This document shows positions 1 through 64,000 of a stretch of 64,000 bases of DNA, piece by piece. The translations under genes and the position numbers were made by a program. How positions within the stretch are numbered: position 1 is the first letter of the stretch; each line of letters starts with the position of its first letter. Origin of the DNA: Panorpa germanica (lineage: Eukaryota > Arthropoda > Insecta > Mecoptera > Panorpidae); the NCBI GenBank assembly GCA_963678705.1, contig CAVMBN010000228.1:1-64000 (forward strand). Direction: 5' to 3'. Below the pieces are notes generated by a model that worked only from the letters and a program-made list of their open reading frames with translations, was not told where the DNA came from and did not search any database.

Positions 1-1078
1 ATGGTATTACAGGATCAATCTTCTAGATCTTCCATGCAAAGAACTATGTTATTGACGATGACGCGTTGTTGCAAAACTGTATCTACAGAAGTGGTGCAAG
101 TGATATAAAGGACAATTCCTTTAGATTTAAAAATCACTCATGCACTTACTCAAGTACAAATTACGCTAGAACTGAAAAAATCAAATTTTGATGATTTAAA
201 ATTAATGCGACAAATTTCGAGGATTTAAAGTTAATGCGGCTGTAGAATAAAAGTCTGGAGACGATACCAAATATATTTCCAAAGAGATGAATGAAAATAT
301 GCATAAGCTCTGGCAAAACAGATGGGACTTAATACAAAAAGGAAGACCTACGTATTGGTTTACAAGGACGTTAATATTGCTTTGCAACACAAGTGGTTCC
401 TATCTACTATGTGTGTGATCGGCTCCTGCTACTTTAGGTGAAAAAAATGATTAAAAGTGAGAAATTAATTATGGAAAAAAATTAAATAAATTATATGAAT
501 ACTTTTTCAAACGAAAAGTATTTAAGTTTGTTTTAAATTTGTGTTAATTTACCTTAAACAAAGTGTTTTTACAAAAGATTGACAGTTGGAAACCAGTGTT
601 AAAAACGAATTTTTCATTACGCGTACACGCGGTCTTATAAACATAACCTCAAATTTGTAACTTTGATGTTTGATATAAGACATTAATAAGTGCGATAGAC
701 AAAAAAAGTGATAATAATTAGGTTAGTGTTAGTGCTAAAACATCAAGTGGTTTAAAATTCAAGAAATCTGTAGAGATATATAAGGAAGACCTCATATAAA
801 CACTACAAATATACGGAAGACAAAAAGTTGCCGCCCACTATCAAGTAAGTCGAATAACATTAACTATAAATAATATTAAAACACAAGAATTAGTTTATAT
901 AAATGCGTGTTTTAAATAATAATGAGAGTGTATTAATTGTTATAAGTGATTAAGTGAACAATATATGCGGTTTTCTTGGAAATAGTGATTGATCCTTCAT
1001 GAACATTCAATGGTGACAAACAAATGGTAAGTAAGTAGGCATAAGTACAAGTATGTATATAAGATATTTATAGAAATT

Positions 1079-1975
1079 CAGTGTGCCTTTGTTGATGTCC
1101 GGTGGCCAAGTGACCTTCAAAGAAATAGACCGGCAAAAACCTATAGGTACGTCTACTGCGCTATGGAGAACTATTTTCATTGTCGAACATTATTTTACAA
1201 ACCGATTACCGTTCCATGAAAAGGCAACTATCTAAAGGTTGTCCTCAGCGATCTGTAATGGGGCCTGAGCTCTGGAACATGGTATTCGACGAGAACTGTG
1301 TTTCTCACTCGAAAGGTTGTGTAGACATATGTTTTGCCAACGATAATGTGATCCTTATCGGTGCAAATAGTACAGAAACCCTAGAAAGCCGTTCTTGACC
1401 TGCTATATATAAAATCTGTAGTTTCTTGAAGCTACAAAGCTACGAAACAAATACAGTAACAACGAATGATAAACTTGTAACACACCTTGCGCGTGTCACA
1501 AGGACGGAATGAAGCTTAAACTCGGCAACTATGCCGACACTATACAAGGGGGCATTTATGCTAATAGTTGTGTATTGTGTTTCGGCATGGTATTACAGGA
1601 TTAATCTTCCAGATCTTCCATGCAAAGAACTATGTTATTGACGATGACGCGTTGTTGCAGAACTGTATCTACAGAAGTGGTGCAAGTGATATGGGGGACA
1701 ATTCCTTTAGATTTAAAAATCACTCATGCACTTACTCAAGTACAAATTATGCTAGAACTAAAAAAATCAAATTTTGATGATTTAAAATTAATGCGACAAA
1801 TTTTGAGGATTTAAAGTTAATGCGGCTGTAGGATAAAAGTCTGGAGACGATACTAAATATATTGCCAAAGAGATGAATGCATATATGCATAAGCTCTGGC
1901 AAGACAGATGGGACTTAATACAAAAAGGAAGACCTACGTATTGGTTTACAAGGACGTTAATATTGCTTTGCAACA
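1079..1975 (+). pseudogene. R1-clade LINE ORF2 remnant (representative satellite copy)
   Basis: This is one example of the coding relic found in every monomer. Reading across several frames, the order matches the end of an R1-type ORF2. A motif A-like stretch (AFVDVRW) lies near 1085. Then comes motif B (GCPQRSVMGPELWN, normally GCPQGSVLGP), followed by motif C read as CFANDNV in place of the usual YADD. Near 1550 a YKGAFMLIVVYCASAW segment follows, then a block ending RTVSTEVVQV..IPLDLKI, and finally WQDRWDLIQKGRPTYW near 1890, the usual C-terminal signature. At least three frame changes separate these blocks, and this copy also has a stop after ESRS at 1396. The first catalytic aspartate of FAND is replaced by asparagine, so no copy can encode an active polymerase. 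Clade assignment rests on motif pattern, not on alignment. Confidence 0.85.
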
Positions 1976-2664
1976 CAAGTGGTTCCTATCTACTATGTGT
2001 GTCATCGGCTCCTGCTACTTTAGGTGAAAAAAGTGATTAAAAGTAAGAAATTAATTATGGAAAAAAATTAAATAAATTATATGAATACTTTTTCAAACGA
2101 AAAGTATTTAAGTTTGTTTTAAATTTGTGTTAATTTACCCTATACAAAGTGTTTTTACAAAAGTTTGACAGTTGAAAACCAGTGTTAAAAACGAATTTTT
2201 CATTACGCGTAAACGCGGTCTTATAAACATAACCTCAAATTTGTAACTTTGATGTTTGATATAAGACATTAATAAGTGCGATAGACAAAAAAAGTGATAA
2301 TAATTAGGTTAGTGTTAGTGCTAAAACATCAAGTGGTTTAAAATTCAAGAAATCTGTAGAGATATATAAGGAAGACCACATATAAACACTACAAATATAC
2401 GGAAGACAAAAAGTTGCCGCCCACTATCAAGTAAGTCGAATAACATTAACTATAAATAATATTAAAACACAAGAATTAGTTTATATAAATTCGTGTTTTA
2501 AATAATAATGAGAGTGTATTAATTGTTATAAGTGATTAAGTGAACAATATATGCGGTTTTCTTGGAAATAGTGATTGATCGTTCATGAACATTCAATGGT
2601 GACAAACAAATGGTAAGTAAGTAGGCATAAGTACAAGTATGTATATAAGATATTTATAGAAATT
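1976..2664 (+). other. AT-rich spacer of the satellite monomer (representative) with promoter-like motifs
   Basis: This is the roughly 690-bp part of each monomer that I cannot match to the LINE. It holds no long open frame. Recurrent marks are a TATATAAGG box (777-785 in the first copy and at the same place in most others), a CAAGTAAGT donor-like site about 65 bp downstream (842-850), a second strong donor-like motif ATGGTAAGTAAG about 175 bp later, and a TTAGGTTAG motif (718-726). In the monomers starting at 21827 and 24997 the TATA-like box has become ATAAAAAAGG. The arrangement looks like a Pol II promoter, short first exon and donor site, but this is inference from motifs only. The spacer may be the LINE's own former flank or a host sequence captured with it. 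Confidence 0.5.
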
Positions 2665-5600
2665 CAGTGTGCCTTTGTTGATGCCCGGTGGCCAAGTGAC
2701 CTTCAAAGAAATAGACCGGCAAAAACCTATAGGTACGTCTACTGCGCTATGGAGAACTATTTTCATTGTCGAACATTATTTTACAAACCGATTAACGTTC
2801 CATGAAAAGGCAACTATCTAAAGGTTGTCCTCAGCGATCTGTAATGGGGCCTGAGCTCTGGAACATGGTATTCGACGAGAACTGTGTTTCTCACTCGAAA
2901 GGTTGTGTAGACATATGTTTTGCCAACGATAATGTGATCCTTATCGGTGCAAATAGTACAGAAACCCTAGAAAGCCGTTCTTGACCTGCTATATATAAAA
3001 TCTGTAGTTTCTTGAAGCTACAAAGCTACGAAACAAATACAGTAACAACGAATGATAAACTTGTAACACACCTTGCGCGTGTCACAAGGACGGAATGAAG
3101 CTTAAACTCGGCAACTATGCCGACACTATACAAGGGGGCATTTATGCTAATAGTTGTGTATTGTGTTTCGGCATGGTATTACAGGATTAATCTTCCAGAT
3201 CTTCCATGCAAAGAACTATGTTATTGACGATGACGCGTTGTTGCAGAACTGTATCTACAGAAGTGGTGCAAGTGATATGGGGGACAATTCCTTTAGATTT
3301 AAAAATCACTCATGCACTTACTCAAGTACAAATTATGCTAGAACTGAAAAAATCAAATTTTGATGATTTAAAATTAATGCGACAAATTTTGAGGATTTAA
3401 AGTTAATGCGGCTGTAGGATAAAAGTCTGGAGACGATACTAAATATATTGCCAAAGAGATGAATGCATATATGCATAAGCTCTGGCAAGACAGATGGGAC
3501 TTAATACAAAAAGGAAGACCTACGTATTGGTTTACAAGGACGTTAATATTGCTTTGCAACACAAGTGGTTCCTATCTACTATGTGTGTGATCGGCTCCTG
3601 CTACTTTAGGTGAAAAAAGTGATTAAAAGTAAGAAATTAATTATGGAAAAAAATTAAATAAATTATATGAATACTTTTTCAAACGAAAAGTATTTAAGTT
3701 TGTTTTAAATTTGTGTTAATTTACCCTATACAAAGTGTTTTTACAAAAGTTTGACAGTTGAAAACCAGTGTTAAAAACGAATTTTTCATTACGCGTAAAC
3801 GCGGTCTTATAAACATAACCTCAAATTTGTAACTTTGATGTTTGATATAAGACATTAATAAGTGCGATAGACAAAAAAAGTGATAATAATTAGGTTAGTG
3901 TTAGTGCTAAAACATCAAGTGGTTTAAAATTCAAGAAATCTGTAGAGATATATAAGGAAGACCACATATAAACACTACAAATATACGGAAGACAAAAAGT
4001 TGCCGCCCACTATCAAGTAAGTCGAATAACATTAACTATAAATAATATTAAAACACAAGAATTAGTTTATATAAATTCGTGTTTTAAATAATAATGAGAG
4101 TGTATTAATTGTTATAAGTGATTAAGTAAACAATATATGCGGTTTTCTTGGAAATAGTGATTGATCGTTCATGAACATTCAATGGTGACAAACAAATGGT
4201 AAGTAAGTAGGCATAAGTACAAGTATGTATATAAGATATTTATAGAAATTCAGTGTGCCTTTGTTGATGCCCGGTGGCCAAGTGACCTTCAAAGAAATAG
4301 ACCGGCAAAAACCTATAGGTACGTCTACTGCGCTATGGAGAACTATTTTCATTGTCGAACATTATTTTACAAACCGATTAACGTTCCATGAAAAGGCAAC
4401 TATCTAAAGGTTGTCCTCAGCGATCTGTAATGGGGCCTGAGCTCTGGAACATGGTATTCGACGAGAACTGTGTTTCTCACTCGAAAGGTTGTGTAGACAT
4501 ATGTTTTGCCAACGATATTGTGATTCTTATCGGTGCAAATAGTACAGAAACCCTAGAAAGCCGTTCTCGACCTGCTATATATAAAATCTGTAGTTTCTTG
4601 AAGCTACAAAGCTACGAAACAAATACAGTAACAACGAATGATAAACTTGTAACACACCTTGCGCGTGTCACAAGGACGGAATGAAGCTTAAACTCGGCAA
4701 CTATGCCGACACTATACAAGGGGGCATTTATGCTAATAGTTGTGTATTGTGCTTCGGCATGGTATTACAGGATCAATCTTCTAGATCTTCCATGCAAAGA
4801 ACTATGTTATTGACGATGACGCGTTGTTGCAAAACTGTATCTACAGAAGTGGTGCAAGTGATATAAAGGACAATTCCTTTAGATTTAAAAATCACTCATG
4901 CACTTACTCAAGTACAAATTACGCTAGAACTGAAAAAATCAAATTTTGATGATTTAAAATTAATGCGACAAATTTCGAGGATTTAAAGTTAATGCGGCTG
5001 TAGGATAAAAGTCTGGAGACGATACCAAATATATTTCCAAAGAGATGAATGAAAATATGCATAAGCTCTGGCAAAACAGATGGGACTTAATACAAAAAGG
5101 AAGACCTACGTATTGGTTTACAAGGACGTTAATATTGCTTTGCAACACAAGTGGTTCCTATCTACTATGTGTGTGATCGGCTCCTGCTACTTTAGGTGAA
5201 AAAAATGATTAAAAGTGAGAAATTAATTATGGAAAAAAATTAAATAAATTATATGAATACTTTTTCAAACGAAAAGTATTTAAGTTTGTTTTAAATTTGT
5301 GTTAATTTACCCTATACAAAGTGTTTTTACAAAAGTTTGACAGTTGAAAACCAGTGTTAAAAACGAATTTTTCATTACGCGTAAACGCGGTCTTATAAAC
5401 ATAACCTCAAATTTGTAACTTTGATGTTTGATATAAGACATTAATAAGTGCGATAGACAAAAAAAGTGATAATAATTAGGTTAGTGTTAGTGCTAAAACA
5501 TCAAGTGGTTTAAAATTCAAGAAATCTGTAGAGATATATAAGGAAGACCACATATAAACACTACAAATATACGGAAGACAAAAAGTTGCCGCCCACTATC

Positions 5601-8600
5601 AAGTAAGTCGAATAACATTAACTATAAATAATATTAAAACACAAGAATTAGTTTATATAAATTCGTGTTTTAAATAATAATGAGAGTGTATTAATTGTTA
5701 TAAGTGATTAAGTGAACAATATATGCGGTTTTCTTGGAAATAGTGATTGATCGTTCATGAACATTCAATGGTGACAAACAAATGGTAAGTAAGTAGGCAT
5801 AAAAACAAGTATGTATATAAGATATTTATAGAAATTCAGTGTGCCTTTGTTGATGTCCGGTGGCCAAGTGACCTTCAAAGAAATAGACCGGCAAAAACCT
5901 ATAGGTACGTCTACTGCGCTATGGAGAACTATTTTCATTGTCGAACATTATTTTACAAACCGATTAACGTTCCATGAAAAGGCAACTATCTAAAGGTTGT
6001 CCTCAGCGATCTGTAATGGTTCCTGAGCTCTGGAACATGGTATTCGACGAGAACTGTGTTTCTCACTCGAAAGGTTGTGTAGACATATGTTTTGCCAACG
6101 ATAATGTGATCCTTATCGGTGCAAATAGTACAGAAACCCTAGAAAGCCGTTCTCGACCTGCTATATATAAAATCTGTAGTTTCTTGAAGCTACAAAGCTA
6201 CGAAACAAATACAGTAACAACGAATGATAAACTTGTAACACACCTTGCGCGTGTCACAAGGACGGAATGAAGCTTAAACTCGGCAACTATGCCGACACTA
6301 TACAAGGGTGCATTTATGCTAATAGTTGTGTATTGTGCTTCGGCATGGTATTACAGGATCAATCTTCTAGATCTTCCATGCAAAGAACTATGTTATTGAC
6401 GATGACGCGTTGTTGCAAAACTGTATCTACAGAAGTGGTGCAAGTGATATAAAGGACAATTCCTTTAGATTTAAAAATCACTCATGCACTTACTCAAGTA
6501 CAAATTACTCTAGAACTGAAAAAATCAAATTTTGATGATTTAAAATTAATGCGACAAATTTCGAGGATTTAAAGTTATTGCGGCTGTAGGATAAAAGTCT
6601 GGAGACGATACCAAATATATTTCCAAAGAGATGAATGAAAATATGCATAAGCTCTGGCAAAACAGATGGGACTTAATACAAAAAGGAAGACCTACGTATT
6701 GGTTTACAAGGACGTTAATATTGCTTTGCAACACAAGTGGTTCCTATCTACTATGTGTGTGATCGGCTCCTGCTACTTTAGGTGAAAAAAATGATTAAAA
6801 GTGAGAAATTAATTATGGAAAAAAATTAAATAAATTATATGAATACTTTTTCAAACGAAAAGTATTTAAGTTTGTTTTAAATTTGTGTTAATTTACCTTA
6901 AACAAAGTGTTTTTACAAAAGATTGACAGTTGGAAACCAGTGTTAAAAACGAATTTTTCATTACGCGTACACGCGGTCTTATAAACATAACCTCAAATTT
7001 GTAACTTTGATGTTTGATATAAGACATTAATAAGTGCGATAGACAAAAAAAGTAATAATAATTAGGTTAGTGTTAGTGCTAAAACATCAAGTGGTTTAAA
7101 ATTCAAGAAATCTGTAGAGATATATAAGGAAGACCTCATATAAACACTACAAATATACGGAAGACAAAAAGTTGCCGCCCACTATCAAGTAAGTCGAATA
7201 ACATTAACTATAAATAATATTAAAACACAAGAATTAGTTTATATAAATGCGTGTTTTAAATAATAATGAGAGTGTATTAATTGTTATAAGTGATTAAGTG
7301 AACAATATATGCGGTTTTCTTGGAAATAGTAATTGATCCTTCATGAACATTCAATGGTGACAAACAAATGGTAAGTAAGTAGGCATAAGTACAAGTATGT
7401 ATATAAGATATTTATAGAAATTCAGTGTGCCTTTGTTGATGTCCGGTGGCCAAGTGACCTTCAAAGAAATAGACCGGCAAAAACCTATAGGTACGTCTAC
7501 TGCGCTATGGAGAACTATTTTCATTGTCGAACATTATTTTACAAACCGATTAACGTTCCATGAAAAGGCAACTATCTAAAGGTTGTCCTCAGCGATCTGT
7601 AATGGGGCCTGAGCTCTGGAACATGGTATTCGACGAGAACTGTGTTTCTCACTCGAAAGGTTGTGTAGACATATGTTTTGCCAACGATAATGTGATCCTT
7701 ATCGGTGCAAATAGTACAGAAACCCTAGAAAGCCGTTCTCGACCTGCTATATATAAAATCTGTAGTTTCTTGAAGCTACAAAGCTACGAAACAAATACAG
7801 TAACAACGAATGATAAACTTGTAACACACCTTGCGCGTGTCACAAGGACGGAATGAAGCTTAAACTCGGCAACTATGCCGACACTATACAAGGGGGCATT
7901 TATGCTAATAGTTGTGTATTGTGTTTCGGCATGGTATTACAGGATTAATCTTCCAGATCTTCCATGCAAAGAACTATGTTATTGACGATGACGCGTTGTT
8001 GCAGAACTGTATCTACAGAAGTGGTGCAAGTGATATGGGGGACAATTCCTTTAGATTTAAAAATCACTCATGCACTTACTTAAGTACAAATTATGCTAGA
8101 ACTGAAAAAATCAAATTTTGATGATTTAAAATTAATGCGACAAATTTCGAGGATTTAAAGTTAATGCGGCTGTAGGATAAAAGTCTGGAGACGATACCAA
8201 ATATATTGCCAAAGAGATTAATGCATATATGCATAAGCTCTGGCAAGACAGATGGGACTTAATACAAAAAGGAAGACCTACGTATTGGTTTACAAGGACG
8301 TTAATATTGCTTTGCAACACAAGTGGTTCCTATCTACTATGTGTGTGATCGGCTCCTGCTACTTTAGGTGAAAAAAGTGATTAAAAGTGAGAAATTAATT
8401 ATAGAAAAAAATTAAATAAATTATATGAATACTTTTTCAAACGAAAAGTATTTAAGTTTGTTTTAAATTTGTGTTAATTTACCCTATACAAAGTGTTTTT
8501 ACAAAAGTTTGACAGTTGAAAACCAGTGTTAAAAACGAATTTTTCATTACGCGTAAACGCGGTCTTATAAACATAACCTCAAATTTGTAACTTTGATGTT

Positions 8601-9145
8601 TGATATAAGACATTAATAAGTGCGATAAACAAAAAAAGTGATAATAATTAGGTTAGTGTTAGTGCTAAAACATCAAGTGGTTTAAAATTCAAGAAATCTG
8701 TAGAGATATATAAGGAAGACCTCATATAAACACTACAAATATACGGAAGACAAAAAGTTGCCGCCCACTATCAAGTAAGTCGAATAACATTAACTATAAA
8801 TAATATTAAAACACAAGAATTAGTTTATATAAATTCGTGTTTTAAATAATAATGAGAGTGTATTAATTGTTATAAGTGATTAAGTGAACAATATATGCGG
8901 TTTTCTTGGAAATAGTGATTGATCGTTCATGAACATTCAATGGTGACAAACAAATGGTAAGTAAGTAGGCATAAGTACAAGTATGTATATAAGATATTTA
9001 TAGAAATTCAGTGTGCCTTTGTTGATGCCCGGTGGCCAAGTGACCTTCAAAGAAATAGACCGGCAAAAACCTATAGGTACGTCTACTGCGCTATGGAGAA
9101 CTATTTTCATTGTCGAACATTATTTTACAAACCGATTAACGTTCC

Positions 9146-12100
9146 ATGAAAAGGCAACTATCTAAAGGTTGTCCTCAGCGATCTGTAATGGGGCCTGAGC
9201 TCTGGAACATGGCATTCGACGAGAACTGTGTTTCTCACTCGAAAGGTTGTGTAGACATATGTTTTGCCAACGATAATGTGATCCTTATCGGTGCAAATAG
9301 TACAGAAACCCTAGAAAGCCGTTCTCGACCTGCTATATATAAAATCTGTAGTTTCTTGAAGCTACAAAGCTACGAAACAAATACAGTAACAACGAATGAT
9401 AAACTTGTAACACACCTTGCGCGTGTCACAAGGACGGAATGAAGCTTAAACTCGGCAACTATGCCGACACTATACAAGGGGGCATTTATGCTAATAGTTG
9501 TGTATTGTGTTTCGGCATGGTATTACAGGATTAATCTTCCAGATCTTCCATGCAAAGAACTATGTTATTGACGATGACGCGTTGTTGCAGAACTGTATCT
9601 ACAGAAGTGGTGCAAGTGATATGGGGGACAATTCCTTTAGATTTAAAAATCACTCATGCACTTACTCAAGTACAAATTATGCTAGAACTGAAAAAATCAA
9701 ATTTTGATGATTTAAAATTAATGCGACAAATTTCGAGGATTTAAAGTTAATGCGGCTGTAGGATAAAAGTCTGGAGACGATACCAAATATATTGCCAAAG
9801 AGATGAATGCATATATGCATAAGCTCTGGCAAGACAGATGGGACTTAATACAAAAAGGAAGACCTACGTATTGGTTTACAAGGACGTTAATATTGCTTTG
9901 CAACACAAGTGGTTCCTATCTACTATGTGTGTGATCGGCTCCTGCTACTTTAGGTGAAAAAAGTGATTAAAAGTGAGAAATTAATTATGGAAAAAAATTA
10001 AATAAATTATATGAATAGTTTTTCAAACGAAAAGTATTTAAGTTTGTTTTAAATTTGTGTTAATTTACCCTAAACAAAGTGTTTTTACAAAAGATTGACA
10101 GTTGGAAACCAGTGTTAAAAACGAATTTTTCATTACGCGTACACGCGGTCTTATAAACATAACCTTAAATTTGTAACTTTTATGTTTGATATAAGACATT
10201 AATAAGTGCGATAGACAAAAAAAGTGATAATAATTAGGTTAGTGTTAGTGCTAAAACATCAAGTGGTTTAAAATTCAAGAAATCTGTAGAGATATATAAG
10301 GAAGACCTCATATAAACACTACAAATATACGGAAGACAAAAAGTTGCCGTCCTCTATCAAGTAAGTCGAATAACATTAACTATAAATAATATTAAAACAC
10401 AAGAATTAGTTTATATAAATGCGTGTTTTAAATAATAATGAGTGTGTATTAATTGTTATAAGTGATTAAGTGAACAATATATGCGGTTTTCTTGGAAATA
10501 GTGATTGATCGTTCATGAACATTCAATGGTAACAAACAAATGGTAAGTAAGTAGGCATAAGTACAAGTATGTATATGAGATATTTATAGAAATTCAGTGT
10601 GCCTTTGTTGATGCCCGGTGGCCAAGTGACCTTCAAAGAATTAGACCGGCAAAAACCTATAGGTACGTCTACTGCGCTATGGAGAACTATTTTCATTGTC
10701 AAACATTATTTTACAAACCGATTACCGTTCCATGAAAAGGCAACTATCTAAAGGTTGTCCTCAGCGATCTGTAATGGGGCCTGAGCTCTGGAACATGGTA
10801 TTCGACGAGAACTGTGTTTCCCACTCGAAAGGTTGTGTAGACATATGTTTTGCCAACGATAATGTGATCCTTATTGGTGCAAATAGTACAGAAACCCTAG
10901 AAAGCCGTTCTCGACCTGCTATATATAAAATCTGTAGTTTCTTGAAGCTACAAAGCTACGAAACAAATACAGTAACAACGAATGATAAACTTGTAACACA
11001 CCTTGCGCGTGTCACAAGGACGGAATGAAGCTTAAACTCGGCAACTATGCCGACACTATACAAGGGGGCATTTATGCTAATAGTTGTGTATTGTGCTTCG
11101 GCATGGTATTACAGGATCAATCTTCTAGATCTTCCATGCAAAGAACTATGTTATTGACGATGACGCGTTGTTGCAGAACTGTATCTACAGAAGTGGTGCA
11201 AATGATATTGGGGACAATTCCTTTAGATTTAAAAATCACTCATGCACTTACTCAAGTACAAATTACGCTAGAACTGAAAAAATCAAATTTTGATGATTTA
11301 AAATTAATGCGACAAATTTCGAGGATTTAAATTTAATGCGGCTGTAGGATAAAAGTCTGGAGACGATACCAAATATATTGCCAAAGAGATGAATGCAGAT
11401 ATGCATAAGCTCTGGCAAGACAGATGGGACTTAATACAAAAAGGAAGACCTACGTATTGGTTTACAAGGACGTTAATATTGCTTTGCAACACAAGTGGTT
11501 CCTATCTACTATGTGTGTGATCGGCTCCTGCAACTTTAGGTGGAAAAAGTGATTAAAAGTGAGAAATTAATTATGGAAAAAAATTAAATAAATTATATGA
11601 ATACTTTTTCAAACGAAAAGTATTTAAGTTTGTTTTAAATTTGTGTTAATTTACCCTAAACAAAGTGTTTTTACAAAAGTTAGACAGTTGGAAACCAGTG
11701 TTAAAAACGAATTTTTCTTTACGCGTACACGCGGTCTTATGAACATAACCTCAAATTTGTAACTTTGATGTTTGATATAAGACATTAATAAGTGCGATAG
11801 ACAAAAAAAGTGATAATAATTAGGTTAGTGTTAGTGCTAAAACATCAAGTGGTTTAAAATTCAAGAAATCTGTAGAGATATATAAGGAAGACCTCATATA
11901 AACACTACAAATATACGGAAGACAAAAAGTTGCCGCCCACTATCAAGTAAGTCGAATAACATTAACTATAAATAATATTAAAACACAAGAATTAGTTTAT
12001 ATAAATTCGTGTTTTAAATAATAATGAGAGTGTATTAATTGTTATAAGTGATTAAGTGAACAATATATGCGGTTTTCTTGGAAATAGTGATTGATCGTTC

Positions 12101-15100
12101 ATGAACATTCAATGGTGACAAACAAATGGTAAGTAAGTAGGCATAAGTACAAGTATGTATATAAGATATTTATAGAAATTCAGTGTGCCTTTGTTGATGT
12201 CCGGTGGCCAAGTGACCTTCAAAGAAATAGACCGGCAAAAACCTATAGGTACGTCTACTGCGCTATGGAGAACTATTTTCATTGTCGAACATTATTTTAC
12301 AAACCGATTAACGTTCCATGAAAAGGCAACTATCTAAAGGTTGTCCTCAGCGATCTGTAATGGGGCCTGAGCTCTGGAACATGGCATTCGACGAGAACTG
12401 TGTTTCTCACTCGAAAGGTTGTGTAGACATATGTTTTGCCAACGATAATGTGATCCTTATCGGTGCAAATAGTACAGAAACCCTAGAAAGCCGTTCTCGA
12501 CCTGCTATATATAAAATCTGTAGTTTCTTGAAGCTACAAAGCTACGAAACAAATACAGTAACAACGAATGATAAACTTGTAACACACCTTGCGCGTGTCA
12601 CAAGGACGGAATGAAGCTTAAACTCGGCAACTATGCCGACACTATACAAGGGGGCATTTATGCTAATAGTTGTGTATTGTGTTTCGGCATGGTATTACAG
12701 GATTAATCTTCCAGATCTTCCATGCAAAGAACTATGTTATTGACGATGACGCGTTGTTGCAGAACTGTATCTACAGAAGTGGTGCAAGTGATATGGGGGA
12801 CAATTCCTTTAGATTTAAAAATCACTCATGCACTTACTCAAGTACAAATTATGCTAGAACTGAAAAAATCAAATTTTGATGATTTAAAATTAATGCGACA
12901 AATTTCGAGGATTTAAAGTTAATGCGGCTGTAGGATAAAAGTCTGGAGACGATACCAAATATATTGCCAAAGAGATGAATGCATATATGCATAAGCTCTG
13001 GCAAGACAGATGGGACTTAATACAAAAAGGAAGACCTACGTATTGGTTTACAAGGACGTTAATATTGCTTTGCAACACAAGTGGTTCCTATCTACTATGT
13101 GTGTGATCGGCTCCTGCTACTTTAGGTGAAAAAAGTGATTAAAAGTGAGAAATTAATTATGGAAAAAAATTAAATAAATTATATGAATAGTTTTTCAAAC
13201 GAAAAGTATTTAAGTTTGTTTTAAATTTGTGTTAATTTACCCTAAACAAAGTGTTTTTACAAAAGATTGACAGTTGGAAACCAGTGTTAAAAACGAATTT
13301 TTCATTACGCGTACACGCGGTCTTATAAACATAACCTTAAATTTGTAACTTTTATGTTTGATATAAGACATTAATAAGTGCGATAGACAAAAAAAGTGAT
13401 AATAATTAGGTTAGTGTTAGTGCTAAAACATCAAGTGGTTTAAAATTCAAGAAATCTGTAGAGATATATAAGGAAGACCTCATATAAACACTACAAATAT
13501 ACGGAAGACAAAAAGTTGCCGTCCTCTATCAAGTAAGTCGAATAACATTAACTATAAATAATATTAAAACACAAGAATTAGTTTATATAAATGCGTGTTT
13601 TAAATAATAATGAGTGTGTATTAATTGTTATAAGTGATTAAGTGAACAATATATGCGGTTTTCTTGGAAATAGTGATTGATCGTTCATGAACATTCAATG
13701 GTAACAAACAAATGGTAAGTAAGTAGGCATAAGTACAAGTATGTATATGAGATATTTATAGAAATTCAGTGTGCCTTTGTTGATGCCCGGTGGCCAAGTG
13801 ACCTTTAAAGAATTAGACCGGCAAAAACCTATAGGTACGTCTACTGCGCTATGGAGAACTATTTTCATTGTCAAACATTATTTTACAAACCGATTACCGT
13901 TCCATGAAAAGGCAACTATCTAAAGGTTGTCCTCAGCGATCTGTAATGGGGCCTGAGCTCTGGAACATGGTATTCGACGAGAACTGTGTTTCCCACTCGA
14001 AAGGTTGTGTAGACATATGTTTTGCCAACGATAATGTGATCCTTATTGGTGCAAATAGTACAGAAACCCTAGAAAGCCGTTCTCGACCTGCTATATATAA
14101 AATCTGTAGTTTCTTGAAGCTACAAAGCTACGAAACAAATACAGTAACAACGAATGATAAACTTGTAACACACCTTGCGCGTGTCACAAGGACGGAATGA
14201 AGCTTAAACTCGGCAACTATGCCGACACTATACAAGGGGGCATTTATGCTAATAGTTGTGTATTGTGCTTCGGCATGGTATTACAGGATCAATCTTCTAG
14301 ATCTTCCATGCAAAGAACTATGTTATTGACGATGACGCGTTGTTGCAGAACTGTATCTACAGAAGTGGTGCAAATGATATTGGGGACAATTCCTTTAGAT
14401 TTAAAAATCACTCATGCACTTACTCAAGTACAAATTACGCTAGAACTGAAAAAATCAAATTTTGATGATTTAAAATTAATGCGACAAATTTCGAGGATTT
14501 AAAGTTAATGCGGCTGTAGGATAAAAGTCTGGAGACGATACCAAATATATTGCCAAAGAGATGAATGCATATATGCATAAGCTCTGGCAAAACAGATGGG
14601 ACTTCATACAAAAAGGAAGACCTACGTATTGGTTTACAAGGACGTTAATATTGCTTTGCAACACAAGTGGTTCCTATCTACTATGTGTGTGATCGGCTCC
14701 TGCTACTTTAGGTGAAAAAAATGATTAAAAGTGAGAAATTAATTATGGATAAAAATTAAATAAATTATATTAATACTTTTTCAAACGAAAAGTATTTAAG
14801 TTTGTTTTAAATTTGTGTTAATTTACCCTTAACAAAGTGTTTTTACAAAAGATTGACAGTTGGAAACCAGTGTTAAAAACGAATTTTTCATTAAGCGTAC
14901 ACGCGGTCTTATAGACATAACCTTAAATTTGTAACTTTTATGTTTGATATAAGACATTAATAAGTGCGATAGACAAAAAAAGTGATAATAATTAGGTTAG
15001 TGTTAGTGCTAAAACATCAAGTGGTTTAAAATTCAAGAAATCTGTAGAGATATATAAGGAAGACCTCATATAAACACTACAAATATACGGAAGACAAAAA

Positions 15101-15489
15101 GTTGCCGCCCACTATCAAGTAAGTCGAATAACATTAACTATAAATAATATTAAAACACAAGAATTAGTTTATATAAATGCGTGTTTTAAATAATAATGAG
15201 AGTGTATTAATTGTTATAAGTGATTAAGTGAACAATATATGCGGTTTTCTTGGAAATAGTAATTGATCGTTCATGAACATTCAAAGGTAACAAACAAATG
15301 GTAAGTAAGTAGGCATAAGTACAAGTATGTATATAAGATATTTATAGAAATTCAGTGTGCCTTTGTTAATGTCCGGTGGCCAAGTGACCTTCAAAGAATT
15401 AGACCGGCAAAAACCTATAGGTACGTCTACTGCGCTATGGAGAACTATTTTCATTGTCGAACATTATTTTACAAACCGATTACCGTTCC
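9146..15489 (+). repeat. Higher-order dimer block 1 (A-B-A-B')
   Basis: The monomers at 9146 and 12318 (3,172 bp apart) share private variants: ATGGCATTCG in the RT frame, GAATAGTTTTTC, GTTGCCGTCCTC and GAGTGTGTATT. The monomers at 10732 and 13904 (also 3,172 bp apart) share TTATTGGTGC and CAAATGATATTG. The block is therefore a duplicated two-monomer unit. The last monomer diverges from its partner in its second half (for example CCCTTAACAAAG and GGATAAAAATT), so it is chimeric. Confidence 0.85.
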
Positions 15490-18400
15490 ATGAAAAGGCA
15501 ACTATCTAAAGGTTGTCCTCAGCGATCTGTAATGGGGCCTGAGCTCGGGAACATGGTATTCGACGAGAACTGTGTTTCTCACTCGAAAGGTTGTGTAGAC
15601 ATATGTTTTGCCAACGATAATGTGATCCTTATCGGTGCAAATAGTACAGAAACCCTAGAAAGCCGTTCTCGACCTGCTATATATAAATTCTGTAGTTTCT
15701 TGAAGCTACAAAGCTACGAAACAAATACAGTAACAACGAATGATAAACTTGTAACACACCTTGCGCGTGTCACAAGGACGGAATGAAGCTTAAACTCGGC
15801 AACTATGCCAACACTATACAAGGGGCAATTATGCTAATAGTTGTGTATTGTGCTTTGGCATGGTATTACAGGATCAATCTTCCAGATCTTCCATGCAAAG
15901 AACTATGTTATTGACGATGACGCGTTGTTGCAGAACTGTATCTACAGAAGTGGTGCAAGTGATATTGGGGACAATTCCTTTAGATTTAAAAATCACTCAT
16001 GCACTTACTCAAGTACAAATTACGCTAGAACTGAAAAAATCAAATTTTGATGATTTAAAATTAATGCGACAAATTTCGAGGATTTAAATTTAATGCGGCT
16101 GTAGGATAAAAGTCTGGAGACGATACCAAATATATTGCCAAAGAGATGAATGCAGATATGCATAAGCTCTGGCAAGACAGATGGGACTTAATACAAAAAG
16201 GAAGACCTACGTATTGGTTAACAAGGACGTTAATATTGCTTTGCAACACAAGTGGTTCCTATCTACTATGTGTGTGATCGGCTCCTGCAACTTTAGGTGG
16301 AAAAAGTGATTAAAAGTGAGAAATTAATTATGGAAAAAAATTAAATAAATTATATGAATACTTTTTCAAACGAAAAGTATTTAAGTTTGTTTTAAATTTG
16401 TGTTAATTTACCCTAAACAAAGTGTTTTTACAAAAGTTAGACAGTTGGAAACCAGTGTTAAAAACGAATTTTTCTTTACGCGTACACGCGGTCTTATGAA
16501 CATAACCTCAAATTTGTAACTTTGATGTTTGATATAAGACATTAATAAGTGCGATAGACAAAAAAAGTGATAATAATTAGGTTAGTGTTAGTGCTAAAAC
16601 ATCAAGTGGTTTAAAATTTAAGAAATCTGTAGAGATATATAAGGAAGACCTCATATAAACACTACAAATATACGGAAGACAAAAGGTTGCCGCCCACTAT
16701 CAAGTAAGTCGAATAACATTAACTATAAATAATATTAAAACACAAGAATTAGTTTATATAAATGCGTGTTTTAAATAATAATGAGAGTGTATTAAATGTT
16801 ATAAGTGATTAAGTGAACAATATATGCGGTTTTCTTGGAAATAGTGATTGATCGTTCATAAACATTCAATGGTAACAAACAAATGGTAAGTAAGTAGGCA
16901 TAAGTACAAGTATGTATATGACATAGTTATAGAAATTCAGTGTGCCTTTGTTGATGTCCGGTGGTTAAGTGACCTTCAAAGAATTAGACCGGCAAAAACC
17001 TATAGGTACGTCTACTGCGCTATGGAGAACTATTTTCATTGTCAAACATTATTTTACAAACCGATTACCGTTCCATGAAAAGGCAACTATCTAAAGGTTG
17101 TCCTCAGCGATCTGTAATGGGGCCTGAGCTCTAGAACATGGTATTCGACGAGAACTGTGTTTCTCACTCGAAAGGTTGTGTAGACATATGTTTTGCCAAC
17201 GATAATGTAATCTTATCGGTGCAAATAGTACAGAAACCCTAGAAAGCCGTTCTCGACCTGCTATATATAAAATCTGTAGTTTCTTGAAGCTACAAAGCTA
17301 CGAAACAAATACAGTAACAACGAATGATAAACTTGTAACACACCTTGCGCGTGTCACGAGGACGAAATGAAGCTTAAACTCGGCAACTATGCCGACACTA
17401 TACAAGGGGGCATTTATGCTAATAGTTGTGTATTGTGCTTCGGCATGGTATTACAGGATCAATCTTCCAGATCTTCCATGCAAAGAACTATGTTATTGAC
17501 GATGACGCGTTGTTGCAGAACTGTATCTACAGAAGTGGTGCAAGTGATATTAGAGACAATTCCTTTAGATTTAAAAATCACTCATGCACTTACTCAAGTA
17601 CAAATTACGCTAGAACTGAAAAAATCAAATTTTGATGATTTAAAATTAATGCGACAACTTCGAGGATTTAAAGGTAATGCGGCTGTAGGATAAAAGTCTG
17701 GAGACGATACCAAATATATTGCCAAAGAGATGAATGCATATATGCATAAGCTCTGGCAAGACAGATGGGACTTAATACAAAAAGGAAGACCTACGTATTG
17801 GTTTACAAGGACGTTAATATTGCTTTGCAACACAAGTGGTTCCTATCTACTATGTGTGTGATCGGCTCCTGCTACTTTAGGTAAAAAAAGTGATTAAAAG
17901 TGAGAAAATAATTATGGAAAAAAATTAAATAAATTATATGAATACTTTTTCAAACGAAAAGTATTTAAGTTTGTTTTAAATTTGTGTTAATTTACCCTAA
18001 ACAAAGTGTTTTTACAAAAGTTTGACAGTTGGAAACCAGTGTTAAAAACGAATTTTTCATTACGCGTACACGCGGTCTTATAAACATAACCTCAAATTTG
18101 TAACTTTGATGTTTGATATAAGACATTAATAAGTGCGATAGACAAAAAAAGTGATAATAATTAGGTTAGTGTTAGTGCTAAAACATCAAATGGTTTAAAA
18201 TTCAAGAAATCTGTAGAGATATATAAGGAAGACATCATATAAACACTACAAATATACGGAAGACAAAAGGTTGCCGCCCACTATAAAGTAAGTCGAATAA
18301 CATTAACTATAAATAATATTAAAACACAAGAATTAGTTTATATAAATGCGTGTTTTAAATAATAATGAGAGTGTATTAATTGTTATAAGTGATTAAGTGA

Positions 18401-21400
18401 AGAGTATATGCGGTATTCTTGGAAATAGTGATTGATCGTTCATGAACATTCAATGGTAACAAACAAATGGTAAGTAAGTAGGCATAAGTACAAGTATGTA
18501 TATAAGATATTTATAGAAATTCAGTGTGCCTTTGTTAATGTCCGGTGGCCAAGTGACCTTCAAAGAATTAGACCGGCAAAAACCTATAGGTACGTCTACT
18601 GCGCTATGGAGAACTATTTTCATTGTCAAACATTATTTTACAAACCGATTACCGTTCCATGAAAAGGCAACTATCTAAAGGTTGTCCTCAGCGATCTGTA
18701 ATGGGGCCTGAGCTCGGGAACATGGTATTCGACGAGAACTGTGTTTCTCACTCGAAAGGTTGTGTAGACATATGTTTTGCCAACGATAATGTGATCCTTA
18801 TCGGTGCAAATAGTACAGAAACCCTAGAAAGCCGTTCTCGACCTGCTATATATAAATTCTGTAGTTTCTTGAAGCTACAAAGCTACGAAACAAATACAGT
18901 AACAACGAATGATAAACTTGTAACACACCTTGCGCGTGTCACAAGGACGGAATGAAGCTTAAACTCGGCAACTATGCCGACACTATACAAGGGGCAATTA
19001 TGCTAATAGTTGTGTATTGTGCTTTGGCATGGTATTACAGGATCAATCTTCCAGATCTTCCATGCAAAGAACTATGTTATTGACGATGACGCGTTGTTGC
19101 AGAACTGTATCTACAGAAGTGGTGCAAGTGATATTGGGGACAATTCCTTTAGATTTAAAAATCACTCATGCACTTACTCAAGTACAAATTACGCTAGAAC
19201 TGAAAAAATCAAATTTTGATGATTTAAAAAAATGCGACAAATTTCGAGGATTTAAAGTTAATGCGGCTGTAGGATAAAAGTCTGGAGACGATACCAAATA
19301 TATTGCCAAAGAGATGAATGCAGATATGCATAAGCTCTGGCAAGACAGATGGGACTTAATACAAAAAGGAAGACCTACGTATTGGTTTACAAGGACGTTA
19401 ATATTGCTTTGCAACACAAGTGGTTATTATCTACTATGTGTGTGATCGGCTCCTGCAACTTTAGGTGGAAAAAGTGATTAAAAGTGAGACATTAATTATG
19501 GAAAAAAATTAAATAAATTATATGAATACTTTTTCAAACGAAAAGTATTTAAGTTTGTTTTAAATTTGTGTTAATTTACCCTAAACAAAGTGTTTTTACA
19601 AAAGTTAGACAGTTGGAAACCAGTGTTAAAAACGAATTTTTCATTACGCGTACACGCGGTCTTATGAACATAACCTCAAATTTGTAACTTTGATGTTTGA
19701 TATAAGACATTAATAAGTGCGATAGACAAAAAAAGTGATAATAATTAGGTTAGTGTTAGTGCTAAAACATCAAGTGGTTTAAAATTTAAGAAATCTGTAG
19801 AGATATATAAGGAAGACCTCATATAAACACTACAAATATACGGAAGACAAAAGGTTGCCGCCCACTATTAAGTAAGTCGAATAACATTAACTATAAATAA
19901 TATTAAAACACAAGAATTAGTTTATATAAATGCGTGTTTTAAATAATAATGAGAGTGTATTAAATGTTATAAGTGATTAAGTGAACAATATATGCGGTTT
20001 TCTTGGAAATAGTGATTGATCGTTCATAAACATTCAATGGTAACAAACAAATGGTAAGTAAGTAGGCATAAGTACAAGTATGTATATGACATAGTTATAG
20101 AAATTCAGTGTGCCTTTGTTGATGTCCGGTGGCCAAGTGACCTTCAAAGAATTAGACCGGCAAAAACCTATAGGTACGTCTACTGCGCTATGGAGAACTA
20201 TTTTCATTGTCAAACATTATTTTACAAACCGATTACCGTTCCATGAAAAGGCAACTATCTAAAGGTTGTCCTCAGCGATCTGTAATGGGGCCTGAGCTCT
20301 AGAACATGGTATTCGACGAGAACTGTGTTTCTCACTCGAAAGGTTGTGTAGACATATGTTTTGCCAACGATAATGTAATCTTATCGGTGCAAATAGTACA
20401 GAAACCCTAGAAAGCCGTTCTCGACCTGCTATATATAAAATCTGTAGTTTCTTGAAGCTACAAAGCTACGAAACAAATACAGTAACAACGAATGATAAAC
20501 TTGTAACACACCTTGCGCGTGTCACGAGGACGAAATGAAGCTTAAACTCGGCAACTATGCCGACACTATACAAGGGGGCATTTATGCTAATAGTTGTGTA
20601 TTGTGCTTCGGCATGGTATTACAGGATCAATCTTCCAGATCTTCCATGCAAAGAACTATGTTATTGACGATGACGCGTTGTTGCAGAACTGTATCTACAG
20701 AAGTGGTGCAAGTGATATTGGGGACAATTCCTTTAGATTTAAAAATCACTCATGCACTTACTCAAGTACAAATTACGCTAGAACTGAAAAAATCAAATTT
20801 TGATGATTTAAAATTAATGCGACAACTTCGAGGATTTAAAGTTAATGCGGCTGTAGGATAAAAGTTTGGAGACGATACCAAATATAATGCCAAAGAGATG
20901 AATGCATATATGCATAAGCTCTGGCAAGACAGATGGGACTTAATACAAAAAGGAAGACCTACGTATTGGTTTACAAGGACGTTAATATTGCTTTGCAACA
21001 CAAGTGGTTCCTATCCACTATGTGTGTGATCAGCTCCTGCTACTTTAGGTAAAAAAAGTGATTAAAAGTGAGAAAATAATTATGGAAAAAAATTAAATAA
21101 ATTATATGAATACTTTTTCAAACGAAAAGTATTTAAGTTTGTTTTAAATTTGTGTTAATTTACCCTAAACAAAGTGTTTTTACAAAAGTTTGACAGTTGG
21201 AAACCAGTGTTAAAAACGAATTTTTCATTACGCGTACACGCGGTCTTATAAACATAACCTCAAATTTGTAACTTTGATGTTTGATATAAGACATTAATAA
21301 GTGCGATAGACAAAAAAAGTGATAATAATTAGGTTAGTGTTAGTGCTAAAACATCAAATGGTTTAAAATTCAAGAAATCTGTAGAGATATATAAGAAAGA

Positions 21401-21826
21401 CCTCATATAAACACTACAAATATACGGAAGACAAAAGGTTGCCGCCCACTATCAAGTAAGTCGAATAACATTAACTATAAATAATATTAAAACACAAGAA
21501 TTAGTTTATATAAATGCGTGTTTTAAATAATAATGAGAGTGTATTAATTGTTATAAGTGATTAAGTGAAGAGTATATGCGGTTTTCTTGGAAATAGTGAT
21601 TGATCGTTCATGAACATTCAATGGTAACAAACAAATGGTAAGTAAGTAGGCATAAGTACAAGTATGTATATAAGATATTTATAGAAATTCAGTGTGCCTT
21701 TGTTGATGTCCGGTGGCCAAGTGACCTTCAAAGAATTAGACCGGCAAAAACCTATAGGTACGTCTACTGCGCTATGGAGAACTATTTTCATTGTCGAACA
21801 TTAATTTACAAACCGATTACTGTTCG
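15490..21826 (+). repeat. Higher-order dimer block 2 (C-D-C-D')
   Basis: The monomers at 15490 and 18659 (3,169 bp apart) share GAGCTCGGGAAC, GTGCTTTGGC, GGGGCAATTATG, TTAGACAGTTGG and TATGACATAGTT. The monomers at 17075 and 20243 (3,168 bp apart) share GAGCTCTAGAAC (a TAG in the RT frame), a one-base loss giving AATGTAATCTTATC, and GAGGACGAAATG. Unit lengths here drop to 1,584-1,585 bp because of these shared small deletions. This is a second, independent two-monomer duplication. Confidence 0.85.
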
Positions 21827-24800
21827 ATGAAAAGGCAACTATCTAAAGGTTGTCCTCAGCGATCTGTAATTGGCCTGAGCTCTGGAACATGGTGTTCGAC
21901 GAGAACTGTGTTTCTCACTCGAAAGGTTGTGTAGACATATGTTTTGCCAACGATAATGTGATCCTTATCGGTGCAAATAGTACAGAAACCCTAGAAAGAC
22001 GTTCTCGACCTGCTATATATAAAATCTGTAGTTTCTTGAAGCTACAAAGCTACGAAACAAATACAGTAACAACGAATGATAAACTTGTAACACACCTTGC
22101 GCGTGTCACAAGGACGGAATGAAGCTTAAACTCGGCAACTATGCCGACACTATACAAGGGGGCATTTATGCTAATAGTTGTGTATTGTGCTTCGGCATGG
22201 TATTACAGGATCAATCTTCTAGATCTTCCATGCAAAGAACTATGTTATTGACGATGACGCGTTGTTGCAGAACTGTATCTACAGAAGTGGTGCAAGTGAT
22301 ATTGGGGACAATTCCTTTAGATTTAAAAATCACTCATGCACTTACTCAAGTACAAATTACGCTAGAACTGAAAAAATCAAATTTTGATGATTTAAAATTA
22401 ATGCGACAAATTTCGAGGATTTAAAGTTAATGCGGCTGTAGGATAAAAGTCTGGAGACGATACCAAATATATTGCCAATGAGATGAATGCATATATGCAT
22501 AAGCTCTGGCAAGACAGATGGGACTTAATACAAAAAGGAAGACCTACGTATTGGTTTACAAGGACGTTAATATTGCTTTGCAACACAAGTGGTTCCTATC
22601 TACTATGTGTGTGATCGGCTCCTGCAACTTTAGGTGAAAAAAGTGATTAAAAGTGAGAAATTAATTATGGAAAAAAATTAAATAAATTATATGAATACTT
22701 TTTCAAACAAAAAGTATTTAAGTTTGTTTTAAATTTGTGTTAATTTACCCTAAACAAAGTGTTTTTACAAAAGTTTGACAGTTGGAAACCAGTGTTAAAA
22801 ACGAATTTTTTATTACCCGTACACGCGGTCTTATAAACATAACCTCAAATTTGTAACTGTGATGTTTGATATAAGACATTAATAAGTGCGATAGACAAAA
22901 AAAGTGATAATAATTAGGTTAGTGTTAGTGCTAAAACATCAAGTGGTTTAAAATTCAAGAAATCTGTAGAGATAAAAAAGGAAGACCTCATATAAACACT
23001 ACAAATATACGGAAGACAAAAGGTTGCCGCCCACTATCAAGTAAGTCGAATAACATTAACTATAAATAATATTAAAACACAAGAATTAGTTTATATAAAT
23101 GCGTGTTTTAAATAATAATGAGAGTGTATTAATTGTTATAAGTGATTAAGTGAACAATATATGCGGTTTTCTTGGAAATAGTGATTGATCGTTCATGAAC
23201 ATTCAATGGTAACAAACAAATGGTAAGTAAGTAGGCATAAGTACAAGTATGTATATGAGATATTTATAGAAATTCAGTGTGCCTTTGTTGATGCCCGGTG
23301 GCCAAGTGACCTTCAAAGAATTAGACCGGCAAAAACCTATAGGTACGTCTACTGCGCTATGGAGAACTATTTTCATTGTCAAACATTATTTTACAAACCA
23401 ATTACCGTTCCATGAAAAGGCAACTATCTAAAGGTTGTCCTCAGCGATCTGTAATGGGGCCTGAGCTCTGGAACATGGTATTCGACGAGAACTGTGTTTC
23501 CCACTCGAAAGGTTGTGTAGACATATGTTTTGCCAACGATAATGTGATCCTTATTGGTGCAAATAGTAGAGAAACCCTAGAAAGCCGTTCTCGACCTGCT
23601 ATATATAAAATCTGTAGTTTCTTGAAGCTACAAAGCTACGAAACAAATACAGTAACAACGAATGATAAACTTGTAACACACCTTGCGCGTGTCACAAGGA
23701 CGGAATGAAGCTTAAACTCGGCAACTATGCCGACACTATACAAGGGGGCATTTATGCTAATAGTTGTGTATTGTGCTTCGGCATGGTATTACAGGATCAA
23801 TCTTCTAGATCTTCCATGCAAAGAACTATGTTATTGACGATGACGCGTTGTTGCAGAACTGTATCTACAGAAGTGGTGCAAGTGATATTGGGGACAATTC
23901 CTTTAGATTTAAAAAGCACTCATGCACTTACTCAAGTACAAATTACGCTAGAACTGAAAAAATCAAATTTTGATGATTTAAAATTAATGCGACAAATTTC
24001 GAGGATTTAAAGTTAATGCGGCTGTAGGATAAAAGTCTGGAGACGATACCAAATATATTGCCAAAGAGATGAATGCATATATGCATAAGCTCTGGCAAAA
24101 CAGATAGGACTTAATACAAAAAGGAAGACCTACGTATTGGTTTACAAGGACGTTAATATTGCTTTGCAACACAAGTGGTTCCTATCCACTATGTGTGTGA
24201 TCGGCTCCTGCTACTTTAGGTAAAAAAATGATTAAAAGTGAGAAAATAATTATGGAAAAAAATTAAATAAATTATATGAATACTTTTTCAAACGAAAAGT
24301 ATTTAAGTTTGTTTTAAATTTGTGTTAATTTACCCTAAACAAAGTGTTTTTACAAAAGTTTGACAGTTGGAAACCAGTGTTAAAAACGAATTTTTCATTA
24401 CGCGTACACGCGGTCTTATAAACATAACCTCAAATTTGTAACTTTGATGTTTGATATAAGACATTAATAAGTGCGATAGACAAAAAAAGTGATAATAATT
24501 AGGTTAGTGTTAGTGCTAAAACATCAAATGGTTTAAAATTCAAGAAATCTGTAGAGATATATAAGAAAGACCTCATATAAACACTACAAATATACGGAAG
24601 ACAAAAGGTTGCCGCCCACTATCAAGTAAGTCGAATAACATTAACTATAAATAATATTAAAACACAAGAATTAGTTTATATAAATGCGTGTTTTAAATAA
24701 TAATGAGAGTGTATTAATTGTTATAAGTTATTAAGTGAAGAGTATATGCGGTTTTCTTGGAAATAGTGATTGATCGTTCATGAACATTCAATGGTAACAA

Positions 24801-27800
24801 ACAAATGGTAAGTAAGTAGGCATAAGTACAAGTATGTATATAAGATATTTATAGAAATTCAGTGTGCCTTTGTTGATGTCCGGTGGCCAAGTGACCTTCA
24901 AAGAATTAGACCGGCAAAAACCTATAGGTACGTCTACTGCGCTATGGAGAACTATTTTCATTGTCGAACATTAATTTACAAACCGATTACTGTTCGATGA
25001 AAAGGCAACTATCTAAAGGTTGTCCTCAGCGATCTGTAATGGGGCCTGAGCTCTGGAACATGGTGTTCGACGAGAACTGTGTTTCTCACTCGAAAGGTTG
25101 TGTAGACATATGTTTTGCCAACGATAATGTGATCCTTATCGGTGCAAATAGTACAGAAACCCTAGAAAGACGTTCTCGACCTGCTATATATAAAATCTGT
25201 AGTTTCTTGAAGCTACAAAGCTACGAAACAAATACAGTAACAACGAATGATAAACTTGTAACACACCTTGCGCGTGTCACAAGGACGGAATGAAGCTTAA
25301 ACTCGGCAACTATGCCGACACTATACAAGGGGGCATTTATGCTAATAGTTGTGTATTGTGCTTCGGCATGGTATTACAGGATCAATCTTCTAGATCTTCC
25401 ATGCAAAGAACTATGTTATTGACGATGACGCGTTGTTGCAGAACTGTATCTACAGAAGTGGTGCAAGTGATATTGGGGACAATTCCTTTAGATTTAAAAA
25501 TCACTCATGCACTTACTCAAGTACAAATTACGCTAGAACTGAAAAAATCAAATTTTGATGATTTAAAATTAATGCGACAAATTTCGAGGATTTAAAGTTA
25601 ATGCGGCTGTAGGATAAAAGTCTGGAGACGATACCAAATATATTGCCAATGAGATGAATGCATATATGCATAAGCTCTGGCAAGACAGATGGGACTTAAT
25701 ACAAAAAGGAAGACCTACGTATTGGTTTACAAGGACGTTAATATTGCTTTGCAACACAAGTGGTTCCTATCTACTATGTGTGTGATCGGCTCCTGCAACT
25801 TTAGGTGAAAAAAGTGATTAAAAGTGAGAAATTAATTATGGAAAAAAATTAAATAAATTATATGAATACTTTTTCAAACGAAAAGTATTTAAGTTTGTTT
25901 TAAATTTGTGTTAATTTACCCTAAACAAAGTGTTTTTACAAAAGTTTGACAGTTGGAAACCAGTGTTAAAAACGAATTTTTTATTACCCGTACACGCGGT
26001 CTTATAAACATAACCTCAAATTTGTAACTGTGATGTTTGATATAAGACATTAATAAGTGCGATAGACAAAAAAAGTGATAATAATTAGGTTAGTGTTAGT
26101 GCTAAAACATCAAGTGGTTTAAAATTCAAGAAATCTGTAGAGATAAAAAAGGAAGACCTCATATAAACACTACAAATATACGGAAGACAAAAGGTTGCCG
26201 CCCACTATCAAGTAAGTCGAATAACATTAACTATAAATAATATTAAAACACAAGAATTAGTTTATATAAATGCGTGTTTTAAATAATAATGAGAGTGTAT
26301 TAATTGTTATAAGTGATTAAGTGAACAATATATGCGGTTTTCTTGGAAATAGTGATTGATCGTTCATGAACATTCAATGGTAACAAACAAATGGTAAGTA
26401 AGTAGGCATAAGTACAAGTATGTATATGAGATATTTATAGAAATTCAGTGTGCCTTTGTTGATGCCCGGTGGCCAAGTGACCTTCAAAGAATTAGACCGG
26501 CAAAAACCTATAGGTACGTCTACTGCGCTATGGAGAACTATTTTCATTGTCAAACATTATTTTACAAACCAATTACCGTTCCATGAAAAGGCAACTATCT
26601 AAAGGTTGTCCTCAGCGATCTGTAATGGGGCCTGAGCTCTCGAACATGGTATTCGACGAGAACTGTGTTTCCCACTCGAAAGGTTGTGTAGACATATGTT
26701 TTGCCAACGATAATGTGATCCTTATTGGTGCAAATAGTACAGAAACCCTAGAAAGCCGTTCTCGACCTGCTATATATAAAATCTGTGGTTTCTTGAAGCT
26801 ACAAAGCTACGAAACAAATACAGTAACAACGAATGATAAACTTGTAACACACCTTGCGCGTGTCACAAGGACGGAATGAAGCTTAAACTCGGCAACTATG
26901 CCGACACTATACAAGGGGGCATTTATGCTAATAGTTGTGTATTGTGCTTCAGCATGGTATTACAGGATCAATCTTCTAGATCTTCCATGCAAAGAACTAT
27001 GTTATTGACGATGACGCGTTGTTGCAGAACTGTATCTACAGAAGTGGTGCAAGTGATATTGGGGACAATTTCTTTAGATTTAAAAATCACTCATGCACTT
27101 ACTCAAGTACAAATTACGCTTGAACTGAAAAAATCAAATTTTGATGATTTAAAATTAATGCGACAAATTTCGAGGATTTAAAGTTATTGCGGCTGTAGGA
27201 TAAAAGTCTGGAGACGATACCAAATATATTTCCAAAGAGATGAATGAAAATATGCATAAGCTCTGGCAAAACAGATGGGACTTAATACAAAAAGGAAGAC
27301 CTACGTATTGGTTTACAAGGACGTTAATATTGCTTTGCAACACAAGTGGTTCCTATCTACTATGTGTGTGATCGGCTCCTGCTACTTTAGGTGAAAAAAA
27401 TGATTAAAAGTGAGAAATTAATTATGGAAAAAAATTAAATAAATTATATGAATACTTTTTCAAACGAAAAGTATTTAAGTTTGTTTTAAATTTGTGTTAA
27501 TTTACCCTAAACAAAGTGTTTTTACAAAAGTTTGACAGTTGGAAACCAGTGTTAAAAACGAATTTTTCATTACGCGTACACGCGGTCTTATAAACATAAC
27601 CTCAAATTTGTAACTTTGATGTTTGATATAAGACATAAATAAGTGCGATAGACAAAAAAAGTGATAATAATTAGGTTTGTGTTAGTGCTAAAACATCAAA
27701 TGGTTTAAAATTCAAGAAATCTGTAGAGATATATAAGGAAGACCTCATATAAACACTACAAATATACGGAAGACAAAAGGTTGCCGCCCACTATAAAGTA

Positions 27801-28168
27801 AGTCGAATAACATTAACTATAAATAATATTAAAACACAAGAATTAGTTTATATAAATGCGTGTTTTAAATAATAATGAGAGTGTATTAATTGTTATAAGT
27901 GATTAAGTGAAGAGTATATGCGGTTTTCTTGGAAATAGTGATTGATCGTTCATGAACATTCAATGGTAACAAACAAATGGTAAGTAAGTAGGCATAAGTA
28001 CAAGTATGTATATGAGATATTTATAGAAATTCAGTGTGCCTTTGTTGATGTCCGGTGGCCAAGTGACCTTTAAAGAATTAGACCGGCAAAAACCTATAGG
28101 TACGTCTACTGCGCTATAGAGAACTATTTTCATTGTCGAACATTATTTTACAAACCGATTACCGTTCC
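21827..28168 (+). repeat. Higher-order dimer block 3 (E-F-E-F')
   Basis: The monomers at 21827 and 24997 share TGTTCGATG, ATGGTGTTCG, GAAAGACGTT, TTATTACCCG, AACTGTGATG and GATAAAAAAGG. The monomers at 23412 and 26583 (3,171 bp apart) share ACAAACCAATTACC and TTATTGGTGC. The last unit switches midway to the variant seen near the left edge of the window (TTCCAAAGAG, GAAAATATGC). It is a third two-monomer duplication that ends in a recombinant unit. Confidence 0.85.
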
Positions 28169-28909
28169 ATGAAAAGGCAACTATCTAAAGGTTGTCCTCA
28201 GCGATCTGTAATGAGGCCTGAGCTCTGGAACATGGTATTCGACGAGAACTGTGTTTCTCACTCGAAAGGTTGTGTAGACATATGTTTTGCTAACGATAAT
28301 GTGATCCTTATCGGTGCAAATAGTACAGAAACTCTAGAAAGCCGTTCTCGACCTGCTATATATAAAATCTGTAGTTTCTTGAAGCTACAAAGCTACGAAA
28401 CAAATACAGTAACAACGAATGATAAACTTGTAACACACCTTGCGCGTGTCACAAGGACGGAATGAAGCTTAAACTCGGCAACTATGCCGACACTATACAA
28501 GGGGGCATTTATGCTAATAGTTGTGAATTGTGCTTCGGCATTGTATTACAGAATCAATCTTCCAGATCTTCCATGCAAAGAACTATGTTATTGACGATGA
28601 CGCGTTGTTGCAGAACTGTATCTACAGAAGTGGTGCAAGTGATATTGGGGACAATTCCTTTAGATTTAAAAATCACTCATGCACTTACTCAAGTACAAAT
28701 TACGCTAGAACTGAAAAAATCAAATTTTGATGATTTAAAATTAATGCGACAAATTTCGAGGATTTAAAGTTAATGCGGCTGTAGGATAAAAGTCTGGAGA
28801 CGATACCAAATATATTGCCAAAGAGATGAATGCATATATGCATAAGCTCTGGCAAGACAGATGGGACTTAATACAAAAAGGAAGACCTACGTATTGGTTA
28901 ACAAGGACG
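28169..28909 (+). repeat. Terminal partial satellite monomer, cut by a retrotransposon LTR
   Basis: The last monomer keeps the RT-derived part and the C-terminal LINE signature (KLWQDRWDLIQKGRPTYWL). It stops at AAGGACG, inside a stretch that in all other units continues TTAATATTGC. The next base begins the gypsy LTR. No satellite sequence reappears to the right in this window. Confidence 0.9.
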
Positions 28910-29739
28910 TGTAACCCTACCCCCTTATATCTACTATCTATATATGGTGGTAGTTACTTATTTTATGAGGGCGGTTCTATAATTCCCTCATGCGAGAGTT
29001 CTTTTGGAGATCTGGTTCTCCTTGAGTCGGATGACCAAGCTACTTGTGGAGACTTATATATCTATCAGGACTTATTACCTCATCTAATCATATTACATAA
29101 ATATATTAGGTTTTCCTTACTTTTTGTACTTTCTGCAGGCAGTTTCCTCTGCTTTGGACAATCACTTTATTTAACGCGACGCGACCGTTAACTCTAAGTA
29201 CTTTTACAATTAAAACAAGGGATTCATTAACACTTAATTCTTTATTATTCAAACAATTACTTAATACAATTCTTAGTAACTTTATTAACTTTGGGACGAC
29301 TATGGCGACTGACTTTACCCGATCTCGTGATCTGATGGAAATGATCCCCTCTCCTCTCTTAAACTAGGCTTATATAGCTTAAAAACTCTTTGTTTAATGT
29401 ATGAACTCATTTGAACTCATTACATCATCACTTCTTCGGACTTTGTATTTGGTTTTAACATAAACATTATTTCAAACTATTCGTGCTTATGAACAAAGGA
29501 AGTTAATTAATATTTCTTTTTAAAAAGTTATTGTAAATACTACATAGCCAGTTTTGAATATAATATTAATATGAGTCTTGGTCTTATTGATAAAACAATA
29601 CTTAATGTAAATAATGTGCGCGACATTTAGGCGACTTAAACTATTAAAAATACTTTGTATATGACCATTCACACTGGTTCCTAAATAGTTAGTTAAAATA
29701 TATTATCAATAATTAATGAATCTATATAGGACTGTTACA
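28910..29739 (-). repeat. 3' LTR of the gypsy element (830 bp)
   Basis: The plus strand reads TGTAACCC at the left edge and GACTGTTACA at the right edge, so the element has TG...CA ends inside a 6-bp inverted repeat (TGTAAC/GTTACA). The left edge coincides exactly with the break in the satellite. The right edge abuts a purine-rich tract (minus strand AAAAATGGGGAGTAA), the expected place for the 3' LTR. A TATA box and several AATAAA motifs on the minus strand fit U3 and R/U5. A partner LTR was not found in the window. Confidence 0.85.
29369..29377 (-). promoter_or_regulatory. TATA box of the gypsy LTR
   Basis: The minus strand reads CTATATAAG, followed within about 40 bp by a purine-rich GAGAGGAGAGGGG stretch. 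It lies in the middle of the LTR, where a U3 core promoter is expected. Confidence 0.5.
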
Positions 29740-29756
29740 TTACTCCCCATTTTTAA
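29740..29756 (-). other. Polypurine tract next to the gypsy 3' LTR
   Basis: The minus strand reads AAAAATGGGGAGTAA immediately before the LTR start TGTAACAG. This is the usual primer site for plus-strand DNA synthesis and fixes the LTR boundary. Confidence 0.7.
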
Positions 29757-31969
29757 ATTAAAATCTTAAATCCAATGATTATAATTTTATTAGCCTTTCC
29801 CGTATTTTTAGATTCATTCATAATTGAAACCTTAATAAAATAAATGTAATTTAAATCAATAAATCAATCATATATAGTCGTTGATAATCAAAATAATTCT
29901 TCTTTATCTGCTGTATATAGGTAGATTTCATTCTCATAGTTTCATATCAATATACGATTAACTTTGATAAATAAGTGAATACTTTTCTTCGTTTCGAATA
30001 CGCTCTGCCTCGGTTTGTTTTCGAATGCGTCCTTCCCTACTGCTTTGCATCTGGCTTCATATTTCGAATACGCTCTGCCTCGGTTTGTTTTCGAATGCGT
30101 CCTTATGCTACTGCTTTGCGGCTTAGCATTTGGTTCTCATATTCCGTAGCTCGTATAAACAATACTGATAGTTTTTAATGTCCATAGTATTTGTAAATTC
30201 TCGTTCTGTTTACAATACTTGTAGATTATTACACACATCATATATGTTTTCTTCTTAAGTGATTACTGCTTCACTTAGACCCTTAATTTCTTCTGGATTA
30301 TTCACGTACTTCGTCATTTTCGTATTGTTTTCTTCATCTTCCAATATGCATCGATTTTATCGGTATCTTCATCTACTTAACGGATTGCATTCTGGTAGTT
30401 TCTCTCGTACTTTCGATCATTGACTCGTTCAAGTATTCACACTTATTACCTTAGTCTTACGCATTATGAAAATCAACTACTGGTCTCATTCTTCAGTTCT
30501 TCGTTGTTGTAAATGCTGCAATTTATACCCTTACGTAATTATCTTAATTATAAATTCAGTTTCTGTCTTTTTTTCTATAATTTCTTACAATTGACATAAC
30601 AAATTTGGCTCTTGTATAGCTCTTTTACTAATAATTCGATTAACTTTACTTAGAAGTTATAGTCATTACAAAATATGAATTTATTTCATAACATATCTTA
30701 ATTTCTAGTTATTTTAATCATATTTTAAACATAACATGTAAATATCTTACGGCATGTGTTTCTTTTTTAAATATCAGCAATATCTTATTACTTTTTTTTT
30801 CTTTGATTGTTATATATATATGTTTTCCAACTTTGCAATATTTATGCCATAAATTATTTTCATACCTCTTACAAACTACTGTTAATTCTACACAATAATG
30901 AAATTTAATGTAAACATATTTTTTTCCTTTAATTGCAATACAAATTTAACTTTTCTCTTAAATTTAGAATCAATATTTTATACTTTAGTTTATTCTTTTA
31001 TTAATGAATATTTTAATGAACTTATTCTTATTTACTGTATTTTTTCCATTTAACAAATTTATTATATTTATTTTTTTCAAATCAAAACATTATTCTAAAC
31101 ATGGTTATATCAAAAATTATTCTTAAATCTATTTATTATTTTTAAACAACAAAATCTTAACTTGATAGATACTTTACTCAAATAATATAATCAAGGTAAA
31201 CATAATTATTAAACTTCAACACTTGTTACTTGAATTTAAAACAACTTTTTATATTCGCATGTAGTTTTACATGTGTTTCACAAAATAAAATTTCTTTTTC
31301 TCTATATTATATTATATCTCAGTGTAATTTAACAATACAAGTGTTCAAATTTTCAATGAATACCTCTTATCAATTTTCAAATCTTCTACTTTCCTTTTTA
31401 TAATTTCCAAAACGATCTGTGAACAGAAAAACATTTTAATTTATTCAATATTTATGATATAAAATCTTCAAATAAGTCATCTCATCCTGTTTGCTGTATT
31501 CATCATGTATCTTGTCCATCTGAAATTATATAGCATTAGTATATTTCAATAAAAACATAAAAATAATTATCCTTTAAACGTTATTGTTACTCATGTTTCG
31601 TACATCTGTAATGTAGATTAATATTACTTCTGGTCTAGTCTGTTTATTAAGTACCCTTATCTAATTTATGTTCTCAAACCCTCTGTTAAAAATCTTATTT
31701 ATGCTCCTTTTATATACTCAAGTGGTAATTTCTTCTATGACCTTTCTGACTCGAATTTCAATGCCTCTGTTACAAATAACTTTAGTTCCTAATTATATGT
31801 TTATTTTCTCAACTCATGACCTTTCTGTTTTTATGTTTACTTTACTCGTAAAATATTAAAGTATTATATTAGTCCTCATTTAACAACTACTTAAACAATA
31901 AAATAATCCCTTTTTCAAATTGACCTTAACTAATTTATATCCTATTGAAACTCTGACAGTTATAATTAG
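29757..31969 (-). other. Long AT-rich 3' region of the gypsy element, no ORF
   Basis: About 2.2 kb separates the integrase stop from the polypurine tract. I find no open frame on the minus strand and no envelope-like signal, and composition is strongly T-rich on the plus strand. A 70-bp tandem duplication is the only structure I can point to. It could be a decayed extra ORF or simply untranslated sequence. Confidence 0.5.
29992..30119. repeat. 70-bp tandem duplication in the gypsy 3' region
   Basis: The segment starting TTTCGAATACGCTCTG at 29992 recurs at 30062. The second copy is truncated after CTACTGCTTTGC, with a few mismatches. Within each copy TTCGAATACG and TTCGAATGCG are also related. 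Confidence 0.9.
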
Positions 31970-33889
31970 TTATATTCTACTATTCGATATCCACGGTTGT
32001 TTTGGTGCAACGCATCGGCTGCGCAAAGAGTAACTATGCCCAATTGTATCTTCAACTGGATTTTCTATCTCTATATCAATATTCTCTATATTGTTATTAT
32101 TATCAATATTCGTGTCTATCTCGATTATTTCTTCTATCTCATCTGATATCTCATTATTCGTATCACTAGTATAACCAAAATTCAATAAATTACCGAAACC
32201 TGTATTTAGATTCGTACCATTTTCTTCATCTTCAGATTCACTTTCTGAATGAACTTCATTTTTTCCTGAAAATACCTCAGCTGTGTTACCTTTAAATTTC
32301 TTGAGGCGATTAACATGCACTCGTTCTTCTCGTTTTCCATAAATTTCCTTTATTAAAAAGTTTACTTCACTGGTTCTATCAATAATTCTATAAGGACCTC
32401 GCCATACTTTTCCAAGCTTTCTACTTAATCCTGGTGTGTGCGTCATATGTTTCAATAGCACATGATCACCTATTTTAAATTTTACCGGTTCCGACTTTTT
32501 ATTATATTGTTTAGCTTGTCTATCTTTTGCTGTTTCTAACCTTTCTGTACATAACTTAAAAGCGTTCTTTAATCTTAAAATTAATTCGGCGGCATAATTA
32601 TCATCGAGGTCGTATCTAACTCTTTCAGGTTTTAATACTTCACCATATAGTAATACCATATCACGACCATGCATTAGAAAAAATGGTGTTTCTTGTGTCG
32701 AACTATGTATAGCTGCATTGTATGCCATGACAGCGTAGTTTAAACAGGAATCCCAATTTCTTTGATCAGAATCCACGAAATGTGACAAATAGTCTTTTAA
32801 TATACGATGACAACGCTCTAAACTTCCGTTTGTCGAAGGAGAATACGCTGATGTTGAAAGTTGCGTAATGTCTAGTCTTTTACAAACGTTTCTAAATAAT
32901 TCGGACAAAAAGTTAGTTCCTCTATCTGTCAATAAAGCTTTAGGAGTACCATAACGTGCTATAACTTGTTCACAAAATACCTTTGCTACCGTTTCTGCAG
33001 ACTGATCAGGTATTGCAAACGCTTGCAAGTATTTTGAGAATGCACATTGAACTGTTAAAATGTACTTCATTCCTGAATAACTGAGTACTAATGGTCCTAC
33101 AATATCTAGTGAAATTCTTTCAAATGGATAAGTAAGCGGTTTAAATTTCTGTAACGGTGCTCGTTTTAAATGAGGTGACGTTTTTCTCATTTGACAGCTC
33201 AAACATTCTTCACAATATCTTTTTATGTCTTGTATCATTGCTGGCCATACAAAATGTTTCTTTATTATCTGTAGTGTCCCTTCAAATGCCCTATGCCCTG
33301 CTGAAGGCGTATTGTGAAACATATACAATATATTCGGTACCATTCGTGTTGGTGCTACTACACAGTCATTTCTATCTGTTTTTTCATTACTTTTCTTATA
33401 CAATATACCCCTATCATCTAAATAATAATCATTTTTCTCCCCATACTTAGTTTGCGTTATTAATTGTTTAATATGGGAATCACTAGCTTGTTCATTTTTA
33501 ATTTGACACCAATCCCAATATGGAACTTCTTCAGCTGCTACGGCTGCAATACTTTCTGTTTCTATTCTACTTAATGCATCGACATTACCGTGTTTTACCC
33601 CTGGCCTATAAATAATTTCAAAATCGTAATCTGCTAAAGTTAAAGCCCACCGTGCTAATCTACTTTTCATTGGATCTTTCATAGTCATTAACCAACGTAA
33701 TGATCTGTGATCTGTTTGAATCTTAAATTTCTTACCATATAAATACGTACGAAAATGTGATAAACTCCATAAAATCGCTGAACATTCCCTTTCTGTGATT
33801 GAGTAATTTTTCTCACATTTATTTAGTTTACGAGAAGCGTATGCGACAGGACGTTCTACTCCATCCTGAACTTGGCTTAGAATTGCGCC
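31970..33889 (-). pseudogene. Gypsy pol: RNase H C-terminal part and integrase
   Basis: The frame is open from just after a TAA at 33890-33892 to 31970, although its first ATG is at 33688 (572 residues from there). The start shows RNase H sequence ending in the typical YRPGVKHGNVDALSR tail. Integrase follows: an HHCC-type zinc region (H125, H132, C162, C165 counted from 33688), then the DDE triad as D195 (SLDIVGP), D255 (TDRGTNF) and E291 (NGSLERCHR). The C-terminal GPY/F-type module (WRGPYRI) lies near residue 430, followed by an acidic tail rich in Glu, Asp and Asn. All catalytic integrase residues are present, so this part is intact and is separated from RT only by the upstream nonsense codon. 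It continues the same frame as the RT segments. Confidence 0.93.
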
Positions 33890-34498
33890 TTATGCAATTC
33901 CTGATGCATCTGTACCTAATATAAATTCTTGACTAAAATCTGGGTAAGCTAAGACTGGCGCAGAACATAACGCGTTTTTTAATGCTTCAAAACTTTTCTC
34001 TTGTTCAGGTCCCCAAATAAATGACTCATTTTTGCATGTTAGTTTTGTTAGGCTTGATGATAATTCTGAAAAATTCTTTATAAATCGTCTATAAAATGAA
34101 GCTAACCCTATAAAAGATCGGATTTGTTTAACTGTTTTCGGACGCGGATAGTTTCTAATTACTTCTGTTTTTTCTGGATCTGCCTTTACACCATCACTAG
34201 AAATAATATGACCAAGATATTGCGTTTCTTTATTCATAAATTCACATTTGCTAGGCTTCAATGTCAAACTTGCTTCTCTCAAGCGATCGAAAACCTCTTT
34301 AATTCTCTGGATATGTGAATCTACATCATCGATACTAAATATTATAATATCATCTAGGTAAACTAAGCAATGTACTCCGGTTAAACCTGCTAACACTGCA
34401 TACATAAGTCTCTGAAATGTAGCAGGAGCTGATACTAACCCAAACGGCATAACATTAAATTGAAGGTGTAAATCAGGTGTTGAAAATGCTGTTAATTC
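33890..34498 (-). pseudogene. Gypsy pol: reverse transcriptase C-terminal half and RNase H start
   Basis: This segment lies between two TAA codons (34499-34501 upstream, 33890-33892 downstream) and shares one frame with both neighbours. It shows MPFGLVSAPATFQ and the catalytic YLDD box (residues 31-34 counted from the ATG at 34450), then the thumb and connection (QIRSFIGLASFYRRFI), and the start of RNase H with TDASG. The TAA at its end falls a few residues after TDASG, inside the first RNase H strand. Family and order are clear; function is lost unless both stops are read through, for which there is no evidence. Confidence 0.93.
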
Positions 34499-35236
34499 TT
34501 AAGATTTTTCGTCCATTTTAATTTGCCAAAATCCCGATGCTAAATCTAATTTGGTAAATAAACTTGCTTTGCCTAATTTATCAAGAGTGTCTACTAAGTG
34601 TGGTAATGGAAAGTAATCTCTTTTTGTTATTGCGTTAAGACCCCTGTAATCTATGCAAACTCTAACCTTGTTTTCCCCATTTGCTGCTTTCTTATTTACA
34701 AGAACAACATTACTGGACCACGGTGACATTGATGGTTCTACTATGCCATCTTCAAGCATTTGATCTATCTGTTCTCTCAGTACCTGTAATTGCGCGTGTG
34801 GAACTCTATATGGTTGTTTAGTTATAGGAGGAACATCTTGAATTATTATCTTATGTTTAACTATCGAGGTAGTTTTCAATTCTTGACCCTCTGTTAAAAA
34901 TATGTCGCGATATTCGTAAATTAGATTTTCCATTTTACTTTGGTCTCTAGCACTTAAATGATTTAACTTTATTTTACTAAAAAGTTCCGTTATTCTCTGT
35001 GTTTTATTTATATCATCATTCTTATAACTTCTTTGCTTCCACTGATTTGTAACTTCATGTATAATTTTATCTTCTTTAGCTGTTAAATTTTTATAACCTA
35101 TTTCATCAAATAACTCTATATTTTCAATCCCTGTGTTTACTTCTGCTGATCGTACAGCACCAATTAAAAAATTTTTATTTCTTTGTCGGACATGTTCTCT
35201 TAATAATTCTACTGTTTCCGTATATTCGTTATCATA
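34499..35236 (-). pseudogene. Gypsy pol: reverse transcriptase N-terminal half
   Basis: The frame contains the pre-RT linker, then KQPYRVP, the fingers motif (RVCIDYRGLN) and the first catalytic aspartate in FTKLDLASGFW (D232 when counted from the GTG codon at 35239), ending in a TAA at 34499-34501. That stop is in frame with the following segment, so it is a single nonsense change rather than a frameshift. Upstream the frame runs straight into the left end of the DNA transposon at 35237. Removing that insert and one copy of its TA duplication keeps the reading frame with the spacer-domain segment upstream. GTG is not the true start; the segment is internal to Pol. Confidence 0.92.
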
Positions 35237-35740
35237 CACTGCAAACTCAACTCAAACTTAAGTGTTTTATTTCATGTTTTAAAGTAAAACACTGAGGTGT
35301 TTTTTAAATCTAAATGTTTTGTATTAAAACGTTTTAACTGATTAATAAAATTATCTTAAACACTTTGGTATTTAGTTTTAAAACATTTCATCTGTTTTAC
35401 CAATAAATACACTTCAAAACTGCTTTATAATAAAACATTTTTAATTTGTGAAACGTTTAGTATACAGTCAAACGTTTTGAAACTAATCATGTATTAGCAA
35501 ATAAAACGTTTCTAGAAAAAAAAACGGTTATCCGTAAAACATTTTTATTGTAAAACACTTATTAAACAGAATGCTTCACATGTAAAATATATCATTAAAA
35601 ATTCAAATGGTGTATATATACAGGTATACTTTACACAAGTTCAATATAAATACATAAGTTTGTAGATGTGTAATTGTTTTGGAAGATGATTAAAAAAAAA
35701 GATTATAAGTTCTATAATACATGGATATTTTTACCCTATT

Positions 35741-36560
35741 TTAACCGAAAAATTCACACCGTTCATGAGTAATTAAAGGAATGTATTGTTGATTATTGAG
35801 TTTGAAAGATGTGACAGGATGCCGAAAAATTAAATCTTCAATATTAACTATTTTTTGTTGTCGATTTTGAGTTTTTTGGTATGAATAACCATTAACTCGA
35901 CAGTCATAAGAAATTGTTTCAAGGAGAGTTACTATAGTAACAAGCAAAATTTTGCCATTTAATATGCAAATGTCATCAATTTCTGCAAATACAAGCATTG
36001 ATTCTTCATCACACTCAAATAAAATTATGCTTTTAAAGCAATGACTTGTGCCGTGAATAATTATTTTTGTAGATCTCATGATATTACATGTGTCCCTTTC
36101 TGTATTATTAATTAATCCATCAAACAAATGAGCATATGGTAAGTTTACTACAGGTACAGTTGGACCAGGACTAATATAATCACCGTCATATAAAAATGTT
36201 TTTGATGATTGTCCGGGTCCGGAGAAAAGTCGAGTACAAATGCGAGCTTGATAACGATAGCTCATAGTAGCCGGCATATTTTTAAAATTACGTATAATTG
36301 CCACAAGTCCTTTAAAATAAGCATGTGCTGCTTCAAATCGAAAGCACCACTGCTGTCGAGCAGGTCCAAATAATCTTATATATTACGCAATATGCTCTAA
36401 AAAGTGAAGTTTAGGAATACATCTATCAGGATATAATAAATTGAAACATATTTTAAAAGTTTCAATCATCCGAGATAAAGAATCAACAGAACAGATTATT
36501 GATATTTTCTCTGACGTCGTCGTTCATCATAAGGTTTTTCAAATTATCAATGAAAGGAAC
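35741..36560 (-). pseudogene. C-terminal fragment of a transposon-carried protein of unknown function
   Basis: The frame ending at 35741 is open back to a TAA at 36383-36385 and resumes in the same frame upstream of that stop to about 36,560. The TAA therefore looks like a nonsense change. Readable blocks are ETFKICFNLLYPD, PKLHFLEHIA, then after the stop QQWCFRFEAAHAYFKGL and IIRNFKNMPATMSYRYQARIC, and a C-terminal region of about 150 residues. I recognise the W-C-x-R-F-E-x-x-H-x-Y-F-K and N-F-K-N pattern as recurrent in proteins carried by animal transposons, but I cannot name the family or give its role. It lies wholly between the inverted repeats of the 1.9-kb insert, so it is probably that element's own cargo. 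Confidence 0.55.
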
Positions 36561-36721
36561 AATATTTATCTCGTATAACAATATTGATTAACGACATTTA
36601 TATAGTAAAAAATATAATAAATTTTTACTATATATATACATACCTCGTCTGACAATATTGTATATATATTTCTATAATATATATATAAATAGTTATGTAA
36701 AGGAAACTATATTCAAATATA

Positions 36722-36970
36722 AGCCCCGTGGCTCAGCGCTTAGCGTCGTTGCCTCGTAATCGTGCGGCCTGGGATCGTATCTCAGCCGGATCCATATAAA
36801 CTAAAAAAAACTGCTGCGACCCCAACCACCACGCACCGACCGCATCGAACCCCAGCGTACACACTGACCCCCCCACCACCCCCCTCCGTACACACCACCA
36901 TGCCACTGGCACTGCGCCCAAACAAACCGTGCAAAAATATATACCCCAGCGAAAATAATATAAATCTATG
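36722..36970 (+). mobile_element. tRNA-derived SINE with C-rich body
   Basis: The segment begins GCCCCGTGGCTCAGCGCTTA, like the 5' half of a tRNA. An A-box-like TGGCTCAGCGC sits at 36729-36739 and a B-box-like GGATCGTATCT at 36772-36782; the B box departs from consensus at two or three positions. The spacing of about 43 bp fits an internal Pol III promoter. A C-rich body follows to about 36,945 and then an A/T-rich tail. Its GC content stands out from the surrounding AT-rich transposon, so it is probably a later insertion. I could not define a target duplication. Confidence 0.6.
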
Positions 36971-37148
36971 ACGACCTTTTGCAATTTTTCATAACACATT
37001 TTAAGTGATTTAATAAAAACACTTTAAGTGCAATTAAACGCTTAAAACATTTCCATTGAATAAAAAAACACCATAAAATGTTTAAAAAGTGACTACAAGC
37101 TTTTAAACACTTTATGTGTTTAAAAGTAAAACACTTGAGTTTGCAGTG

Positions 37149-37765
37149 TATGGCTCTATTCTACCTATCTTAGTATTTATTGGTATATTTATATTCTTCT
37201 GCGTAACATTGGTTATTCTACATATTAACCTACCCTTACATATTGAATTTACACTTCTTGCTACTAATACTCCATCTATGCTCAATTCTGGGTTAAAAAT
37301 CCCATGACCTTCCTTAATGTCTTTTTGAAACGCGTAAACATTTATTGTACATCGGGGCGGTAGCGTTTCTTGACCTAGTAACCTAACACTATACCGATTA
37401 CTACTACACGTGTGTGCGTCTGTTCGCTTTCGAGTGGTTTCAGATTTCTCATTCATATTTTTGTTTATCTTTTCAACTCGGTCAGCTGTGTTTATTCTTT
37501 TTAACCACTGAGTTTGTAAATTCTTCCATTTCTTTACCTGTTCTTGTTCTTTTATATACTTTTCGTCAATGTTACCTTTTAAATCATTATCATTTTTATT
37601 TATTAAACAGTTCATATACCTTTTTTCATCTTTTTCTGATTCGCCATCATAGAATGCTATCTTTATTTTACATTCCGAAAATATATATTCAATTATTTTA
37701 CTCACTATTTTAAAATCTAATTTATCTAGCCCACATGCTATGTATGGTAATGCAATAAATTTCAT
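37149..37765 (-). pseudogene. Gypsy pol: macrodomain C-terminal part and spacer domain
   Basis: The open frame starts at the ATG at 37765 and formally ends at 37112, but its last residues come from the DNA transposon; the retrotransposon part stops at 37149. Residues 1-40 complete a macrodomain: FIALPYIACGLD at residues 3-14 matches the conserved loop with the catalytic aspartate (D14 here, aligned to D125 of human TARG1), followed by a helix and the final strand KIKIAFY. A charged linker follows. Residues about 130-205 form the spacer module often seen between protease and RT in gypsy elements (LPPRCTINVYAF ... DGVLVARSV ... TKIGRIEP). The ATG overlaps the stop of the upstream frame by one base register (ATGA), in the middle of the fold. 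Confidence 0.85.
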
Positions 37766-38646
37766 ATATGATCCCGTAATTTAATTATTGACGAATATAA
37801 ATCTGCGTAGAGAGGTTTCTCGTTACTACTCTTCTTTGTTACTAAATAATATATAAAACGATTTTCATTTTTTAATATAGCTAGTCCACCCTTTTTCTGT
37901 TTTTGTTTCAAAAGCTGCTCAACTCTACCAAATCTTTCTTTAAATTCAACTGCTATTCCTTGTGACATACGTAAATCTGATGCTACACAATGACCCAATG
38001 CATACTTGCTAGATGCATTAAACAAATCTCCCTTATTAAAATTTATTTTGCACAACGACTCTATCGTTGGAAATCTACTAATTTTCCATTTTAGAAAATC
38101 ATCAAAACTTTTATAGTCATGCCCTATCTTATCAATTCGCTGATTATTTATTTCTCTTTTTACGTCAATATTTTCTGTTTCAGTACAACCTATATTTCTA
38201 CCTTTTCTATTCTTTTCTACGATTTTCCCTGACTTTGATATAATACGCTTTTGCTTTCTAATGATACCCTTTATATTTTCTCTAATCATATTATTTATAT
38301 TTAAATTATTTATCTGAAAATCATGTACAGTATTACGATTAATGTCGTAAATAACGTTTCTATATATTAAAATACCCTTTGCAAAATCTACAATTATCCC
38401 AAATTTACGAAAAAAGTCTAACCCAATTATCCCTGTCCAATTTTCCATATTTTCTACAATTTCAAAATCAAAAGTCACATTATCCCCAAATAAATCTAAC
38501 TTTAATTTGCTTTTACCAAGTGTATGTATTTTATTATTTTGTGCATCTCGCATAAGAGGTATATTAGACTTAGTCTTCATGTCACAAAGTCTCAAGAATG
38601 GCCTATATTCTCTATACAGACTTATAAATTTGTTCCAAAACATCAT
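37762..38646 (-). pseudogene. Gypsy pol: partial aspartic protease fused to a TARG1/OARD1-like macrodomain
   Basis: The frame has 294 residues. Residues about 30-95 are the C-terminal part of a retropepsin (LMRDAQNNKIHTLG, then GIIGLDFF at 72-79). The D-T/S-G active site should lie just upstream, where this frame begins, so the protease is truncated. After a basic linker, residues 199-294 read as the N-terminal two thirds of a macrodomain of the terminal ADP-ribose glycohydrolase type. KINFNKGDLF and GHCVASDLRMSQGIAVEF form the ADP-ribose binding strands and loop, and IYYLVTKK carries a lysine (K271) aligned to catalytic K84 of human TARG1. That family removes ADP-ribose from proteins; here the partner and role are unknown. 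The domain continues in the next frame after a break. The copy count of this architecture elsewhere cannot be judged from one locus. Confidence 0.85.
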
Positions 38647-39451
38647 TTATCTCACTGATAAACGATCAAGTCAGCTGGCTACGAACTCAACATATTCACG
38701 AGTGTAACGAGCTTTTTAGATGTGTAAGCTTTTTACAGACGCGATGTTCATCTTTGTCTCACTCCCCATCCCCAACCAAAATCCAGATAATGTACTATCG
38801 CCCACTGGCTATATGGTACATGTCTGTCCATCAACTGGGTTTGTCTGTCACTCACATCCACCTCCCTCCTCCTCCCACTCACTCTTATCCTATTTACTCC
38901 TTCACAGAATCAAATCTTACAAACTTTTAAAACCTATTTATGTATTGATGGGTGCATAATTTACTGCTCGATCGTAAACGCGATGTACATTTAATGATTA
39001 TTGCTTTATTTATAGGTATTGGATGTGCCAATTTTAATTTATATCCTTTACATATGAAAAAGACGATCGTTACAAAATTTCAAGGATTTTTGTTCAGGCT
39101 CTTATTTAAAAAGATATATGCTGGTTAACCTAAAAAATTAATTATTTAAATAAAACATTTAACACTCGTTTTGTATATGGGTACTCATCTTGGAAAATGG
39201 CGGTAAATTTACACAATTTCTGTGTTGAAGAGGAACAGCTTTCTGGAAAATGCGAATTGTTACTGTTCGAGAAATCGGTCAGCGACTCAGACTTAGTAGT
39301 AGCGTACTTGCGTCTCTTGTAAATATTTTTGTTTAAATCTTTTCACTAAGCTATTATTATTTTTAAGTTATTTCCCAAATTTAAATAGATAACTTTATTC
39401 TAAATTGGGTATTCCAATTTGACGATGCCCTGGGGACCGTTACTTTCGTGC
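38647..39451. other. Unassigned region beyond the truncated gypsy end
   Basis: Upstream of the protease fragment I can follow no Gag, zinc knuckle, primer site or 5' LTR. The sequence near 38,700-38,930 has a C/T-rich stretch (CCACCTCCCTCCTCC). A short frame at 39197-39322 starts MAVNLHNFCVEEEQL, has 41 residues and ends next to a GTAAAT donor-like site. It could be a first exon or chance; I do not recognise it. Confidence 0.4.
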
Positions 39452-39477
39452 GACCTCACGCAACATTGCGTGAGGTC
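39452..39477. repeat. Perfect 12-bp hairpin followed by a T run
   Basis: GACCTCACGCAA, a 2-nt CA loop and its exact complement TTGCGTGAGGTC are followed by TTTTT. No mismatch is seen in the stem. It stands alone in otherwise AT-rich DNA. It is not flanked by a recognisable tRNA or snRNA gene. Confidence 0.85.
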
Positions 39478-40354
39478 TTTTTGGGCCATTTTATTAAATT
39501 AAATTTGTAAAATCGATCGCATTATAATGTTATGGGAATGGGCATTATATCTCTTCTAGATCCAACATTATTTAATATACCGATAGTCCAGTTCAATAGT
39601 GAGACATCTCTTGTTGAGCAAGCAGTTATATGTAAAATTGTTCATCTATCTGATTCAATACCAAACAAAATTATGAAACAGATAAACTTGAAATCCAAAT
39701 TACTCGAATATTATTTTTGTGTTTATCTTAAACCTCAATCTTTTGAGATGTCTTACTAATAAACTAGACGATCGATTTGATAAAAATATTTGGTTTATAT
39801 CACAGTGATGTTTACCTATTAAAATAAATTTTTTTATAGTTTTTATCATTTGTTGAAAACGATCAACAGCGATTGACACGTTTGTTGTTCAACTCTTGTT
39901 TTCAATACCTCCCCCCACCACTATTTGCTCTAGGACAGCGACGCTGTCGTTGCACTAATGGCAAACGTCTTGCACCGCGCCCCGCTTACCAACGCTCCTG
40001 GAACATCGCAACGACGCCCGAGGCTCTCCAGTCGTATTACAACATACGACGAACCCGTGTAACAACATTTTTGCATAATTTGATCAATTTATATTTTATA
40101 AATAAATTTATTTATTACCAATATAATTATATAGCAATTGAAAATATCGTAATATGATTTAAATTGTTTTAGGAGAAATATATTTATTGTCGAGTTATTT
40201 ATAACTTGATTACGGTCATTATCGTTAACGAGGCCCACTTTATGTTCGCAAAAATGTTATTCATTATTCTGTCAACTCCGGCTTGTCTAATATTAGGTAG
40301 CTTTGCAACGAACATAGATATTAACACCCTTCCAATCTCGAAATGTCGTTAATA
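39478..40354. other. No supported gene; two short anonymous frames
   Basis: A 75-codon plus-strand frame (39532-39759, MGMGIISLLDPTLF) and a 94-codon frame (39873-40157) occur. Neither shows a domain I recognise. A GC-richer patch near 39,930-40,060 interrupts the AT-rich background and could be an old exon or transposon piece. Confidence 0.35.
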
Positions 40355-40964
40355 GGCTTGTGTTTCATGTCTTAATTTCTATAAAAGTGTACTATATATT
40401 GGTAAAGTTGGTTACTAGAACCTCAAATGTTCAAATATTTTTTAATAACTCCTTATATGTTAAGAGATATTAACAATTAAAAAAGTCATTTTGTCTCTTT
40501 AATTATTAAAGGGATTCAACGTTGTACACATTCTAAGTGAATGTGTCATCACAATCCTTGTGTAAGGTTCCAACCTCATAAATCTCTGCTATAAGTATTT
40601 ATATATCAAAATATCAAATATTATTTACAGCTATTTTGAGGAACAACAAAATTTCAATATTATGTCTGCCTTAGCAGGGTTAAGTAAAATAAAAACTTAC
40701 TATTCTTTGATTTGACTTGATTGTTTGACTACCAACAGTTACAGAACATTACCACAGCACTGACCTACTCAACAAATAACTGATAACTGTCATACAAATA
40801 TGGGCGACCATTTCTAGCGCTAAAACTACAATTAAAACTTTTAATCACTATATCTCCGTCAATATTTAGATATTTAATAAAACAGACACACCAATACACA
40901 TTTATTAACATCAACTTCAATCAACAATTGAAAAATCGACCACTAAAAAATGAGGACACAAGCC
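40355..40964 (+). mobile_element. Small TIR element, family GGCTTGTGT, copy 1
   Basis: The ends are GGCTTGTGT at 40355 and ACACAAGCC ending at 40964, an inverted pair. The interior closely matches, in opposite orientation, the element at 50310-51116: for example AAAGTTGGTTACTAGAACC near 40,405 and TCGACCACTAAAAAATGAG near 40,935. There is no coding capacity of note. It looks like a MITE-type non-autonomous DNA element; superfamily not determined. Confidence 0.7.
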
Positions 40965-42721
40965 CATTCAGCTAGGATTTTCCCTCTTCATTCTCTCACG
41001 CTCTGTAGTGGTCTCACACGTTTTGCATGCGCTGAATTTTTCATCGTATCAATTGAAGATCATCGACATGCAATCGATAACAAATCTTGTACACGTAGTA
41101 CACGATGTTATGTCCTGAAGACATTAAAAAACCTGCTGCGATAGCTTTGTGGTCGCTAATGTAGAATTACCGAGTTACTACTTCAAAATCATCAGCCTAT
41201 AGCAGCGCCAGTGCTAACTGTCAAGACTACAAGATTCTCAGTCAGCTAGAAGCGGTGGAATAAATCTAGATACTGATTTTTCTGAAAACTTGTTAGTTAA
41301 GCTTAGAGACTGTTAATGATTATAAAGTGCATCTGCAGGACTCATTGGTTCTGCTGGACATTTGAAAGCGTTGTTAGAATTATATTAACAATGCTCTTTA
41401 TAGAAATTTCTGTAATATGTATATAAAAATAGCAAACTTTGTCAAAGTCAAAAGAACCAGAACCGCATTAAATTCTGCGGGAAGCTTAAGCTAAGAAATG
41501 GTTCAGTGATATTTGAATTGTTTTCTGAAAAATATATTATATTGTTAATTATGTAACTATGTATCTAGATTTGTTAAATTATTTTTTAATTTAATTGCTG
41601 AGTCTTATGTTGGCAGTATTTGTGTGGTCGTGGTCTCATACATGTGAACTACAGCTCTGCCTTATAAGTGTACGATTATGTATGTACATAAAGTGTACGA
41701 TTATGTATGTACATAATCAATATAAGCTGTTATAGATTGATAAGCTGTTGATATAGATCAATATATAGCTGTATTGATTTACGTGCTAATAACTATTGAA
41801 AGTTGATGCACTCAAATAAATAATTAAAAAAATATATAAGCTAAGAAAATAACTAAACCCAGAATATATAACTTTGGTCCAGGGATCTAACCCGAAGACA
41901 CTGTGTCGTCAATAGATACGTTAAGCATTTAATAATGTATCTAGATATGTTATTAAATAATTTTACTATAGAGTTGGCACGAAAGTAATTTCTCGTGGTA
42001 ACTTATTTTTATGGGTCGTTTTTTAAAAAGTTTTTATTGAAATATAGGTAAATATATGTATAATGTTGTTTCTATTTTTTTAAAAATCCAAAAATTTACG
42101 GAAGCTAATAGCTAATTTAAATTTGAATTTAATTTTTGCCGCTTTTTTACCTGTGTATATGACGTCACAGGAAAAATAAGTAATCTTCCATAAAAAATTT
42201 ATAAACTTCAGAAAAACATAAATTTGTGTCGAAAGATAACATTTGTTATGTAATATTACCTTATATTAATCTAAAAAACTAACCTAATCTAATAAATATT
42301 AAATGCTGTAACTATGTTTAGTTTTTATAGATGTTTTATAAAAAGATCTATGTAGATACACCCTGTGCTCTATAAATAAATAATTGCAAAATGCCTAAGA
42401 TAGATGTTCCCATCCAATGTAATGGACATTTGTACCGCTTGGGAGGAGAGGGGGAGAAGAAATAGACGGACAACCAAGCAAGGTGTATGAACACAACATT
42501 GTTGAGACCTGTCATTAAATTTGTAGAGAAAACCGTGGACATTTAGATGCTTCTAATTAAAGTAGAGTTAAATTCATGTATGGAAATAATATTCTTAAGC
42601 CTACTCTCCACGACAGCTTCATTTGTAGGTTGCATGAAGCAAGACGTATTCTGCATCTCAGTTCTGTCCACGTAACGTGATATAAGCTTCATGCAAGTAA
42701 ATAGGTTCATTTCTCTGAAGT
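40965..42721. other. No gene seen; minor repeats
   Basis: A perfect 25-bp tandem duplication (AAGTGTACGATTATG...) lies at 41666-41715. Near 41,973-42,000 the words GTTGGCACGAAAGTAATTT resemble a mariner-type terminus, but I found no partner end or transposase. The rest is AT-rich with no frame I can support. Confidence 0.4.
41666..41715. repeat. 25-bp perfect tandem duplication
   Basis: Two adjacent identical copies of a 25-mer beginning AAGTGTACGATTATG and ending TGTACATA. Confidence 0.95.
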
Positions 42722-43088
42722 TTAGCATTGAGAAAGCACGTTTTTTCATTGGGAAAATGTCAAGTGATGAAGAAGATGTGATTATAATATATGCTTTTAT
42801 TAGAAGACGACGAATCAGACGTAGAATGTATTGGCTTCATTCTTACATCGAAAAGGACATTACCAGCAGATTTTTTGTAGCTGCAAGAGAGTTATCAGAG
42901 GATGATTTAGTATTTCAATCAGTATACCGAATGACTGTTGTTCAATAACATGTAGAAAATTGATTGCAGAGCCCCTGTCATTTTTAAAAGAATATAACGT
43001 CTATGCGTCGTGCAGTACGCTAGAGCTGTGACTGCATGACGGTTGCTTGCCACTAAGAAAATGCGGCGTTGCAGCTCTGAGAACAGAG
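42722..43088 (+). mobile_element. PIF/Harbinger deletion derivative, copy 1
   Basis: The segment matches, in opposite orientation, 57331-57690 over its whole length. It starts with AGCATTGAGAAAGCACG and contains the first 63 codons of a Harbinger-like transposase (MSSDEEDVIIIYAFIRRRR at 42757 through FQSVYRMTVVQ, stop ending at 42948). It then passes directly into the 3' terminal sequence (CGTCTATGCGTCGTGCAGTA, GACGGTTGCTTGCCACTAAG). The catalytic DDE region is absent. The outer end (CAGCTCTGAGAACAGAG) is degenerate compared with copy 2. Confidence 0.7.
42757..42948 (+). pseudogene. N-terminal remnant of a Harbinger-like transposase
   Basis: A 63-codon frame. The pattern RRRRIRRRMYWLHSYIEK followed by LSEDDLVFQSVYRM matches the N-terminal region of PIF/Harbinger DDE transposases, where an Arg-rich segment precedes a W-x-H-P-Y motif. 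The usual proline is serine here. The frame stops where the catalytic domain should begin, and the second copy at 57.5 kb ends at the same place, so the truncation is inherited from the founder of this subfamily. Confidence 0.65.
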
Positions 43089-43302
43089 TATCCTTTGTTT
43101 AAATGTGCAAGCTGCAAAAAAGCGTGCAACAAGCGGTAAATGACGAAACCGTGACGAAACGTGGACAGTAAGCCTTAATTTAACATTGACGTAACACCAA
43201 AAACTAATATTGCGTTTTTCTATTGATTTAAAATGATAGCTCTTGTTGAAACATCCGTAAATTGATCGCTCTTTTTGAAAGACTCTATATATAGTCCAAA
43301 TC
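43089..43302. other. Intergenic, nothing recognised
   Basis: AT-rich sequence between the Harbinger derivative and the interrupted TIR element. The only long frame here, on the minus strand, shows no recognisable domain. Confidence 0.4.
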
Positions 43303-43392
43303 ACGATACTTCGGCGGCGACTTATACTTAAAAGAAGTTATAAGAGCGGTATAAATCTATAATACGTTAATGAATTTTATTTTATTCGTTTC

Positions 43393-43701
43393 TGTACGAA
43401 ATAAAACCATGCGAGTATTTGTAGATTGAATAATTTATTCAATCGTTTAATGATAAAATTAATTTACACTTTTTAATAACTTTAACCAAAATACTAATAA
43501 TATAAAATGGTTGCGAATTATGATCTTGACAGTGTAGAAGCCCAAACCACAACTGACTCGATGGCCCTATGGCCGTAGCGTACACAGCAGTCGTCGTATT
43601 GTTGCCATGCGCATTACTTCTATCAGAGACAACAATACATTATAATGTTGGAATGTCAACAGAGACATCTCTTATGTTCTGTACTAATTTTGTACTGAAC
43701 A
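43393..43701 (-). repeat. 3' LTR of the BEL/Pao element
   Basis: Begins TGTACGAAATAAAACC and ends TTTTGTACTGAACA on the plus strand, so TG...CA on either strand. It reads the same as the partner at 46148-46456 over 309 bp. On the minus strand it holds AATAAA-type signals near its 3' side. Confidence 0.95.
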
Positions 43702-43873
43702 TAAATTGGGCGGCCAGGATAAATAGATAAGCTCACAACCAATATCAAATTATACAATGTTACATAAAATTATTATAAACCAAATTACAAAAAATAATGT
43801 AAACTTCTTAATTCTAATTCTTCTTAAAACTATTATAAACAAAATTACACAAAATAATATAAACTTCTTAATT

Positions 43874-45532
43874 CTATGGTAGTCTACATAATTTTGTGAA
43901 AATAATATAAAACAAATTAATTACTATCCTAAATATAACAGAAACCGTAACTAACAATGTAGCATACAATATCATAAACATAACTGGCACAACAATCATC
44001 AACAACAATTCCAACAGTACAGGTGTTTGTTTTACTTCAATGTTGTAAGCATTGCAATTAGTATCTTCACCTTCTGAAGGAAGTATTGTATTTAAATCAG
44101 AAATTTTATTTGTTGCTTGTTTTATTCGCGCCAGCAACACTGCGCTAATAATCTCAAGCTGGGGTATTGTAAGTACCTTACTTGATGGAGCCACACTAGA
44201 CTTGTAGCAAATTAAATTTGTTTTTATCTTACTATTTATAAAAATAATATTGTGTTTTAAACCTAATGTCATAATACTGGTTGATCTGTTTAATAATGTT
44301 TTATAAACCTCCAATAATGAAGGATTGCGTCTAAATCTTTTTTCCAACACATTAAATCTTTGCAGGGCGACTGAGAAAGAATCCCCCAATTCTATTTTAT
44401 TTACTAGGCTGAGTAATGGCAAATCAACAGTTAAATTATTTTTAAGTGCTACTGAATTTTGAAAATTATGTTCAGCCTTTAAGTAATCCTCAGAAAACTT
44501 ATCTGATTCCTCTGGGACTTTCTCAGTCGTCCAAGATTGTTCCATAACATTCTCAAGGTTTGTATAGTCACAAATAGCAAGATTACATACAATATTATTA
44601 TGTGAATACTTATTTTGATTATGCAATTTTCTTGGATCAATAAATTTTTCTTTATTATTATTGTCATGTGACATATTTTTATAATCTAAACTATACTCAA
44701 GTGCAATTGCACGTCTTTCTAAAAATGAAATAAATTCTGCCATAGTAGGCAGTTCTTCTAAATTTCTTTCCATGTGGAAAGTGCGGTTAGTAACGATATC
44801 TAATTTTCTACTTAAGGCCGAGATTAAAATCATATCCCATTTGTCTACAGGCTCATCAAGATTTTTTAACGCTTGTAATTGCTGTTTTACTTGACATAAA
44901 AAAGCCCTTATAGCGACTGCAGTACCTTTCTGCATGTTGGGAATATCAAGTAGTATATTAATGTGATTAAAGATTAATCTCGCCTTATTTTCATACCGCG
45001 CTAACAATAAATCAACAGCCTCTTTGTATGAGCTGTTCACAAGCGGCAGATTTATAATTATTGAGAGAGCCTCATCAACGAGATACTTTCTCAAATAAAA
45101 AAGTCTTTGTACATCGGACAATGAGGTATTATTATGAACAACTGCTTGGAAGAGCTCATAAAAGGGCTTAAACCTGGTTATATCCTTGCCATCGAAGGTT
45201 GGAATTTCCACTGCTGGGAGCTTCAATGGAACTAATTCAGGCCTATTAACTTCTTTTAATCTATTGATGCTAGCATTTAATTTTGCTAGAATATTAAAAT
45301 ACTTTTCTTCAACTTCTTCTATGTCTTCCTCATCTTGATCATCAATTTCTAAAATGCTGTACTGCGTGAGCTCGTACGATTGGAATGTAGTCATCATCTT
45401 TTCTTTTTTCACCTGCAGCACCTCCACTGTAGCGGAGTCGAGAGCCCTTGGGTCGCTGACGTAATTGTCCATCCTTGATATTGAACTTTTTGCAGTCGTC
45501 CGCGCCGTTCTAAGCCTTTTCAATCCCTCCAT
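43874..45532 (-). CDS. BEL/Pao Gag fused in frame to Pol scraps and a membrane tail (552 aa)
   Basis: The frame is open from 45802, but its first ATG is at 45532 and begins MEGLKRLRTARTTAKS, as BEL/Pao Gag proteins do. Residues about 105-285 are the conserved Gag region (KLPAVEIPTFDGKD, SLSDVQRLFYLRKYL, LLLARYENK, FISFLERRAIALE). The zinc knuckles and protease are missing. Residues 322-415 match the segment before RT (NLENVMEQSW, SFSVALQRFNVLEKRF). RT proper is missing; residues 437-470 match RNase H (YKSSVAPSSKVLTIPQLE). Residues 504-546 are strongly hydrophobic, like the end of an envelope protein, so the product could be membrane anchored. Every deletion kept the frame. Gag would form the particle and package RNA; the rest is unlikely to be enzymatic. 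A domesticated host gene is less likely given the fresh LTRs. Confidence 0.85.
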   Translation of the reverse strand: MEGLKRLRTARTTAKSSISRMDNYVSDPRALDSATVEVLQVKKEKMMTTFQSYELTQYSILEIDDQDEEDIEEVEEKYFNILAKLNASINRLKEVNRPELVPLKLPAVEIPTFDGKDITRFKPFYELFQAVVHNNTSLSDVQRLFYLRKYLVDEALSIIINLPLVNSSYKEAVDLLLARYENKARLIFNHINILLDIPNMQKGTAVAIRAFLCQVKQQLQALKNLDEPVDKWDMILISALSRKLDIVTNRTFHMERNLEELPTMAEFISFLERRAIALEYSLDYKNMSHDNNNKEKFIDPRKLHNQNKYSHNNIVCNLAICDYTNLENVMEQSWTTEKVPEESDKFSEDYLKAEHNFQNSVALKNNLTVDLPLLSLVNKIELGDSFSVALQRFNVLEKRFRRNPSLLEVYKTLLNRSTSIMTLGLKHNIIFINSKIKTNLICYKSSVAPSSKVLTIPQLEIISAVLLARIKQATNKISDLNTILPSEGEDTNCNAYNIEVKQTPVLLELLLMIVVPVMFMILYATLLVTVSVIFRIVINLFYIIFTKLCRLP

Positions 45533-45699
45533 CTTGCTTAGGTGATAAACTCGTACTTGTATGATAGACGAAACGTGGATGACAAAACTAATCCAGGTTA
45601 ATCCAGCAACATAAGAAGTTTTTAATAAATTGGTACTTGTAGATAGTAATAATAGCTTTGTACCTGCATGAGTAAAGAAGTATTTTACTCTCTTCCAGC

Positions 45700-46075
45700 A
45701 TCCATGTATCCTCTTCCGTAATGAATAATTTTTCTTGAAATATAAATGTGTAGTAATCAAACCGTCTGTGAATCCGTCTAAATCAAGCGTTGCATTACCC
45801 AATCAATGGCAATTGATGACTTGCCAGGCCGCCATAGGGAAAATGTAAGAAACAGCTTGCACATGTGCCGGTTACTATACAGACGTAACCTCAAAACACC
45901 ACGAAATCACACGCGGGTACCAATGGCTTGTAAGACCAGTTTTTTTTGTAGGAATTAAAACCTTCTTGAAATGTAATTGTAAAATCCAAATCCTCCGTGA
46001 ATCCGCCAAAATAGAGCGTAGCATTACCCAATCAATGGCAATCGCCAAGGGGCAAATGTAAAAAAACGCCAAAAA
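45700..46075. repeat. Duplicated segment in the BEL/Pao leader
   Basis: The stretch around 45,735-45,830 (TTCTTGAAATATAAATG ... CATTACCCAATCAATGGCAA) recurs at about 45,962-46,042 with scattered differences (TTCTTGAAATGTAATTG ... CATTACCCAATCAATGGCAA). The leader therefore contains a diverged direct repeat with a period of about 230 bp. Confidence 0.7.
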
Positions 46076-46125
46076 CACAATGAAAAACACACGCGGATAA
46101 TAAACTCGAAGGATCGGCTTTGTAA

Positions 46126-46139
46126 GGCTCGAAGGACCA
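46126..46139 (-). other. Primer-binding site of the BEL/Pao element
   Basis: The minus strand reads TGGTCCTTCGAGCC, which begins with the TGG complementary to a tRNA CCA end and continues like the complement of a tRNA T arm. It lies 8 nt inside the 5' LTR. A similar GATCCTTCGAG word recurs about 20 nt further in. Confidence 0.65.
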
Positions 46140-46147
46140 GCTTCGCA

Positions 46148-46456
46148 TGTACGAAATAAAACCATGCGAGTATTTGTAGATTGAATAATTTATTCAATCG
46201 TTTAATGATAAAATTAATTTACACTTTTTAATAACTTTAACCAAAATACTAATAATATAAAATGGTTGCGAATTATGATCTTGACAGTGTAGAAGCCCAA
46301 ACCACAACTGACTCGATGGCCCTATGGCCGTAGCGTACACAGCAGTCGTCGTATTGTTGCCATGCGCATTACTTCTATCAGAGACAACAATACATTATAA
46401 TGTTGGAATGTCAACAGAGACATCTCTTATGTTCTGTACTAATTTTGTACTGAACA
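46148..46456 (-). repeat. 5' LTR of the BEL/Pao element
   Basis: 309 bp with the same ends and the same sequence as 43393-43701. It is followed on the minus strand by TGCGAAGC and then the primer site. The target duplication GTTTC lies immediately outside. Confidence 0.95.
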
Positions 46457-46563
46457 GTTTCTGTATACATTATAAAAAAATAAGTGAGTCAGTGCTTTTT
46501 AGTTATATTGGCAGTTTATACCCCACAAATTGTTTTAAGTATGAGTCGCCGCCGAACTCTCGT

Positions 46564-47456
46564 AATTTAAAATATACCTACATGAACTTTTTATTTTGTT
46601 TCAAAATATAAAATATGATATATATAATATATCATATACGTATAAAAAATGATTCAATCCACTGTTAAGAACAAAGGCACTAATCTGTACTGCGCCAACT
46701 GACTTCAATGACACAAACTTCTTCACAACAAGTGCATACAGGTATGTGTAATAAATAAATAATGTTCATTGAAAGGGTTCAAGGCCGTTGGTTGAAGATA
46801 GAGGTTGAAGAAGAAGAAGAAGACGACCAAAGAAGGTACAAGTTAAGTTAGTTACGATGAACAATGCTCGGTTTCTTATTGGATAATAAAACGTAATGTA
46901 AAAACGTCCTTGGAGGAGTCTCGTCCTCGTTCTTGGTCAGCAATTATCTGAGAAGACAAAAAATAAAGTTCATCATATGCAGAGAGGCGGGAGGGGTTAC
47001 GGGGTGAAACATTTTTATAGCAACAAATGTACATACGAGAATAATTGTTCGGGTATGCGGTTTTATCATGAATAAAAATTATAAATCATTAATTTTTAAT
47101 GTAGTTTTGTTCTTTGCAATTACGAAATTGTTCTGAAATGGGATGTACTGCAATCATTGCTTTGGTAGATATTTATTGATGCTGTAGGTGGCTGTTAAAT
47201 AATTAGATTATATCATTATAGTTTGTATAATATAAGGTATAAAGTCTTTTCACGATTAGGGGCTATGTTCCTTTATATCCCAATTCCCAGAGCAAACAAA
47301 AGGTACTTACCTTACATGAGGGCTGCTTGTTCTAATTCTTGGATATGTTTTAAAGTTAGGGCTGTTAATTAAAACTCCAAGTTATCCAACACGGGCGCCG
47401 CCATCTTAAAAAAAAGTGGCTGTCAATAACGGTTTATTGGCAATATCCAGTTAATT
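46564..47456. other. No gene or repeat recognised
   Basis: AT-rich sequence. A GAA-rich run (GAAGAAGAAGAAGAAGA) lies near 46,809. No frame with a recognisable domain was found. Confidence 0.4.
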
Positions 47457-47853
47457 GTGCGTCCTATGATAAAAATAGTTATTATCAAACTTATAGAGCA
47501 TTTCGTAGACACTTCCTGTTAACACCGCGTTTTTTATTGCGACACCGAAATTTATAACAGCAGTTGCCATAAATAGATCATTCTTCTTGTCGACATATAA
47601 AGTTAAAAAAAAAGTAGAACATTATTAGGTGCGATAAAAGGCTACGTGCGTAAGAAGCCCGAGAAATAATATTAAAAAAAAAACTTATAAAGCTCAAAAT
47701 CGAAATATTTTTAAATTTTTATTGAAATGCCCTACTTTGCAGTGACGTAGCTCCGTCCCTGTAAGACACACAAAAAAATATTGTATGCAAAAGTTGTACG
47801 GAATTGAGTCCTCTATAAGTTTGATAATAACTATTTTCATCTTGGGACGCACT
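47457..47853. repeat. Inverted repeat with about 42-bp arms
   Basis: GTGCGTCCTATGATAAAAAT...CTTATAGAG at 47457-47498 is matched by the inverted complement CTCTATAAGTTTGATAATAA...GACGCAC at 47812-47853, with a few mismatches. The arms enclose about 310 bp without coding capacity. It is probably a foldback or MITE-type element; outer boundaries are not clear. Confidence 0.7.
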
Positions 47854-49388
47854 AGTAATGAGATATTGTTAAGGGTTAGAATCTTGTGACGTCACAGATA
47901 ATCTAAAATACAAAAAGTAGTAAATATAGGGTGAAAAGGAGTGACACTGAAAAATTGTGTAAAGAAAAATTTCTATGAGAGTTAAAGAAAAGATAAGTTG
48001 TTCCAAAAACTTAAATAATATAAAATATGTGGCACACACCTAGTGATGTGGGGGAGGGGAAAGGAGCGTATGCGAAGAGGTGTGACTGTGTGTAATTTAT
48101 CGATGGTCTCTAATTCCATAGTGTTAAAAAGAAAGAGTGTTAGTGTCACATTACTAGTACTGCTGCTAGCTTAGGCACAACTATCCAAAAATGAGCCTCT
48201 CAATAATCACTGAATACGGTACATTGGCGGAAAAGCTGGTAAATAAAGTTTTATAACTAATTTGGCTATACTGACGCTAAATGTTTTGTTAACCACATTC
48301 TATTTTGATCATCTCCTCTTCTCGTTCTCTTTTTATCATCCATTTTTAAAAATCTTTTTAAAAATTACTATCAATTTAATTCCGACTCAATTTACTACAA
48401 TTTGTGTACGAGTACAACATTTATTTTGGATATCTGATAGATATTGAGCTGCATCGCTGTAAAGTAGAGCACTTCACTGAAAATTAGTAATGATTCGAAA
48501 CAGCTGATGACATTCAATAGCGCTTACAATTTTGCCCACATTTTTAAAACCATTTGTGGTATATAAACATATCATATATCATTTAAAAGGATTTTTAGCG
48601 TTGTACAAATTTTATTTAATTATTTTTTCAATAAAATAAATGACGTTTATAATTTGAACAACAATTTGAAATACGGAATAATTTCGATTTTAAATCGTAA
48701 AGCGCATAGTAAGTGCTTGGCATTGTAACATTTGTAAACAAATAGTTTAAATTGTATATTTAAATACCAGAAATGATATAACAACTGACTATTTAATATT
48801 CGTATGTAAATTGAACAATTAACGTCTACGGTGACTTAACAAGTACAATACAAGCACACACATTGGTGCACATAATTGTTTTAACCTAGCTCCTGGGATA
48901 TGCTAATCGTTCACTTATTATGTTCAAAACTTAACGTTAAAAAACTAGAAAATTACATCAAATGTTTTATATAAAATTTACATAACTGTGTTTACCGAGC
49001 AGGCTCTATTATATGTAAATATCGTATGGCGTTTCGACCAGTTAAGCGTCTTTAGTGGTACCCGGTTAAAATTTGTCTCAGATACTGTTGGGGCACAAGT
49101 ATAATTTAAGAATAACTAGCAAAACCCGGCCGAGTTTGATATGAAATGAATGGGAAAGTCAAGGGGACACACACAGAAACGAAAGAAATAACACTTGCGT
49201 ATTCGAATGCAACGTTGTACCAACATTTCAAGGCTATTTTTCGAATTTTGCGAACACAAACATATACAGGCTGAATTTTTATATATAAAGAAGGACTGCA
49301 TAACTTTGACTGCGTATGACTGTGTTATATATAACGCGACTGCCTGATGAGGGCCTTACTGGGTTCTACCCGGATAGGGTTGTAGTCA
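47854..49388. other. No gene seen
   Basis: AT-rich DNA. A TGACGTCA palindrome lies at about 47,888-47,895. A hairpin just left of the next element (ACTGGGTTCTACCC ... GGGTTGTAGTCACCCAGT, 49,358-49,395) overlaps its terminus. The only frame over 60 codons (minus strand, 49116-49301) shows no recognisable domain. Confidence 0.35.
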
Positions 49389-50249
49389 CCCAGTAAACAT
49401 TTTGGAGTAAGTTCTACTTAATTTCTATTACATATCATAAATTTTTTGTCTGGAACGCGTTCGTTTTCTATTTAGTCGTTCATAGGAAAGGCCCTTTTTA
49501 TGAGCTACAGAGATTGCAACGACGGTTCACTGCTGAATTAAAAGCGGAGTTCGTTTATGATTTATGACCGGAGTTATAAACTTGACACTAGCAGGGATGG
49601 CAGGGGTATAAAACTTAATGGAATTCTACTTTTTAGAGTTTGCAAAATATAAATATTTAAATGAAAAAATAAATAGATGTAATCTTTAGTACGGATCGTG
49701 ATTTTTTTAATGAATATTATTCATCTTCAACAATACTCGTTATATTAGTTTTTTACATTGTTTTGGTGATTCAAAAATCCACGATCGGCAGGTCTGCATT
49801 AGGTTTAAAACCTCTGTCTTACCATCGCTAGATTCTATCTTCGTTTATATACATTATATTCGGGGATTGAGGGAGAGAGCGTCTGTCTATTACCATTAAA
49901 TAAATAGTTGTTGAAAAAGGATAGCATATACTTTAAACATACTGTCCTGAACGAAATACTTTACAAGTATACAAGTGTAACGGTAAAAAATATATTTTAC
50001 TTGTCTAACCGCATCTCGTTTCTCTCTCACTTTGAAATAAATGAGATGAAAGTGAACTTAAGAAAAATATATCCATGTGGGAAAGAAACAGAAATACTTA
50101 ATGAATGATGTTGGAAAAAGAAAGAATATTATTATGGAAAACTAACACAAAATCTGTGACAGGTAGAGAATTTGTAAAGCGTTAGAATAGAATTGTACGA
50201 GTGACTCGAACTTCACCAAATAGGGCACTTCACCAAATTGTTTACTGGG
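49389..50249. mobile_element. TIR element, family CCCAGTAAACA, long copy (861 bp)
   Basis: The left end CCCAGTAAACATTTTGG (49389) and right end CCAAATTGTTTACTGGG (ending 50249) are inverted repeats, 16 of 17 positions matching. A second, 266-bp element with the same ends lies at 56398-56663, and 32 bp next to the right end here (AAATAGGGCACTTCACC...) are identical in inverted orientation to its left end. The dinucleotide CA flanks both ends here. No transposase is recognised inside. Confidence 0.7.
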
Positions 50250-50309
50250 CAGGATTCTCATAGGGTTTTAGTTGAAGCTACAGGCAATGCATCACTGTCT
50301 TAACGATAT

Positions 50310-51116
50310 GACTTGTGTACTCATTTTTTTGTGGTCGATTTTTCAATTGTTGATTGAAATTGATGATAATAAACAAATGTATCTTGGCATGGATGTATCT
50401 TTATTTCTTCAGCAACAGTTGTGATTTTCAGATCCATATAAATTTAACTGTTTCAGAGGTACCACAGCGCGTTAACTGTGTTAAGTATTACTTTGTTCTG
50501 AAATGTCAGGATGATTCTGATGTTGCTGTCTTTGGTGCAACCACACAATTGAATACCATTCGGCCACACTGGCTTTAGAAATTGCTTAAACATCAATATT
50601 TTAATGTGGATAGATAAAATGGATTGTCGTCTCATTAGCCAATACATTTTTCTATAGCTAATTCTAATGAAAGTTTTCTTAATCAGTAATGAATTTATTA
50701 CCCATTAATTTGGGACCTATTTCTGAGGCTTCAAAATCATCAACTACACTTTGTACACTTTTCAAATTATGAACTTTGGCGTTTTTATTTTATTAAATAT
50801 CTAAATATTGCCGGAGATATAGCAACTAAAAATTCTACTTGTATTTGTAACGCTACTAGCCATATTTATGATGTAACATGCCTGTACTATTAAGGGTAGG
50901 TCTTTTACGCTCTGTTCTATAAAAGAGATAGCGACTTGTCACATGTCTTGGAATGTTCTATAACGTTGAATCCCTTTAATAATTTAAGGTACAAAATGAC
51001 TTTTTTAATTGTTAATATTTCTTAATATACAACAAGTTATTAACAAATAATTGAACATATGAGGTTCTAGTAACCAACTTTATCAATGTATAGTGCAGTT
51101 TTATGGAACACAAGCC
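50310..51116 (-). mobile_element. Small TIR element, family GGCTTGTGT, copy 2, interrupted
   Basis: This is the inverted relative of 40355-40964, with ends GACTTGTGT (50310) and ACACAAGCC (ending 51116). It shares GTGGTCGATTTTTCAATTGT near 50,330 and GGTTCTAGTAACCAACTTT near 51,063 (complement in copy 1). A 387-bp Jockey-like fragment splits it at 50389-50775; without that insert its length is about 420 bp. Confidence 0.7.
50389..50775 (-). mobile_element. Jockey-like LINE ORF2 fragment, copy 1
   Basis: On the minus strand the frame reads RKMYWLMRRQSILS, LMFKQFLKPVWPNGIQLCGC, SNIRIILTFQNKVIL and NALWYL, then after a stop DLKITTVAEEIK. This is the conserved C-terminal region after RT in Jockey-clade LINEs (LKPVW-YGIQLWG, FQ-KVLR, NAPWY). 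It has replaced sequence inside the TIR element, and TTGGC flanks both sides (50384-50388 and 50776-50780), which fits a target duplication. It lacks RT, a 3' tail and an obvious poly(A). The second copy at 52543 has nearly the same limits. Confidence 0.75.
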
Positions 51117-51875
51117 CATTGCTAACACCATAAGTGAAATATTTCATGGTATACACATACAGTAATACTAATTATTCACGGTTGTTTTTCTAACAAGTTA
51201 TTATCATCATGTAAGTACAATTACAATCATTAATTACAAAGTAAAAGAATTCCTTTACCAAACAAGCGCGTATGTTATTTCACATTAATTTACATATAAA
51301 ATAAAATTGAAATCAAGAAGAAAAGAACAGTAGTCATACAATTAAAAATACATAAGTAAACAGTAAAGATATCATCAGCTTCAACTTCTGCGCTATCGAA
51401 GCAACTCAAGCAGTGAAGCAGTCAACCATATGGCGGCTACAACCGCGAAGTGAAAACTTTTAATTATATAATATTTATTATGATAATTATTTCAAATGTT
51501 CTTGACTTTAGAAGTCTATGATTTTGCTATTGCTGCTGGTGTGTTGTTCTTTAAATTTCACTCTCCTTGTTACTCAAATTCTAATTCGGCGACGATGGTA
51601 AACAGCGGGCCACGGGTTCATTGAAATATGATTGTGCTAATTAAACTACAGTTATAGATTACTGCTTCTTTTCAAATTTTATTTTAATAAAATATATCCG
51701 GTTATCTTATTAATATTATGTAACATACTGTCTTCATTAAAAATTGTTTTTAATGACTTGTGATATTCCCAATTCGTTAACAGGTAAAATTAAATTTGAG
51801 GGCTCCTAATTCTAATATTTTTTCGAATGATATTTGTTGATATAACTAATAACAGTGGCACATATATTTTATATA
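51117..51875. other. No gene seen
   Basis: AT-rich spacer with no recognisable frame or repeat. Confidence 0.35.
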
Positions 51876-52455
51876 GAACCATTCACACGTCGCTTGTACT
51901 GCAAAAAGACGTACACATCTAAACACGTTTATCGAATACACACCGGACTTGTCAAGCAGATCGAATAGTAACCGAACAAGTGTTTAGTGCTGAAGTATCA
52001 TTTGCACGTGTTTCAAGTTTATTATTAGAAAATGTTCGACGAATCTTTTATAGATAATGATTTATTGATTTCTTTGGTAGAGCAAAAGCCCGTTTTGTGG
52101 GATAAAACTATGGAATTATATAAAAATCGCGTTGAGACTCAAGAGCCGTCACAGACAATATTTTATCCAAAAATTCCAAATCAACAATAATTCGGCTACT
52201 ATAAATTGTAGCAGTACAAATCTAACAACAATACCTTCGCTTCAAAGTACGAACTCTATTGATTTGTCCTATTCAAAATTAATGAAATTAATAAAACTTA
52301 AATAATACCTATATCAAACAGCGTTTTTTTATTTCTTTACTTACCTTAAACATATAGCAAATTTAATTTTAGTAATTAATTTAGTAATTAATTTTGCCGT
52401 ATGAAAAATGCGGATATACGTTTTTACAAATAAAAATTTACCGTGTGAACATCCC
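51876..52455 (+). mobile_element. Possible small transposon carrying a MADF mini-gene
   Basis: The left side reads GAACCATTCACACG (51876-51889), and the right side reads CGTGTGAACATCCC (52442-52455), an imperfect inverted pair; inward of both lie similar words (AAAAAGACGTACAC and, complemented, AAAAACGTATATCC). Between them sits a MADF-domain frame. MADF or Myb-like second proteins are a known partner gene of PIF/Harbinger elements, which makes a Harbinger-related origin plausible. I could not find a clean target duplication. Confidence 0.4.
52032..52190 (+). pseudogene. MADF-domain N-terminal fragment with deletion and frameshift
   Basis: An ATG at 52032 opens a 52-codon frame. Residues 8-37 read DNDLLISLVEQKPVLWDKTM and continue to ELYKNR, the start of a MADF (Adf-1/Myb-like DNA-binding) domain, with its W in the first helix. 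The remaining two helices are missing. A second frame, shifted by one base, continues to a TAA at 52303-52305 with a Ser/Thr/Asn-rich stretch ending LSYSKLMKLIKLK. The natural reading is a MADF gene that lost most of its middle and then drifted. A functional micro-protein is possible but unsupported. Confidence 0.65.
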
Positions 52456-52542
52456 GCTGATTATACGTTTAAAATCGAATACTGAACTCATCCTGCACTC
52501 AACGTTGGAGTGTTGACGGAGTCGTTCTTTGTGCTTCTTAGC

Positions 52543-52929
52543 ATGTATCTTTATTTCTTCAGCAACAGTTGTGATTTTCAGATCCATATAAATATATCTG
52601 TTTCAGAGGTACCACAGCGCGTTAACTGTGTTACGTATTACTTTGTTGTGAAATGTCAGGATGATTCTGATGTTGCTCAAGTCTTTGGTGCAACCACACT
52701 GGTGAATACCATTCGTCCACACTGGCTTTAGTAATTGCTTAAACATCATTATTTTAATGTGGATAGATAAAATGGATTGTCGTCTCATTAGCCAATACAT
52801 TTTTCTATAGCTAATTCTAATGAAAGTTTTCTTAATCAGTAATGAATTTATTACCCATTAATTTGGGACCTATTTCTGAGGCTTCAAAATCATCAACTAC
52901 ACTTTGTACACTTTTCAAATTATGAACTT
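52543..52929 (-). mobile_element. Jockey-like LINE ORF2 fragment, copy 2
   Basis: About 95 percent the same as 50393-50776, with one 3-bp difference that keeps the frame (minus-strand LLKPVWTNGIHQCGC and DLSNIRIILTFHNKVI). Similarity ends abruptly on both sides (ATGTATCT on the left, GAACTT on the right) at the same points as copy 1, though the flanking DNA is unrelated. Shared ends mean the fragment itself, not a longer LINE, was the unit copied. Confidence 0.75.
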
Positions 52930-53725
52930 ATAAAAAATTTCATGCAATTTTTTTCATATCCAACTTATTCAACTAGACGTTATTGTTCTGTCCAAATTTC
53001 AATACATTTTATCACAATTTAACTGAATCAATTTTTCGTCACTATTACCTTGATTTACAATTTGATAATCAACTGTCAAACGACATTTGCGCACATAGTA
53101 ACACAAATCACATAGAAAAAAGTACTTTCAGTTTTTCCAGAACTTTCCAGATAAATTTTATAATTTTTCTTTCCCTAAAAAGCTTATTCAGACTATTATG
53201 AGTTCAGCCGTTCTCAAGTGATGCCTTTACCAACATTGGCTTAGATTTTTTTTTGTTACCAATGCAGTTTTTCGTTGCTCAATTCTCATTAGTGAAAAGT
53301 TGTATTTTCACCAAGTGATTACCACTCTTGTCAGAAGCGTTCTGGCCCTTTTGAATCCTCTAGAATGCGTCTTTGACTGACTATAACCTTTTTCAAGCAA
53401 CATAGCTACAAATACTTTTTTAATTCTTGATCCATAAAATGATTATCTTCTTCGTTTTATAGCAAATACTTATAGAGGAATAAAATCTTAGATCAAAGCA
53501 CCCGACTAGTGCTTCAAGATACAAGTTTATCGGTAACACCGCAGCCGGACAAATGAACAAAAAACAAATAGATACGAGTCGAAGAATAATTGATATTGAC
53601 CATGAAAATACTAACTAGAAATACCAGAAGAGTACACAGCAGCTTGTCGGCTCGTACTTGTACTCCTATGTACAGAGATCTAATCTGATTAAAACTCATT
53701 AAAAAACATGAATGATTATGAGATT

Positions 53726-53750
53726 CAAAGGTCATCCAGTATCAAGGTCA
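53726..53750 (+). promoter_or_regulatory. Nuclear-receptor half-site pair (possible)
   Basis: CAAAGGTCA (53726-53734) and TCAAGGTCA (53742-53750) lie 7 bp apart. The second matches the extended monomer site used by FTZ-F1-type receptors. No gene is nearby in view, so function is not implied. Confidence 0.2.
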
Positions 53751-54157
53751 TTGAATTCAAGATCAGGTGATGAGACATGGTGTAATTATTTTATTTAATG
53801 AAATGACTACGTTGTAAACAAATTGATTTGTTGTTTACGACTGTTGATGTTCATATTTATATCCCATGGTAGAGAATTGATGAAATATTTTTAAGTACAA
53901 AATCGTGAATTTATGAAAAGCGTTATGTAAATTCATTTGGAAGGTATGTTACAAATGCAATGCCTGAAATTCTATAAAATTAATATACAGTAAAAACTCT
54001 TCAATCCGGCATTCTATGATTCTCAGTTATATAAGGTTCAATCTTAGTATGAAATAAAAGTATATAAGTTAAAACGTGTATAAATCCTTATTTTGACTCT
54101 TTGTAAGTTAGCTCAAACATCTCATATAATCTCGCATACGCCACTCTGAATTTTCGA

Positions 54158-54170
54158 AGGTCAAAGGTCA
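54158..54170 (+). promoter_or_regulatory. Perfect DR1 element (possible)
   Basis: AGGTCA-A-AGGTCA is an exact direct repeat with one-base spacing, the site class bound by HNF4 or USP/RXR dimers. It is a 13-bp match in a gene-poor region and may be chance. Confidence 0.25.
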
Positions 54171-55749
54171 CGAAAATCGATTTCTTTTACAGATATCTTG
54201 TTTCCTATGCTTTAAATGACTTTAGAGTTATTATCTACAAGGAATAAGAAAGAAGCATATTTTCGATAATGTTTTTTGACGACACAGTTATTAATTATTT
54301 CTATAATTACTACATAATAAAATAACATTTAAAAAATTCTTTGTGAAATTTTCATAAATAAATATCAAGAAATGAGGAATTGACAGCGAATACCTGCATA
54401 CGTCACAAAAAAAAGTAACATTTCGCTGCCACTCATAACTCATCACTGGATTTTCTGAAATCGAAAAACCAAAATGATTTTATTAGTTGATAAGTTTCTA
54501 CAACTACCCCTGTCGAGTTTTTTCAAATTGATTTTTCAATTTTTTCTTTTTTATTAAAGAAAGAGTGTGCAAAATTTAAAAGAGATCGGTGCAGTAGATT
54601 TTAAACTAGAGGGCACACTAACTCTGAAAAGGCTATGTGTGTTAAAAGTTTCAAAGAAAGACGAAACCAGACCAGTGAGGTGAAGACTTAAAACTCTATA
54701 TCTCCGACAGTTTTACTCCAATCGACTTCAAATTTTCACACAATAAACTTAATATGTTGTACATTAATAAAAAGAAATTAAAATAAAAAAAATGTTGAAA
54801 CCTTACTTAAAAAAAAAACTAAATTTAATGACGTCAAATTTTCCGGACAACGCTATTAACTACAACAGCGAATTAGTTTCGTTCTGTCTCATACTATACT
54901 CTAAACAACTTCGAAAGGGATCCGATACACTAGGACTTAGCTCAGACTGTAGGCTATAATGAGCTCTACACAGCACGATATGTCGATCACTATTCCGCGG
55001 GTGGGAGGGAGTGTGACCGCTATCGTCGAACTCATTTGCATTCTCAAAACACCGAATCATTCCGACTGTCTCGACTACCACGCCGCCGTGCCATTGTCAC
55101 GGTCAAATTATGCAACATGCAAACGTGAAAATAGATTCTTTTCAATGCTATGGACTTGTTCTTAATTTTACACTGCTAAATTTAATTATATAGTAAATAT
55201 ATTGTACATTTCTGAGGTAAGGTTCTTGGGAACATCTTTAAATGTACAACAAAAGAATGTTCTTCAACTAAATTTTATTGTTTGCGATAAAAAGCTTTAC
55301 GTATCGGTATTTGCGAAGCTATGTATCGATGTAAGGACAATAAAAGTTTTTCTGTTTGATTTTAGATCGTCTAGTACGGTCTGGTTACACAATGAAGGCA
55401 ATAGGTCAATAATTAACCATACAGTATGTGCTCAGAACAATGCAGAAATTCCTGTGTTATCTCGGTAATGCCAAGAAATCGTGTCCAGTGGCGGGGGAAA
55501 CATAAGCGCTAGTTTTATGATAGCTGCTTGTTTTATTCAAGGTTTTGTAGTTCAAGGATTGGTGCATCAGCATCAGTGTTTGTATTATTAAAGAAAAAAG
55601 TTATGTTTAAAGTTAAGCGAGTTAATTTTATTTATTGTGTGACACGTGGAAGAGTAGGAAAGCTGTGAGAGAGGGGGGTAAGAAGGCATATGCATTCGAG
55701 CACTAGAAGTTTCAGCGGTACCTATAAGCTTATTCATATCCTTGTGTTA

Positions 55750-56021
55750 GGCCTTCCGCACATGTGTCGACTGATTGCAAACCTTAGCCTCGAATCTGCC
55801 CGAACCGAATGAGAATGCAACTGTGTTGTTAGTGAGAGAACGCACGTGTATTCGAGTGAAATAACACACACGGAACAAACGAAACTAAACTGATTTGATA
55901 TTGGTTTTGAGCAGTTTTGTTAAAAATTCTATAGAGTCACGAAACACGGCTCGATATGGCTCGTTTTTCGTTTTCGTTGTAAATTTGAAGTTTGCAATCA
56001 GTCGACTCGTGTGGGGACGGC
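55750..56021. mobile_element. MITE with 36-bp TIRs and TTA target duplication (272 bp)
   Basis: The left arm GGCCTTCCGCACATGTGTCG and the complement of the right arm GCCGTCCCCACACGAGTCG are inverted and both continue into ACTGATTGCAAAC, about 36 bp with several mismatches. TTA flanks both sides (55747-55749 and 56022-56024). A TTA/TAA duplication with such ends fits PIF/Harbinger-derived MITEs. The interior is non-coding. Confidence 0.8.
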
Positions 56022-56397
56022 TTAACTGAAACTAGTGAACACCTTTATATTCTATATCTATCTTATCTTCTACATATGGCAACACCATACGGCATGCCGT
56101 TCTGCATGCAACAAATAATGTTCAAACACAATGATTTAATCTTTTGATAGAGGAAAAGCCGAGAGTTCAAAATTTCACTCCAATATATGTAAGAATTTTG
56201 TGAAAAACATAAACAATGTTACCTAAATTAAAACTATTTTTGACTTATTTTACTGTTATCATAATCATCAAATTTGTAAAAGAATTTAGATCTTAAAAAG
56301 GTTTTTATTAGAAGTTTTATGATAATAAAACTACTCTCTTTAATCCTTAATTAGATTGTCCAACGGATTAAAAGGTCTTAAACCTTTACGATCAAAT
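56022..56397. other. No feature recognised
   Basis: AT-rich spacer between two small TIR elements. Confidence 0.35.
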
Positions 56398-56663
56398 CCC
56401 AGTAAACAATTTGGTGAAGTGCCCTATTTAGTGACGTTTCTATCACTATTTTTAATTCTTCTTCAATTATAGATCGCATCAACTTCGCATTATCTTCATT
56501 TGTATTCCGACAGGTGGAGTGGTTCCGTCATCTGTAGCCGATAAAGTAGACATTTTATATGAAAAAATGAGAGAAACTGAACTGTAAACGAACTCTTTAA
56601 TGACAAAAAAATCATGACGCATCTTCAATATGATGTCAAAGTGACTCCAAAACGTTTACTGGG
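56398..56663. mobile_element. TIR element, family CCCAGTAAACA, short copy (266 bp)
   Basis: Starts CCCAGTAAACAATTTGG and ends GTTTACTGGG, with AT on both sides. The first 35 bp are the inverted complement of the right end of the 861-bp element at 49389-50249. It is probably an internally shortened relative. Confidence 0.7.
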
Positions 56664-57330
56664 ATAAATCAAATTTTTTTAAAGTAATATATTACATGAA
56701 TGTAATGTAACATCCATGTTTTATGTTTTACGATAATTATATTTCAGTTGAAGTTTCACTTCCAGTTTGAGGGTTCTCCTTCCAGGTTCCATTTCAGACT
56801 TCCAGGTAATGGTGTAATTACTGTCGGCAATCAACTGGAATTCCAGTATTGTTAAACGATTCCAAATTGTCCAAATAAATTCATGGAAAAGAATAATCTC
56901 TGTTGTTAATAATGAATACTAATTGACGTTTACTATTTAAAATATGTCTTAAGAATGGCACCAGGTTATTTATTAAAAAAAATAACTAAATAAGATTATA
57001 AAAAAAAATTACTTGTAGAACAAGATCAGTTTTCAGAAGAAAATTAATAAAGTTTTAAAGTTTATTTTCCAGAATAAATATCTTATTCTAATATATAATA
57101 AATATCTCAATAATAGATAATATTTATGGTTATTTTACAATAATGTTTAGAATTTATGCCAATTATTGATTATTTATCCTTTTGTCTGCAAACGATGAGT
57201 TGAAATCTGATATTTTAATACAATGAATTCTGATGGCAATTTATAAGGTAGAAATACAATTTTATTTCATGTAGATAACGAAAATATATTATTACCTATA
57301 AGTTTGTACCCCATTGACATGACCGTTAAA
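56664..57330. other. No feature recognised
   Basis: AT-rich sequence; no frame or repeat I can support. Confidence 0.35.
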
Positions 57331-57690
57331 GGGGGCTCTGTCCACAAAGCTGCAACGTCGCATTTGCTTAGTGGCAAGCAACCGTCATGAAGCTTAAGAT
57401 GCAACATGTCATAGCTCTAGCGTACTGCACGACGCATAGACGTAATATTATTTTATATATGAAGTGCTCTGCAGTGAATTTTCTTCATGTTATTGAACAA
57501 TAGTCATTCGGTATACTGATTGAAATACTGAATCATCCTCTGATAACTCTCTTTCAGCAACAAACAATCTGCGGTTAATGTTCTTTTCGATGTATGGATG
57601 AAGCCGTCTGAATCATCGTCATCGAATAAAAGCGTATGCTATAATCACACCTTCCCAAGTAAAAATGTGCTTTCCCAATGCTAACGCTTC
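57331..57690 (-). mobile_element. PIF/Harbinger deletion derivative, copy 2
   Basis: Inverted relative of 42722-43088. The outer end is better kept here: TTA (57326-57328) followed by AAGGGGGCTCTGTCCACAAA. On the minus strand the transposase remnant reads VIIAYAFIR, then after stops RRLHPYIEKNINRRLFVAER and LSEDDSVFQSVYRMTIVQ. The first codons including the ATG are deleted. The coding remnant ends at the same residue as in copy 1 and joins the same 3' sequence. Confidence 0.7.
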
Positions 57691-60600
57691 CCAACGCTTT
57701 TCAATGTTGATCCACTCAGTAAATTTTGCAGAACCTCCCGCTGCTCTAAAAACTTACTCTAAAAAGTACTCTTAAGAATCAACAAATTTGTTTCATGAAA
57801 TATATAAATTTTCTGTTACTTTTTAGACCTCAATCGAATTTAGCATTTCCTCAAGCAATTGCAATAAACTCTTGTCTGTGACTGATGTTATTTTTTATTA
57901 TTTAAACTTTTTCGCCTTGACTCGGTTGTAATTCGGTTTAACTCGCAATAAATTTCAATCTAACACGGTATAGTATACTTTTCTAAAGTTATCCAGCGTC
58001 TGGTCTTTTATATGAAGTTAGTCATTAACGCTGCCAACTTACAAATGACATAGTACCAACCGACACCGACATTGTCAGGCTTACCAACATTTAGTTCTGT
58101 ATTTGACTCAACACTTTTTGACTGAGTACTGTACCATTCTGCAGCAATCCGTGCCCCAAGTCGAACCGTGAATGATTTTTTACATTTTTACGTTTAGTTT
58201 CGCACGGTATGTGAATTGTTGTACATAAACCATAGAAAATTTAATTTTATGGTAAATCCAGTGACGTATCTTATGTGAAATACACCTAAAACATATTTAA
58301 AATACACATAGATGACTTACTACGCCAATACATCTTAGAAATTTGATTTAATAATGAGCCGGCTGGACATTTACAATTTAATTTATAATCCAATCATGTT
58401 AATCTTTATTCTTAATACGTACCCGACTTAAACACGAGTCCAGCCCTGTGGATTTGTCTTTTACGACATTCGTTGCTGAGGTATTCAGACAAAACAAACA
58501 CCAGAACAATTTATGACAAGGAATTAAAATAATTTAACGATGTTAATTGTAGTAATTCATACAAGCGTTACCGATGACCGTACAATGATAAAAATCCACG
58601 GCATTTTCCCACTGAATTTCTTATTCGCTAATATATATTGATAAGTATTACCTCAGACAGTTACATAACTACTTTACTCACCATTTTAGATAAATACTTA
58701 AATTCTGAATCCAACATTATAGTCTTCGAGATGAAAAACGAATTACAGGAGACCCTTTTTATAACAGACCCTAATCAATAAAAATCAGGACCACCTTTTT
58801 CTAAAGATTAACGTACACCTCTTCTCAGTATGGCAAAGGATGTTTTTTTATTTGATATAAAGTAAATACCTTTTACATTTCCCTTTTAAGGTCCCTTATT
58901 GCATGAATGTATAAGTACATGTTTTAACTGTTTTGTCGTTATATTCCATTTAATATCATTTTAATTAATTTAACTTAATCTATTTAAACTCTAACTCTTT
59001 GCCCATCGCTTTCTTTTAGCGCATTGCTGTGTTCTTCATCCTTCTTTTTCTTCCTTTCGATATGCGCTCTCCCTATTTCAGCCATCCAACTTCTTCTCTT
59101 CCTAGCCACAAGTAACAATTCATTCACGCTCTTTCTACTTTCCCAATACACCTACTCTTCACGCGTTCCAGCTTTTCCTCCTATTCCCCAAATATCCTGC
59201 TTACTGTTTTAATCTCCTCCTTCTTATAACTACTATCTTCCTCTTCGTTTACCAGCCTAAACCTTGTGATCATTTTAATATCATTGCTTCCTTGTTTTTC
59301 CAAATCCCTTCTTTATATACTTCATTTTTTAAAAGTGAAAAGAAGCGTGTGCAGTTATTAAAGGAAGGCAGTGAAGAGAAGCGGTGGATAGGGAGATAGA
59401 GAGAAGGAGCGAGGAAAGAGAAGGAAGGAAAGGGTCTCAATTTATGTGTTTTGTTTGTACTTTTATTGCTTCTTTTGGAAGAGTGAAAATGGGTAGATAG
59501 TATGTAATTAAGCACAATAATATGTAATTTATATTTTAATGGTAAAAATATTGCAATAAAATAAAATACTCTATTTTCTTTTAGAAAACGGACAACCTAC
59601 TAACGGTACTACTGAATTTTCCATACCCACATAATGATAAATATGCTATCAATGTTGCCATCTTTATAACAATTCATACATAGTGTATCTCTCAGTGGCT
59701 TAATGTTGCAATGTAGGCGCCAAGCAAGGTCATCCAAATATAGATAATCTTTGACATACATCTGAACAACGGCGTATAATAAATTCATTCAAATATTTAC
59801 ATGTTTTAGTGACATAATTTAACCACATCTTTTGAATAAAATCATGAAGTAAGCATCATACTGTAACAAAACCTCAAAATAAACTGGAACCGTGGGCTGA
59901 GCAAAGACAGACACTGGGTCTCGTGAAAACGTGATGTTCCTGACTTGCAGCATTGTTGTAAAACTACTACTACTACTACTACTATTAGTTGTTGCTGGTC
60001 ATAAAACAAAATCTCCAACACCGTCATTGGTATCGGCAGAGCAGTCGGTCCAACAGAGCAAATGAGCAACCAGTTTTTACATGCTGCATGATGGACAAGC
60101 AAGATATACTTGTTTGTCTGTTTAATGGGATTTTTAAATCTTATAAATGTTCCGTTTTTGGAGGTTAAGGTTAATGTAGAAGACAAGTGGTATATTTTAA
60201 ATAATGTTCTCTTGAAAGATTTAGGTTATAACAAGTTTACTTCATTTGTTTGTTTTCCGCGAATATTTTAAACTATGTACAGGGCCGGCTTTGTATACAA
60301 GAGTATGAGGTCCCAAATATAAGCAATGAAGTCAAATATCCAATTATTTATTAATAAGTCGCAATATTAAAGATATTTAGATTATTTATAGATATATATA
60401 TCTAGATTATTTACATTTGAAATAGTCCTTTCTGACTCTTTAATCAAGAATATCAGTTATAAAAATTAATATGTGCGTGACAATTTGCAATTTCTTTTAT
60501 ACAACAGAAACGCATACGAATGTGTGTGTAATACATCATTTACTACTAATACTAATAAGCCATGTATCCCATCAAGTTTTATATTACGATGGTTATTAAA

Positions 60601-61165
60601 AAGAAAAAATAATCTCTATTACTTATTTCTTAATTTCTTTTTCTTACTTATATGCTTTGCTTATAAAAAAACAGCAAAAATTAAGTTCAAATTTTATATA
60701 GCTTTAACTCTGTCAACTTTGGGATATATTTAAAACAAGAATAACGTCAAAATACGTACCCTAAAAAATGAGCTCACAAGTCCTTTCCACTTTGAGTACA
60801 TAAGGAATACATAATTAATCCTTGCGGAATGGGACTTCCACTAAGAATTTTTATGGAACTCCTTTACTATCGATTTACCATAAGTTAAAAGTCACAATTT
60901 ATTAAGGTGAGAGGTCAGTTATTAAGGGCAATTTAAGGTGACGTCATTCCGTTCTGCCACGCCATTCTAGTCCACTCCACTCCAAAAACGTGTCGTGTGT
61001 GAAAAGTTGTCTAGGTTTAAATGGTTTTAAAATCCAAAGGGAACGACTGTCAGTGGTGGGTTTAACAGATAATCTAGAAACAAAATGGCATATTAAACGT
61101 ATATTTTACGCACACGCTCGACCCCCTACTGTCTCCTTAACTTCTTAAAACTGTTTAAAGTTTAT
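57691..61165. other. Long region without a supported gene
   Basis: No recognisable domain appears in any frame. A frame of 114 codons on the minus strand (59842-60186) owes part of its length to an ACT microsatellite that reads as poly-Val. A pyrimidine-rich stretch near 59,000-59,230 gives an artificial frame. The 5 bp before 61166 (TTTAT) would be the left target duplication of the copia element. Confidence 0.35.
59963..59983. repeat. (ACT)7 microsatellite
   Basis: Seven perfect ACT units, then ATTAG. Confidence 0.95.
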
Positions 61166-61374
61166 TGTTGGATTTAAATTTAGCGCCCTCTCGGTATTGA
61201 CACTATTGTATCTTTCTTTCTACACACGGTAATACTGTAGTTAATACTATACTCTGTAATACCGTCCTACTATGTAATTCTATACTCTGTGACTCCATAA
61301 CTCATGTGTACATTTTAATTAAATAATAAACCTGATTAATATAAATTAATAGTTTATCTCTGCTAAATATAACA
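61166..61374 (+). repeat. 5' LTR of the copia element (about 209 bp)
   Basis: Starts TGTTGGATTTAAATTTAGCG and ends AAATATAACA, giving the TGTT...AACA ends common in insect copia elements. It is followed directly by the primer site. An AATAAA lies at 61325-61330. The partner LTR is outside the window, so the left edge is inferred from the motif. Confidence 0.75.
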
Positions 61375-61388
61375 GGTTATAAGCCCAG
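61375..61388 (+). other. Primer-binding site, initiator-Met tRNA half type
   Basis: GGTTATAAGCCCAG directly after the LTR resembles the primer site of Drosophila copia, which pairs with an internal part of initiator methionine tRNA rather than with its 3' end. Two bases differ from the form I know (AA in place of GG). Confidence 0.65.
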
Positions 61389-61532
61389 ATAAACCTAGAG
61401 ACGTTCAATGTGTGTTTTTCGGAAAAGTGGATAAAGACTTTTAGTGTGGTGAACATAACCTTAAAAAAAAAACGTGGCTGTTGAAACTGTTTCTGTTCTT
61501 CTTTGTGTATAAAGTGTTCTCAACGAATAAAA

Positions 61533-63137
61533 ATGGCATCGAATAATTCACTGGCATTAATCGAGAAGTTAACCGGCCGTGAAAACTATTCGACTTGGCA
61601 ATTCGCAGTGAAAACATACCTACAACACGAAGAATTATGGGATTGTATTGAGGTTACCCCGGCGTCACGCACAGATTCAAAACGTGATACAAAAGCGAAA
61701 ACAAAGTTAATTCTTCTGGTTGATCCGATCAATTACGTTCATATCCAAGAGGAAAACACGGCCAAAGGAGTTTGGGACAAATTAACTGCAGTGTTCGACG
61801 ACTCAGGACTTACACGCCGAGTTGGTCTGCTACGTGATTTATGTAACACATCGTTAAGTGGATGTCAAAATATAGAAGAGTATGTGAGCAAAATTATATC
61901 AACTGCTCACAAGCTGCGCAACATTGGCTTTAAAGTGGACGACGAGTGGCTCGGGACATTGCTGCTCTCCGGTTTGCCCGAATCATATCAACCAATGATT
62001 ATTGCGATCGAAAGCTCAGGCACAAAAATAACTGCAGACGGTGTTAAAGCAAAACTATTGCAAGATGTTAAAAATTTAGACAACAAAACAACGGCTTTTG
62101 CTGTCGACAAGAAGTTTCATAACAACTCTGTAAAGAAGAAGTTCTACAAGGGTGCGAGATGTTATTCCTGCAATCAATATGGACATAAACGCTCTGAATG
62201 CAACAAATACAAAACCATGAACAAGACACAAAAACCTAGCTCTTCTTATGCTGCTGTGTTTGTTGCATCATCCCACGATGGTGATGCTTGGTACATAGAC
62301 TACGGTGCTTCGGCACATATGACTAAGACCAAGAATATAATTGTAAAGGAAACTACCCCTATAACAAAGAACATTCGTGTTGCTGATAACAAAGTGTTAT
62401 CTGTGCAAATCTCAGGAGATGTCAGCTTAAACATTTATGACCAAAACGGGCAAGAGAATAAGATTCTGTTCACAAATGTCTTATATGTTCCTGAATTGGC
62501 AACTAATCTGATATCTGTAAGCCAAATTATTAAAAATGGAGGCCAAGTGAAATTTGATACCTCAGGCTGTGTGATCATGAACAGCAAAAATCAAATAATA
62601 GCAACTGCAAGCATTGTAAATAACATGTACCGGCTGAACATGCCTGAAAGCCTTGCGCACATGTCTAGTGTTGAACATGAAAAAGATGCTTTTTGCCGGC
62701 ACCAGAGGATAAGACATCTTAATTTCCAAACTTTGAAAAAATTGTCTGATAACACAGAGCATTTAACTTTCTCAGGAAATACAGAAAATCTGAAATGCAT
62801 AACATGTAAAGAAGGAAAGCAGACACGGTTACCTTTTAAAAGTGATGGAGTCACCAAAGCCCTAGAACTGGTTTATTCTGACGTATGTGGACCAATGGAA
62901 ACCCAGTCTCTCGGTGGGAGCAGATATTTTTTAACCTTCCTAGATGAATATTCCAAGAAGATTTCAGTATACTTTCTTCACAACAAGTCTGAAGTGCTCA
63001 GTAAATTTAAAGAATTCAAGCAAGAAGTTGAAAATCAATCGGATGCTCATATAAAGGTTCTTCGTACAGACAACGGACTTGAATACGATAACAAAGCCTT
63101 CTCTGATTACCTGAAAGGTGCCGGAATCATTCATTAG
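61533..63137 (+). pseudogene. Copia Gag-protease-integrase, ending at an in-frame TAG
   Basis: The first ATG (AAAAATGG context) is at 61533 and gives 534 residues. Residues 1-185 are the copia-type capsid region (LTGRENYSTWQFAVKTYL, ALIEKL). A CCHC zinc knuckle lies at C210, C213, H218, C223. The protease core reads WYIDYGASAHMT, where the usual D-S/T-G is D256-Y-G, so the catalytic triplet is altered. The pre-integrase motif, normally W-H-x-R-L-G-H, reads RHQRIRHLN. Integrase shows CITCKEGK, D450 (YSDVCGP) and D513 (RTDNGLE). The frame ends at TAG 63135-63137, at the codon after GIIH where glutamine is usual, which is a C-to-T change. Order and motifs are certain; activity is unlikely. Confidence 0.92.
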
Positions 63138-64000
63138 ACCACCACACCATACACGCCTGAACAGAATGGGACTGCGGAACGTATGAATCGGACACTGGTT
63201 GAAAAAGCGAAGTGCATGCTACTCAACGCTGGTCTGCCGAAGTTGTATTGGGCAGATGCAATACACACTGCTGCTTACATCATCAATCGTTCCCCAACCA
63301 AATCCTTAGCTTTCAAGACTCCTATGGAAATCTGGTCTGGACGCAAACCCAATGTTAATCATATGCGTATATTTGGCTGCGAAGCAATGGTTCATCTACC
63401 TAAAGAAAAACGCAGAAAATGGGATCCAAAGGCTCAAAGAATGATTTTCATCGGATACTGCGACCATACAAAAGGATACAGATTCACATTACCAAATACT
63501 AGAAAGGTAATAAAGAGCAGAGATGCTACATTTCTTGAATCCTCAGTGAAAAGAGATTTTGTTTCGGTAGAATTGAATGAGACAGAAACTGAAAATGACA
63601 AAACAAATACAAGAAAAGAAGATGTAAGAGAAAATGCAACAACGGAAGAGGACAGCTTGATTGACAACGACACAAATTTAGAAAGTTCATATGAAACAGA
63701 GAAAGGAAACAGGTCAACATCCGACAGTGAATACTTACCTAACACCAGAATTGATTCTCCTCCCGTCAGTAATGTGACATTGAGACCAAGAAATAAAAGA
63801 AAAAATAAGAATTTCAACTGTCCATGTACTGAACAACACACTCATCTGTGTTTATTCTCATCCTGTGTTCCTGTAACATATGAAGAAGCAGTACATTCAA
63901 TAAATAAAAATGAATGGAAAAAGTCAATCAATGAAGAACTTGATGCTCATAAGAAAAATGAAACCTGGACATTGATAGAAAAACCTCCAAATGCCAAAGT
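63138..64000 (+). pseudogene. Copia integrase end and reverse transcriptase start, continuing past the window
   Basis: This stretch stays open in the same frame as the upstream Gag-Pol from the TAG to the last base. It begins TTTPYTPEQNGTAERMNRT, which supplies the third integrase catalytic residue (the Glu of AERMNR), followed by the rest of integrase (WADAIHTAAYIINRSP, RIFGCEAMVHLPK, MIFIGYCDHTKGYR). An acidic and Ser/Thr-rich linker lies at about 63,550-63,780. The last part (YEEAVHSINKNEWKKSINEE ... NETWTLIEKPP) is the conserved opening of copia reverse transcriptase. There is only one nonsense codon between this and the start of Gag. Confidence 0.9.

Follow-up and report, generated by a model that had tools for sequence, protein, structure and literature searches.

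A TARG1-type macrodomain within the pol of Ty3/gypsy LTR retrotransposons of Panorpa germanica

On the minus strand of the 64-kb stretch of Panorpa germanica DNA analysed here (the window), a decayed Ty3/gypsy pol carries a TARG1/OARD1-type macrodomain between the protease and the spacer leading to reverse transcriptase (RT). On balance, we favour a joint reading: the window copy is a dead member of a young, multi-copy LTR retrotransposon family in which the macrodomain is a regular part of pol, and the pol-encoded domain would undo host ADP-ribosylation, its catalysis, packaging, target and benefit being what we infer. The original prediction described a single element; the finding proved wider, extending to several lineages and to different positions in pol.

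The window copy and its macrodomain

The broken pol is read from a series of minus-strand open reading frames (ORFs). ORF 38646-37762 contains the retropepsin tail, then a linker and then the macrodomain except for its last third, ORF 37765-37112 contains that last third and the spacer, and ORFs 35239-34499, 34450-33890 and 33688-31970 encode RT, RNase H and integrase. The protease-RT-RNase H-integrase order of Ty3/gypsy pol was established from Pfam matches in the window (RT, RNase H, H2C2 and rve), with the protease taken from the relatives L042 (Pfam) and L005 (LIDSGAG motif). The features, in window coordinates, are as follows.

38350..38555, minus strand: retropepsin remnant, with GIIGLDFF at about 38433-38410; relatives of the same family (family A) align mostly from query residue 28, with LIDSGAG upstream
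38050..38349, minus strand: protease-macrodomain linker, in the same open frame and also present in family A copies
37765..38049, minus strand: N-terminal two thirds of a TARG1-like macrodomain; the K84 equivalent lies at 37836-37834 (phmmer, PDB 4j5q, E 9e-24)
37646..37765, minus strand: C-terminal third of the TARG1-like macrodomain; the D125 equivalent lies at 37726-37724 (phmmer, 4j5q, E 0.0057; blastp, P0003, E 2e-07)
37149..37645, minus strand: macrodomain-RT spacer, in the frame of the macrodomain C part and joined to RT in L005, L008 and L010
35237..37148, no strand assigned: presumed CACTA-like DNA transposon relic, a later insertion with ORF 36304-35741 (minus strand), placed by its border sequences and its absence from three of three relatives compared
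33890..35236, minus strand: RT and start of RNase H, with in-frame stops at about 34499 and 33890 (Pfam RVT_1 4.9e-07 and 3.9e-20, RT_RNaseH_2 2.8e-12)
31970..33889, minus strand: remainder of RNase H and integrase (Pfam on ORF 33688-31970: Integrase_H2C2 1.8e-17, rve 3.9e-12, Integrase_p58_C 4.5e-08)
28910..29739, minus strand: 3' LTR (29739-28910 matches, at 86%, L065 514-1341, an LTR from a full-frame family A copy)

Element DNA starts only near 38555, where DNA matches to relatives begin (38552-38555), and the first ~30 codons of ORF 38646-37762 are foreign; this 5' truncation explains why the protease active-site part is absent from the window copy. Comparison with relatives further revealed a ~13-base deletion that splits the macrodomain, leaving its N- and C-terminal parts in different frames, and RT/RNase H is interrupted by two in-frame stops. 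A natural frameshift acting as an expression signal was ruled out, since residues of TARG1 are lost at the break and the frame stays open there in other family A copies.

Between the spacer and RT lies an insert of ~1.9 kb (about 37148-35237) that the original prediction did not mention. It is bounded by TA on either side and has the inverted ends CACTGCAAACTC.../...GAGTTTGCAGTG, and we take it from these ends to belong to the CACTA-like class of DNA transposons; Pfam gave no match for its ORF. The three relatives that lack the insert (L005, L008 and L010) run unbroken across the site. Because of this continuity, macrodomain, spacer and RT are parts of one element, and the alternative of two unrelated adjacent elements was ruled out. 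The 3' LTR, the only one left in the window copy, adjoins a satellite array.

This array (1-29051) is built from a 1.58-kb unit repeated in tandem ~18 times, the repeats agreeing at 95-100% for the most part but less well in places, and the unit at 9517 seems, from motif reading, to hold a LINE-type RT remnant (ORF 10663-11025). Elsewhere in the window, direct repeats of 309 bp (43393-43701 and 46148-46456, 100% identical) surround a 642-codon minus-strand frame (43877-45802); the element as a whole (43393-46456) looks like a BEL/Pao-type gag without pol, and appears to be a recent, possibly non-autonomous LTR element. A further direct repeat pair at 50393-52929 (384-387 bp, 96.6% identical, ~2.15 kb apart) is LTR-like, and no open frame of 100 codons was found around it within 50-53.2 kb. 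On the plus strand at 61485-63998, motif reading indicated Ty1/copia-like gag, protease and integrase frames running past the window end. Rfam at gathering scores returned no match in the window.

The coding segments on which the original prediction was based, and the position of the macrodomain between protease and spacer/RT, were found as described, apart from the N-terminal segment having been placed at 38048-37762, a range that is not in frame. In phmmer searches against the PDB, residues 200-293 of ORF 38646-37762 align to residues 7-100 of TARG1, and residues 4-39 of ORF 37765-37112 align to TARG1 109-144. The two pieces are thus in the correct order relative to TARG1, with few residues lost at the break. 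For the second ORF, a match of the linker to INO2 (E 0.0036) ranks above TARG1 and was taken as chance. Pfam Macro reports neither of the broken window pieces.

Related elements and the number of captures

The genome searched comprises 464,208,970 bases in 249 contigs. With the protease-macrodomain ORF as query, at least 140 matches were obtained, with 133 of the 806 candidates scored. Family A is represented by at least 69 pieces including the window, at 76-100% identity, some of them fragments of one copy. Eight copies have open frames of 1636-1638 amino acids (aa), and some genome copies carry stops. The family order is protease-macrodomain-spacer-RT, with the LIDSGAG protease motif in L005, so that intact copies with the predicted arrangement in one open frame do occur in the same genome. 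In one full-frame copy, the source of the LTR in L065 that matches the window, the LTR pair is identical at 557 of 557 bases (compared up to the end of the fetched stretch), identifying this copy as recent. No env ORF was detected for family A, there being no ORF longer than 124 aa in the 2.4 kb behind pol of one copy.

A search with the macrodomain of P0005, a relative described below, gave at least 150 matches (150 of 534 candidates scored), and one representative open frame per family was placed by Pfam together with a local macrodomain profile. Family D (L042, 1526 aa; G000:C2:17016600-17021800) has the protease at residues 42-127, the macrodomain at 271-406 and RT at 756-920, followed by RNase H and integrase. 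In family B (L016), RT (62-221) and RNase H (318-417) precede the macrodomain (498-646), and integrase (762-932) follows; at least 18 family B loci have 1389-aa frames, and two loci on different contigs are identical over the compared frame. Families E1 (L043), E2 (L044) and E3 (L045) have RT, RNase H and macrodomain, with integrase after the macrodomain in E2 and E3; for E1, no integrase was reported by Pfam in the frame that was read. Behind the E2 pol (L044, G000:C5:16194200-16198800) lies an env ORF with a Baculo_F match (E 3.2e-43). Within one genome, the domain therefore occupies two pol sites, the protease-RT interval (A, D) and the site after RNase H and before integrase (B, E).

In a protein collection, two of 76 candidates, P0003 (1699 aa) and P0004 (1191 aa), are Ty3/gypsy pols with the macrodomain after integrase. 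In P0005 (1832 aa, 30 member sequences), the macrodomain, 51% identical to human TARG1, is followed by a copia-type RT (RVT_2, E 1.9e-16); an integrase before the macrodomain was identified by motif reading only, Pfam showing none. With the 294-aa ORF as query, no relative emerged among 773 candidate proteins, all of about 162-514 aa. TARG1-like genes were also found at two bacterial loci, in a search of genome contigs, and in one viral contig. Viral contigs yielded no relative of the 294-aa ORF, the RT piece or the RT alignment, and the sole match to the macrodomain alignment was a stand-alone gene in a 149-kb contig (L001 10004-10462), near a dUTPase-looking ORF (11417-11854). Searching phages with RT gave one weak match.

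In searches of relatives against the PDB, human TARG1 was matched with E-values of 5e-39 (P0005), 3e-38 (P0003) and 3.5e-15 (family D), and the five best matches were human TARG1 chains in each of the searches with the window N part, P0005 and family D. The Pfam model PF01661 fits TARG1-type domains poorly: relative to its cut-off of 22 bits, P0003 scored 20.9 and P0005 19.7, P0004 was not listed, and among the genome families only L043 reached it (22.2 bits), the others being lower or not listed. A genome search with PF01661 returned three E1 copies and two loci outside the element families (L086 and L087); the latter have no match to the TARG1-like profile and are presumably MacroD-like and GDAP2-like.

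An AlphaFold2 model of the P0004 domain, built from an alignment of four sequences including the window N part, had a pLDDT of 85.6 and a pTM of 0.85. A structure search with this model bore out the predicted fold: the eight best PDB matches were all human TARG1 (TM 0.87-0.95), followed at ranks 9-11 by DarG macrodomains (16-18% identical) and then by others. Alphavirus macro domains ranked below TARG1 and DarG, at 12-16% identity in the structural alignment, placing the P0004 domain outside the viral MacroD type. Chance resemblance was ruled out by the E-values together with the recurrence across lineages.

An RT tree of eight lineages, in which family A is represented by a partial RT (40% of columns), placed A and D as sisters (98/96) and E1-E3 in one clade (100/100), while B, P0003 and P0004 were not resolved. 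As sisters, A and D most simply share one acquisition in the protease-RT interval. In the macrodomain tree, A, B and E each grouped and the deep nodes were left open. The occurrence of the domain at three different Ty3/gypsy pol positions points to repeated uptake or to movement within pol; with the deep macrodomain nodes unresolved, the case for separate captures is one of position, not of phylogeny. A host-type ADP-ribosylhydrolase was probably recruited into pol repeatedly.

The competing history, in which a single ancient capture preceded shifts of the domain within pol through recombination between elements, seems to us the less probable one, though still a serious contender. The macrodomain tree is compatible with it, in that the grouping of all 14 element domains into one clade has support of 45/8, too little to establish such a clade and no ground for dismissing it. 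It must, however, account for three Ty3/gypsy positions plus one in a copia-type pol, and for RT lineages that are far apart (39-47% identity among A, B, P0003 and P0004). The domains themselves (A, B, P0003, P0004 and P0005) are 43-51% identical to human TARG1 and 39-47% identical among themselves, and for B, P0005 and P0003 the identity to human TARG1 (50, 51 and 47%) exceeds that to one another (40-44%), which also speaks for repeated recruitment.

Active site, selection and putative function

In human TARG1, K84 is the nucleophile and D125 the general base of a catalytic dyad, and both are needed for hydrolysis, not for the fold. The first lysine of TKK aligns to K84 and the aspartate of CGLD to D125, in agreement with the original prediction, which had also supposed that the element kept its catalytic residues. 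Almost every copy that was read retains both, and so do the families other than D and part of E2. Over the family A and B loci read, all 57 have K84 and 55 of 56 have D125. For family A, these are K84 in all 26 loci fetched, window included, and D125 in 24 of the 25 that are readable, L051 carrying D125E and L009 being cut. Both residues are present in all 31 family B loci fetched, a sample that is not random because 30 of the 31 are the best-scoring loci of the P0005-domain search.

E1 has both residues in three of three copies and E3 in six of six, but in E3 the GCG preceding LD is altered. E2 keeps the lysine in five of six copies and the aspartate, by count, in three of six: L044 and L076 have both, L075 has K to N, and L077-L079 keep K and show N at D125, beyond which the read is cut short or loses its frame. 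P0003, P0004 and P0005 keep both residues. In an alignment of 11 sequences with D left out, T83, K84 and D125 are among 14 invariant columns. All seven family D copies have K84R, and the only one whose read extends to position 125 has D125C, so that catalysis is dispensable in this lineage; its dead-site domain may either keep a reading role or be an older domain that has lost its task.

Among distinct variants of the family B macrodomain in 22 copies, 21 synonymous and 14 nonsynonymous changes were counted, giving an omega-like ratio of 0.24 (P 2.8e-5), comparable to 0.17 for RT-RNase H and 0.39 for integrase in the same family. The family B macrodomain is thus under purifying selection. For family A, the data are suggestive of selection: the count over 21 copies, decayed ones included and L051 left out, gave 0.50 for the macrodomain (P 0.0095), 0.51 for the protease and 0.67 for the linker, and in four long frames the pooled pN/pS was 0.11 in the macrodomain versus 0.29 and 0.32 alongside. 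The eight full-frame copies alone, with few variants, gave 5 synonymous and 9 nonsynonymous changes (P 0.24).

These observations leave little room for the domain as a functionless passenger gene or a chance resemblance, which we regard as very improbable. The broken window copy, and the stops in part of the genome copies, are what such a passenger would produce; set against this are E-values down to ~1e-39, the near-invariance of K84 and D125 in A and B, the purifying selection in B and the recurrence of the domain in separate lineages.

In the reading that we favour, the macrodomain would be made, and probably packaged, together with the other pol enzymes, and would act as a mono-ADP-ribosylhydrolase, stripping ADP-ribose placed by host PARPs on element or host proteins and possibly also removing it from nucleic-acid ends of the element. 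Such removal during reverse transcription and integration could ease host restriction.

The retention of the domain in family D despite K84R and, where read, D125C would be easier to understand if it were an ADP-ribose reader that anchors the complex for integration at ADP-ribosylated chromatin or sites of DNA damage, with catalysis secondary or lost. Chromodomains tether chromovirus integrases, and integrase is the next domain after the macrodomain in B, E2 and E3 and precedes it in P0003 and P0004. Against this, A and B keep the two hydrolytic residues almost without exception, and in A and D both RT and RNase H lie between the domain and integrase; we consider this role unlikely.

It is similarly doubtful that the domain clears PARP-placed ADP-ribose from element cDNA ends or genomic RNA rather than from proteins. 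DarG macrodomains, which remove ADP-ribose from DNA, come next after TARG1 in the structure matches, and the element domains sit beside enzymes that handle cDNA. At 16-18% identity, though, the DarG matches indicate only a related fold. These two roles are the main rivals of our preferred reading, a hydrolase acting on element or host proteins, with nucleic-acid ends as a possible additional target.

Relation to known macrodomains and retroelements

The closest known protein is human TARG1/OARD1 (C6orf130; 4j5q, 4j5r, 4j5s), with which the element domains share sequence, fold (P0004 model) and the K84/D125 pair. The cellular protein is small and stands alone, whereas in the elements the domain is one module within the polyprotein; in addition, P0003, P0004 and family B lack the Gly of the KGDLF motif. 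With Ty3/gypsy elements (Metaviridae, including errantivirus-like ones), the elements share the order of protease, RT, RNase H and integrase, the LTRs and, in E2, a Baculo_F-like env; they differ in the additional macrodomain, located between protease and RT, between RNase H and integrase, or after integrase.

The macrodomains of plus-strand RNA viruses belong to the MacroD-like class, and we know of none with the K84/D125 dyad. Those of alphavirus nsP3 and coronavirus Mac1 are comparable in being an ADP-ribosylhydrolase fold carried by a virus and countering host ADP-ribosylation; they differ in sequence, as the low identity of the alphavirus domains to that of P0004 illustrates. Among retroelements, fish epsilon-like endogenous retroviruses occasionally bear macro domain ORFs (PMC4977317, citing Basta et al. 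2009) and are similar in combining a retroelement with a macrodomain gene. They are vertebrate elements in which these are additional ORFs, of a macro class that the relevant passage of PMC4977317 does not state, whereas the domains described here are TARG1-type modules inside the pol of Ty3/gypsy elements and of one copia-type element. In searches of the open-licence PMC literature, no Ty3/gypsy element with a macrodomain was found. Host-gene capture by retroelements is as such already known; new here is the capture of a TARG1-type host gene, which was probably recurrent.

More tentatively, LTR retroelements may have captured TARG1 independently (Ty3/gypsy at least twice, and Ty1/copia) as a recurring counter-defence, with ADP-ribosylation as a general, unrecognised restriction and family D as an arms-race loss of the active site; we would put this extended scenario at somewhat less than an even chance. 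To our knowledge, ADP-ribosylation as an antiviral signal is described mainly for vertebrates and RNA viruses. If our reading is true, this signal acts on endogenous retroelements too, young LTR retrotransposons carrying a TARG1-type eraser against it. The presence of such an eraser in several element families suggests that elements use or fight the cellular ADP-ribose signal, and pol emerges as a polyprotein able to take in an enzyme at several sites. The question is made testable by a natural element whose active site consists of two residues, and by family D, a sister with a naturally dead site. PARP catalytic domains are present in the host genome, with ten matches above the Pfam cut-off.
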